From: Albifimbria verrucaria
Lineage: Eukaryota > Ascomycota > Sordariomycetes > Hypocreales > Stachybotryaceae
Reading direction: 5' to 3'
NCBI GenBank assembly: GCA_020081605.1
Contig: JAHREC010000045.1
Location: 1,674,001-1,738,000, forward strand
Length of the DNA stretch: 64,000 bases
Shown in pieces: positions 1-64,000 of the stretch (within the stretch, counting starts at the first letter, position 1; every line of letters starts with the position of its first letter). The notes beneath the pieces are model-generated. The model ran no database searches. It worked only from the letters and a program-made list of their open reading frames with translations, and was not told where the DNA came from. Made by a program: the position numbers and the translations under genes.

Positions 1-3000
1 TAGGGATTTGTCTTTCTTATAGAATTGAGGAACCGAGTCTGGGTCGATTCCCAAACTCAGTGCACTTACTTGACTGCTGACAGTCTGAAGAAGCCAACCC
101 AAAAATACTCCCGAACGATTTTCAAGGTGGCTTTTAAATGGTCCTTCTTGAGAATAAACGAGTGATAGACCCTTCAACAGCAATATCTTTGGTAGTGCTG
201 AATAATGGCCGTTCTTGCCATAGATTAACCCGGCTAATGATCCGTAGATCACAGGTAGCAATGACGTGTTGTTTGTCTGCTCTGCAATCTCCAGTGCACG
301 AGTCGCATGGTCTTTCGCTGCTTGCCATAACTTCAACTTCGCGAAGCACAGGGTATAAACCAGGTGCACCATCGGAAAATCGGATAGTTTCCCACCAGTA
401 AATATAGTAAGATGATGTATGGCTCCAACCCAGTCATGCTGAGCTAATGCCATCTCACTGAACTTGATATGGGCTACGTCACCTTCTTGTCCGGACGCTA
501 GATTATGCCGCTTCATTAAACGTGACATCTTCTCCACAGACTTTGCTTGATCTTCTGCATTAAAAGTTTCCAAGTCTACCCTTAAATGGCCGAAGACCTG
601 TCGTATACCCCAGAGTCATTGTATACACTCAGGTATTGGGTATCAAATTTGCTTGTCTGTGGAGGCAATGAGAGTGGCTGAGTGGCCTTTTGCAACTCGT
701 AAAGAGTGCATTCAAGCAACGACAATGCTGTTGGGCAATAGGTATTCAATTGCTCCAGGGTCCTGGCATTGGTCTGCAGGACAATTGCCTTGATAGTTTC
801 CTTCCTTTGTAACATCTCATGGGGATTAGGAAATCCTTTGACGCGAGTAGAAAGCACAGTTATCCAACCATGCATAATTCTGAAAATATGGGCATAACGA
901 AGATTTTGCGCACCATACTCGGGCTCCTGCAGTAACAACTCCTCAAAAATTACTTCCGCAGCCTCGAACTGGCCTATCCTAGTCTTATAAAGACCTTCAG
1001 TAGTGCGAAGCTTTCGAATCTGTGTTGCCAAGCCAGAGGAACTCTTGCCTCGAAGCTTTTCTCTTCTCTTGTCAATGAGACTGTATGCCTTACTTAAATA
1101 CGTCTCGAAGCTCTCCAAAGCTTGAGCATTTGGGGCTAAGCCAGTAATGCTACACAGAGCTTGAAGATGTTCAGAGGTTGTGTAAAACAAATGCTCATCT
1201 TCCAAGACTTCTGATTCCATTCTCATGCATCGCTCAAGGAATCTGTGACGTATCACACCATAAGGTGTCCAGAAGGCCTCTTTCGCAATACAGGTTTTCT
1301 CAATAGCTGCCAAGACCATCATGACTGGGCTGTCATCGAGAAAGGCAGTCCCAAAGACAGTATTGGACAGTATTTCTGGTCTTGAGATTGTTTCCATGGC
1401 ATGCATAATATCTGGAAAGAACTGCACAACCTCTGGTATAACCTTAGACCAATCCACATCAGATTCAGAAGAATTTTCTCTAATGGTATTGAATATTCTC
1501 CCCAACGAGTATCGCCATATGACATGGCTGCGAAGTAATTTAAGTTGATTTAGGACAAGTTTATCCGTTACACCAAAAGTGCCTCCCCGTGTAATGAGGG
1601 AGAACAAAGGGTGAAGTCTTGGCTGGTCGCTATCTTCTGCTCTTATCAAAATCCCCAGGTTGGATAATTTAGACATAAGTATGGAATAGGACGCGGAAAA
1701 GTTACTGTTCTCCTTATATCTGTCGAGAGAATTCTCAAAGTCAGTTGACGGGGAATCAGATGTAGACTGTCCAGGAGTCGATTCTGTAATCCTGATTGAA
1801 CATGTTCTGGCTCTTTTGAGGAAAGCAAAATTGAAATCCACATCCAAAATAAAGCGTCATCCTCCGGAGGGCTGACAAGAAGTTCAGACATCCAGAATGT
1901 GGACCAAATGTTGATATCTGGAGTCAACGATGGTGGTGAATTCGAACAGTATTTCCGTAGAAACGCGGCAAATTGATGTTGCCCTCTAAGATTGCCCAAA
2001 ACCGAACTCTTGCCTGCATCTTCCGTCCAAAGTCTGTTTAACGCGTCGCTGTAAGGCAAATTGGGTTGAAAGATCAGAGGAATTATCACCTCCATAGCAA
2101 GTGGATTGTGGTTAACTTCATGAATAACATTGAGGAGTTGTTCTTTCGCGCCTGGCTGCTCCAACACCTTTTCAATTTTGCTCATTCTCCCAATATTTCG
2201 AGCTAAACGCATGGCCTCTTCAGTACGCAATGCAGGGAGAGCATAGCAATAATCATCCCTGTAAGCGTCATCTCCACCCATCCATTGCGGCTGCCAGCGG
2301 GATGCAAGAATGATATAACAGCTTGAGCCTGCTAGAGCCTCCAGCAGCTCCATCAGCACTGTAGCAGTTTGGCCGTATTCTGTCACTTCTTCGGAAGTAA
2401 GTAAACCGTCATTCTTCATCAGTACTGTACTCCTAGTTGGGTCGAGACAAATGGGAAGGTTTGCATCGTCGATAATCAACAAGGCTTTCTTTTGCGCAGG
2501 CCATTGACAATCGAGTCCCATAAGGTTTCCCAATCTTTGGCCCAACCAACAGGACCACAGGCATCTAGTCGTATCATTGGAAGTAATTCTGTGGCAAATC
2601 TGACTAGTTTGTCATCTTTGTGAAGTCGGTGATAGAATGACTCTTCCACAAAGCCCGACTGCTTCCACCATGACGCCGCATGCTTCAGTAAGGCTGTTTT
2701 ACCAGAACCAGCGGGTCCAACGAGGATAATAAAGTTTTTATCTGCTCGTGTTAACAGCCTTTCCATACTGGCAATGGCTTCGCTTCGCCCTATAATGTCG
2801 TCCTCCTTTAACAAGGTTGAGGGCTTTGAGATCTGTCGTTCTAGGGCAGATGACCTCATCTTTCTGTAGGTGTTGAGAGGCGTAGATGCGGCTGTTGATA
2901 TTCCTCGCCACAATGTCTTTGTAAAAGATTGGCGCTTCAGTTTACTTGCAGGCTGTTCTGTCGTTTTAGTGACAGAAGTGTACACGACTGGCACAAAGGA

Positions 3001-4147
3001 ATCATTCAAATCAACACCGGTCTTGAAGGCGGCTTTTCGCTTGCTCTGTTGTGCCATTGCCCGTCTGCCCAGCCTTGCTGCTGAATCCGCATTCCAACTA
3101 GTCAGATATTCAGAGAAGAACGCGGCTTCAAATATCTCGGCTGCATCTTCCAGGATGTCAAAGGACATGGCTATGGTCGTGGGAATACCTCGACGTGCAA
3201 ACAGGTATGCGAGATTTCCATCTTGCGATAAGCAAGGCTTCGCTGAGTTACAAGCATTGAGGTTTACTGTATTAATACCTGCTGAAACTAAGGCGTCGGC
3301 AATCTTCCTTGCAGGTACAGCGTCAATTGCGATCGAGCCCTCGGACTGGAACTCTAAGAGAGCACTGACTTCGTAAGAAAGGTTCCACAAACATGTAATG
3401 AATAACGTACCTGTCGGAGTCTTGATCTATACGCCCATGCATATCAAAATGCACCATGAAATAATGGCCTCGTGGGTGTGATGACAAGGCGTTTTGAAGA
3501 GCATTCCAAGTGGGCGGGTAAAGAATTTCCCTTCGACAGTATACTTGTGTTTCTTTATAACATTAAATGCTTGTCTTGTGATGATACGCGGGTCTATCCT
3601 GTCGATAGATACGCCATTTTGGCTCGCCTTGCGACTACAAAAAGGATCTTGAGCTTCTTCACTTCGGCTTTTAGCAACGGCGGATGGTTCGTTTCTTCGT
3701 CTTTGGGAATTATTGATCGGATCACAGTGACTTTCCGAATCTTTGGCACATGATTCCAGAGCTTTGTGTCCTCCAAAACTTCCCAGTGATGCTGCTGCAC
3801 AGGGGATATATCATCCACGCTGCAGACGTTAAGCACAAGTTCATCCGGGGTGTCGTTTCCCAGCTTGAACAAAGAGCATTTCTGTAGCTCAAATGCAATT
3901 GTGGAGCCATATGCTTCAAGAGTTCGTGAAACGGAGGCAGCTCTGGCGTGTTCTAATAGTGGCTTCTTTGGATATTGTTCTAAGTACCATCTTACCTCGT
4001 CTTCAGAAACTATTTCAACAGCGCCAGATATGTCAAGTAAATGAGCATCACTAAGGCCATTTCCATTGGCGAAAACTTTCACCACAAATTTTCCTTGTGT
4101 TTGTTGTGATTCGTCAGTGTCAACGATATTCAGGAAGAGGGGGCCAT
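1..4147 (-). CDS. CHAT-protease / NB-ARC / TPR NLR-like protein (C-terminus beyond the window)
   Basis: This is a candidate intracellular receptor whose caspase-like protease is controlled by a nucleotide switch. The inferred start is the ATG at 4147-4145 and the reading frame is still open at base 1, giving about 1,370 codons. The N-terminal half is a CHAT domain: a YPPTW segment near 3510, then HFDMHG (catalytic His, about 3450), then NLNACNSAK (catalytic Cys, about 3255), ending in the usual GRRA...VPVVY tail. Next come an NB-ARC-type P-loop GPAGSGKTALL (about 2710) and a Walker B LLIIDDAN (about 2470). A winged-helix-like LSNLGIL block sits near 1660, and helical TPR-like repeats run from about 1100 to 1. 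A 46-bp intron is likely at 3365-3410. The frame breaks six times, always by one missing base: 4139-4143, 3617-3620, 3526-3528, 2486-2493, 1750-1753 (approximate) and 596-597. Both catalytic residues and the P-loop are intact, so I favour sequencing error over decay. It is divergent from the gasdermin-like gene. Confidence 0.82.
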
Positions 4148-4542
4148 GTCAATCGAAGATTATTGCTGCAAATCTGTGCTGTCGTAGGTCATTGAGAGCT
4201 GACCAGGAATGACAACAACAGGTAGAGGGCAGGGATGCCTTAGCGGAAGATTTCTGTGGGACACCTGCTTTTATCTTGGATCTAGACCATTCGTTCGAGG
4301 CTGAGCTTCGGATTTCGGCACTGCATATAGCCATGGCTGTTGAGTATCGAATAATATGAGGGATAGCGGGGTGCGGCTGAGTCAAGTCAAAACCACAGAG
4401 GAAGCCTAACAAAAGAAAGCCAGCACTGCCTCATATGAATGCCTGATTATGCCCTTGTGAAACATTTTAGCGACATAAAAATTTAGCAAGTCTTCATGGG
4501 AAACGTTCCTCGTCATATCAATAATCACACTTCTTACCCAAG
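4148..4542. promoter_or_regulatory. Shared divergent promoter region of NLR and gasdermin-like gene
   Basis: These 395 bp separate the two divergently transcribed starts (4147 on minus, 4543 on plus). No convincing ORF crosses it. The plus start sits in a good fungal context (AAG before ATG). The short spacing suggests co-regulation, but I see no specific operator. Confidence 0.5.
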
Positions 4543-5421
4543 ATGGCTAAGGACAAGACGTGGTTTATCCTCAAAGACACAATCCCTGCAAATAGGGAAG
4601 ACGATCTGCTTGGGGCCATCGTTGAGGATTTTCGTGACCCGATAGCGGGCTTCGTGCCCATCTCCGTGCAACCTCAACTACTCGTACCAGCTATCGCCAA
4701 AGCCGTCGAGACAGATGATTTAAACGCGCGGATTGAAATTAGCAAGATAAACTCAACGGCACTTTCATCCCAGCTACTTGAAGTTTTTACGGGTAGTCAC
4801 GTTAGAGGTCAGCAAACCAACGTGGTGCTGGAGTCCTCGAGGATTCGCACACGCAAACTAGTCCACCATCCAAAGCTTTTTGCAGAGTTGATCGCTCAAC
4901 CATCAGTTAAAGCGGAGCTGGAGACTTTTATCAAGACCAGGAACAAGAGAAAGCTTTTCTTTGTCGTTGGTATTAAGACATGCTTACGAAGTCAGCTAAA
5001 CACTAGCAAATCTCAAATACGTGAGAATACTATCGGCGCAGGAGTGCCGTTAGATGCTGTTGCAGGGATCCCTGGACTCATTCCAAGTGCAAACCTTGGT
5101 GGCTCTGTTGGATTTTCAACAGCGTCTACCTCAGGAACGTCATCAACATGGGAAGATGAGCGTATATTCGCTATAGAATACCGGGTTGCTCGTCGCGATT
5201 GGTTCGGGTTTGGCGCTCAAACAGAGCTGAGAAATAAGTTGGACAAAGCTGACGGTGCAGCATTCTTCGGTAGTGATGAGGAGAGTAGTGATATAGATTC
5301 GGAGACTGACGGTGAAGGAGACGAGGTAGACAATCTTGGCTTGATTGATGCCCGCCATGACTGGTCGTGTTTTTCGGAAGACGGGGCACAGTTAGATGCT
5401 ACATCTGGCTACATATTTTAG
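4543..5421 (+). CDS. Putative fungal gasdermin-like pore-forming protein
   Basis: A single-exon, uninterrupted 292-aa ORF with no signal peptide. It fits the fungal gasdermin-like pattern as I know it. A short N-terminal WFILKD strand is followed by LLGAIVEDF.DP. An RTRKL...F.ELI..P.V..EL segment follows at about residues 105-128, then KLFFVVGIKTCL (about 136-147). A Gly/Ser-rich stretch (about 160-202) precedes a beta strand IFAIEYRVAR (about 207-216). The tail is highly acidic (FFGSDEESSDID...DGEGDEVD, about 244-268). In the family, a short C-terminal segment is removed by a partner protease and the N-terminal domain then permeabilises the plasma membrane. The divergent CHAT-NLR next door is the expected type of partner. 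Family assignment rests on pattern, length and context, not on a profile search. The alternative is an unrelated lineage-specific protein. Confidence 0.55.
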   Translation: MAKDKTWFILKDTIPANREDDLLGAIVEDFRDPIAGFVPISVQPQLLVPAIAKAVETDDLNARIEISKINSTALSSQLLEVFTGSHVRGQQTNVVLESSRIRTRKLVHHPKLFAELIAQPSVKAELETFIKTRNKRKLFFVVGIKTCLRSQLNTSKSQIRENTIGAGVPLDAVAGIPGLIPSANLGGSVGFSTASTSGTSSTWEDERIFAIEYRVARRDWFGFGAQTELRNKLDKADGAAFFGSDEESSDIDSETDGEGDEVDNLGLIDARHDWSCFSEDGAQLDATSGYIF

Positions 5422-5748
5422 CCTCTATCACAAGCCAATTTCTGGTAAAAGAATTCTCAAAAGGCACATTGATAGAGGCACCAGGTTGATTATAAATGAA
5501 TATAGAAGATCTACGACAATTCAATGTTTAATTCGACTGAATGAAGGAAATCCTTGTGTGGTCAATAGAGCTATAGTACTGGCGGAGCACAATGACAAAA
5601 CATCACAATATAAAAAGTCATCTCACAGACTGTGCAAAACATATAATGATAATAAACTATCTAATTTCAGCTAACAACATTGACCACTTCGAAAGACTTG
5701 ATCTGTGGCTGGTCGTCTTTCACTGGGAGATTGTGACACGCTGTGCTC
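5422..5748. other. Intergenic, gasdermin-like / small secreted protein (tail to tail)
   Basis: AT-rich spacer between two convergent 3' ends. No supported gene; it should contain both polyadenylation regions. Confidence 0.6.
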
Positions 5749-6189
5749 TTACCCACGATATGGCCTCCCCACACAGCTACTGGAGGTTGAAACGTGGAGG
5801 CGGAGAGAGGTGGTGGGAGCGACATATAGTACAGATCGGGCATTTCCGTTCAGTACGGTACACTGAGTTGATGGCCCATCTCCACACCACCCGCCAGTGA
5901 TGGTTCCATTACAGCCTCCATCAGCGTAAAATACTGTGACATGTCATGATCAGCTTTGCCATCTAGCCAATACTATTCCTTAGGCAGACTTACCAGTACA
6001 CCAATTGTCAGGACCATCTACTGATTGCGTGAATTCTACCGCCAAGTCTCTGTATAATCCTGATTAGCTAGCTTTATAAGTCATGGGAATAACAAAGTGA
6101 CAATACTCTTTGGCTTCACTATTGTGAACTGGCTGTGCTCGCAAAATGGTTGCAAAGAACAAAGTGGCGATTAAAGTAGGTGTATGCAT
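5749..6189 (-). CDS. Small secreted cysteine-containing protein (candidate)
   Basis: A three-exon gene model too short and split to show as a long ORF. Exons are 6189-6107, 6049-5994 and 5933-5749. The introns are 57 bp (6050-6106; GTATTG donor, GCTAATC branch, TACAG acceptor) and 60 bp (5934-5993; GTAAGT donor, CACAG acceptor). The product is about 107 aa. It starts with a hydrophobic signal-peptide-like segment (MHTPTLIATLFFATILRA), then a polar region and a compact Cys/Gly-rich part (NWCTVFYADGGCNGT, GGWCGDG, QCTVLN) and one late Cys, five in all. I do not recognise a family. An effector-like or antimicrobial small secreted protein is possible. Support comes from two clean introns keeping one frame and the signal sequence. 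Confidence 0.5.
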
Positions 6190-7225
6190 CGTGAATAAGT
6201 TGATAAAGAAATTATAATATCTTCCGTAAGTTATCTCAAGTATTCTGAGAGCGAATAAATAGGTAGGACTTTATAAAGAGAGTTGTATGTGACTTCACAA
6301 CAAATGCTTTTACTCAGACAACACGCTTATTTATATTGGTGAAATAACCACGAGCGACGTTATTATAATGAATAGAAAGTGATTAAGACCCTGGTGCACT
6401 GCCACAAATCTATTTTGCTGGTGTTGTGACGATACGAGCTTATGTCTTTCCTCAATAAAGTGGATCGCTGCTATACGGGCACTTGCATGTCAATGATCAA
6501 GGTTATCCACTTTGTAGCAGTCATCTGAGTTTTATAGATCTAATCTTCATACCAAATATATTCACTATACAAAGCAGGAATGCTTTGGACTAATCGCTCT
6601 GCATGAGGCTTTATGCACTCAGAGCTCCAGTCAATCTTGGTTTAGTGCCTGTTACCTAGCTCCAGATTAGTTGCCATACGTATTCTGCCTTGAGGGTTTC
6701 AGTGAATGTTCACTGTGAAGCTTTCGGTTCGTCTATTCATCGCATGGAAATTAATTAGGTCATATCACTTTGTCAGGTTTCGTCATGGATAGCTTCAATA
6801 AATCGGGTTTGATTTGATTTGATTCCTCCATCTATATCGGGGAGTTTGATCGAGACAAGCCATAAGCTGCATTGTCCCACCCTGGCATCATCTACGAAGA
6901 GAGTGACAGGGGCTTCATCTCCAGTAGGATTCGGAGACTTATATCAGGCCCATTTGTTGACCCACAGGATACGAACGAGCTTTACCAGTTATCATGTATA
7001 CATGTGCAATCTGACTCAGCTTCCTGCTCGTCTGCGTTTGTCTACGCGCAGAATGACCCATAGCCCGAACACAGCCCCAATCCATAAACAAGACTCGTCA
7101 ATATTCATATTGCCAACATGATGTGAATTGCAAAATATCCTCGAACGACTGGTAATGAGACATAAGACGCTAACAATAAACATGGAGAGAAATTGCATTA
7201 TACAAACACACCAGTGCCTTCCCGC
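6190..7225. other. Intergenic, no supported gene
   Basis: About 1 kb of AT-rich sequence. Short ORFs on both strands lack start context, intron structure or recognisable motifs. Confidence 0.55.
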
Positions 7226-8766
7226 TTAATAGGTGTATAAGAATCGAGGATTGTGCTCGCCCAACTCCTCAGCCTCCTCTTCCGTCATTCCTTGAACTTT
7301 GTGGTCATCCTTGCCCTCCTTCTTTCTCTTGTTCAGTGTGCTGAAATACCACCAGAAGACCAAGTAGATCACTGAGGACATAGCGATGAGTGCCATTGAG
7401 ACAGCATGTCCTTTAATGAAACGAGGACCTTCGTGTGTTTGATACAACTATTGACATTCTTGTTAGACTGGTAGTTTTGGAGTTTAGCAAGAAAGACTTA
7501 CAAATGGAGCCGGGATTCCGGCCGAGTTACCAATGGTCAGTTGGAGACCAGAGGCAACCGCACGCTTGCCGTAACGAGGGTTGTTGCTGGGAAGCCATGC
7601 CAGAGGAATGCCGACCACGACATACAGCCCCATAGCCGCAAGAAAACAGCCGAAATACTTGACATTGCCTGATGAATTGCTTACAAGGACGGCATATCCC
7701 ACCGTGCAAATGAGGCCGAAAATAACCACAAAAATAGCTCGGCGCTGGCTTCGGTCTGATAACCAGGCAACAGCGAGATAGCTAATAGCACCCAATGCAT
7801 AGCAAGGGATCGTCAAGGCCTGAACCTGGGCAGTAGACCAATTGCCCAGACCACGAATAATGGTTGGTAAGAAGGTCGAATAACCGTAGAGGATAATATC
7901 CCCACCAAACTGGCCAATGCAGAAAAGCCAGATCTTCCAATCCTTGAGACCCTCGTAAACGTCTTTCTTATGCATTTGATCGGAAGATTTGGTGTGGCCG
8001 ATCTGCCGTCGCATACGGAGATCGATCAGTTCTCGCTCTTGGATTGTGAGGTAGTGTGCAGTGTCTGGAGTATCTGCCAACCACCACCAGATGGAAATTC
8101 CAAGAATTACAGTGGGAATTCCTTCAAGAATGATGATCCAGCGCCAGCCTCGTAGCCCAGCTACACCATCCATGTGACCAATGCCATAAGCAAGCAAGCC
8201 GCCCAAAGATCCGGCAATAGCAGCGGAAACGAAGAGGTAGCCAATGCGCAATGCGTATTCTCGCTTGGTGTAGAACATTGTCAGATAAATAGTCAGCCCA
8301 GGAAAAGGCCTCCTTCAAGAGCACCGAGAATGACACGGCATGCTATGAGGGCTTCATAGCTCTGCACGATTCCCGTCAGCGTTGCCACAATGCCCCAACT
8401 CGTTGTAATAAAAGATATCCATCGTGAAGGTGTGAAACGCTTAATCACAAGGTTGGAAGGAAGCTCTGAGAGAATGTATGTGACGAACAGCACCGAGACA
8501 GCGATCTGGTACTGGTCACCCTGTAGGCCAAGGTCTTCTTCGAGACCATACAGACGTGCGTTACCGATATTGACTCGATCCAAAAAGCTCAGAAGATACA
8601 AGAGCATAACAGGAGGAACAATCCATAGGTCAAGCTTCCTTAGAAGACGTCGCTCAGCTTCCTCGTCGATGAAAACTTCGCCAGCCGTATTGCCCGTAGG
8701 AAGTTGCTCGATATCCCTGTGCTTCTGGTCAATTGACCCCTCCGCATCGGTTTTAACGAGGGCCAT
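7226..8766 (-). CDS. MFS permease, anion:cation symporter (Dal5/allantoate-like) family
   Basis: A plasma-membrane transporter of about 495 aa. Exons are 8766-7502 and 7447-7226, with a 54-bp intron (GTAAGT...AATAG). The N-terminal tail carries EEAERRLLRKLDLWIVPPVMLLYLLSFLDRVNIGNA in two consecutive blocks, the family's TM1 signature. After it come LSELPSNLVIKRF, then EGGLFPG in TM4-5, GWRWIIILEG before TM6, and about 12 hydrophobic helices overall. The C-terminus YQTHEGPRFIKGHAV...FWWYF is typical of Dal5-like carriers of organic anions such as allantoate, nicotinate or pantothenate. One base is missing at 8301-8302 (GG where GGG restores FPGLTIYLTMFYTKR). It lies beside a Zn2Cys6 regulator and 5-oxoprolinase, so pyroglutamate or a related amide is a reasonable but inferred substrate. 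Confidence 0.85.
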
Positions 8767-9574
8767 TGCGGAGAAAAAAATGTAGGAGGGTAAGCGTAAG
8801 AGCCACAGGAGCAGGGCAAAAGCAGACAGACAGCGCCGTTGTCAATTTAAGGCAGTTTCGAATGCTTCATACCACTCCACCGTCTACCCCAGATACCGAG
8901 CGGGTCACGGCGCCAAGCTTCAAAGAAGGGATACCTATGTGGCCCGTTGCCATACAGCCGGGGCCGGAGATAGTGTTGATAAAGCGATCAGCGTAATCGG
9001 ATATGAACTGGCAATAGACGGCAAGATTTCCACTCGGCAAGGAGGGGCTATCGCTTCGGCTGACCACTATTTACCGATGTTTCTGTTGTTGCAGGATGTA
9101 ACGATGGCCAACTGGGGGTAACATCTTGATGGTCTGGTGTGCCATGACGACTAACATGCCGATCACTCGGCTTTTTCTTGAGTTGCCGAGTGGGGCTGCT
9201 TCGGGATCCCTGACGAAAGAACCATGAACCATCATGTCATTTTCATGTTACGCACATAACGGGTATAAAGCTACACACCGGTATCAGACTTGGCACTCCA
9301 CAAGAATGACCATCTCCGGATATTGGACGGGTTTCTCGCTATCCGGAATTCGGGGCTACTAGATGATAGCCAATAAAAAATGATATGAGTTGCAATGTGC
9401 AAATTATGACCCTACGGGTCGTTCTCCAATGTTGCATCACAATCTGAACTACAGTCCTGATACTTTGGTCCTTGTTAAGAAAAGATGAGGTACTCTCTAC
9501 AATAATAAACCCTCCAATACAGATAATTTACATGGAAAATAGAAATTGTTCTTCAATCTCAGAGGCCAATTGTC
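8767..9574. other. Intergenic, permease promoter side
   Basis: About 800 bp between the start of the permease and the stop of the Zn2Cys6 factor. No gene seen. It should hold the permease promoter and the factor's 3' UTR. Confidence 0.5.
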
Positions 9575-11703
9575 TCAGTGTTCCATCCTCCATGAATGTG
9601 AGGTCAGGTATGGGCCCGGAGCTCTCGTCAAGAAAACTTCCAATAAGGGATTTCCCAAAATATCCACTTTACCGTAATTTATGACCATTCCTCCATGAAC
9701 CGGCCTTGTAGTGACTGTATTTGAGCTCACATTCTCACTGGTTCTATCATCAAGTGCCGCACTGCTACCTCCAACCTGACGCTCCGGTGTACTGCCTGAT
9801 AGTAGGTGTTCAATACGACCTTGCACTCGCAGGTTCGATATACGATTCTGAACATGGGACAGTCTATCGCAGTAATCCACAGCTGGGATATTTCCGTCAT
9901 TCTTCATGGAACGCAGTATACTCAGTAATGTCTCCAATGCATCTGAATTAGCAGTCGTTGGCTTCATTACCGCGGACATGATGAGTATTAAGGATGCAGA
10001 GAAGATGTGGTGGGCATCCCAGTACCCGAATGTTGCAATGGAACCGTCAAGGAACAGGCCTTCAACGATCCGACTCGAAGCTTGGGCTGCATTGATACAG
10101 CTTTCTGCCAGTGCTAGGGTGATGGAAGAGAAACTCTGACGTCGGGGCTGCTCGCGAGCTTTTGGTCCCAACTGGAACTGGGCTTTAAACAGATGTAGAA
10201 GAACTGGACGCGTGGTTTGAATGATGCATTGATTGTATGCCAGATGAAGACTCGCATGGGGTCGCGGAGTACCTCGCTCTTTAACACGCATGTCCGACGG
10301 CAACCCGTCGTGCCAACCTCGAAGCTGCTTAAGTATACCATGCACTCGATGGATGTAATGGCCTTTCGTTGCCTTTGGTATCCCGTATATGTCTGTCAGA
10401 ATGTTACCAATGATGCGTGCGAGTTCTATGTTTTTGCCAAGAGGCACAGGATCGAGGAATTCCGCCATATCTTCTGGTGTCAAGCCATCCATGCTAGGCA
10501 TCTCGGCATCAATATCTTCGTCTCGTACTGATATAGGTTGTCCGAGCTTCGAGGCCGAAAACCTGTCGAAGAAGTACAGAACCCACCACGTACGCCGTCG
10601 AGATTCTCTTTCCACCGGAGTTAACTGGGATAGATTCGAGGCCGACCTGTGCATCCCCATACTCATGGCGAGCCGCATAGCTGTTCCGCTGTAGCAGTAT
10701 GCCGTTCGCACTCTACCAAGTATGTTCGAGGCCCAGGCAAGGGAGATCAAAGCTTCCACCTGCATGAGGGATGGTTCTTCAAGTGACTCCTGTAGCATGC
10801 TCACAGCACGTACATAATAATCTGTTCCTGGGACGATGTTCTCGGCCCCAACGCCTCTTCTATTTGTGTATATCTCTCCAAGCGCCATGAGGGAATAGAA
10901 CTTGCAAAGCCATAGTGTTGATGGGACAAGCTCTCTCCGGTACACTGCGTCCACCTCCTTCATGTACGTGACTTCGAGAAATAAAGGGTGGTAGTTGCCG
11001 ATGAAACGCCTTGCAACGTTCAATAACAACTTGGCATGCATTCGCTCTGGGAATATGTGATCGTCGTATGTCGAAGAAGCGCGTCTGCTAGGATCCATGC
11101 GATAGAAGTTTGGGAATCCTGCTGTTGATGGCGTATACGTATCATCAAGACATTGTAAAAGTCTATTGCTGAAAGCTGCGCAAGACGCCTCGCCGATGAA
11201 TCCTGGCTCCGGCGCACGTCGGCTCCCCAGGCTCTCTGGTCTTCCATCAAACAGAGGATTGAGCATGTTGCTCTCTTCTGTTGACAGCGCTGGGTGATCA
11301 TCGCTGTCATGCTCAGGCGCGGTGACCTCGGGGTATCTGCCCCGGGGTGTTCTGCTGGCTCACGGGGTTGGATTTTGTGAGGCATTGTGAAGACGCTCAC
11401 TATCGGCTTCGAGTTTGGCGAGATAACTGTCATGGATTTAGGAACAAGATGCGAAAGAAGGTAGCCTAACTAACCTTTCCGATACAACAACTTTGCGCTC
11501 CTTGGCAGGAAATCGGCAATCGTCTGTATTGTTCGACGCGATACAAGAACGACAGGGTTTCTCTCCAGAGCACTTGATTTTGTGTGAATGGCACCGATGA
11601 CACCTATATGGCACGTCTTAGATTTGACTTGTGGGCAATGCCTGTCAATCGAGAGGACTCACGCCGCAAGAAGCCTTCTTTGTCTTGTATTGGCGCTACG
11701 CAT
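9575..11703 (-). CDS. Zn2Cys6 (GAL4-type) transcription factor with fungal-specific TF domain
   Basis: A probable pathway-specific DNA-binding regulator. Exons are 11703-11663, 11603-11475 and 11426-9575, with introns of 59 and 48 bp. The first intron splits the protein just before the zinc cluster, as is common in these genes. The cluster reads CHRCHSHKIKC...CRSCIASNNTDDC, then a basic linker and a short coiled-coil start (YLAKLEADSERL). The middle region has the Fungal_trans signature (YSGTAMRLAMSMGMHR, RRRTWWVLYFFDR, GQPISVRDEDID). An in-frame TGA at 11360-11362 disappears if three homopolymers in the linker (11364-11367, 11340-11347, 11330-11333) are each one base short, giving a natural-looking linker. 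Target genes are unknown, but the neighbours suggest the permease and oxoprolinase. Confidence 0.8.
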
Positions 11704-12492
11704 TGAGACGACTAGATATGGGCATACGATGGAGCAATGATACCTGCCTCAGTCGAGCGTAGCAACACCGATCGTGTCATGCACAACCAAATGCGTGGGC
11801 CAGGGACTTGAGTTGCGTGATGCTCAGAATGCAGGGTTGTCAAACGCGACCGGAGAGATGAATCCGGGAAAGGCCCGACGCCTTCTTCAAGTGGATCACG
11901 CTACCGACGCCGGACTTGCAAACTGTTACATAACTTTACAGCCCCTCAATGGTGAGTTGCTATCAGTTATGTGGCCAGCCACTCATGCGTCTCCATCCAC
12001 TGGATACGCAAAACTAGATCCTACAGAAGACCCCAGGTTCAAGATAGAGACACTGGAAAAGTGGAACCGACGCATCCCACTTGGACTGGTGACTCGGCAA
12101 GATTGATTTTGCCGAGAGATAACCCAGACGCTCTCGGCATCGCTTCGGTATTGCAGCAATTGCCGGTTCGGCAAGAGGATGATCAAAGTCACAGAGGCGA
12201 CAGCGTGCTCTCAAGAACGGCAACCTGAACCGGAGGCGACCGGAACCATATGCGACCAAGCTTGGAGGGCATAAATGAATGCGGAGTTACATCTTCAATT
12301 GCCAGCTTCAAATATAGCTCCGTTTGTCGGGCGGTCATCATCAAATCGAAGCTTCATTCAACGCAAGCTCTGTATGCTATAATTTACGATTCCCCTCACA
12401 CCACAGAGCTATATTTCATCCTTTCTTTCTGTCTTCTCGAGTGTTCTATTTTCTTCAATCATTTCTTTTCTGTTACGTCAATTCGATAGAAG
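11704..12492. promoter_or_regulatory. Divergent promoter region, Zn2Cys6 factor / 5-oxoprolinase
   Basis: 789 bp between divergent starts. A pyrimidine-rich stretch just before 12493 (about 12410-12480, many TTTCT tracts) looks like the 5' leader of the oxoprolinase. CGG half-sites of the kind bound by Zn2Cys6 factors occur here (around 12035, 12070 and 12230), but I see no well-formed inverted CGG pair. Confidence 0.4.
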
Positions 12493-15400
12493 ATGGCGTC
12501 CCGAGGGATCCGTATCGCGATTGATCGCGGTGGCACATTCACAGACGCATGGGCAGAAGTACCTGGGCGAAAGGACCACATTGTGTTCAAGATCCTTTCA
12601 GTATGCCCTGGAGAGTACGATGATGCGCCGACAGAATGCATCCGGCAGATTCTCGAGATTGCACAAGAAACCTCCATACCGAAAGGGTCATTACTAGACC
12701 TCACGCCTATTGAGTCCATTCGAATGGGCACCACAGTAGCAACCAATGCGCTACTAGAAAGAAAAGGCGACCGCGTAGCCTTTCTGACCACAAAGGGTTT
12801 CCGAGATGGCCTCGAGATTGGCAACCAGACCCGACCTGATCTGTTTGATCTGTCAGTCCGCCGATTAAAACAGCTGTATGAGACAGTGGTAGAAGTTGAT
12901 GAGCGCGTCACTATCGAGGGCTTCAGTGAAGACCCCAATCCCCAGCCTATTGACGTATCGTCAGATCCTGCACTGGTCATGGGGCAAACAGGAGAGGTTG
13001 TGAGGGTGATGAAGAGGCCCGATCTAAATGCAGTTCGCGCCGATCTCGAAGACCTACAGCGTCGTGGATTCAAGAACATTGCCATTGGTTTCATGCACTC
13101 TTATACTTTCCTGATCACGAGATCCAGGTCAAGGAACTCGCAGAAGAGATGGGCTTCAAAGTTTCTGCTTCATCCGTTCTTCAATCCATGGCCAAATTTG
13201 TGCCCCGAAGTCAATCCGCTGTTGCCGATGCCTACCTCACACCCATGACGTACGCATACCTCGAAAGCTTCCGCAAGGGTTTCAAAGGCCATTTGGAAGA
13301 TGGCAGTGCCAACAAGCTTCTCATTTCTCAGTCAGATGGTGGTTTGACTAGCTGGACCAAGTTTACTGGCTTGAGAGGTGTCCTGAGCGGACCGGCCGGA
13401 GGCGTGGTTGGATTGGCAAGGACATGCTATGATCCTCAAGACGGCACACCAGTGCTAGGTTTCGATATGGGTGGCACGAGCACTGATGTTGCGCGCTATT
13501 CTGGTGCCCTCGAGCACATCTTCGAGAGCACTTTGGCTGAAGTCACTATTCAGACTCCGCAGCTAGATATCAACACCGTTGCTGCTGGTGGCGGTTCTAT
13601 CCTGTCTTGGGAAAATGGCCTTCTCAAGGTCGGTCCGAGCAGCGCTGGCGCAAACCCTGGACCTGCCTGCTATGGCAAGGGTGGCCCTTTGACTGTGACC
13701 GATGCCAACTTTTTGCTCGGCAGAATCATACCCGATTTCTTTCCTCGAAAGCTGGATCTGGATGTGGTCAAGGCCAAGTTTGCGGCCCTTACCGATACTG
13801 TAAACAAGGAGAAGGATGGAGGAGAAACCTTCACGCCAGAGACTTTGGCTTTGGGCTTCCTTGCCATTGCGAATGCCACAATGACACGCCCAATTCGAAC
13901 GCTGAGCGAGGGTCGTGGCTACGGAGCCGCAAGCCACAACTTGGGTTGCTTTGGTGGTGCTGGTGGCCAGCACGCAATCTTCGTTGCCCGCGATCTTGGC
14001 ATCAAGAGAGCTATTATTCCCGATACTCCAGTATTCTTTCTGCTTATGGCATGGCGTTGGCCGATGTTGTGGTTGAGAACCAAGAGCCTGTAGCGCTCAC
14101 CTTTTCTGAGCAAGCTTTGGGCGAACTCACTGCCCGTCTCGAAACACTCTCAGCGAAGGGCTCTAAAGATCTCGAGGGTCAGGGCTTCAGCACTGACTTG
14201 GTGGAACATGAAAGCTTCCTGAATATGAGATATCAAGGTAGCGATACCTCGCTCATGATTCCCAAGCCAGAGAAGCTATCCGAGTTTGGTGCTGCCTTTA
14301 CGGCACGCCATGCACAGGAATTCGGCTTCTCCCAGTCTCGCGATATTCTTGTCGACGATATTCGAGTTCGGAGCATTGGCAAATCTCGGATATTGGACAT
14401 TTCTAGCCCATTTGAAGAACTCAAGAAGTGCCAGTCTGAAAGCTTGACCCCAGTACCAACTCCCATTTTCTCCCGCCCTATCTTCTACGAGAAATTTGGT
14501 TGGACCGAGACCAGCGTATTCCAGTTGGACACTATTAGCCCGGGTGTGCACATCAGTGGACCAGCTATGATCATTGACAAGACGCAGACCATTGTTGTTG
14601 ACCATGCTAGCAAGGCCATTATCCTGCCCGAGCATGTTGTCCTCGAGGTCAGCAAGGCTGAAAAGCAGGATGTTGACACAGACACGGTGGATCCAGTCCA
14701 GCTCAGTGTTTTCGGTCATCGTTTCATGACTGTCGCCGAACAGATGGGTCACACAATGGAGAAGACTTCCATTTCTGTGAATATCAAGGAACGACTGGAT
14801 TACTCTTGTGCGGTTTTCTCAGCAGACGGTGGTCTCGTAGCGAACGCCCCTCACATTCCGAGCCATTTGGGATCGATGAGCACTGCGATTGCGTATCAAG
14901 CTCAACGTTACAAGCCTGGTGAGTTGAAGCCGGGCGATGTGATCATCAGCAACCACCCTCAAGCGGGCGGTACTCATTTGCCGGACATCACCACTATCAC
15001 CCCTGTCTTCGATGAAGATGATAAGGAGATCATCTTTTTGTGGCCAACCGAGGTCACCATGCTGACGTCGGCGGTATTGTCCCCGGGTCTATGCCACCCA
15101 ACTCTACAGAACTCTGGCAAGAAGGCGCCGCCATCGAATCATTTAAGATGATCAAGGAGGGTGTGTTTGATGAAGCTGGACTGATTCACCATCTGTATGA
15201 CATTCCAGGATCTTTCCCCGGCTGCAGCGGTACGAGAACGTTGAGCGACAACATCGCAGACCTGAAGGCTGCTGTTGCGTCTAACCAGAAAGGCATTGAA
15301 CTTATTCGGTCGCTCATCAAGGAGTTCAGCTGGCCCATTGTTCAGCTTTATATGAAGGCCATTCAAGACAACGCTGCACAAGCAGTTCGAGAACTGCTCA

Positions 15401-16433
15401 AGTCGTTTGCCACAAGATATACCGACGGCGTTCTCGAGGCCACGGAGATGAACGATGACGGTATCCCTTTCAAGCTTAAGGTCACAATTGACAAGGATAC
15501 TGGCGAGGCCGTATTTGACTTTACTGGAACAGGTCCTGAGCACTCAGGTAACCTGAACGCGCCTCCTACCTGCTCTTACTCGGTCATCATGTACTGTCTC
15601 CGCTCCATGATCTCGGCGGATATTCCTTGAACCAAGGCTGTCTACAGCCTATCAAAGTTGTTTGCCCTGACAACACCATTCTGTCACCATCACCTACCGC
15701 AGCTACGGTTGGATGCACCACAGAAACCTCCCAAAAGCTTGCCGACCTGATATTCCGCGCATTCAACGCTGCTGCTGCATCTCAAGGAACGATGAACAAC
15801 TTATCTTTCGGATGTGGCGGTACCGACCCCGTGACTGGTGAAGTTTCCAAGGGATTCGGTTACTACGAAACAATTGCTGGAGGTGCAGGCGCTGGACCTG
15901 GCTGGCACGGCGCCAGTGGCGTACATACACATCTCACTAACACCCGTATTACGGACCCTGAGATCTTTGAGAAGCGCTACCCAACTATTCTACACGAGTT
16001 CTCTATCCGCAGAGGTAGTGGCGGTGATGGACTGTATCGAGGTGGTGACGGCTGTGTTCGTGAAATTGAGTTCCGCTCGCCTTTGCAGGTTTCTGTCCTC
16101 ACAGACAGGAGAGTCACAGCACCATATGGACTCGAAGGTGGTGAAGACGGCCAACGAGGACAGAACATCTGGGTGCGCAAGGACCCTGTCACTGGCACTA
16201 CGAGACACGTCTCCCTGGGACCACGAAAGACAACTCTGTTTGGGGCTGGTGACCGTATCATCATCTTGACGCCTGGAGGTGGAGGCTACGGATCCAAATC
16301 CGCAGAGTCTGATGAGAAGAGCCATATTCTACGATCCGTGGAGAATGGTGTCGAGCTACTGAAGAATAACGCCAGATCACTAATGACGAATGGAACGCTG
16401 GCGATGAGGAATAGCATTGCAACTGGAAATTAG
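12493..16433 (+). CDS. OXP1: 5-oxoprolinase (ATP-hydrolysing)
   Basis: Converts 5-oxo-L-proline (pyroglutamate) plus ATP to L-glutamate in the cytosol, closing the gamma-glutamyl cycle. It reconstructs to about 1,314 aa, close to the family's usual ~1,290. The first domain is hydantoinase A N-terminal ([18 protein letters not shown] at the start; [16 protein letters not shown]). Hydantoinase A follows ([42 protein letters not shown]). Hydantoinase B begins near residue 730 ([50 protein letters not shown] at the end). No introns are seen. Four single-base losses break the frame at 13110-13111 (CC), 14019-14021 (CCC), 15035-15039 (T5) and 15625-15626 (CC). Adding one base at each run restores conserved sequence exactly. 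It may serve nitrogen scavenging together with the upstream permease and regulator. Confidence 0.93.
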
Positions 16434-17356
16434 GTTGAGACACATTATGTAAATATATAGCCCGTACTTTTGGAATGTAATTCATTTTCCCCAAGTTTGT
16501 TCACTTTCGATTATGGAACACAGCCTGGAATGCACTGTGATAAGACCAGAAGGTTGACAGGACAACGAACTGCGTTTTCACAAAGACTATTGAAAGGCAA
16601 ACCGAGAAATTCCGCCTATATTCAACATTCCTATCTCTGTCAGCCCTGTGAAGTATTCTACTCTGATACATGCCTATATGATCAACGGTCACCTTGGTGA
16701 CCAGCATGCCGTTTCGGGGTCATTCCTGACATCAAATGCTTCTTGGTTCACTCAAGCAACTTGTTCGGAGCAAAAGGTGCGAAAAATGAAGCTGATAAAT
16801 AGTTAAATTAGTTTGACTAAGAAGAATATTACATCATCATGATTAATGAGGACATCCGGTAGGTGGATGCAGATGAGTCGGGCAACTTTGCACTCTTCAT
16901 CTTGCAGCCCACTAAGGCTGTAACACTTTTCAAAGGCTACCTCACGGGAACACGATCAACTCATGAAATTTCGATTGATGGGTGGTCCATGGCTGTTTTG
17001 GGTCAATTGAATAATCTTTGGGTGGAAGACTTCTTTACGGCAGTCAAAGTTCTTTTCTTCTAGAATTATTCTCCAAAGCTCATCGTCATCAGCAGGCCAT
17101 AACTCTTCTTGCATAGCTCCATGAACATGAGCCAGTGTTATTAATCTAAATTTGTCATCATTTGGTCTTGAACACAATGAACCTCTAAATCAGCTAATAA
17201 GTATAGTTGATAGCCCTCTCAGGACGTGCTATGAACCAAGGGTGCAGTAAGTGAGATAGAAGCGCTGGGAGCCGAAATAGGATAGGTGGGTAGCGGAAGT
17301 GGACATCTTTGGCTTGATTATTTGTAGACAGACTAGGATTGGAATTATCTATAGGC
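16434..17356. other. Intergenic with possible gene remnant
   Basis: No intact gene. A minus-strand stretch at about 16980-17150 reads like protein (LAHVHGAMQEELWPADDDELW then LEEKNFDCRKEVFHPK) but has no usable start or domain. It could be a decayed exon. Confidence 0.35.
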
Positions 17357-18776
17357 TCACGCAAGGAGCACTGGCTTGGGTCGACGGCTTGTTCTCTGCG
17401 CGGCCACAAGGAGCAATGTGCTGAGAAACATGGAGCCACCAGCAAAAGCCTGGGCGCCTAGAAACCTTCCGCCCAGGGCACTGATGAGAACTCCACCAAT
17501 TGGGGGCCTATTAAGCTAGAAAAACTAACTATGGTGAAAACCATGCCAATTCGGATGCCAAGTTTTTGAGGATCGGCTGTAAGGGAAGCAAGGGCAGCAG
17601 GGAACAGGCTTTGAACACCGCCAGAACAGACTCCGCATGCAACTGCCCAGCAGTATATTCCTGTGACATCTGCAACAGCAATCCATGCAAGCAACACAGT
17701 GGCCGTGGCACCAGCTACGGGTATGAAGACATTTATCGTTCCAAACTGATCCGCAGCGTAGCTAGAACCTAGACGACCAACTACGCTGACGCCATTAAGC
17801 ACCAAAATCAGGTTAAGGAGTCCTCATAAGCCAATGGCGGTGTTAGAACAGTACGAGAGTAAGAGGCAAGAAAGAAAAAGGAGAAGTATAAGCTAAGCAA
17901 GGACTAATGACAATTAGCAAAACACGATCAAATTCTGAGTGCATTAAAAGAGCCATTGAGAGCTCAAGAAACGTGGGTTAATATATCACTTACAAAGAAG
18001 GAAGCGGCGGCGTAAAAATTGTAACTTGCGTCTCGAAAAGCCGACCAGTCGATCAACGCTGAGGGAGCTTTTGGGGCATCCTTGGATGTAGATAGAGGTT
18101 CGCAACAGCGAGGAGAGTGAGTTGGATCAGGGCGATCGCACGCATTGTCCAGGGATATCCGATAGCTGGCACAAGCTGACGGGCCATTCCTGAATAAATT
18201 AACCCCCGAGGCCGAGCCGCATGCAGCAACTCCAATTGCTATCGCACGTCTCTTGTCGAAATATGAGGACATGACTGTGAGCATGGGGCAAAAGAGGCAT
18301 CCATTGCCCACGCCCACGGCTATACCAAGAGTGACGAAATGTTCCCCAAATCGATGACAAAATGAGGATGCAAAAATGCCAACAACTGTCGCAAGTGATC
18401 CTACAAGGAACACCTTTCTGAAATGACCGGCATCTGTGAGATGCCCTGTGACTGTGCCGAGAAAGAAAAGTAGAAATATTTGCGTAGAACCAATCCATGC
18501 TATCGTTGACGGCGAACGATTTAATGCATCTGTGAAATAGGTTTGGAACGCTCCAAAAGAGTTTGTGAAGCCCCAAGTGTTCATGACAACGAAGTGAGAA
18601 CAAAGAACCACTATCAGACCTTAGTTGACCATTTATAGCGTCAAGAAGCAGGAACAAACCTGTGATACTTGTACGCCATTCCTCACGAAGTGGCTCGCAG
18701 GACTCGCGCTCCTCAACCATGGCTTCAGCCAGGAGGCGGCCTGTATTTGAGATATGGGCGCGGTGGATTCAGGCAT
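17357..18776 (-). CDS. MFS transporter, monocarboxylate (MCT)-like family
   Basis: A membrane carrier of the fungal MCT-like group. The likely start is the ATG at 18776-18774. Introns are at about 18610-18660 and about 17890-17985 (GTAAGT...GCTAATTGTCATTAG). Conserved blocks are NTWGFTNSFGAFQTYF in TM1, IAWIGSTQIFLLFFLG in TM2, LTVMSSYFDKRRAIAIGVAACGSASGG (the MCT loop motif), LNGVSVVGRLGSSYAADQFG in TM8, and SLIGPPIGGVLI near the end. The frame breaks at about 18590, 18203-18207 (two bases short of a G7 run), 18069-18076, 17813-17814 and 17502-17506. All can be explained by shortened homopolymers. True decay cannot be excluded here because this is an accessory gene with five breaks. The substrate cannot be inferred. 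Confidence 0.7.
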
Positions 18777-19296
18777 AGAAGACGATTCTCGATTGATGGA
18801 AAAGACGAAGACCGCAACAGAATATAACGAGCGGCATAGCTCATACTATGAGAATAAAAAACATTTATGAGAGTTTGCTATAAGTCAAGATTTGCTTATT
18901 GCATGATCCAAATGTCGTGTCAAACGTAGGGAGCGCGCTAATGCTCAGCTATTTCGCTCCATGTCGTTGTCATTGGTATTAGAGCCCAGCTGCGTACTCC
19001 GCTAGGGAGGCGGGTATTGTGCCTGGCGTAGGGCGCACGCCAAATATGTCGTCGTTCCACTCCACCTCGTTATATTTTATAGGCTAGAGCGCTGTTATTT
19101 AACTTGTCATTGAGGCATTGATGGAGCATAGGAGCGCGCCAAATACACGGCGTGTCATTCCGCTCCATCTGGTCATCTCTCGATTCTAGCCGATGGGAAT
19201 AGTATAACTACCCCATGGCGCTGATAGCATAGCTAGAGAATTTTCCTCGAACCACATTCAAGAAAAGTGCGTCTCGTATAAACAGAAATCCTCGTC
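18777..19296. repeat. Intergenic with three diverged short repeat copies
   Basis: Three imperfect direct copies of a 45-50 bp segment start near 18926, 19024 and 19127. Each has a GTAGG/ATAGG start, a GCGC...CGCC-AAATA core and a TTCC-CTCCA-CT end. They flank a TATAGG AT-rich part. I see no coding function. They could be a degraded mobile or structural element. Confidence 0.35.
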
Positions 19297-19887
19297 ATGG
19301 CATACTCCTTTATCCATATCGATCGGTGTGCGGCTGATCTCTCATCTGCGGCTACAAAATACAAAACTTTACGGCTTGAAGCCTTACGACAATCTCCAGC
19401 CGCATTTTCATCAACGTTGGAAATAGAGTCGCGGTTCGACGACGACGTCTGGTCTCTCGTCTCCGTGACCCGGAGAAGGAGACGTTCATCTGCGTATTCG
19501 AAGGAGCCCAATCGTCGGAATGGGTTGCACAAGTGACTCTACGAGGCCCCTTGTCGGACAAAGAATTTGCCCTTCCATCCGAATCAGGGCAATCCCTCCG
19601 ACTGTTGATGGGCTAGAAGAGAAGTGGCAAATGCTGAGCCTTTATTCTCTACCCACCCATAGAGGGAAAAGGCTTGCATCAAAGCTTTGCCAAGAAGCAT
19701 TTCACTTCTTGGAGTCCCAGCAGAGAACCAAAGCTCCCTTGCTCTTGTTCGTCTCATGCTAAAGCCAGAGAACACGGCAGCCATTCGTCTATATGAGAGG
19801 CTTGGTTTCAAGCACACAGGGCATTGCACTCTAGAGGAAGCGTTGAGAGCAAATGGTGATAGCCATTTAATTCCCAAGGGGAACTAG
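19297..19887 (+). CDS. GNAT-family N-acetyltransferase
   Basis: A predicted acetyl-CoA-dependent acetyltransferase of about 197 aa. The N-terminal part has KYKTLRLEALRQSPAAFSST, the first strand/helix typical of GNATs that act on small molecules or peptides. The acetyl-CoA-binding motif A follows as LSLYSLPTHRGKRLASKLC (RGK-RLA corresponds to the R/Q-x-x-G-x-G/A loop). The C-terminal LMLKPENTAAIRLYERLGF is the classic last motif. The frame shifts three times by one missing base, at about 19449-19460, 19610-19612 and 19705-19706. With these restored a single ORF spans the region without introns. Substrate unknown. Confidence 0.8.
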
Positions 19888-20691
19888 AGGGCAAATACAC
19901 CGCCCGATCAGGGATTATTATGGCATTACAACTGCACAAGAGGATATAAGTAAGAGAACTAGATGAGTACTTATTCACACTACGGCCATAATATAACAAA
20001 CAAATTAGTATCAGCCCAGAGGTTAACTCTAGTGACCATCGTCTACGTCGAAGTTAGGTTGGCAGCACATAAGACTACTCTTTTTGAAGGCTAGAATGGG
20101 CAGCTAGAAGTCCGCAAAAGCCCTACTTTGCTTACCTTCTGGAATCAGCACGACATCCCACAGCGCCATTCCGCAATGATTTAAAAGCCATAAAAATTAA
20201 TATTTATTTTGGTCGAAATTCCCAAGTAAGTCGATTACGCTCTGTACGCCATCCATGTGCATAATCTGCAACGTGTAGTTAGGCATTGAACCCAGTCCTG
20301 AGCGTCAATACGAGTCGGTCATTAGGGTTGTCCCACGCCTTTTGTATTCGAAACATGAATCCCTAAGCATCCTTCTTCGTTTTACCGAATTTGTTATTTC
20401 CTAGATGTAATTCTTTGGTCTACCTTTTGAGGGCATTTCACATGTTCAATAACACCAAGATCAGGTGGAGAAAAGTGCTAGCGTGCTGGTAAGGCTAAGT
20501 TTGACATGATTATTATGGGTCCTCACCACCTGGTGACTTGGAACTCCCAGTATCCTACATGATTCGCTTGCGTCCATTTCCTCCTGTCATAGAAGCCATG
20601 CGTTCTTTCTCATAGCTCGGCTCTTCCTGCTAATGGCCTCGAGAGATTTAAGTATTCGATAAAAGGGCCTGGGCGAGATCTGTTTGATAGC
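19888..20691. other. Intergenic, no supported gene
   Basis: About 800 bp, AT-rich in the first half. The 3' part carries the leader of the homeobox gene. No ORF with coding character. Confidence 0.5.
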
Positions 20692-23264
20692 ATGGCTCTA
20701 CCTCCAATTTCTGACGACATCAATGATGATTGGAACGACATCGACTGGAAGTTTGACGAGGCAAACTTGACTCTCGGTGATACTGGATTGACAGATAACA
20801 TCGGTTTGGTCCTTGACGATATCGACGCCGTACTCAATTTACATCCGTCTGACGCCCAAGCCGAAACTCAGCCCAGTACATTTAAGCATAACAGCCAGGC
20901 GGACTCTGATGGTTCACAGGCCTTGCACCATTTATCCGTACAACTGTCTGAATCTTTGCCGTATAGCTTGAGAAACAATGAAGAACATGTCAGAAGCGAA
21001 CTCGACTTGGTCACTCCTAATCCACGGACGCCGCCGAAGGTTGGAACTCGATTTTCTTCGGATTCAGTCAGAGTGCTGAACAACTGGCTCATGAACCATA
21101 CCAACCGACCCTATCCTACCGTTGCAGATATTGAAAGGCTGCAGAAATTATCGGGGCTCAGTAAACAGCAGATTTTGACCTGGTTCTCCAACGCCCGTCG
21201 ACGGAAAAAGTTCCAATTAACGAAATCCCCAGGACACGATGCAGAGTCCTCGGAAACTCCCCTATTGAATGTCGCCAGCGTCCACCTACCCCGATCGTCG
21301 CAGATATGAATCCCCTACAGAGGTGGCAGAACTCCCCGCCTGAAACCGAACCCGCCCATGTTTCCGCCATTGCGCGTGCTGTATCAAAACTGCAAGAAGA
21401 TGTAGATGAGTTGCCCGGCACTCGTTCGACGGCCAGTCAGCTTCCACACTTCCAAAGCAATGCTTGCTCTATCACTAGTGCAGGCACATCGGACTCAAGC
21501 CAAGATTCTCATAGCTCCATTTACTCCCACACTTCACAAGGCTCCTGCAAGAGTATTGATTTTGTCAGAAAAATTCGGAGACGAAGGAAGCGAGCCCATA
21601 CCCGGGCCAGAACTAGCGGCCCTCGAACTCTGCTCCAGATATGCCAGCCTTTTCAGTGCACCTTTTGCACAGAAACATTTAAAACAAAGCACAACTGGCA
21701 GCGGCATGAAAAATCACTACATTTATCATTAGAGCAGTGGCAATGCTCGCCAGATGGCCCTACCACTGTAGATTCCAATGGGGAATTGGTATGCGTCTAT
21801 TGTGGGCTTGTTGATCCAAATCAACGCCATATAGATTCCCATGACTACGCTTCATGTCAAGAACGCCAGAAGGAAGAGCGGACATTTTACCGAAAGGACC
21901 ATCTTATCCAACATTTGCGGCTCGTGCATGATGCCCAGTTCAGGAAGTCGCCAATGGAAAGGTGGAAGCTCGACAAAAGTGGGGAGATACAATCTCAGTG
22001 TGGGATTTGTAACCTCCATATGAACACTTGGTCTGAACGAGCTGACCACTTAGCTGATCACTTTAAAGAAGGAAAGACAATGGCTAATTGGAAGGGTGAC
22101 TGGGGTTCGAAGCCTCTGTGTTGGATATGGTTGAAAATTCTATGCTTCCTTGTAAGTACTGCTATGCTTGCATAAACGTTGCTTGGAGTATCTTAATAAT
22201 ATTTCCAGATCTTATCGACTACGAACGCAATTCGCCTTTGCCATTTACCACCCGGCAGGAAGCGCCTAACAGTGCGGCCAGCGCGTTCGAGTTGATCCAG
22301 CTAGAGCTAGACTATTTTGTTACCCGCCAGGTTGAAGCTAAGCTCGGTATACCTTCGCACAGGGCACTGCAGTATGAGGCATGTTGCATTATTTTCGGAG
22401 CTGAAATTCTATATAAGCAGTCTAGCGTACCTGAGCCGTCATGGTTACGCGACCTTCTCATGTCGTCAGAAGAAGTCACTAGAGAAGCTCGAATTCGCCC
22501 TATGAGAGAAGCCGCTAAATCCCGATTGACTCAGTTGAAGATACACGGAAAAGAGGTTATCTTCGAAGATTGTAAATTGGAGGGCCCTTGCGTCAGCACG
22601 TTGATATACAGCAGCTGCTCAACTTCGAGGTAGGGTATGAAGAGCTCCAACGTGAGGCAGAAAACATCGTCAATCGAATGCCAAACCCTTCACCAATTTT
22701 CGTCAATCTGTTAGTCGATTTGATCTATGGCTCAACCCATTGGTTGGTGCCATTCTGTCTTCGTGCCAATCTGGACCCTGCCAGAACTCTGGAACATACA
22801 GAGGAAAACGGGGGCTGAGGCGTGGCATAATTCGGTTTCCTTTCGCACAAAACGTCAGGCCGCGCAAGATGCCTGGATCTTGAATGAAAACACTGACTCC
22901 ACTCCTTTGAACACCTCCATAATTTCCTCAACGGACAATATGTCCGACCCGAATGTTGATTTGGGCGCCAAAATAGTCTCTCTCAACGATACCAACATGT
23001 ACAGAGAGCTGACTAGAGAGCTATCTCGATTTGTGTCGAAAACTATGTCTCCTCTCAATCCGAACACTCATGTGCCTACGGATGAAGAACTCCAGTACCA
23101 GGCACGATGGATCATGTACGATGAGTATGTGGAACTCAATTTTCGCGCCTAGGCTTATCTTACCACTTGCTAATCGTGTTAGTGATGACCCGTGGAATCA
23201 AACACCAGCCGATAACCCTGACTGGCTTCGAGATTTCAAGAAAGCTACTGGCCTCTCACATTAG
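20692..23264 (+). CDS. KN-homeobox / C2H2 zinc-finger transcription factor
   Basis: A nuclear DNA-binding regulator of the fungal class that joins a TALE/KN homeobox to C2H2 fingers. The N-terminus is acidic (DDINDDWNDIDWKFDEANL). The homeodomain is at about residues 118-172 and ends in LSKQQILTWFSNARRRKK, with the invariant WFxNxR. A conserved NPLQRWQNSPPE block follows. Cys/His fingers then read CTFCTETFKTKHNWQRHEKSLH, CVYCG...H, and CGICNLHMNTWSERADHLADHF. The C-terminus is family-specific and ends in DDPWNQTPADNPDWLRDFKK. Introns are 22152-22208 (57 bp) and 23125-23182 (58 bp). Homopolymer losses are inferred at 21289-21292, 22106-22107, 22585-22587 and 22810-22814. The linker lengths are normal for the family, so I treat it as intact. 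Confidence 0.85.
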
Positions 23265-23938
23265 TTTCAGATAACACGGGACACATGCCATGACATAATT
23301 TGTACATGCCTATTCCGCTCTGCTGTGGCGGTCGGGTTGCCATTTTAGTCAAGGCATATTGCATTGATCCATACTTTCCGGACTTCAAAGCGCTGACGAA
23401 GGTATATAAGAGCATCTCGACAGTTTGGCGTAACCAAAAGTCACTGACAATTGCAGGTAATAGACTTGTTTCCCTTCCTTGCACCCCAGACGTACGAGAG
23501 CGCCTCGAGAATGGCTTCCGTACCTTATAAGTCTACCTGACGAACGTTTTATCTGATACCAGTATCCCGAGCTGGCGATGGCAAGAGATCCATTACTCTA
23601 TCGAGGAAGGCGATTGTGTTGGCTCATGCAGATAACTTGATACGGCGTGGGGCATGTTGGGGACGACATCTCGTAATGGTCACAGTCAAGCACTCAACAA
23701 CTTCATTGGTAGAAGTCTCCAGTAAACAAAAAACGTTGCCTGGATTGCTCTTGCGCTATGAAAAATAAGTGTATTGTTTCGTATGAATTGTTAGCTACCA
23801 GGTTAAAGATGTGGAAGGAAACCAGCTTCATGGGTGGTTGAGTCTTGGCTAGTTGGAGGACCAGGGACAAAGGACATTAGCACAACGAGCATTCTCTCCT
23901 GCAGTTCGCGTCAAAGTTGAATTATTTCATCCAACTGT
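23265..23938. other. Intergenic between convergent genes
   Basis: About 670 bp between two convergent 3' ends. No supported gene. Confidence 0.5.
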
Positions 23939-25103
23939 CTAGTCGTGACCAAACCCGAGGACGAACTGACAAGTGAGAAGGCTTGCGAGAACTAACTCGC
24001 GAAATAAGAAATCTGTCCCGCAACCATATCTGAATGTAACTACTCCTGATTTCTTCAAAGCAAATTTATCTTGCATGTGCACAAGAGGCTCAAAACACTC
24101 ATCGAGCATTTTCCCAGTCTTGCTCCCCGGCTGGGGCCACTCGCGTTTGACCTCGCAAAGCTCCGTCTCCAAAATGCTTTTGCCTCGCTTCCAAACAAAT
24201 TGGCGACCACCCCAAGTGAAACGTCGTGGTTCCCACTTGACATGTTTTGTGCGATCCGGCTTGTCAACAACAGGTAACCCAGAAGATGTGATGTGAGTTA
24301 GTTGCCGACCTATGCCACCATCTAGTTTGCTACCAGTGCTTTGTACTGGCGTCACAATGGTCTGTACACACGGAGATGTGAACTCGGTGGCACGAGACAG
24401 GAGGGTTTGCGAAACCTGGTAGCGACGTCGCTTGAGACCCTGGAGGACATACAGTGTCTGTCGTTCGCTAGAATCCTTGACTTTGAAGTAGAACCAACGT
24501 CCAGATGTGAATATATTTTCCGAGCTCATATACATGTGGAATTGTATCTCTGGTTCTGTTTTATCTAGCGTAGGGGTATAAAATGGTATTGAGTAAGTGG
24601 AGTCCGTATTAGCTGTGAAGATGTGTTGGATTTCCGGTGTCAGAAGGGACGGATCCTCTTTCAATCTGGTCAGAAACGACTTGATTACTTGTTTTGAATT
24701 GACCACAGTTCCTTTCGGCACACCTGCCTGCGCCTGTTCGTAAAAGGGCCTTAATGTTTTGGACAACAAAATCTCATCCAGGCTCAAACTCGTCCGCCCA
24801 TTAATGAGTGTTGTCAGACTCTCGCGTGCACTTATTGATGATGGCAGAACGACATCCAATCCATTTCTGCGACCGCTTATGATCTGCTGCAGAAGCTCCT
24901 GCGTTTGCCATGAAACTTAACCTGCTTACGTGCGATTCTTTTCCTTTCGCGGTCGAGAAAACTGGCATCATCGGCTAGCTTGTTCAATGCGGTAATGGCT
25001 TGGCCATGTTTCTCAAACGCCTCCTGGAATCTGGAATAATGTTCGGCTTCAAAGCCTGCCGGCATAGCTCGGCAACTTGAGCATCGGTTTGGTTTGCAGA
25101 CAT
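23939..25103 (-). CDS. Unrecognised fungal protein, about 388 aa
   Basis: I do not recognise this family. The likely start is the ATG at 25103-25101 (MSANQTDAQVAELC). Two single-base losses, at 25052-25054 and 24904-24906, must be allowed for to read through. The N-terminal 80 residues look helical and coiled-coil-like (RFQEAFEKHGQAITALNKLADD, then RERKRIARKQVKFHGKTQELLQQ in continuous blocks). The middle and C-terminal part is Trp/Phe-rich and beta-like (SGRWFYFKVKDSSERQTLYVL; WEPRRFTWGGRQFVWKRG). The gene ends in a hydrophobic ELVLASLLTCQFVLGF segment. No signal peptide. The hydrophobic tail could anchor it or pack a beta-barrel. No intron needed. Confidence 0.6.
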
Positions 25104-25608
25104 TGCTTCAGAATATGCAGAGTTGTGGAAACAACCCGTTTTTGAAAGTCGAAAATATGTCAATAAATAAATTCGTGGGTAAAGCTTTCTCTAGTTATAC
25201 TATCACGATTAGTGCCTCAGCTGAAACGTTCCGTATCTGCAACTATGAAAACGAGAGCCTTAATTGGCCTTGGCTCTACAAGCGGTGACATGGTTGACAG
25301 CCTCACTCTGTCTTAGCTGTTCGCGAGGACTGGGGTCTAGCTACAAATTGCTCGATCTGCCTTGTTTGGTGGGCTTGCCAAGCTATTGAACTACTAGTTA
25401 GGTATTATCCTAGCTGCTCCAAATGATCAGGGCGACCAGGGTAGTCACACTCTTAACTAATTCACCAATCGTAGGAATCACTAAAGAGCGCTTGATGTTA
25501 AATGTTCCAGATGTGGTGATATTCAATATGTATTTGCTCTAAGAGCAGGTAATATGGTCATAAAAAGAGAATCCTCAATGGTCTCAACTTGTGAAGGGTG
25601 TTTAACAC
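25104..25608. other. Intergenic, no supported gene
   Basis: About 500 bp, AT-rich. It holds the promoter of the unrecognised minus-strand gene and the 3' region of the xylanase. Confidence 0.5.
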
Positions 25609-26320
25609 TTAGCCGCTGATCGTCATGGAGCACGACCCGGCAGCATTGCCCCAGCCCTCCGTAGCCAGCACCTGGTAGTTGTGGGAACCAAGGTGCATGC
25701 CAAGCTTCTCCCAGGCGGCAAAGTGGTTGCCAGTGGACACGGTTCCGCTGCTGCGCTTCTCCTTTCGTACAGAGATGTACTGCTGGAAGGTCGTTGTGCC
25801 AACGATGGAAGGCTGGTTCACCTGGGTATGCTGGTAGATGTCGTAGTTGCCTCCGTCGGTGCTCACAGTGCCCTTAAAAGTACCGCCGGGGAAGCTAGTG
25901 TAATCCTCGTACATGTAGTACTCAACAAGAGGGTTGGTAGTCCAACCGTAAACGGCAAGGAGAACGGTACCGGCTTGAGCCTGGAAGTTACCTGAGAACT
26001 TGATGTTTCTTTTTGACTGTCAGGAATAGATTGAGAAGAAAAGTTGTGAAGGCAACTAACCTGGATGTTCCGGTCTTCCAACCCTTTCCTACAACAAAGT
26101 CTTGAGCGTTGGAGAACGTGACTGAGTAACCATTACCAGTAGGCTGGTAGTTGACGTTACCACCAGTCTTGTAGTCCTGGTTATAATCCTGGCGCCGGAC
26201 AATGTGGGTTCCATTGTTCACAATGTCGAGCTCGAAATCGGCAGCAGGCTCAGCCACAGGCGCGGCAAAGGCAAGGCCGACCATGGAGAGGGGAAGAAGA
26301 AGAGAGGAGAGTTGAACCAT
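25609..26320 (-). CDS. Secreted GH11 endo-1,4-beta-xylanase
   Basis: Hydrolyses internal beta-1,4 bonds of xylan outside the cell. It is 219 aa in two exons, 26320-26061 and 26008-25609. The 52-bp intron has a GTTAGT donor, a CTGAC branch and a less usual AAG acceptor. A signal peptide ([13 protein letters not shown]) and a short pro-region ending in RR precede the beta-jelly-roll. The catalytic nucleophile Glu lies in [17 protein letters not shown] and the acid/base Glu in [10 protein letters not shown]. The thumb and cord regions [19 protein letters not shown] and [14 protein letters not shown] are present. There is no cellulose-binding module. The frame is intact, unlike many neighbours. 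It is a typical plant-wall-degrading enzyme, usually under carbon-source control, but no regulator site was read here. Confidence 0.95.
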
Positions 26321-28860
26321 TGTGAATAATTTGTTAGGACTGATACCGATGATGTGGCTGCTGTTGGAGGCTGTAGTTAGAGGCTGGCGAACGTAGTCCA
26401 GATGACGGCGAACTCTTGCTTTTATACACCTTCCAGTGCCATTGCAACGAAGCTATTTCAACTGCCGAAGCCTCTTCCAAGCTCTTCCAAGGATCTCCTG
26501 TTCTCCATCGTGGAGACGGAAGACACGGCAAGCCCACTATGTTACGTCTACAGTGGGATAATCAAAATCCGACGATCGCTAACCTGACAATTGACGAATC
26601 TGGCTTGGCTTCCGAATTGAAGACAAGCTTCTTTGCCAAGGAGACCACAGTTCGGCAGATCAACTAGTGTATGTTTACGGATCCTTGGTGGGTCATTGTA
26701 TCGTGTCTAGACTAGTCAATGGCTTTGCGGTAAGATGCATTAACTTGGGCGGAGTTCGGCACCAGTTTCGCATTAACAGAACACCTAGATCGTGTAGCAA
26801 GCAGATTGTCCGGGTAGCTCGAAACATTGTTTCAGCCTAAATGGAATCTGGGTGACAACAGTAACCTTTTCCAGTACTTGCGCTTACCATACTTGGGGCA
26901 AATTCGTTGACCCCATTTCTAGATCACACCTTGCCCTTTGTGTGGAAAAAGACGGAGTTGGAAACACCGGTTTCTTAGTAAAACTTGCCGCTATTTCCGA
27001 TTTCCCATTGTGCTATAGCCAGGCTATTCCATAATGGCAAACATCGAGAGATAAGTCAGACCTGACAAAGATGCTCGAGTCTGGAGATGATGGTGAAACA
27101 TCTAAAGTTGCAGGAAGAAGAGTCAATAAGCTTACAAGCTGGTCATAAGCTGATATCATGCATTTCCCTTCCAAGACTTGTCAAGTGCCCCATATTAGGT
27201 GCGAGCTCAAGGGAGGTTTCTAGAATGGCTCAGTCGACTAGGTAGTGGGCTGCATTGGGCCGATTATGTTGGTATCTGTGCAAGCCTCTTCATAAGGGAA
27301 TATTGTTAGGTGATCCTCTATAGAAAATACCATGGAATCTAACATATAGACAGTTGCTCTATTGCTTGACGTAATCTTGGTCTATAGACTTCCAAGCAAT
27401 GTTTTGGAATTCCTTCACCCCTTTGAAACAGTTCCATTGAGGGAAAGAATATAGTAGTGACTTACCAGACGGGTTCCCAGTGGGATGGCCAGAATAGCTG
27501 GGGCAAAGCCAGGGACAACAGAGAGAATTGCCACTTCATTCTGAGAGCTTGTCCTTGTCAAAAACTTAGCGTGGTGTTAAGTGTGTTGTGATTTGATCTT
27601 TAAAGAGCTTGATATCGAAAAGAGATCAGACCAGTAAATCTGGCAGAGCCGGGTTTAAAATACTCACGATACGTTCTCTAGTTTCCACTACATTTTACAG
27701 AGTAGTTGAAGGCGTATGTATGTCATAGTCTTCGGGATTGCCACTATCTCCGACAATATTATTGCATAAGACAACTCAGGACTCGACCGAAAGAGCCCAT
27801 CTTGGCATTGCTGGCCTGCATAGCCTACTCCTCGGATGCTGGGAAAATCAGGACCTTTATGCTATTAGCTGAACCAGGCGTTGCTAACCCCGGTTTTGCC
27901 TGCCCTTGCCGGAGTGACCTTCGTTCGCCTGCATTCGGTGTTTTCCGCGGCCTAATCAGCGCCTGTCCACAGGCTACCTCGGTAATAATTGTATACCTCT
28001 ACTAGCCCATCATGTATCGCGGCGACGTTGCTGTCGAACTCGTGGGCTGGAACACTACCACACAGACCCACGTAACTGAGAAGGACCAGGTCCGACAATG
28101 CAGAAAGTTTGACAGAATTCATGATTGGGCAACAGATCCTGCGAATGAAGTTCCCATTGCACCCGGCAATGCGAAAGCTTGACAAGCTGTGCTAGGTTTT
28201 GAGAAGTCTCATCCAGTGGACAATATTTGAGTAACGAAAGGATTGTACCTATCTTGCTTGGTTTAAAGATATTTGAGAAGTATTAGATTATGTCATCGAG
28301 TATCTTAACTTAACCAGAGACTGCAGTGAGTATGCGATTGCTTGTAATAGTTCTGATGGCCTCCTCTAGTCCACATGTTGCCTGTGCTTCCAGAAACATG
28401 GTATATGTTTCGCCACGTGCTCAGGAAAATGAGGTTAAATAGATGATCCGCTAAGTATACAGTAAATTAATGCTTCATTTCTCTGTTTACGGGTGCAGCC
28501 TATGAAGGCATTTCTTTAGCAGCATATGGAGGGCTGGCTTAGACGTTTTCTTGCACAACAATCTGCTTCCTGTAAGAGATGCTGGCGGGTTGCTGGCCTG
28601 ACTTTCCCACGTTGCACCGCAGGGATGGTTCGAACCTGAATTAAAATGCACATATAAAACAATACATGTTAATTTTTTCTCCAATGTAATCATAGCATTT
28701 ACTCCCGCTCAAATCAATACATTCGTTTCCTCCTATTCCAACTGATATGGTCGTGCCTCTCTCCCTTTGCCTCCAAGGGGAGAGAAGAGGATGTACCATT
28801 CACTAGTCACCTCACAGGGATGCACCAAAAAGAGCAACAACCCGCAAAAGATATTGCGGA
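26321..28860. other. Gene-poor stretch
   Basis: 2.5 kb with no convincing gene. It includes the xylanase promoter (26321 onward). A minus-strand 57-aa ORF at 27952-28120 begins with a hydrophobic signal-like segment (LSDLVLLSYVGLCGSVPA) but lacks further support. Confidence 0.45.
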
Positions 28861-28949
28861 TCTCCCCAACCAGAATCGAACTAGTGACCTTTCGATGAAA
28901 TTATTCTCAATTACAGTCGAACGTGATAAACCAACTACACCATGGGGAG
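28861..28949 (-). tRNA. tRNA-Tyr(GUA) with a 14-nt intron
   Basis: On the minus strand the 7-bp acceptor stem CTCCCCA/TGGGGAG closes fully. The D arm is GTGTAGTTGGTTTATCAC. The anticodon stem TTCGA/TCGAA is interrupted by a 21-nt loop whose first bases read C-T-GTA-A, so an intron of about 14 nt follows position 37, as in nuclear tRNA-Tyr. The T arm is ACTAG-TTCGATT-CTGGT. The C1-G72 pair and discriminator A73 match eukaryotic tRNA-Tyr identity. Confidence 0.8.
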
Positions 28950-29644
28950 GCGATGGAATTCCAGCGTTCTTATAGCGGTATATATCGAGTAGTTTGAGCA
29001 CGAGCGCAGACGCCTCATCAGCCCTCAGCATCAGGGAATCTCCACCTCAATCATAATATTCAGCAAGGTGTATTGGAGAGCATGGAATTTTGAACGAGAT
29101 CTTATAAGTAGAAGTGACGGCTGTGACCCAATCAATTATATGGAATAGTGGTGCCATTTCTGGTTACTGAGTTGTGGATGCCAAAGTAGACTATGATGGG
29201 TGTTGAGGATACCAGCGTGAAGCTGAGAAAGCCAACTTTTACAAGTAGTTATTGACTTGCGATCAGTTTTCGTTTTATGGATATTTTATTGCAGAGTTTT
29301 CCATGCTACATCGCTCCAGCCTCACATACAAATTCCAACCAAACGTCTAAGTTCGTTTGCATGGCTATCACTGGCAACTGGCAGCTTCTCTCTCGCCCTA
29401 CTCCTGCACTCGCATCCTCTTAAATATCGCTCTCTTTTTCTCAAAATCACACCTAGTTCTTCATCAGAATATCGTCTAACAAGAAGAACGGTCTCGGTCC
29501 CTTGCTTTGCCTTGTTCTGTTTGCTTCGTCCACCCCATCTGGCTTGTGGTTGCCATTCACACTTGATCAAACCTTGTTAACTCTTCTCAGACTGGCAGTT
29601 CGTGTTATTCCTGTCGTCTCATCCCAAGAATTTCGTCCTTTTCA
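28950..29644. other. Intergenic and probable 5' leader
   Basis: No supported gene. From about 29330 to 29640 the plus strand is rich in CTC, TTC and TCT, typical of a fungal 5' UTR for the gene starting at 29645. Confidence 0.45.
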
Positions 29645-30779
29645 ATGATCCTAAGCAGTGCCTTTGGTAATACGCCGGCATGTTCTAACGACCACGACAT
29701 CGTACTCGACGGCGCCAGAGACATCGCATTGACGAAAGATCTTGAGCAGATGCGCACTCAAGCAACTGGCCGACAAGTCTTCCAGAAGACGTTTCTTTGG
29801 GTGTCTTTTGGATCTAGCCAAGACAGCGGACCTTCTTCCCAAAGAAAGCCAAACACGGCCACCACGATCAAGCATGATCCGAATGTAGACTGGCCTGCCA
29901 AGGCGGTCCCTGCCCAACACTCCCTGGAAGCACAGAGTTACTCCCACACATTGATGCCAAAGAATATCTAGAAGTCGGACTGATCATCGGTGATGATCTA
30001 TAGAAGTACAGGCCTATTGGGCTTTCTAGCAACAAGCGTATACAGGACGAATGGAAGAACAGGGAGTCCTTCCACGAGACCAGAGCGCCATGAGGTTTTT
30101 CATGCCCACCACGACATACATTGCCGAACAGGCAAAGTTCTATGTTGGCTGCCGTTCCATTGGAGGTCGTCTCACCCCACGGATCGTCGACGTTGCTTGC
30201 GTTTTCTTCTATCCCAAGTTCTGGCGAAACATTGACAAATCGAAGCCAATGAAGCAGTGTCTTGTGGCATTAACCTCAGCCTGCAAACATCATGCCGCCG
30301 CGAACAAGTCCTCTGCTCCAGCGAAAGGTCCAGGGCTCCTTGCTTGCAACAAGCTGGAGCTTCATCTCTGCTTTCTCTTTCTAGAGTATGTGGTGCTTAG
30401 AAGCATCAACTATGATGCCGATGCTATCAACGCTTTCATGGCGTTCGACTTTCCACTTAGTAATGAGCTTTGTTCAAGAGTTGCCAACCAGTTCAAGGTG
30501 ATTATTCTTCATTTCTATACGGATATTACACACTAACACATCACCTCATAGCTTCAAGAGTTCGACCCTGCGCTCATCAAGGCAGTTCACCGCCTACTTC
30601 GTCTGGAAAAGGAGCAGTGGGAGGACAAGGATGAATTCGCCCAGACACTGACTCCAAGCCGGCTGTGCTCATTCCTACAAAGTTGCAAGAACCTTACGCA
30701 TCCCGGAGGCCCCGAGGGACTGGGCGATTTAGAGGTTGCCATGGCCTTGAGGTTCCTCGAAACGCACTCTACGTTGTGA
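29645..30779 (+). CDS. Unrecognised fungal protein, disrupted
   Basis: I do not recognise this family. Coding character continues from the ATG at 29645 to the stop at 30777-30779. A clear 54-bp intron lies at 30498-30551 (GTGATT...CTCATAG). Readable blocks are ELLPHIDAKEYLEVGLIIGDDL (near 29940-30000), KYRPIGLSSNKRIQDEWKNRE (near 30003-30065), FFYPKFWRNIDKSKPMKQCLVALTSACKHHAAAN in consecutive segments, and LTPSRLCSFLQSCKNLTHPGG close to the end. Single-base losses near 29938 and 30088-30092 explain two shifts. An in-frame TAG at 30000-30002 is not explained by a simple homopolymer fix. It may be a real nonsense mutation, making this a pseudogene candidate. Confidence 0.45.
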
Positions 30780-31103
30780 TCTTGTACAAGCGTACACCTC
30801 TTATCGACGTGCTCCAAAGTTCATAGAGCCTTCCTATGAAGGGCCTTGGCTCCTACTGCAACGAGTGATTAAACCGCTTGTTTCTCTTGGGCAAAATGAC
30901 ATGTGCCACCGAAAATGGGGCTCCGTGCCGCGCTTGTCGACGGGAGTGTGGCAAACGGACCTAGGACGACATTGTTCGCTACGAACGCTCGCATCAGACG
31001 AGTCTCACACTAATTACTCCCACGTCGTGAGCAAAGAGGCCACTGCATCCCAATCTTGGACACGAAAAGTGAATTAGTTACATCTCTGACATCAACATCT
31101 CAA
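30780..31103. other. Intergenic
   Basis: 3' region of the preceding gene and the 5' flank of tRNA-Ser. Nothing else seen. Confidence 0.5.
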
Positions 31104-31211
31104 GACACTTTGGCCGAGTGGTTAAGGCGATGCCCTGCTACTAGCTCTTCGGAGCCACAGCGGATCAAGGCATTGGGTTCGCCCGCGCAGGTTCGAATCC
31201 TGTGAGTGTCG
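31104..31211 (+). tRNA. tRNA-Ser(GCU) with intron
   Basis: The acceptor stem GACACTT/GAGTGTC and discriminator G73 are present. The D arm is TGGCCGAGTGGTTAAGGC. The anticodon stem ATGCC/GGCAT holds the loop CT-GCT-A followed by an intron of about 27 nt. A long class II variable arm (TGGGTTCGCCC) and the T arm GCAGG-TTCGAAT-CCTGT complete the gene. These are all hallmarks of serine tRNA. Confidence 0.92.
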
Positions 31212-31490
31212 ACAGGTTTATCTTTTGTCCATCAGATCGCCTTTTTGGTGTGTGGGTATCATCCAAGAAGCAGAAGCCAGTTGGATGAAATGGCTGGCGT
31301 CCTAGGACTCCCCACCGAAGTTGACAGAGAACACTGGGGAGCTCTAAGAGGCTTTCTTTTTAATCGAGAGCATAGTAGCCAAGTGTCACTAATTTGCTAG
31401 AAAAATCACAGGATTTTATTCGTATGAATATATGGGGTTCATTATGAAAAGATTTCTGATATTCTTCTTATTTTTTTATAAAAATATTAT

Positions 31491-31602
31491 AATTTTCTTT
31501 TAATTTTCTTTTAATTTTCTTCTAATTTTCTTTTAATTTTCTTCTAATTTTCTTCTAATTTTCTTCTAATTTTCTTCTAATTTTCTTCTAATTTTCTTCT
31601 AA
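31491..31602. repeat. 11-bp minisatellite, about 10 copies
   Basis: Near-perfect tandem copies of an 11-bp unit, TTTTCTTYTAA. Early copies mostly have TTTTAA and later ones TTCTAA, suggesting stepwise spread of one variant. It lies 280 bp downstream of the tRNA-Ser in an AT-rich spacer. Confidence 0.9.
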
Positions 31603-31968
31603 TAAATGTGGTTGGATTTTCCATGAGTAACAAAGGCGAGCATTATCGCTTAGCAGAGTGACAAGCGAAGTGTCACCATTGACAGAGGGGCAGAGGAGAC
31701 GTCCATGCGGGCAGCTCTTCATGAAGAGACGAAGTCACAAGCTAGGAGAGCTTCTTTAAGAGGATCAACAGGTTTAACCGAATATGTTTGTTTTATACAA
31801 GCTATGAAATCATGTCTCCTATAGGCAAGCTAAACATTTAACCGATAAGACTACGTGCCGACACCGAAGTAAACCACCTCTGTAAAACCTCGATGCATGC
31901 AGGATATAATACCAATTCCCCAATAACCCCAGCCACTATCTCATCAACGCGTCGTTCTTGAGAATGAT
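31603..31968. other. Intergenic, aconitase 3' side
   Basis: Spacer between the minisatellite and the aconitase stop codon. It should contain the aconitase polyadenylation region. No gene. Confidence 0.5.
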
Positions 31969-34858
31969 TTATGAAGACTTCTTGGCCATGGTGTTCAGGG
32001 CGCTTCCGTTCTTGAACCACTCAATCTGGGCCTCGTTGAAGGTGTGGGACAGAGGGACCTCGAAAGCCTCACCGTCCTTGGGGTGGACGATCATGGGGAG
32101 GGGCTTGCCGACCTCGAGCTTGGTGGCAAGGATATCGACCTGTCAAGAAAGTTAGATAAAGAGTTTAGTAACGAGAGAAGCTGTTGGCACGTACCTTATC
32201 CTCAGGCTTGATCTTGTCGTAGTCCTCAGGGTTGCTGAAGGTCAGGGCAGCATGCCCTGCTTCTTCAGGTTGGTCTCGTGGATACGGGCAAAGCTGCGGG
32301 TGATGATGGCAAGACCACCGAGGTGGCGGGGCTCGAGAGCGGCGTGCTCACGAGAAGAACCCTCACCGTAGTTCCAGTCACCAATGACAACCCACTTGAT
32401 GCCCTTCTTCTTGTAGTCACGGGCGACGGCGGGGACGGCATCCCACTCGCCAGTGGTGAAGTTCTTGATCTTGTTGGCCTCGTCGTTGGCCTCGTTGATG
32501 GCACCGATCAACATGTTGTTGGAGATGTTGTCAAGGTGGCCACGGTACTTGAGCCAGGGACCGGCCATGGAGATGTGATCGGTGGTGGTCTTGCCCTTGG
32601 CCTTGATGAGGATGGGCAGGTCCTTGGCGTCCTTGCCGTCCCAGGGCTGGAAGGGAGACAGGATCTGGAGACGGTCGGAGGTGGGGAGACCTGGACGGTG
32701 ACGTTGGAGCGGTCCTCAGGAGGAGCCTGGTAGGTGTTGTTACCAGGGTCGTAGCCGCGCTCGGGCAAGCTGTTGCCGGTGGGAGCGGCGAGCTTGAACT
32801 CCTTGCCGTCCTTGTCCTTGAGGGTGTCGGTCAGGGGTTGAAGTGCAGGTTGCCGGCAATGGACAGGGCGACGACCAGGTCGGGGAGGTAACGAAGGAGT
32901 GAGTGGCAGGGTTGCCGTCGTTACGTCCAGTGAAGTTACTGAACAAAGGCGTTAGTAAGATCCCATCTATGAGCGCGATTTTTTGTCTACTCACCGGTTG
33001 TAGGAGGAGAGGATAGAGTTAGCCTCGCCCTTCTTGACGTCGCGACGATCCCACTGACCAATGCAGGGACCGCAAGCGTTGGCAAGAACGACACCGCCGA
33101 ACTCCTCGAAGGTCTGGAGCTGGCCATCACGGGCAATGGTAGCACGAATCTGCTCAGAGCCGGGGGTGACAATGAAGGCAGACTTGGCCTTGATGCCGTG
33201 GTTGAGGGCATCACGGGCGATGGAGGCAGCACGGGACATATCCTCGTATGAGGAGTTGGTGCAAGAGCCGATCAGACCGGCCTTGAGCTCCTCAGGCCAG
33301 TTGTTGTCCTTGACAGCCTGGCTGAACTTGGAGATGGGGGTTCCCAGATCGGGGGTGAAGGGACCGTTGATGTGGGGCTCAAGCTCAGTCAGGTTGATCT
33401 CAATGAGCTGGTCGTACTCGGCACCCTTATCCTCACGCAGCTCAGCAGCGTAGGAACGAGCGTAGTCACCGATGTCCTTACGCTTGGTAGCGGCAAGGTA
33501 GTCGTACATGCGGTCGTTGAAGGGGAAGACGGAGGTGGTGGCACCAATCTCAGCTGTGCAGAAGCTTTGTTAGCAAGGCTCAAGAGTTGCAGGATCAGGT
33601 GAGGACTTATCCCATGTTGCAAATGGTACCCATGCCAGTGGCAGACAGGGTCTCGGTACCAGGACCGTGGTACTCAACGATAGCGCCAGTACCACCCTTG
33701 ACAGTCAGGATATCGGCAACCTTCAGGATGATGTCTAGCAGATCATGTTAGTGTCGTTCTTGTGGTTGTGGAGGAGCTAGAACAAAAAGCGAATTTTCAC
33801 GGATAAATGTGGTAGGTTCAACGGAGAGAATTCGTTGAAAAAGGAAGGTGGTGAAAGCAGTAAAACAGATCAAGGCAATACTTGATGGCAGGGAGGAAAA
33901 CGTACCCTTAGGAGAAGTCCAGCCAGACATCTGGCCAGTAAGCTTGACACCAATGACCTTGGGGGCCTTGAGCTCCCAGGGAGGTTGGCCATGACATCGA
34001 CGGCATCAGCACCACCGACACCGATGGCGCACATACCGAGACCACCACCGTTGGGGGTGTGGAGTCAGTGCCGATGAGGAGACCACCGGGAAAGCGTAGT
34101 TCTCAAGCAGAATCTGGTGGATGATACCAGAGCCGGGGCGCCAGAAACCAATGTTGTACTTGGCACAGGCAGTGGAGAGGAAGTCGTAGACCTCCTTGTT
34201 GATGTCAATGGCGCGGGCAAGATCCTTCTCGCCACCAACCTGGGCCTCAATCAAGTGGTCGCAGTGGACGGTGGTGGGGTTGGCAACGGACTCCATGCCA
34301 GCGGACATGAACTGGAGGATGGCCATCTGGGCAGTGGCATCCTGGCAAGCAACGCGGTCAGGGCGCAGCTTGAGGTAGGACTTGCCACGCTCGAGCTCCT
34401 GGCCGTGAGGATCATCCAAATGGGAGTAGACGATCTTCTCGGCGTAGGTCAGGGACGGTTGAGACGGCTGCGGACGATGGCCAGGTTCTCGGACATCTTC
34501 TTGTAGTTGATGAAGTTGTTCTCCTCCCAGTTGTTCTGGCGGACCTGTGTGAAGAAAGCGTTGTCAGCACATGATGGTTCTGGAGGCATCACAAATGTGC
34601 GCTGGCCCGTGGCTCCCGCGGGAACGAGGCCAGAGAGCTCGCGACGCGGCGGCCGCGGTCGAGGACCACAGACGCAACGCGCGCGAGGGGACGCAGCGGC
34701 AGCAGCGTTGGCGATGGTGCCGATGATGACGAGGGAGAGCTTACCTTGCGGTCAAGAGGAGAGTCAGAGACGGTGGCCATGCGACGGAGGCCAGAGGCGG
34801 CACCGCCGAGGGTTCGGCACCGGGCAGCATTGCCCAGAACCTGTCTGGTAGCAAGCAT
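31969..34858 (-). CDS. ACO1: Aconitate hydratase, mitochondrial
   Basis: TCA-cycle [4Fe-4S] enzyme interconverting citrate and isocitrate. Six exons: 34858-34745, 34544-33906, 33734-33612 (approximate), 33553-32995, 32938-32195 and 32139-31969. Exon 1 encodes a mitochondrial presequence ([19 protein letters not shown]). Signatures include [21 protein letters not shown], the cluster ligands in [15 protein letters not shown] and [13 protein letters not shown], and [20 protein letters not shown] in the swivel domain. The frame breaks eight times, always one C/G short: 34452-34454, 34088-34090, 34061-34062, 33979-33981, 32882-32885, 32834-32837, 32683-32686 and 32245-32247. The donor of intron 3 (about 33611) reads GGATAAG instead of GTxxxx, again as if a base were missing. 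This enzyme is essential for respiration, so these are almost certainly sequence errors. Confidence 0.95.
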
Positions 34859-36708
34859 GATGACGAAGCCAATTGAGGATTCAGTAGAGGGAGAGGGTAG
34901 GACAACGAGGCCGAGACGGACACAGACGCTCAGGCTGGCAGAGGTCGGAGTCAGGTCCTGAAGCCAGAGGAAGCCAGAGGGGATGGAGGAATAAAAAGAA
35001 GGGGAAAATAGGTTGGCCGAGGTGGAGAGAGGTGTTTTTGACCTTCTTGGGTTGCTCAGGTAGGTTAGTGACGGATACAGGAAGCAAGAGGGTGGAGCCA
35101 GCCCCTTCCCCGAGGTAAAAGGGCCGGTACGTACCTGGAGCTTCAGCGCATCGACAGGGCTCCAAGGACCTGCTCTGGCCTGCATTGGCCTGCATTGGCC
35201 TGCTCTGGCCTTGCTATGGGGCTCCTCTGCGCTGACCTCGGCCACTCACAGCCCTCCTGTAACTAAGCGGCAACAATCCTTGCGTCATCGTATGCAGTAA
35301 CGTATCGCAGTCGCCGAGCGCACGCCTCTCCACTGAGCCGAGACACGACCAGACAGACAACCATGAACATGTTTCCGAGTATCCAGCTCTGCCACCCGCC
35401 TCCAGCCCGAGAGGCCGACGGGAAGCACATCAAAATATCCGCATGTGTTTTGCCATTTCAATTGACGTGTTTTCGAGTATCTTAAGTGCCAGAGGGCTGC
35501 CCGTCGAGCCGTTACCTTACCGCGCCTCGACGTGACTGCTGACATGTGTCCATTACCCGTATCCTCACATGTGCATTCCATGTGTCCGTTTCCGACAGCC
35601 TCCCCTTCTTCCGGACTCTTTACAGCTTCAACCACCCGTCTGCCTTGGGGCAAACCACCTGTAACCACCCACGGCGCCTGTAATTCCCGCTTGGGCCCTC
35701 TAACCCTAGAGTCTAGAGCCGTACGTGAGGGCGCAGATGCAGGGACCCCATTGATAACGCCGCTGTTGTCCACAAACCGGCTCCTCCGTGGGTGAAGGGT
35801 TAGGTGGGTTCACGCATTGAAGCTTTCGTGTGGGGAACACGCTGTCTCGACTCGACGATGCTTCCACCAGTTCATGTTATACTTTCAACAGCAAAAACGC
35901 AATTGGTTTTTCTATCAGATCGCGAAGCACCCGTGCCATATTCCCCCAGTCCTCATCCTTCCACTCGTAATTTTCACCACGCCCATCCTGATTCTCTCGC
36001 AAACCTGGTGCTGACATTTTGTTTCTCCAACAACCAGGTGGATACAGCTTCGCGATGCACTATTTTCAGTCTCCACCGTTGGCGCATCTTTTTTTTTTCT
36101 GGTCTGCAGACAGCGTCTCCAGACCTCGGTTTAAACGGGTTTCCGCTCGGTCGCCGGCGGAGCTTACCATTGGTTGTAGGCTGCCTTATGTAAGAATCCT
36201 ATCTGCCTTAGGCGTCGGTTGCCGAGTCCACTTTTCCGGATTTCCGACCACAGTACGGAGTATGGAGATGTGTATGGAGAGGCATACAATAAAGTGATGT
36301 TACTTTAAGAAATGAGATGTGGTATGGATTAGGTATAGACTGTAACCATCAACCCCAATGCTTAGAGAGAGATAACTATGTACCCAAGCCAGCATCTTCA
36401 TTTTTTACTGCTATCGAAAGACTACACAACCTTCATAGGCTTCCAAATAGCTGCATCTTTAATTCCCTCCCACAAGTACCTACCCTACTCACCCTGTAGT
36501 GCAAAGCCTACCCTATAACACACTGGCATCTGCCTCTTATCTTATCAGCGGCCCCCTCCTATCGAACATTGTATCCACAACTTTTTTTGTATGCAAGTTT
36601 TGGAGTGCCCAACCGTAGCAACGCAGCCATTTGAATCTATATCACGGCGCGCTCTCGACACCAGGCGCAATCAAAGTCTCCATCTAATATCCCACGAAAA
36701 CTGCCATC
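34859..36708. promoter_or_regulatory. Divergent region, aconitase / BUD20
   Basis: 1.85 kb between divergent genes, without a supported ORF. It contains the aconitase leader (pyrimidine-rich on the minus strand near 34880-35060), a 10-bp tandem repeat (listed separately) and the BUD20 leader. Confidence 0.45.
35171..35210. repeat. 10-bp tandem repeat, four copies
   Basis: Four head-to-tail copies of TGCWYTGGCC (two TGCTCTGGCC flanking two TGCATTGGCC) about 310 bp upstream of the aconitase start. They could be protein-binding sites because they carry repeated TTGGC/TGGCC cores. Confidence 0.85.
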
Positions 36709-37137
36709 ATGGGTGTCACAAACAAGCGAACCCTCACCAAAACTCGCCGTAAGACGAGAGACGTCGACCAGATCAAGAACGATCTCCTCTCCGAGAGACA
36801 CCTCGCCTTGTACAAGGAGACCAAGGCCCCAGAGGATTTGCCCGGACTTGGTCGCCATTACTGCGTGGAATGTGCCAAGTGGTTTGAGACGGAAACAACC
36901 TTGGTTGTTCACCGCCGCGGCAAGCCTCACAAGCGCAGGTTCGTCCGGCCCAGCATATCTCTCGTTGATCACAACCCTTGTTTCGCAACTGCTAACATTG
37001 CCTGTCTAGAGTCAAGCAGCTGCGCGGATGGCCCATACACCCACAAGGACGCCGACGCTGTCCTCGGTCTGAGGACAGACAACGGCGACGCCGGCCGCGC
37101 CGCAGCATCGACCATTGAGATCGACATGGCCACTTGA
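36709..37137 (+). CDS. BUD20: Bud20-like C2H2 zinc-finger ribosome export factor
   Basis: A shuttling factor that joins pre-60S particles in the nucleus and helps their export. Exons are 36709-36938 and 37010-37137, with a 71-bp intron (GTTCGT...GCTAACATTGCCTGTCTAG). It has the basic start MGVTNKRTLTKTRRKTRD, DLDQ-like helix residues, and GLGRHYCVECAKWFETETTL followed by VVHRRGKPHKRR, which is the Bud20 zinc finger. After the splice it continues VKQLRG and then PYTHKDADAVLG, as in the family. These two pieces differ by one frame: the CCC at 37032-37034 seems one base too long. This is the only clear insertion-type break in the window. About 119 aa. Confidence 0.88.
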   Translation: MGVTNKRTLTKTRRKTRDVDQIKNDLLSERHLALYKETKAPEDLPGLGRHYCVECAKWFETETTLVVHRRGKPHKRRFVRPSISLVDHNPCFATANIACLESSSCADGPYTHKDADAVLGLRTDNGDAGRAAASTIEIDMAT

Positions 37138-37263
37138 TGGGCCAACATCCCACACCACCACGAAAAGAGAAGATAGTTACGACGGCCTCTGTTGGCCACT
37201 TTTAGCGAGCATGATCATTTGAAGCCGTAATCCCAAGTCGGTCGGATTCCTCTATTTGGTTCC

Positions 37264-38012
37264 TCATCGTATACCACGACCACGCGCTCGAGCCAGCCCA
37301 CTAGGCCGTCCGCGACCACGAGCAGTCGACGTGGTACCTCTGCCTCTTGTTGAACTGCCACGCACAGAGGGTAAGCGGGAGACGCCAGGCTGTGATGTGC
37401 TGGGCTTGGGAATCGTCTTTGTGGCAGTTGGCGGGTTTTCGACAAATGATGTATCCGTTGTCCTAGTGCAATAGGGTCAGCCGGAGGGCCATTGGTAATA
37501 ATGATGAATGTTATTGTTTGCGAGAAGGACTTGCATGAATGTAGCTTCGGCGTCATGTTCCGGTCGAGAAGGTTGAACAGGCTGGGTTTCTGAATCTCTG
37601 TCGCGACGAAAAGACTCGGGGCCAGGTCCCTATTGCACATGTTAGACTCTCGAACAATATAATCAATTCAAATCTAAGTAAATTACGGGCCGCACCTCTG
37701 GAAAATCGACGCAGAATGCATTCATGTTCAAGCCGTAGAGAAAGCTGGCAAATGACTCGCTAAACCGAGCCAAGCTCTCGTGCATGAGCTGGAAGTGCAT
37801 CATGTTGGCCTCGAGATCGGCCATGGAGTCTGCAAGCTCCGCAAAGGCGGGCTCGAAGGCGTTGAGCGGGAACGCAGCATCACCGTCGCCGGCGCTGCGA
37901 GCCGAGTCACGGAACGAGGAGCGCGAGGAGGGGCGTAGAGGGTCGTCGGGCGCGATGTTCGGGAGCGTGAGTTGGACCGCTTGTCCGCCGAGGCCTGGTA
38001 GTCGCTCGACAT
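37264..38012 (-). CDS. DAM1: DASH complex subunit Dam1
   Basis: Outer-kinetochore DASH/Dam1 ring subunit that couples chromosomes to spindle microtubules. The start at 38012 opens a Ser/Arg-rich tail. The conserved DASH_Dam1 region follows: DAAFPLNAFEPAFAELADSM, ADLEANMMHFQLMHESLARF, SESFASFLYGLNMNAFCVDF. An intron (GTGCGG...CTAACATGTGCAATAG, about 37615-37695) leads to a low-complexity exon. The C-terminus is RGRG-rich (STRGRGTTSTARGRGRPSG), as often in filamentous fungi. A missing C at 37948-37950 breaks the first exon. A second, unresolved break with an in-frame TGA near 37480 lies in the variable part, where another intron or small indels are possible. Confidence 0.8.
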
Positions 38013-39744
38013 GGCGGAAGCAGGAGTGCGAGGTCGACCGCGTGTGCTAGATCAAGGCTATGCGACGGTTGCTGTCGGGCTTGCTGCGAAGCCTCGGTTG
38101 GGGGTGGACGAGGGACAGTAAATATCGGGCATGAGCATGACACCCCACACGCGCGCGTCTGTGCCAATACAGGGCTGAAATAGCACGTGCCCTGCAACCA
38201 GCTGGTGAAGGGTAAAGAGATGTCGACGAATTTACTCCATGTAGGTTAACGTATTACCAAGTGTAGAAGCATTGGATTTCCTTGAACTGTGAGTATTATC
38301 GAGCAATACAATTCTGGTTATGGTTGCGGAACCAATTCTCAATGGAAAAAGTAGATTGGATATAGCGCTCAGTTCACCCCATTATCACACCCTGCAGTTA
38401 TTGCTAGAACAAGCAACATCTTCAGTTAAGCATCTCTTGGGTCAATGGCATGCACTTGATGAGAGCAAGCAAAATGATGGCTTGCCCCATATGTCCACCA
38501 TATCCTTCTCCCATCACATGCAAGATGTTTCGAAATTGGCTCGACCCCAGACTTAACGGACGCGTGTTTGCCGTTTGACAGCGAGACGTAGCACCAATCC
38601 AATTCAGGATACTATTTCGTAGCTGAGATGATCACGTTGGCACAGGGGACGTCCCTGTAACCCGGAAGCTTCTATTCTGGAATCTCCATGATACGCTCCA
38701 CCACGGGATGGGCAACGGCCTGATGGGGAGGGAGGATGATGACGGTCATGAATTAAATTGCTGCCAAGACGCGCATCGTAATCGTCATCTCTCAACGTGT
38801 GTACCGTTCTGGGACAGCCCCTTTGCTCCTTCCTTCAAAATCAGAGCATGTACTCCGTACCTTCCTCGCCCTCGCCCGCATCGCCAGAAAAAAGATTTAA
38901 AAAATGAAGAAGACGTTAATCCAAGTTGGGCTTAGAGGCTCAAACATCTATTGTCATTGACCTCAACCTCAAACCATCCATCCTTTGTATTCGACTCCTA
39001 AGGACCCTTCCTCACCGTCTACCACTACAGCGCCTCTGACCTGCAGCACCAACTGCTTCTGCTCCGTTAAGGAAATAGCAAAGTATTTTGGCCAATCAGT
39101 CTCCTCCCTGCCGGATCCGCCCCGGCGCCGCAGCAGTGCAACGAATCTGACTAAGGCTAGCTGTCGTCGTGTCGTGTGTCCGCACTCCTTTGCGTGCCCT
39201 CTCTCTCACACACTCTGCCTATGAACAAACTCTGGCGGTTCAGTTTGTAGTACGGTCACAGCTCTCCTATGAAGCCGTCTCGACTACAGCCCATCTTGCC
39301 TTCAAGCCATATACAGTCGATTGCGGCTCGCTCACTGCTGCGACCCCTGCATCCGGCACCTCCGCGCTCAGGCCCGTTTCAGCATCCACGCGCAAGCTCT
39401 GTTTTACGACACCACTTCGTCGGGCTTCACCAAACTCCGTTTCGTTTGTCTCTCCATTGTTTTACCCTCCAATCATCTGGCAGATCCGCGGCTGCCGGTT
39501 TACACCCAAGCCCGCCATATAGAAGCAGGGTCTCTCATTTGACCCACGTCGAAACCCCTGCTTTCGTTGCTTCTTCTATAGCTTCTACCCCGCGTCCAGT
39601 CATCCCTCTTGAGAGCACCACCACCACATCAGCGGGAGCTTTACTGGTATTGATTGCTTTGGGAGCCGTTGCAGCGTGGCTATACACCGGGAACCACCCA
39701 GAGACCGACTCAGATCCCTCGCCCCCTCTCTCCAGACCTTCACC
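38013..39744. other. Divergent intergenic region, DAM1 / Sec14-like
   Basis: 1.7 kb without a supported gene. The stretch 39200-39740 is open in one frame but is C/T-rich and low in coding character, so I read it as a long 5' leader of the Sec14-like gene. Confidence 0.45.
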
Positions 39745-41225
39745 ATGTCTGCCGAGATACCCCTGGCCGCCCAGGCAATCTCACTCCTGAGGAGGAGGAG
39801 AAGCTCCGCAAGCTTTGGCAGGCCATCTTTAATCTCTGCGGAGTTGGCGAAGATGCTGGCAAACCTGCGAGTGCGCCAGCCCCTCAGGAAAGGCCTTCCA
39901 CCCCAGAGCCGGAGAAGAAGAGCCGGTTCGGCGTGTTCCGCAAGAAGACCGACAGCAAGTCTTCCACTCCAAATGGATCACCGCCAAGGGATGCAGCAGA
40001 GGATGACAAGTACGGGCAGACGAAGCAGTTCTATGAGACTCTCGCCACCCAGAGCCCTGAGACCATCCGCCACACTATTTGGACCATGATCAAGCACGAC
40101 CATCCTGACGCAGTTGTCTTGCGCTTCCTCCGTGCGCGCAAGTGGGATGTCGAAAAGGCTCTGGTCATGTTCGTCTCGACGATGAACTGGAGGCACACGG
40201 AAATGCACCTTGATGATGATATCATGAAGAACGGTGAGGCTGGCGCTCTCGCCGACGAGCAGTCTGGCAGCGGGCCCGCCAAGGCACTGGGACATGATTT
40301 CCTGCAGCAGCTGCGTATGGGCAAGAACTTCTTGCATGGAACCGACAAGAGTGGTCGTCCTATCTGCTTCGTCAGGGTAAGGCTGCACAGGGCAGCTGAC
40401 CAGTCAGAAGAGAGTATTGAGAGAAGCACCGTTTACACAATTGAGACCACCCGCATGCTTATCGAGGCTCCTGTAGATACTGCGGTAAGAACATGATGCA
40501 AGTTAAGTGCAAGAAACTAGCTGACAGCTGAGTAGACTATTGTCTTCGACATGACTGGCTTCTCCTTGGCCAACATGGACTACGCTCCAGTCAAGTTCAT
40601 GATTCGCTGTTTTGAGGCCAACTACCCCGAATGCCTTGGCGCCGTGCTTGTTCACAATGCTCCTTGGGTCTTCCAAGGTAAGATACTTTGCGGTCATTCG
40701 CTTTCATCGGTGAACAACAAACTAACAGTTATAGGTATCTGGAAAATCATCCGTGGCTGGCTCGACCCCGTAGTGGCGGCCAAGGTGAACTTTACCAACA
40801 ACCGATCGGATCTGGAGGCTTTCATCGAACCCAAACAGATTCTCAAGGACCTTGGTGGTGACAGTGCTTGGGAGTACAAGTACCTGGAGCCTGTACCCGG
40901 TGAGAATGACAAGATGAAGGACACCGCGACCAGAGACCGTTTACTCCAGGGACGTGAGGAGCTCGTCAAGAAGTTTGAGGCGGCCACACTTCAATGGATT
41001 CAGGAGCCTGAGGGCGACAAGGGTAAGGAGATCAAGGCCAAGCGTCACCAGCTTGCAGGGGAACTACGGGACGACTACTGGAGGCTGGACCCTTATATTC
41101 GGGCACGGTCTCTGTACGATAGACAGGGTGTGCTCCAGGCGGGCGGTCGCGTTGACTGGAGCGGCGCAAAGGCGAACGAGAGCAAAGGAGCTGTGGTAGA
41201 AACATCTGCCGATGATGTTGACTAA
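39745..41225 (+). CDS. Sec14/CRAL-TRIO lipid-transfer protein (Csr1-like)
   Basis: A predicted phosphatidylinositol-transfer protein linking lipid exchange to membrane trafficking. Exons are 39745-40484, 40536-40677 and 40735-41225, with introns of 51 and 57 bp. The N-terminal helix is NLTPEEEEKLRKLWQAIF, followed by a disordered Ser/Pro linker. The CRAL-TRIO N-domain (HPDAVVLRFLRARKWDVEKA) and the lipid-binding fold (RPICFVRVRLHRAADQSEES; TIVFDMTGFSLANMDYAPVK; GIWKIIRGWLDPVVAAKVNFT) follow. The C-terminal extension (RDDYWRLDPYIRARSLYDR) matches the Csr1 group and not classical Sec14. One C is missing just after the start (39760-39763), so the ATG at 39745 is inferred from the restored frame. 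About 457 aa. Confidence 0.88.
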
Positions 41226-41436
41226 TAGATACACAGGACTGTGTGGACAGGTAGCGAATATGGTATGGTATGTACTTGTACAGGCACTAGAAAAATGCTC
41301 TGCTCGGTAGTGAATAATTTTATCTTTTTAATGTCGGCTATCTACATGACCGCCCACGTGAGTGAAGCGAAGTGTTTGCAGATGACGAGGCGGAAGCGTG
41401 ACAGGGCAGTGGCAGGACGAAGTCAATGGGATTGAC

Positions 41437-42199
41437 TTAGATCTTGGACTTGATCTCCTCGGCCAGAGCCTTGAGCTTCTCCATGTCGGGCTGGCTGGAA
41501 GGCCAGTTGATGCCGAGACCCTCAGTCTGGTTGGGCTTGGGGATCTGGGAAGGTTAGTAACTGAGCGGCGAGCCTTGGAAGGGAAAATCGCATACCATGT
41601 GGAAGTGGACCTGGAATATTGTTAGTAATTCTCATTCCAGAGATTCTATGGCATGGGTCAACATACGTGGTGAACCTCCTGGTGGGCAATGGTGCCGTTG
41701 TTCTGGAGGATGTTGTAGTCGGTAGCGCCTGTGGCGTTGACGAGCTTCTTGAGGGTAGGCTGGACAGAAAGGATGAGCATTTATTTATTTATTTTTATTT
41801 TTATTTGAAGCACAAGGCAATCAGAGAGAACTTACCAGGACCTCGCTCAGCTGGTCATCGGGGATATCGGTGAGCTTGGCGCCGTGGAACTTGGGAATGA
41901 CGAGCTACAGCAGCAGGTAAGCCATGTGAGAGATGGACTGATTGATGAGTTCGAGGAACGCACAGCATGGCCCTTGCTGAGGGGCCGATGTCGAGGAAAG
42001 CCAGAGTCTTGTCGCTCTCGAAGAGCTTGAAGCTAGGGATCTCGCCTATACACAGAGCGGGTGGTCAGCCATGCCTCGGAGTCGATTCGTCTTTCTCCCC
42101 GCCTCACCACAAACAACCCCGCCTATGCTCTCTCTCGCTCACGCTGCGGTGGGACGCGGATGGGATACCCTTGATGATGCGGCAGAAGATGCAGGACAT
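41437..42199 (-). CDS. HNT1: HIT-family nucleoside phosphoramidase (Hnt1-like)
   Basis: A small purine-nucleotide hydrolase acting on adenosine 5'-monophosphoramidate-type substrates. Six exons encode about 133 aa: 42199-42169, 42045-41964, 41904-41836, 41759-41667, 41610-41596 and 41544-41437. The N-terminus is MSCIFCRIIKGEIPSFKLFES, followed by TLAFLDIGPLSKGHA. The HIT triad HVHFH is followed by MIPKPNQTEG. Exon 5 is only 15 bp and carries the middle (nucleophilic) and third His. A missing base at 41981-41984 (G4 on plus) must be restored for DIGPLSKGHA. Every intron uses GT-AG. The gene is compact and otherwise normal. Confidence 0.9.
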
Positions 42200-43407
42200 T
42201 TTCGCTGGAAGATTGGAGGTGCCTGAAGATGGATGTGGAGAGGACAATTGATGTGTGAAGGAGAGAAAAAAGATAGGCGAGGAGGCAGATTAAAGCTGGA
42301 GCTGGGAGCTGGGAGCTGGGGAGCTTGACCAGGGATCCAACGTCAGAAAGTGGGACGCCACCCGCTGGCTTAGACATGCAGCGCTGTGGTGGCATTTGAT
42401 AGGAGAGCAGGCTGCCTATAAACATGTCATGACAGCAGCTGGTGCATCATGATGTAGAATTTGCTGCAGATGCATCATCTTATTCTACAAAATAATGAAA
42501 ATAAAAATAACAATTAATAATGAGAGCTATACTTGGACGTAAAAATTATAGGCCATATTAATTTTTTATCAAGCATCAATCATTTCATGGTCGTTCTATC
42601 ACGACTGCATCCTGACGTGCAATACACGGTAATAATACTACTGTATTCGCGGTGTCGGGTCAATGGAGGGGCGGCTGGCTGGCTTGTAGGATGTGGAATC
42701 AAAATAGGTATATAGGATAAAATAAAAGTGTTCGTGAATTGGAGTGGGACCTTCCATCGAACTCACCTCTTGCCTTTTACCAGATGTGACCGTGGGATGG
42801 CCCAACAGACTCCATTCACTCAATCTTTGGCACCTCTTCACCTGGAAGTTCTAGGTTCGAATTTCCTTTTGCCGATTTTTTGTTTTTCTTTTTCTTCTTT
42901 TTATGCGCCTGTCTTTGCCTCAGTCGTTTATTTCACTTAAATTGCAGACTGGATGAGGTCTGTATTTTTATTTCCTCTTTTCTTCGATATTAACTCGTCT
43001 TGTTCCATCGCATTCAACTCTTGGGCTTCCAGCTGCCTCCTGTTGGTTGCTCTGGTGGAGCTCGTTCGTCATACGGCGTCGTAGCCCATGCTGATTTACC
43101 CCGCCATCCGTCCAACCATCCCACCACGATGCAAGGCGTACAAAGCAAACATTCAGCCCTGTTTGGACAACAAGATCTGCCTGATTTGGAGCTCCATACC
43201 TCAGCCCCTTCTTTTTCTCCCTCTCGCAGATCATACCGTTATTAAATCAAGGTGCGGTAGCATTTCACCTCTAGCAGGAAGCTAAGATATTTTGTTTTGC
43301 TTGTTTTTCTTGTTGCGCCAAGCCAAGCAAAACTCGTCACTCTTCCCTAAACAACGACCCGTCACAAGCTTGCGACAGCTCTTTTCTCTCGCAAACCACC
43401 CTGCACA
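42200..43407. other. Divergent intergenic region, HNT1 / MOG1
   Basis: 1.2 kb without a supported gene. AT-rich between 42480 and 42720. A pyrimidine-rich MOG1 leader precedes 43408. Confidence 0.5.
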
Positions 43408-44149
43408 ATGGCGCCGTATATCAACACTCCCTTGTACGGCGGCGCTATAGTCTGCGACCTGCCCGAGTCCTTTGCCGACGTCAGGTACGCTCATGCTCAC
43501 ACTCTTGCTTCAACAAGCTGGCAACTCCGCAAGCGCACCTAACAGAGATATCTGACGAGAAACTCTTTAGCCGGCTGCGCCAGGTCCCCGACAACCAGGA
43601 GGTCTGGATCGAAAAGGATGGCTTCACCAGCATCATCTTCGACATCGTTGAGCGTGTCGGCGGGCCCGGCTCTGGCCCTGAGATCGACGGTCGCGCCATC
43701 ACCACGCACCTCGAGGACATGGTCGGCTCCGACATCAACACCGTCAAGATCTGGAACACGGCCGAGACTGAGTTCACCCGCCTAGAGTACGTTTCCGTCC
43801 TCTATTCATTCCTGGGCGCCCTCCGTACTGACACGAGACTAGCCCCGGAATCCCCGCCTACACTCTCATCGCGACGCAGACACCGCGCGTGTCGTCGCAA
43901 CCATCCCGTGATCCGACCTCTGCGCCCGACTTCACCGCTATCATCGTGACACTGCTGCGCCTGGAGAAGCAGAAGACAGACATCCTTATTACCATCAACG
44001 TCCCGCACATTAAGGGCGAGTACGACGAGGAGGACGTCGACCTCGAGCTGGGCAAGCAGGGCAAGCTGATTGGCGACGCCGTCGAGCACTCGGCGCGCAT
44101 CTGGTCTACGTTCAAGATCAAGGACTGGGGACTGTTCGGCGAGAACTAA
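43408..44149 (+). CDS. MOG1: Ran-binding nuclear import factor Mog1
   Basis: Binds the Ran GTPase and promotes nucleotide release, supporting nuclear transport. Three exons, 43408-43484, 43571-43786 and 43843-44149, give exactly 200 codons including the stop, with no frame break. The N-terminus MAPYINTPLYGGAIVCDLPESFADV is in the family's usual form (L-x-GGAI, P-F-DVS). RQVPDNQEVWIEKDG and SIIFDIVERV follow. The C-terminal beta-sheet region (TPRVSSQPSRDPTSAPD; ILITINVPHI) is also normal. Introns of 86 and 56 bp have GTACG donors and YTAG acceptors. Confidence 0.93.
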
Positions 44150-44847
44150 GCGCTTTGAAAAATGAGCAACGACTCTGACGGTTGTATGGAGCGGAGGCAA
44201 AGAAAGAGGAAGGTATCTGGAGAGGGTGTGGCACATGAGTTTGGACTCGGATGATACGAGTATTGACGGAAGACTATGACATGAATCTACACGCGACATG
44301 AATGCTGAGAGGGCACGCGATGAGGCTGGGCTTTTCCCTATGTTAGCGATTGCCATTTCAAGGAAGAGGACTGCGTTGATAGGAGATCTTTGAATAGAAA
44401 AGAAGTCCTGAACAACTAGTCTTGTGAATGTCACGATGATAAGCTATTGACGCGGAGTTTGCAGAATTGACATCATATTGTCGGTACAGCCTTCTGCATC
44501 TTAAGGAGCATTATCCTCACCATGTTATGTTTCCCAATCCACTGCATTGGTTTTGGCATTACACCTGCTGAACAGCTGATGGCAATGCCAACTGCTGTCA
44601 CTTGTACTCACAACTCATGCGCACACACAAAACACATAAAGGGCTTCTGCTTCTTTTCAAAACTTCTTCCCTCCTCGTCTTCTCTCATCCACACAGACTC
44701 GTTTCGGTGACCCCTTCACGTCAAGTATTTCCTGAAGCCGGACGACACCACACCACGACTCACTTCTTCTCCCGTACATCTTCCCCAACTCTGACTTAGT
44801 ACTTGAAGTGTTTTTAATTGATTTAAAGGTGGAACAGCGCTGCCAGC
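44150..44847. other. Intergenic, MOG1 / unrecognised gene
   Basis: About 700 bp; no supported gene. C/T-rich leader from about 44690. Confidence 0.5.
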
Positions 44848-46156
44848 ATGGAAGATTCACACCCTGCACCAAAGCATAATCCTATGGCCAACAACGAAGC
44901 CACCGCCGTCTTTATGACTTCAACAAGCCTTTGAGCGACGCGTCCTGCTCTATGCTAGCATCGGAACTGGCAGTAAGTTTCCTTGTCCTTGGAAATATGA
45001 CTTTACTGACAATCTTTCTTGTGTAGGATTCTAGCCCCAAGGGCAAGACCCTCGATCCCAAGATCATCAAGGTTGTTCACCAAGCCCTCCAGTCAAAGTT
45101 CGCGGAGAGAGAGGAAGACGTCCGAGAGTTGCTACCAGCGCCTGTGTTGGGCCTCTTCCTGGATTTGTGTGATTTCGGGATTGTGTCCGCCGATGCCACA
45201 CAAGAGGTGGTGATGCAAGGCGTCGAGGCCGCGCTTCGGTACTTACAACTCGCGATATCACATTTCCCATCAATCACAAGAGCTAGGCATACTACGACTG
45301 ACGGCACCACGGCAGATTATGACAAACTGGAGAATTTACGCGTGGTTCTTGATGCCGTTCTTAATGTGATCAAGGCATACGACCCCAAAGCCGAGAATGC
45401 AATGAAGCAGGCGGCGGGAGAGCACGCCGTTCATCTCCAAAACACAAACATAAAGGACATACTGCACAAGATGTCCAATTCTGTTAACGTCGCTAGCATG
45501 CGGGAACTGGCTGAGCAGTCAGGTCACCCGCAGCTCATTGCTCTTTCGGGCGCATTGCGCCAAACGTCTAGCGAGGAACTGGGGATCATTCAGGAGGCCC
45601 TTGAGAAGCTTCTGCTTGCTTGGAGAGGCCAGGTGAGCACGGGGATATCCAAAGAAGAGGCTATGAAGAATCTTGACAAACACGTAATGGAGTGTCTTAA
45701 CGCCTATGTGGTTTCTCACTACCAGCGTCCTTGCTATCTCACCCTGGAACAGCAAGTATACGCACAACGCATTCATCGAGAATGCGACCGAATGATTGCC
45801 GCTGAGGAGACTCGCCCTTCAGAAGAGTTGGACACTGCTATTGCCCGTTTCATGCAGGCTGTTGACCCCGAGCACCCGTGGTTAAAGGAACATGGTATGT
45901 TATCTTGAGAAGACGTCCAGTTTAATCCATTTACTAATAGCCTAGTAATAGGATTTTAAACCTCAAGACAGCTCGCTTGCCCCGCCGAAGCAAGGGTCTT
46001 GATGATTTACGCAAGAAGAAGTATCGAAAGATGCCCATGCATCAGACCGTAATCGGCATTGGCTTGAATGCAGAGGAGGACGATGACGATCAGAACATGG
46101 ACAACATGGACAACATGGACAACTTGGACAACTTGGACATTGATCCAAGCGCTTAA
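44848..46156 (+). CDS. Unrecognised mostly helical fungal protein with C-terminal MDN repeats
   Basis: I do not recognise this family. Start at 44848. Exons are 44848-44972, 45027-45895 and 45952-46156, with introns of 54 and 56 bp (GTAAGT...GTGTAG; GTATGT...AATAG). The body of about 290 residues is predicted helical (ELLPAPVLGLFLDLCDFGIV; LENLRVVLDAVLNVIKAYDP; EELGIIQEALEKLLLAWRGQ), with no signal peptide or transmembrane helix. The last exon is basic (RLPRRSKGLDDLRKKKYRKM) and then acidic, ending in tandem Met-Asp-Asn / Leu-Asp-Asn units. Single-base losses at 44911-44913 and at the last splice junction (about 45951) interrupt the frame. The basic/acidic tail could mediate binding to other factors. 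Confidence 0.65.
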
Positions 46157-47412
46157 GGGCATGGGGCGAATCTGGGCGGAGAGTTACGCGACATATCTAG
46201 GCTTACGGGAGGCATGGGACAGCACCCTAGCCCAGGGTTATCTCCTGGATCTGTTCTTCCTTTGAGAAAGCACTCACGTAGTTAGCCTATGATAGTAATC
46301 ACAAACCAGGACAAAGTGCTGGCTCCGCGGTTTGGGTTTCCTTCGAATTTGCGACTGGCTTATCAGAGCCATTAGATAATTAGTTTGGGATGGCGATGAC
46401 GAACAGCACGACGTCTTAGCTTCCTGGCTTGAGGTTGCCTTCAATTTGCTATTACTCTGCAAGGGCACATTAGTGTCCAGATGGAATACATGTTTGCGAA
46501 AGTTAATGTCATCTCGTATCACCGACATCAATGCAACATCAGCCTTGAAGGGACCATCATACTGGCTGATGAAGTTAGCCAACGCCTTAGTTAACGGAAA
46601 CATGAATGCCATCCATCTTTCGTCTCTCTCAAAGGAATCTTGCAAAGAGCAGGGAGCTAGATTGAACTGTCACTTGAATAGAGGATTATCACCAGACTTC
46701 TAGACATCGACTTTTTGAGCATCTTCTCGTGAGCCATGATAAATGTGCCCTCGTCCGGGTTCAATTCGCAGAATGTCCTGTTACTTAGAGAGGAACCGGT
46801 ATGCAACACTCTTCTGGGTCCGTGGTCTGAGTTTGACAAGGATACCGTCGACTGCTTGAGGAATGATATCCTCACTCGTTTGAGTTCAGAGAACTAAGGA
46901 GAACAGTCAACACGCCCATCATACGAGATTAGAGACGGATGTAACATATACCAGGATCCGATGCCATTTCTAGACAGAAGGAATCCCACTTATCGTATCT
47001 GGTTGACTTTACAGAGTACACTAGCGAACTGTTGCTATTCAATTTGTTAGATTGGTGAATGGCTTGGATCCTCTGTCCCTGAATCACTCACCAGTATGTC
47101 ATCGGTTTAAACATTTTTATTCTTATTTTTCGGTCTTCTTATTCTTACTTTATTAAATTCATATTCTCATCTTACCAGGTCTCTACTCATAAAATGATAG
47201 ATAGAGAAGCTTGCTTAGCATTTGGGGCCGAGGATTCAACCTCAAGGAAGAGAGATACATCGACAATACACCTTTGAAACAAATCAGACAGTTCCGGAAT
47301 TGGTCATCAATAACTCTTATAACTATATATATCTATGCAAACCGGGTATACTAACGCCAAACTATGCATTCAAACATCTCTTCCTAATCGTCATCTTCAA
47401 CCGTAAGAACCT
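46157..47412. pseudogene. Spacer with a decayed minus-strand coding remnant
   Basis: Between 46400 and 46875 the minus strand reads in broken frames as protein-like blocks (CELNPDEGTFIMAHEKMLKK; NLAPCSLQDSFERDERWMAF; NFISQYDGPFKADVALMSVI) with stops between them. There is no start or domain that I recognise. It looks like a relic of a gene. The rest (46880-47412) is AT-rich and empty. Confidence 0.35.
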
Positions 47413-49410
47413 CTAGTTTATCCACCACGCCGTCCACGCCCGCCACCCCTTGGATTTGGGCTTGTCTCTTCCGTTCTTCTTCGCCCACCGCTCCGCTACG
47501 ATGCGCATCACCTCCTTCTGCGGGCTGCCCGGGTTCTCCCTCGTACGATCTTCATCTCGTCTTTCATGAAGATCTGGTACTCACTCAGCTTGGCCCCTCC
47601 GCCGGAGCCAGCGTTGTTCTTGCGCGGAGCGGGCTTGATCTGCGCTAGGACACCCTTGCAGCTGCCGCACCGGTGCCGTACCGGGTCGATACTACGCGAA
47701 TGTCGCTTATACTCGGCCAGGCAGGCGCCGCACTGCCATATGTACTTGAAGTCGATGGCGTATGAGTGCTTCGTGGTCACTTCGACGCCTCGTCGGCCGA
47801 AGGCCCGGGAGCACTTGGCCGCCCAGGCTTTAAAGTGCTGGCCGTGCGGGTTAGTGGTTATGCCGTCGATCATAAAGGTCGCGAGGTGACAGAACTCGTG
47901 GGCGAGCGTGTTGAGTAGGCGGTCCTCGTCATCGATAACCTTTTCCGCCAGCTCGATCCAAGCATGATGTCGTGGTGCGGCCTCTGTAATCTTGGCGTCC
48001 TGCGCTGAGCCCTGCTTCGTACGGACCGTCTCACGCTTCCAGTTGGCGCGGCCAGCCGTAGTGTTGAGCGTCTTGCTCCATACGAGCCGTACGCCACCTG
48101 TTGATAAGGCCAGTTCCCGAATTCGTCCTTGCGTAATCTCGTCGTCCAACTCTCGTAGGAAAGACTCGGCAATGGCCTGTCGTTTCTCGGCAAACGACTT
48201 TTTCGACTCTTTTGAGGGGCTCGACTTGACGGGACTGCTCGCCTTTGGAGCAAATATGGGCTTGCGAGGTGAGTGTTTGTCGTTCCAATCATCCACGAGA
48301 TCCTGGCTCCAGAAGGCATCCGAGCTAGACTTGTGTGGAGTCATAGGGATGAAAGCTGCTTTCTTCGGAGAGACCAGGCCCTTTGGTCGCGAGGACTTTT
48401 CCGAGGGGGTGGTGTGGTAGGTCGCTTGCCTCGAGGCGGCTGTGGTTCGTCGTCTGAAAAGTCGAGCATCTGAAGACGCAATTTCGAAAACGTATTGGCG
48501 AGATCCGCATCAACTGTCCCATTTTTCTTGCTGCGAGACGAGTTTTCACTGGGTTTGGTACTGAGTGATACCTCGCCTCTCTTCCCCGCTTGCTTCCTTG
48601 GCTTTCCTCGTTGTCCTTTGCATGTCGAGTTGATGGCTTGACCCGTATTGAACCGAATGAATCATCAGGAGTAAAGTCGGAATAAGAGTCCTCGGATTGA
48701 TCCGAGTCTGGCTCAGCGGCCGTTTGATACACACTGTCGTCCTCTTCACCAGCATCATTCCGCTTGTGCGCCGACTCCAGACATGGCCGCGGCTTCAAAG
48801 TTGATCGATCCGTGTTACTAGTTCCAGATACTGTTCGCCCAGATCGTAAACTCGGTTTCCTGTGGGTAGTGACATCTGTCCTTGGCTCCTCATTGTCATC
48901 ACGCGTTTGCCGCGTTTTTAAAACCCTGATCCTTTGCTGAAGTGAAGATCCACTGTCGGATTCCTCTTCCGAGCCTTCTTCTTCCGTGTCATCTGCAAGT
49001 TCGGGAGAAATACGCGGTCGTCGATTCCTAGTCGGTCGCGTCTGGACTTCAGGCGAGGTACTACGGGCATCAAGGGAACTTGTCTTAGTTCTCCGCGTTG
49101 GCTGTGAAGGTACCCTAGACCTCGCGTTCGTCTTGCTCGGCTCAATACTGCTGATCGTTGGAATGCCATCATACTCGCCCGTGTCCCATCTTTGCAGTAA
49201 AGGGTTGTCCAGATCCTGGCTCTTCAATCCACCCAGGCGCCGTACCTTGCGGGTTTGGGGCAATGGCAGCTCTGTCACAGTCTCCGTTGGCAAAGGTTTC
49301 AAGGCTTTTGAGGTACTAGTCTTGCTTTTCCTTGGTGGGCCCTGCTTTAAAAGCACGTCGATGTCCGGGAATTCATCGTCGCTAGAATAGTTCTTCGTGA
49401 GACGGGCCAT
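47413..49410 (-). CDS. SprT-like metalloprotease with C-terminal HMG-like tail
   Basis: A predicted nuclear zinc protease of the SprT-like group related to SPRTN/GCNA, which removes DNA-protein crosslinks. The N-terminal 370 residues are disordered, acidic and Ser-rich (DDTEEEGSEEESDSGSS). The SprT domain follows with the active site LAHEFCHLATFMIDG (HExxH) and the third ligand in HGQHFKAWAAKC. A zinc ribbon comes next (WQCGACLAEY...RHRCGSCKGVL). The tail KLSEYQIFMKDEMKIVR then ENPGSPQKEVMRIVAERW is HMG-box-like. Frame losses at 48522-48526 (T5 on plus), about 48379-48384 and 47538-47540 hide this architecture. With the last one restored the stop moves to 47413-47415. About 665 aa, no introns. 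Confidence 0.85.
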
Positions 49411-52400
49411 GACTGGCCATGGAGGGTTCTGAGCCAGTTGATGCTGGTTGAGGCCTAAATAAACAACGGAGGGCTCTAGAAAGTCGGCACAAGGCGGATG
49501 GGGAGGTGTGCTATAAAGCTACACAGTCGCTTGGCATTGGTCAAATCGTTTCAGTCGGTTGGTTCAATTGTATTCATGTTAGACACTACCAAGCTCTGTG
49601 GGCTTGGAGGTGTGCATCTTTGTTGCTGTTGTTTCCGGGGCAACCAGTGACGAGCCATCGGCACGTTGAATGTGGATCACGAAGTCACGTGAATGTTACG
49701 GGAAGCAGAAGATGTGCAAAGGTTCTCGATAGGTCTGAATACGGCATTCAAGCATATACGTAAAACGAGGAAGTTATTGATTGGTTTTCAGACTACGACG
49801 AACCACCTTTCTTGAATCGGCCCACGAGAAGTTGGGGGTCAGAGTCGCAATAAGCCAGTCACGGCAGTAGAATCTTGAACACGGCAAACGAAGGATCGCC
49901 ATGTTAGCATGTCACGGTACATATACGAAAGAAACTTCATGATGTGATCAAGTCGTCAGGAAATCTGTCAGCCAGTCCTGTGACAGCCGTGGCAAACCCG
50001 GTTGCAGAGGTAGAGACGACACCGCTTGCTGTGAAATATAGATGATGAAGCTTTGCATGGCCAGCACACGCTACTAGCGGGGATGAGCGCTGTAGTGACA
50101 CTCCGGACGATCAATGCCCTAAAACGGGACGATATTCCATCTGACACTGCCTGCGACAGCGCCGGGGCCTGAGCCTGGCTGGAACGTGTCTGAGGCCCCT
50201 GCACCAGCACAATGCAAGGCGTCGAGACCAGGCCGACTGGTTTGGAGAAGCGAGCCGAGGAGCCAGGAGGGAACTGGGATTCTCAAGGACGAGTCCCTGA
50301 TGAGTGAGATGAGTGAGCGGAAACGGTACGTGTCACTGATGGAGCTGGTTGCCGCGACAGGTCTGCGCCAAATTCCGAGGAGCCCCAGCCATCCTGAAAA
50401 GGTAGAGAAAATATCTCACCAGTGTCTGGCCATGGCCATGCGGAGCTTCACCCGACCTCTCTCAATCCAAGACAGCGAGACAGTGCAGCATTTCTTCTCA
50501 CACCGGCAACGGCAACGGAAGGGGAGGGGAGGGGCATGAAAAGCAGTCTCGAAAAGGGTTGGGGCCGGAGCCACACGGCTCAAGCCGACCACTTGAGGCA
50601 TTCGTCGATCCATCGAGGCTGGTTTTGACTAATCCCATCCAGGCCATTCGTGCCAGCAACGAAATGATTGTTCAGAGGTGAAGCCGCTGCGAGCAGTTCG
50701 GGCCAACAGACTTTGTCGTCAACTCAACGCGGCGGTGTGCCGCCGCCGGCAAGCTAAATGCGGCACGGCGCCATTTGCGGAATCGAGCATGTGCTGTATG
50801 ACGGAGCGCTGATGGACAAATCTGTTTTCTTGTTGAATTTCCCTGTCTCCCTGCTAGCTTGGAAGATCGAGATTGGGAGAGTTGGTGGGTGGCTGGGTTA
50901 AAGGTGAGGACGATCCACTCGCGTACCGAAACAAGCTTCTGCAAGCCCGGCGCCGCACGCTTTTTTCATTGCGAGACCATGAGAGACATGGTTAAGAGGC
51001 AATAGCTTAAGTGCTTGCCGGCCACGAGTCAACATGTTTGCAGCTGGGAGTTGACTTTGACGGGGACGCTATGAGACGAACACTGCAGCCTGAAAGTGAA
51101 ATGGGACGGATAGTGGTGAGCCAAAACGGCAATGGATGGGAAGTGGAAGTATCCGTACATCTAGCTGGCTTGATGCTGGGCCTACCCTGTAGCAAGCTTT
51201 TTATGTGATTTTGTGAATACTTTGCTATTTTTCTCGGCTGTTTGGGAATTCTTTTTATTTTATTTTATTATGATTATTATTTTTCTTTCTTCTTGACTTC
51301 GTTGGAGAATCATACTGTGCTGTACTCATTACAGCTTATGCACCTTGTAATTACCCAGCTCCGCCATCTATTGGGCCAGCTTGTACGCTGATGGCCTGGA
51401 GCCCCTTTTATTTCAACCACCGCTGGTTGAACCGGCCCTTTCACTGACTGCAACCCCACTATTCGGTTGGTTCGTGTCGTCATCGACGAGTCGTTTTCAG
51501 TTCAATGGTTCCGTAAAATCCTGATACGAGTCAACCCGCAGCTACCGAGCTTCCAGAAGACAGCTACAGTACACAGCCCGCCCGGCCTCTGTGCGGGAAG
51601 TGGAGACTACAGTGCTGGGCTTGGTGCGTGACGGGAGCAGCCTGTGTGTATACTCTTATACCGTAAGTGACTTTGCCTCGTGTCTGCCAGCCAGTCAAGC
51701 TTTGGCTGAGGCAGTGCAAGCACCGTTCGTTGTCGTTTTTAGCAGCCATGCACGGCGATTCGTAATACATAGAGCGACATCGTATTTGCCATCCATCACC
51801 CATACCTGCGCCAATCTACGATGTACAGTACAGCCCTCTTCTCCCAACTAACATCGAGGATGTGCAATCGCGATGGCTGGCATCCTTAATAGCCGTGATA
51901 AGGGTCGGCACATCAAGATATGGGAGTTGGGGAAGAAAAAAAAAAAAACCGGTTTTACATGATAGCATGCCATGGTTGATTAGCCATTGGCACATTTCCC
52001 GTCCCATCGTTGGACGATTGGGATAGCGGGACCTGCGCTTATTCTTAATCTCGACCTTGGCCACTGCTTCGGAGCCAAGTGAGCGCTGACAGGCCCGACC
52101 AAGGCGGACCATTTCTTGGACCTGTCCATAGTTATTACGGCGTTGCCCCAAGGAGGCGAGGAAACTAGCAAAGCGTGGGCATGGGCCATGTTGGTTCGAT
52201 TGAGTGGCCCCATGTTGACCTAACTGGGTGGTGTTGCGAAAGGTGCCTCCTGTACGTACAATTGATAGTGAGACGGCACAGGACAAGCAAGATAGGACAG
52301 GACAGGCGACACTGTACCAGTTCATCACACGCCAGAGCGCACACACACATACACACACAGTACGGGACGGCTGCGTCTCCGTCAAATTCAGGGGCAGCCA

Positions 52401-52537
52401 ATGATGACGCGTTTCCGCAGGACCTGGTGCTCCCCTGAGTTGTCGTTCCCACCTCCAAACCATCGCTGGCCAACGAACCAAGGCCAGAATTGGATTTTGG
52501 CGCCGATGGAGTCGTGCTTAGCGCAGATTGCAGGTGC

Positions 52538-53376
52538 AGGTACCAGTACCTGGGGCCGTACTTGTACTTACCTTGCATCAGTGCCTGTAGCGGGTGTGCC
52601 GCCTCCGGAGAACCCGGCTTCTGCTCACTACTGGAGCTTGCGGACGTACCAAGTACCTTGCAGGTAGCGCAGCTTGTGTCGCGGGCGCATTTCTGGCCGT
52701 CCTTTACAAATCAAGACCCATGCGCTACTAGGACTCGCTGAGACGAGAGGCAAAAGAGCTGCCCCTACAGGGCCCTCCTCCCTTGCCTTGCTGAGAATGC
52801 AGTCCCTGCCACTCCTTGCCAATGGCAGATTCGGACATTGGCATAAAAAAAAAAAAAATAGGATGCTATGGTAGGTACATGCATGTGCGTGCCAACCAAA
52901 CGACCACTTGGGATGATGAACTTTTGATATACGGCGGAAGACGCGGAAAATGACACAGAGAAGTAAAGGACAAAAAAGGGAACAATAAAATAAAATAACT
53001 AAGATAAAAATAAAACTTGGCCTCACATGTTTCCACATGCTGTATCCTAAATGGCACACAATGCTGAAAAATTAAAATGGTCGATCATACCTGATCAAGG
53101 TACGGGTCTGAACCGATGGATGTACCGTACCGTACCTTGCTTCGCATCAGGCCCCAGTCCCATGTCGGATCGAGTGTGGAGCTTACCAACCTGCCGGCCA
53201 TGCTTCCAGAAGTACCGGTACGGGGCCAGCGCCGGGCAGAGGTGCAGGTACAGTTTTTCTTCCTGTACACAGTAGCTTGGGCCAATGGGCCAGCCTGCCA
53301 CTGCATTGATTTGCCAGACCAAGGTACGGATACCTGACGCGGCCTCGAGCCGGTACAGCAAAGTGACAGGTACCTG
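52538..53376. repeat. Cluster of GTAC-centred palindromes
   Basis: Perfect inverted repeats and direct copies occur close together: AGGTAC-CA-GTACCT (52538-52551), triple GTACC (53122-53136), GTACCGGTAC (53212-53221) and CAGGTACCTG (53367-53376), plus single AGGTAC/GTACC units between them. This density is far above the rest of the window. Confidence 0.7.
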
Positions 53377-54107
53377 ACTAGCCGCACGCAATGCATGGAG
53401 TTTTAGAGTACAGGCGACCAAGATCCTGGCCCCAAACCTCCCCACCACAGCCACTTCCCTCGCCCTCTTTCGCTCACTCACTCACTTCACTTCACCCCAA
53501 GCCCAAGCCCAAGCAGACAGCAGGCCCCCTAAACTCCCTAAATCTCCACCATACCAAAAACTCCCCGGCCATCCTTCGTCCTCTCCTTCTTTCTCCTGTT
53601 CTTGTTCTGCAAACCCGTCATCCGACTCTCTACTGAGCGGTGCATCGACTCTTTTTTCTTCCCTTCTTTTTTCTTGGCTCTCACGTAGGTGTGTGCGTGT
53701 GCGAGAAAGAGAGAGGCTCCTTTGTCCTTTCCGCTCGCTTTCCGTCGCTTCGCTCGCTCCAGATCGCCGCGTTCGTCAGCGACCTCTAATCACATCGCCA
53801 GCTTGGCCAACCCACCAAGCCTCCTTTTTTGCATCGTATCGACGCCTACGACGACATTCGTTTTCGCACCGGCAGATCTTCTTCGCCTTCGTTCAACGCA
53901 ATCGAGGTGGACAGCTGCTGAGCCGCATTGCTTCGCATCCGAAGCCTCGTTCACAATCGCTACCAACAATCAAATACAGCGCCCGTCGTTTCCTGTGGTT
54001 GATTCGAGTATAGCCCGACCGCTTCTCGAATCTATTAATTTGGAACACTTGAACAATCAGACTTCGGTCCATTGACCCCGATTCAACGGTCGAATACCAT
54101 CTCTCCT

Positions 54108-54187
54108 ATGCCAGGCACAGCGTACGCCCTCCCTCCCTTTCTGTCGGCGACGCTGGCCATTTCAATTGCTAACAGGTCCTGCAGTTA
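54108..54187 (+). promoter_or_regulatory. Upstream ORF and probable 5'-UTR intron of FKS
   Basis: An ATG at 54108 opens a uORF that ends before the FKS start. Unspliced it stops at 54187; if the intron at 54122-54184 (GTACGC...GCTAACAGGTCCTGCAG) is removed it ends after about 8 codons. Either way it may limit FKS translation. Confidence 0.4.
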
Positions 54188-54200
54188 ATTTACTAGCACC

Positions 54201-57200
54201 ATGTCGGGATATCCAGGAGGTGGTCACAACGACCACTACGATGATGGCTACGGCCAGCAGCGTGGTCAGCAGGGTGGTCATCCCCAAGGCGGTGATGGCT
54301 ACTACCAGGATGATCAGTACTACGATAACAACGGCTACGATGATCGGGACCGTCGCGGCGGCCAGGGCGGCGACGGTTACTACGACGAGTCGTAAGTCAT
54401 GCGCATGCGTCCACCCAACTCAAAGACTTGTGCTAATCTTCCCATCACAGAGGTTACTACAATGCCGACAGAAATAACCCGTACCATCAGGATGGCGGTT
54501 ATTATGATGGCCACGATCAGTACCAGGACGAGTACTATGGCCAAGGCCAAGGTCAGGGCCAGGGCCAGGGCGGTTACTACGACCAAGACTACAACCAAGG
54601 CTACGACGACCGTCGTGGCCGACACGGCTCCGAGGAAGAATCAGAGACATTCAGCGACTTCACCATGAGGTCCGACATGGCCCGTGCCGCCGAAATGGAC
54701 TACTACGGTCGTGGCGACGAGCGTTACAACAGCTACAACGAGTCTCAAGGCGGCCGTGGTTACCGTCCTCCCTCATCTCAGATCTCTTACGGCGGAAACC
54801 GTTCTTCTGGCGCCTCTTCGCCCAACTATGGCATGGACTATGGAAACGCTCTCCCCGCTGGCCAGCGCTCCCGTGAGCCTTACCCTGCGTGGACGTCGGA
54901 TGCACAGATCCCCTTGTCCAAGGAGGAGATCGAAGACATCTTTATGGACCTCACTTCCAAGTTTGGTTTCCAGCGTGACAGCATGCGCAACATGTACGAC
55001 CATTTCATGACTCTTCTTGACTCCAGGGCTTCTCGCATGACCCCCAACCAGGCCCTCCTCTCTTTGCACGCTGACTACATCGGTGGTGACAATGCCAACT
55101 ACCGAAAGTGGTACTTTGCCGCTCACCTCGATCTGGACGACTCCGTGGGCTTTGCCAATGCCACCATCAAGGGCCTTCGCTCCAAGAAGAAGAAGGGCAA
55201 GAAGAGCAAGAAGGGCGGTGATGGAACCAATGAGGATGAGACTCTGCAGGATCTCGAGGGCGACGACAGTCTCGAGGCCGCCGAGTACCGCTGGAAGACC
55301 CGCATGAACCGCATGTCCCAGCATGATCGTGTTCGCCAGATTGCCCTCTACCTGCTTTGCTGGGGTGAGGCCAACCAGGTCCGATTTATGCCCGAGTGTC
55401 TCTGCTTCATTTTCAAGTGTGCAGATGACTACTACAACTCCCCGCCTGCCAGGCGCTGGTTGAGCCCGTTGATGAGTTCACGTACCTGAACAACGTCATT
55501 ACGCCGCTCTACCAGTATGTTCGTGACCAGGGTTACGAGATTCTGAACGGTGTTTACGTCCGCCGCGAGCGTGACCACAAGCACATTGTTGGTTACGACG
55601 ATTGCAACCAGCTTTTCTGGTACCCCGAGGGAATTGACCGCATCGTCATGCAGGATAAGAGCAAGCTGGTTGATGTGCCTCCTGCCGAGCGATACCTCAA
55701 GCTCAAAGACGTCAACTGGAAGAAGTGCTTCTTCAAGACTTACAAGGAGTCCTGTTCTTGGTTCCATCTACTCGTTAACTTCAACCGTATCTGGATTATC
55801 CACTTCACCATGTTCTGGTTCTTCACCACCTTCAACGCTCCCACTCTTCTGGTCAACAAGTATGAGCAGCAGGTTAACCAGCGTCCCTACATGGGCAAGC
55901 AGTTTTCGCTCGCAGGTTTCGGTGGTGCTATTGCCGCTCTCATTCAGGTTCTAGCCACCCTCGCTGAGTGGGCCTATGTTCCTCGTCGATGGGCCGGTGC
56001 TCAGCATCTGACGAAACGTTTGCTCTTCTTGATTGGAGTCCTCGTTCTCAACGTTGCTCCCGGTGTCAAGGTGTTCATGTTCCCTACTGCTCAGTACCCT
56101 ATCGACAGAATTATCGGCATTGTTCACTTCGTCATCGCTCTGATCACCTTCCTCTTCTTCGCTATTATGCCTCTCGGCGGACTCTTTGGCAGCTACTTGA
56201 CCAAGAACTCCAGGCGTTATGTTGCTAGCCAGACATTCACAGCCAGCTGGCCTCGCCTGAAGGGTAACGACATGGCCATGTCCTTCGGTCTCTGGTGTGT
56301 TGTCTTCGGTCTCAAATTTGGCGAGTCTTATGTCTACCTGACTCTTTCGTTCCGTGATTCAATCCGATACCTGGCACTCATGAAGACTGACAGATGTGTT
56401 GGTGATCAAACTATTGGAAAAGTTCTTTGTGATCACCACCCTCTCATTCTTCTCGGTATCATGACGTTCACCGATTTGATCTTCTTCTTCCTCGACACAT
56501 ATCTCTTCTATGTGCTCGCCAACACGGCCTTTTCGATCGCTCGCTCTTTCTACATTGGTTCTTCTATTTGGACGCCTTGGAGAAACATTTTCTCTCGTCT
56601 TCCTAAGCGAATCTACTCCAAGATTCTGGCCACCACGGATATGGAAATCAAGTACAAGCCAAAGGTGCTCATCTCTCAGGTCTGGAATGCTATTGTTATT
56701 TCCATGTACCGTGAGCATCTTCTAGCTATTGATCATGTCCAGAAGCTTCTGTACCACCAGGTCCCTCTGAGCAGGAAGGCAAGCGTACCCTTCGAGCCCC
56801 GACCTTCTTTGTGTCTCAGGAAGATCAGTCTTTCAAGACTCAGTTCTTCCCCGTCAGAGTGAAGCCGAGCGTCGTATTTCATTCTTTGCGCAGTCACTGT
56901 CGACCCCTATCCCAGAGCCTCTCCCCGTCGACAACATGCCAACTTTCACTGTCATGATTCCCCACTACAGCGAAAAGATCTTGCTATCTCTGCGTGAGAT
57001 TATTCGTGAGGACGAACCCTACTCTCGTGTCACCCTCCTCGAATACCTGAAGCAGCTGCACCCTCACGAGTGGGATTGCTTCGTCAAGGATACCAAGATT
57101 CTGGCTGATGAGAGCGACCAAATGAGCGGCGAGATGGAAAAGAACGACAAGGATACCGCAAAGAGCAAGATCGACGACCTTCCCTTCTACTGCATTGGTT

Positions 57201-60155
57201 TCAAGTCCTCCGCTCCCGAGTACACTCTGCGAACACGTATCTGGGCCTCTCTCCGCTTCCAGACCCTTTACCGAACAGTTTCTGGTTTCATGAACTACAG
57301 CCGTGCCATCAAGCTTCTGTACCGTGTTGAGAACCCCGAAGTGGTCCAGATGTTTGGTGGTAACTCTGACAAGCTTGAGCGTGAGCTGGAGCGTATGGCT
57401 CGCCGCAAGTTCAAGCTGGTTGTCTCTATGCAGCGATACTCCAAGTTCAAGAAGGAAGAGATGGAGAACGCCGAGTTCCTTCTCCGTGCCTACCCCGATC
57501 TTCAAATTGCCTACCTCGATGAAGAGCCCCCAGTGGCCGAAGGCGAGGAGCCTCGTCTTTACTCTGCTCTTATCGACGGTCACTCGGAGATCATGGAGAA
57601 CGGTATGCGAAAGCCCAAGTTTAGAATTCAACTCTCCGGCAACCCCATTCTCGGTGACGGCAAATCCGACAACCAGAACCACTCTTTGATCTTCTACCGT
57701 GGAGAGTACATCCAGCTCATCGACGCCAACCAGGATAACTATCTCGAAGAATGTCTGAAGATTCGCAGCGTCCTTGCTGAGTTTGAGGAAATGAAGCAGG
57801 ACAACGTCTCTCCCTACACTCCTGGCGTCAAGAACGAGACCGAAGCACCCGTCGCTATCCTGGGTGCTCGTGAGTACATTTTCTCAGAGAACATTGGTAT
57901 CCTGGGTGACGTGGCTGCTGGTAAGGAACAAACGTTCGGTACTCTGTTCGCCCGAACCCTGTCTCAGATTGGTGGCAAGCTTCATTATGGTCACCCTGAT
58001 TTCCTCAACGGTATTTTCATGACGACTCGTGGTGGTGTGTCCAAGGCGCAGAAGGGTCTGCATCTGAACGAGGATATTTTCGCCGGTATGAACGCTCTTC
58101 TGCGAGGTGGCCGTATCAAGCACTGCGAATACTACCAGTGCGGTAAGGGTCGTGATCTTGGATTTGGTTCCATTCTCAACTTCACGACCAAGATTGGAAC
58201 TGGTATGGGTGAGCAGCTGCTCTCTCGTGAATACTACTACCTCGGTACCCAGCTTCCTCTGGATCGCTTCCTGTCTTTCTACTATGCGCACGCCGGTTTC
58301 CACGTCAACAACATGTTCATCATGCTGTCTGTTCAGCTGTTCATGATTGTCCTTCTCAACTTTGGCGCTCTCCGACACGAGACAGTTCGCTGCGACTATG
58401 ACCGAAAGAAGCCTATTATCGATCCTCTGTACCCCACGCGCTGCGCCAACACTGATGCCATCATGGATTGGGTTACGCGTAGTATCTTCTCCATTTTCGT
58501 CGTCTTCTTCTTGGCCTTTGTACCCCTGTTTGTCCAAGAACTTACGGAGCGTGGTCTGTGGCGCGCCGCCGTCCGTTTTGCCAAGCATCTGGGCTCGCTC
58601 TCACTGTTTTTCGAGGTCTTTGTCACTCAGATTTACGCGAACTCTGTGCAGCAAGATCTTTCCTTCGGTGGTGCGAGATATATCGGTACTGGTCGTGGTT
58701 TCGCTACCGCGCGTATTCCCTTTGGTGTGCTCTACTCCCGATTTGCTGGCCCTGCCATCTACTTCGGTGCGCGAGTTCTGCTGATGCTGCTGTTTGCAAC
58801 CCTTACTGTCTGGCACGCGGCCCTCATCTACTTCTGGGTTACGCTGTTTGGCCTGACCATCTCGCCGTTCTTCTTCAACCCGCATCAGTTTGCCTGGAAC
58901 GATTTCTTCATTGACTACCGCGACTACCTCCGCTGGCTCTCACGTGGTAACTCGAGGTCTCACGCTTCCTCGTGGATCTCCTTCTGTCGCCTGTCTCGAA
59001 CCAGAATCACTGGCTACAAGCGTAAGAACATTGGTGACCCTTCCAGCAAGATGTCGGCCGATGTCCCAAGGGCTGCTGTTGCGAACATCTTCCTGGGTGA
59101 GATCTTTGGGCCTTTGTTCTATGCTGCGGTTTGCGTCATCCCCTACCTCTTCATGAACGCCCAGAACGGTGTCAACGAGGATAACAATCCTGACGCTAAC
59201 ATCAAGCAAACCGCCGCCCTGGTGCGCTTGCTCATTGTCACCTTCGCCCCAATTGCCATCAATGCAGGTGTTCTCCTGACCATGTTCGCCATGGCCTGTT
59301 TCTTGGGTCCACTCCTGGGTATGTGCTGCAAGAAGGTTGGTGCTGTACTGGCCGGTATTGCGCACGCCCTGGCCGTCATCTTCCTCATCGTCTTCTTCGA
59401 AGCTATGTTTGTCCTGGAGGGCTTCAACTTTAAGCGAACGCTGAGCGGCATGATTGCCGTGGTTGCGTTGCAGAGGTTTTTCTTCAAGCTCATCGTGTCG
59501 CTGACACTCACGCGTGAGATGAAGACCGATGAAGCCAACATTGCCTTCTGGTCAGGTAAATGGTACTCGATGGGTTGGCACTCCATCTCGCAGCCTGCTC
59601 GTGAGTTCCTGTGCAAGATCACGGAGCTGAGCATGTTTGCGGCCGACTTTATCCTGGGCCACTTCCTCCTGTTCATGATGCTGCCGCTCATTCTTGTCCC
59701 CAAGATCGACATGTTGCATTCGACCTTGCTTTTCTGGCTTCGACCTAGGTATGTTTCTACTGATTTCCCACGGGTGATGAGTGCGATTGATGCTAACCGT
59801 TTGCTGTAGCCGCCAGATCCGCCCACCTATCTACTCTATGAAGCAGTCGAAGCTGCGACGCAGACGTGTTATCCGATACGCCATCCTCTACTTTGTGCTG
59901 TTGGTGGTGTTCGTCGCGCTGATTGCTGCACCGGCCGTGATCGGCGACAAGATCCTGCCCAGCCTCAAGAAGCCGCTCGCAGACCTTGCTGGCTTCAACT
60001 TGTTGCAGCCCAACGACCTTGACAAGGACGACACTTGGGGCTCGTCGGTTACTGGTACGGGTATGGATGGCTACACCGGCTACTTGGCGAGTGAGTTTGC
60101 TGCGAGAAAGACCCGAAAGGGTGCGGAGCCGACAGACAAGATCAAGTTGTTTTAG
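54201..60155 (+). CDS. FKS1: 1,3-beta-D-glucan synthase catalytic subunit
   Basis: Plasma-membrane GT48 enzyme that polymerises UDP-glucose into cell-wall 1,3-beta-glucan, activated by Rho1; the target of echinocandins. Exons are 54201-54391, 54451-59748 and 59810-60155, with introns of 59 and 61 bp. It reconstructs to about 1,945 aa. The N-terminus is Gly/Tyr/Asp/Gln-rich and disordered. The Fks1 domain is at [20 protein letters not shown]. The catalytic region includes [69 protein letters not shown] and [16 protein letters not shown]. Two groups of membrane helices flank it. One C is missing at 55440-55443, 56763-56765 and 56849-56852. Restoring them gives fully conserved sequence, so these are errors. 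Hot-spot 1 reads YLTLSFRDS. Confidence 0.97.
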
Positions 60156-61212
60156 TTTGAGCGCGGGGAAGATGAGAAGAGATGAGAATAGAGGCTGGCC
60201 AAAGGTTGCGGGGCGGTCAGCCCAGATGATGGTGGATGGGCAGATGGCATCCTCTTGATGTGTTATTACACTTGTTCTGCTCGGGAGTTTGTGCTGTTTT
60301 TAGTCTGGTTTGCACACGAGGCAATAGGCATTGGGAGGTTCTTCATATGATGTAAATGTAGACTTTTGACCTCCGTTTATTCACGATAATTCAATTAGGC
60401 GTCTTGACAAGCTGATGAGTATGAAGGCGTGTGACTGTTGATGTGAGAGGGACCAAGAATTGGTTGTGGTGCTTGATGGCGTATGCTCACCATCGCCAAT
60501 GCGATGTGATGGGAGCTGTGGGGTTTTCCTGGGAGGTGAGCAGCAACAAAATAGGGGCCGCAAGCACCGACCAGTGAGAGCAAGAACCGATGAATGGTAG
60601 GATTGTACTCTGTATTTTGTCTGGAATAGTCGTCTAATTAGCATAAATAAGTATACAAGTAGTCTATAGTTATTTCCTATTTCTTTCTTTCCTTATTGCT
60701 TTTAATTATTATTATTTTTTTTTTTTACAAAATTTCCAAGAATTGCTTGACCTTTAGCAATTATTTAATCTTGAAGGAATGTGAAGCTTCAAATTAAATC
60801 GGCAGTTTTCTTTTTGCTGCTGCTGCTCACAACTTGCCTTGGTTGGGTTTTGCATGTGGAAGCTTTTCGTGGCCAAATTTCCGATGCTGCCGTTTCCGCC
60901 TTTTAGCGCAGAGGATACCCCTGACAGGGTCATGGTGGGAAGTAGCCGGTACTTGGTGTTTCGCTGTCTTCCACAGCTGAGCAAGTAGTACTGCCTACCA
61001 GGCTTGGGGCTGTGGAAAAAGCATCCGTACGTCAAGTCAAAGTCGACTTCACTTGTTCCTCTAATTCCAATCCCACCATCGCCAACCCACCAACATCACC
61101 GACCGACGTAGCGCAGCGAGGGACCGACAGACGATACGTCGCGACACGACGCGACACATTCACACCCGCACCGACACCCGGCACCCGCGTATCCAACCCT
61201 TGATCCCCTACA
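60156..61212. other. Intergenic, FKS / LCB1
   Basis: About 1 kb. FKS 3' region, a poly-T tract (60716-60725), then the LCB1 promoter and leader. No gene. Confidence 0.55.
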
Positions 61213-63074
61213 ATGGAGCTCGACGCTCTGCAGGCCCAGCTGGGCGACCTTGCCCAGCAGGCGTCGCTCGCCTTTCAAAAGGTGCCCGGCTCGGCCGTCC
61301 TCGTGCGCTACATCCGCTCCAGTTACCAGAACGATCCCATGCGCTCGGCCATCGAGCTGGTTCTTGTCTTGTTCTTTATCCGCTACTTGCTGTCCCCGTC
61401 GTACTCGACTCACAAGCAGAACTACGTAAAGCTGAGGGAGGAGGTGAGTTTGCCCACGTGCTTCTGGAGGGCGATGCATGGGACTGACATGGATTGGCTG
61501 CTTGTAGGAAATCGACGAGTTGATTGACGACTGGGCGCCCGAACCGCTCGTCGGCGAGAGGACTGCCTTTGAGGAGGCTGAGAGCGAGAGGATCCCCGTC
61601 ATCGTGGGGTAAGATTCACACAATGCACATGCAAATGCATAGGCACATGCTCCTTGCTTCTTAACCCGAGCTAAACCAACCCCTACAGTCCCACCGGTCC
61701 CAAGACGAAGCTCTCCAACGGCCGTACCGTCACCAACCTCGCCTCGTACAACTTCTACAACTTCAACGCCAACGAACAGATCAAGGAGAAGGCCATCCAG
61801 ACCCTGCGCACCTACGGCGTCGGCCCCTGCGGTCCTCCCCAGTTCTACGGCACCCAGGATGTCCATGTCCGTGCCGAGGCCGACATTGCTGCCTTCCTCG
61901 GCACCGAGGGCTGCATCGTCTACGCCCAGTCCTTCTCCGTCTCTTCCTCGTGTATCCCCACCTTCTGCAAGCGTGGCGATGTCATCATCGCTGACCGCGC
62001 CGTTAACTACTCTATCCGTAAGGGTCTGCAGGCCTCGCGTTCCAGCATTCGCTGGTTCGATCACGGTGATATGGACGGGCTCGAGCGTGTCATGAAGAGC
62101 GTGGCTACGGAGCAGGCAAAGGCTAAGAAGCTCACCCGTCGTTTCATCGTTACCGAGGGTCTGTTTGAGACCGTTGGTGATTCCTCTGATCTGCCTCGTC
62201 TTGTCGAGCTCAAGGAGAAGTACAAGTTCCGCATCATCCTCGATGAGACATGGTCCTTTGGTGTCCTGGGCCGCACCGGCCGTGGTCTTACCGAGGCTCA
62301 AAACGTGGATCCCCAGCAGGTCGATATGATCATCGGTGCGCTCTCTGGCCCGCTCTGCGCCGCTGGCGGCTTCTGTGCCGGCTCCAAGGACGTCGTCGAG
62401 CACCAGCGTATTACCTCGTCTGCCTATACCTACTCTGCTGCCCTGCCCGCCATGATGGCCATGACGGCTAGCGAGACGGTCAACCTGCTGCAGTCCAACC
62501 CCGACATCCTCGTCCAGTGCCGTGAGAACATCCGCGCCATGCGCGCCCAGCTCGACCCTCGTAGCGACTGGGTGATATGCACCAGTGCCCTTGATAACCC
62601 AATCATGCTGCTTGTCCTCAAGCCCGATGTGGTCAAGGCCAGGAATCTGAGCGTAGAGGATGAGGAACGCATTCTCATGGAGTGCGTTGATGAGGTTAGT
62701 AATGCAAACATTTCTACCAATTGTTTTTATTATTTTATTTTTATTTTTGATATTTACCCTGCCCTGCCATTCTTCCCTTCCCCATCTGAGACATTACGGA
62801 AATGGCTCGATCCATACGCTCCCGCTACACTCGTGCTGATCTCCTACTTACTTACTCTTAGACGCTCGCCAACGGTGTTATGATTACGAGACTCAAGACT
62901 CGGCCACTGGCGCATGCCATCCGGGCCAAGGACGATACTTGGTACCCTCGGCCTGCGCTCAAGGTCTGCATCACCTCTGCCCTGCCCAAGAAGGATATTG
63001 AGAAAGCCGGCGTTACGATCCGCCATGCCATCACCAAGGTCATGACTCGCAAGACGAGCAACAAGGCCAACTGA
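61213..63074 (+). CDS. LCB1: Serine palmitoyltransferase subunit 1
   Basis: Non-catalytic partner of LCB2 in the ER complex that condenses serine with palmitoyl-CoA, the first step of sphingolipid synthesis. Exons are 61213-61443, 61508-61608, 61689-62694 and 62862-63074. They give exactly 517 codons including the stop, with no frame break. One N-terminal membrane helix (AIELVLVLFFIRYLL) precedes the AOSM fold: LASYNFYNFNANEQIKEKAI, YGVGPCGPPQFYGTQDVHVR (the Cys that is mutated in human SPTLC1 neuropathy is in this block), DETWSFGVLGRTGRGLTEA, SAYTYSAALPAMMA. The PLP lysine of LCB2 is absent, as expected for LCB1. The order FKS then LCB1 on one strand is plain tandem; no functional link is implied. 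Confidence 0.96.
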
Positions 63075-64000
63075 TCATGCTGCAAAACCATGGTAGGCGC
63101 GTCGGGGCGCATGGAAGAATGCACCCACCCCGTCGCTATCACAAGCAGGAAAATAACAAATGGTTAATACTCGGCGTTTTTTGGGGAGAGGGCTGTATAG
63201 TAGATGTCTTTTCCCATCGACGATCTGGAAGCCAGCACTGAGAGGGTTGATACGCTACGATCTAAACGGGTAGCTGGGCAAAACATGGCGAGGATCCCGA
63301 TCGATATGTTCCAGGGGAACCGAGATCTCTGGGAGGTTGTAGCCTTGTACACACTGATTTTACATACAGCTTTTTAATGATTAATAGAATTTTTCTCACA
63401 AATCACTCGCGAAGCACTCTCAGCTTGCCGATCCATATTCAGCCTCGAATATCGAAATGACATGCCGGCTCAAGAACCTGTGAACGTCCCCCTCCCGTCG
63501 CCTAGGAAGCAAAAGGAGGCTCTTCTCCGTGTGGCAAATGAAGACTACCATTCTCAAAATAGCATCATGTTTGTGTACGTCCAGGCAATCGTGACATCTC
63601 CGGTTGTGTCCTGCGTTGCACGCGTTTGCGAGCACATAGGACCCGACCGACAGGCACGCAGGCAAGCGCAGGGATCCACCCCGGAGAACGCTGGAAGATT
63701 TCGATGCTCGTCCTTCGTTTCCCTCCCACGGGGCCGAGCCTCGGAATTAACGTCTCGACAGGGCGGGCGAGTGCCTAGTGTTTTGGGAGGCCGGTGTTGA
63801 TCAACTTGTTTTCCGGATGGCCAGCAAGCCAGCCATGCATACTTGGCGAGTAATACTTCGGCCCCGAAGTATGTCTTTTGCCCCTATATGTTTATTTTCA
63901 TTTCGTCTGGGCCTGTCTCACCCAGAGGGCGTCCCGAAACAGCCTGCGACTGGTATGCCTTGGGATTGGGACTGTGCTCCATGTTTTCCAGAGCCGAATC
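63075..64000. other. Intergenic, right end of window
   Basis: No supported gene. Contains a perfect 20-bp palindrome (listed separately). Confidence 0.5.
63853..63872. repeat. Perfect 20-bp inverted repeat
   Basis: ATACTTCGG-CC-CCGAAGTAT: two 9-bp arms around a CC spacer. It could form a hairpin or be a dimeric protein-binding site. Confidence 0.85.

Follow-up and report, generated by a model that had tools for sequence, protein, structure and literature searches.

Fungal gasdermins clustered with genes for CHAT-bearing NLRs are already described in published papers, and surveys place a protease gene beside roughly 80% of fungal gasdermins. In Podospora anserina, a TPR-bearing CHAT protease activates the adjoining gasdermin (PMC12881547; primary study Clave et al. 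2022). The same species has the HET-Q1/HET-Q2 system, encoded by idiomorphs, in which about 5 kDa is removed from the C terminus of the gasdermin HET-Q1; HET-Q2 is a serine protease of the subtilisin-like type. RCD-1 of Neurospora crassa, with variants of 257 and 244 residues, is reported to be activated without cleavage, by meeting the other allelic variant. One allele of Aspergillus fumigatus hetB encodes a CHAT protein, and the paper leaves gasdermin involvement there open (PMC11138114).

The locus described here lies at the start of a 64,000-nucleotide window of Albifimbria verrucaria DNA (C33:1674001-1738000), within a 48.4-Mb genome of 41 contigs (labelled C10, C21, C22, C33 etc.). Positions count from window base 1, and negative positions lie before it. 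An earlier note on this DNA observed a CHAT receptor gene divergent from a 292-residue open reading frame (ORF), which we confirm with corrections to the extent, frame, ATPase type and TPR assignment of the receptor. It also stated that gasdermin genes occur near CHAT-bearing NLRs in fungi. Published papers already describe this pairing, and the locus is therefore not a new kind but a further example.

As in the P. anserina CHAT-TPR cluster, the gasdermin adjoins a CHAT protease, whose repeats are only probable in the window gene (PMC12881547, PMC10197012). The Podospora protease is reported to activate its gasdermin, an activity predicted for the window pair, whose protease rides on a STAND/NLR receptor, a subset mentioned in the same two papers. 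The likeness to HET-Q1/HET-Q2 lies in a gasdermin with a short C-terminal tail and proteolytic control, which is predicted for the window pair; the differences are a CHAT rather than a subtilisin-like protease and two genes side by side in one genome rather than idiomorphs. RCD-1 is the best structural match of the window gasdermin model, but the window protein is longer and has an acidic tail. hetB resembles the receptor gene in encoding a large predicted CHAT protein, one that acts in heterokaryon incompatibility (PMC11138114). Bacterial gasdermin-protease gene pairs are distant in sequence; PADLOC models gave no match at E ≤ 1 to four fungal gasdermin sequences.

We consider it probable, at about 0.78, that the two genes together form a fungal cell-death module composed of a STAND receptor-protease and a tail-restrained gasdermin.

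Features of the CHAT-NLR/gasdermin locus (window positions)
Feature	Position	Strand	Remarks
CHAT-NLR gene, part within the window	1..4147	-	extends to about -654 (C33:1673346); six frame changes in the assembly
CHAT motif HFDMHG, predicted catalytic His	3434..3451	-	identical motif in P0079
CHAT motif NLNACNSA, predicted catalytic Cys	3241..3264	-	NLNACNSA in P0078, NLNACSSA in P0079
STAND ATPase Walker A motif, GPAGSGKT	2695..2718	-	from the sequence
Walker B / kinase-2 KALLIIDDAN	2459..2488	-	conserved among relatives
C-terminal region, probable helical-repeat sensor	1..1751	-	TPR-like, below Pfam cut-offs; from the sequence
Probable 46-nt intron GTACGT...CAG	3365..3410	-	between His and Cys motifs; P0079 reads through
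Fungal gasdermin (fGSDM) gene	4543..5421	+	single intact ORF, 292 aa; full-length relatives, homology, fold
Predicted pore-forming core, residues 1-221	4543..5205	+	net charge +4, pI 9.3; better-modelled parts fall here
Predicted inhibitory C-terminal tail, residues 222-292	5206..5418	+	net charge -15, pI 4.05; low model confidence
Shared intergenic region, divergent starts	4148..4542	.	395 bp between start codons

The plus-strand protein and its relation to gasdermins

The plus-strand ORF was found where the earlier note had placed it. Two full-length relatives, 97% and 59% identical, were recovered from a search of 5.8 billion proteins, and because they match along the whole length we regard the ORF as a real gene. 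A Pfam scan of the protein gave nothing above cut-off. Its gasdermin-like patterning, claimed in the note, is supported by other comparisons. A paralogue on C10 matches RCD-1-1 at E 9.3e-7 and the window protein matches this paralogue at E 5e-6, which points to homology with a characterised fungal gasdermin. The window protein also matches, by profile, the family of a gasdermin on C22, whose sole PDB match is the HET-Q1 pore (E 2.1).

Searches of PDB with the window protein itself returned no gasdermin, nor did profiles A3 and A4 among their three and two matches, and these results count against the module. Of 75 matches, A3 omitted six (P0009, P0015, P0016, P0018, P0040 and P0076), while A4 took 35. 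Profile A2 ranked the HET-Q1 pore first at E 0.22, followed by two fibre-protein entries at 0.57. AlphaFold gave a pLDDT of 30 on a three-sequence alignment and a mean of 58 on an alignment of 71 rows, 68 of which came from a search seeded with the C22 protein; both the modest confidence and this provenance weigh against the module, as does the Foldseek search of the model, with none of 81 matches at E ≤ 0.001 and a best value of 0.02. Gasdermins nonetheless lead the structural matches, and in the AlphaFold comparison suggested by the earlier note the predicted model has the gasdermin N-terminal fold. A scan of viral contigs found no relative.

The acidic C-terminal tail described previously is present, with a length of 71 residues. 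It is less conserved than the core, with 37/71 positions identical to P0002 against 136/221, although its final residues are kept in the relative. By analogy with the fragment lost by HET-Q1, the tail is likely the inhibitory piece of the gasdermin.

Domain architecture of the CHAT receptor

The minus-strand CHAT/ATPase protein claimed in the note is present, but its gene extends past base 1 and, through a second credible intron of 49 nt with good splice signals (-201 to -249), reaches about -654. For searches and alignments only, its nine translated pieces were concatenated with X between them. Both predicted CHAT motifs claimed earlier were located, and PF12770 scores 32.9 bits in the window gene against a Pfam cut-off of 24; together, the domain match and the His and Cys motifs identify a predicted CHAT protease.

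The GPAGSGKT motif and a STAND ATPase are likewise present; the assignment to NB-ARC was not upheld in the window gene. In the joined pieces, NB-ARC reaches 16.7 bits (cut-off 23.5), while NACHT (26.8 bits, cut-off 26.7) and AAA_22 (33.7 bits, cut-off 27) fit better. Among the three relatives scanned, NB-ARC passes only in P0079 (26.7 bits against 23.5); P0078 has NACHT at 34.8 bits, and P0077 has NACHT at 25.8 and NB-ARC at 19.4, both under cut-off. The sequence thus carries a predicted nucleotide-binding domain of STAND/NLR type, borderline in the window gene. We take the kinase-2 LLIIDDA, ILASR and NPLAM of the receptor to resemble NB-ARC signatures. Towards the C-terminus, Pfam TPR matches fall below cut-off both in the window gene (TPR_1, E 1.1) and in three relatives (TPR_12, E 0.21 and 1.8; TPR_9, E 0.25), and this region is likely composed of helical repeats.

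The joined pieces returned 24 matches. P0077, an open frame of 1154 residues, is 94-95% identical over 69% of the query, and P0078 is 49% identical. P0079 from Aspergillus desertorum (1589 residues) is 36% identical over 94% of the query. Its CHAT domain scores 45.1 bits, it shares the His and Walker motifs, and its C-terminal end resembles the receptor part beyond the window. This relative, with both CHAT and NB-ARC, supports the CHAT-NLR architecture given by the CHAT and ATPase domains of the window gene. An upstream start that would add 61 residues (4334-4152) was dropped because P0079, as we read the alignment, begins at the inner ATG. PADLOC gave two weak matches to P0079 (E 0.009 and 0.044).

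Receptor integrity and gene neighbourhoods

Introns were considered as the cause of the receptor frame changes: two fit, and for the other six no room was found. These six fall just after the start (one), in CHAT (two), in the ATPase (one), at the ATPase/repeat junction (one) and in the repeat region (one). They count against the module and, beside an intact gasdermin, would suit a receptor gene that has become a true pseudogene in the strain, with the gasdermin orphaned of a working partner. Some conserved genes of the assembly are unbroken (CCT at C15:1831161, HSP70 at C15:2599961), which also favours decay. Yet, as read from match coordinates, nine chaperone-gene junctions of this assembly (CCT, four; HSP70, five) change frame without extra intron DNA, and the C22 gasdermin is spread over three frames in pieces of 259, 14 and 26 residues that are each 100% identical to P0003. 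Because these chaperone genes and this gasdermin break in the same manner, sequence or assembly error is the likelier cause. The first three frame changes were judged against P0079 only; the last three sit inside the open frame of P0077, and therefore intact copies exist. Receptor stretches that align to relatives each remain open in their own frame, the splice signals of both introns are intact, and P0077, itself open, is 94% identical. A decayed receptor is therefore unlikely.

The start codons of the two genes were measured at the distance and in the divergent orientation previously claimed, well within a 10-kb limit for protease-gasdermin adjacency. A listing of 11 CHAT matches reduces to seven sites (C17/C18/C19 counted once; a lower bound), and with seven sites in 48.4 Mb a gasdermin would fall within 5 kb of one by chance at about 0.0014 per gasdermin. 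The genome holds at least five gasdermin genes: the window gene, C22:490569, C10:6375368, C21:181111 and C21:67825, the two C21 calls being based on their identity to P0003 (48% and 42%). An S8 peptidase match (C10:6376272-6376949) sits some 325 bp from the C10 gasdermin, a HET-Q2-like pairing. C21 has none of the 11 CHAT and 81 genome-wide S8 matches listed, both counts being lower bounds. No listed match of either kind lies within 70 kb of the C22 gasdermin (nearest S8 at 416k, nearest CHAT at 629k). Behind P0003, the top matches of the C22 protein share 67-72% identity with it; those with a name are led by Cladobotryum (72%) and Neonectria (71%), both genera of Hypocreales.

Among the matches listed, two of five gasdermins thus have a CHAT or S8 neighbour, below the published rate for protease neighbours and a point against the module. 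No gasdermin was found by tblastn (E ≤ 0.05) at the CHAT loci on C22, C13, C33:120k and C41, each searched with some 2-5 kb of flanking DNA, or at the 3.2-kb C12 locus; more distant ones would be missed. These counts, the first four loci included, and the published action of RCD-1 without cleavage would allow two real but functionally unrelated genes, the gasdermin being activated by another protease or, as in RCD-1, by partner alleles. The low chance of adjacency, the closely spaced divergent starts, the published clustering rate and a long acidic tail suited to control by cleavage make such independence quite improbable. That the 292-residue protein is some other beta-rich protein of unclear role is very improbable, given its link to RCD-1-1 through the C10 gasdermin, its profile match to the family whose one PDB match is the HET-Q1 pore, though at E 2.1, and the gasdermins heading its structural matches. 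The preferred reading remains a receptor-protease paired with its gasdermin.

Proposed mechanism and significance

The CHAT and ATPase domains, the predicted Cys and His motifs, gasdermin homology, a predicted fold, opposite charges of core and tail, and adjacency underpin the proposed module. In this scheme, which follows published work on other fungal protease-gasdermin pairs, the minus-strand gene would encode a STAND receptor with a CHAT cysteine protease, a nucleotide-binding switch and a C-terminal repeat region, and the plus-strand gene a gasdermin kept inactive by its short acidic tail. Perception of a signal by the receptor C-terminal region would lead to nucleotide exchange and receptor assembly. 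The CHAT domain would then cut the gasdermin near the core-tail junction; a guess based on charge and conservation puts the cut at about residues 222-245. The released core would form membrane pores, resulting in cell death. The CHAT-NLR/gasdermin interpretation of the earlier note is thus supported in part, with domain, homology and fold evidence for the gasdermin identity, the receptor architecture and the divergent pairing; we infer the cutting of this gasdermin by CHAT, the opening of pores by that cut, and what is sensed.

The pair may also have a role in heterokaryon incompatibility or antifungal defence, as the earlier note proposed. A more ambitious proposal is doubtful at present: that these two genes make up a whole pyroptosis-like circuit by themselves, one protein combining sensor, switch and caspase-like protease and the other acting as executioner, and that the pair, transferred or maintained jointly among distant fungi, forms a het locus under balancing selection. 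If it is such a locus, the ligand of the NLR would be findable by allele genetics.

The cues recognised by fungal NLRs are listed as an open question in PMC12881547. CHAT-NLR/gasdermin pairs place a receptor, a caspase-like protease and a pore former in two genes, and are therefore compact models of pore-forming death triggered by an immune receptor. With the apparent frame damage of its receptor most likely an assembly problem, the present locus adds a test case of such a pair in a Hypocreales fungus.

A second protease-gasdermin pair

The assembly (G000) holds a second protease-gasdermin pair, identified by sequence matches at the locus L020 on contig C10. The gasdermin there matches RCD-1-1 of Neurospora crassa (E 9.3e-7, sequence search) and carries an acidic tail, and a match to the S8 peptidase family lies near it on the minus strand.

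Features outside the window (L018, locus around the C22 gasdermin)
Feature	Location	Remark
Protease-gasdermin pair	C10:6375368-6376949	S8 match, minus strand
Gasdermin	C21:67825-68685	Shared subfamily
Gasdermin	C21:181111-181839	Shared subfamily
Gasdermin	C22:490569	Shared subfamily
Large ORF, P-loop motif GQPGTGKT	L018:7493-8557	~7 kb from C22 gasdermin

Repeated CHAT matches and reading frames

CHAT matches of equal score occur at identical coordinates (40684-40881) on contigs C17, C18 and C19 and at C12:292477-292674, perhaps reflecting duplicated or redundant contig ends. Several conserved chaperone genes carry frame breaks, which suggests that small insertions or deletions were left uncorrected in the assembly; its reading frames call for caution.

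Other gasdermins

The three gasdermins on C21 and C22 form one subfamily with relatives from named Hypocreales genera, and none has a CHAT or S8 neighbour among the matches listed for the assembly. The P-loop ORF near the C22 gasdermin appears NLR-like by eye.
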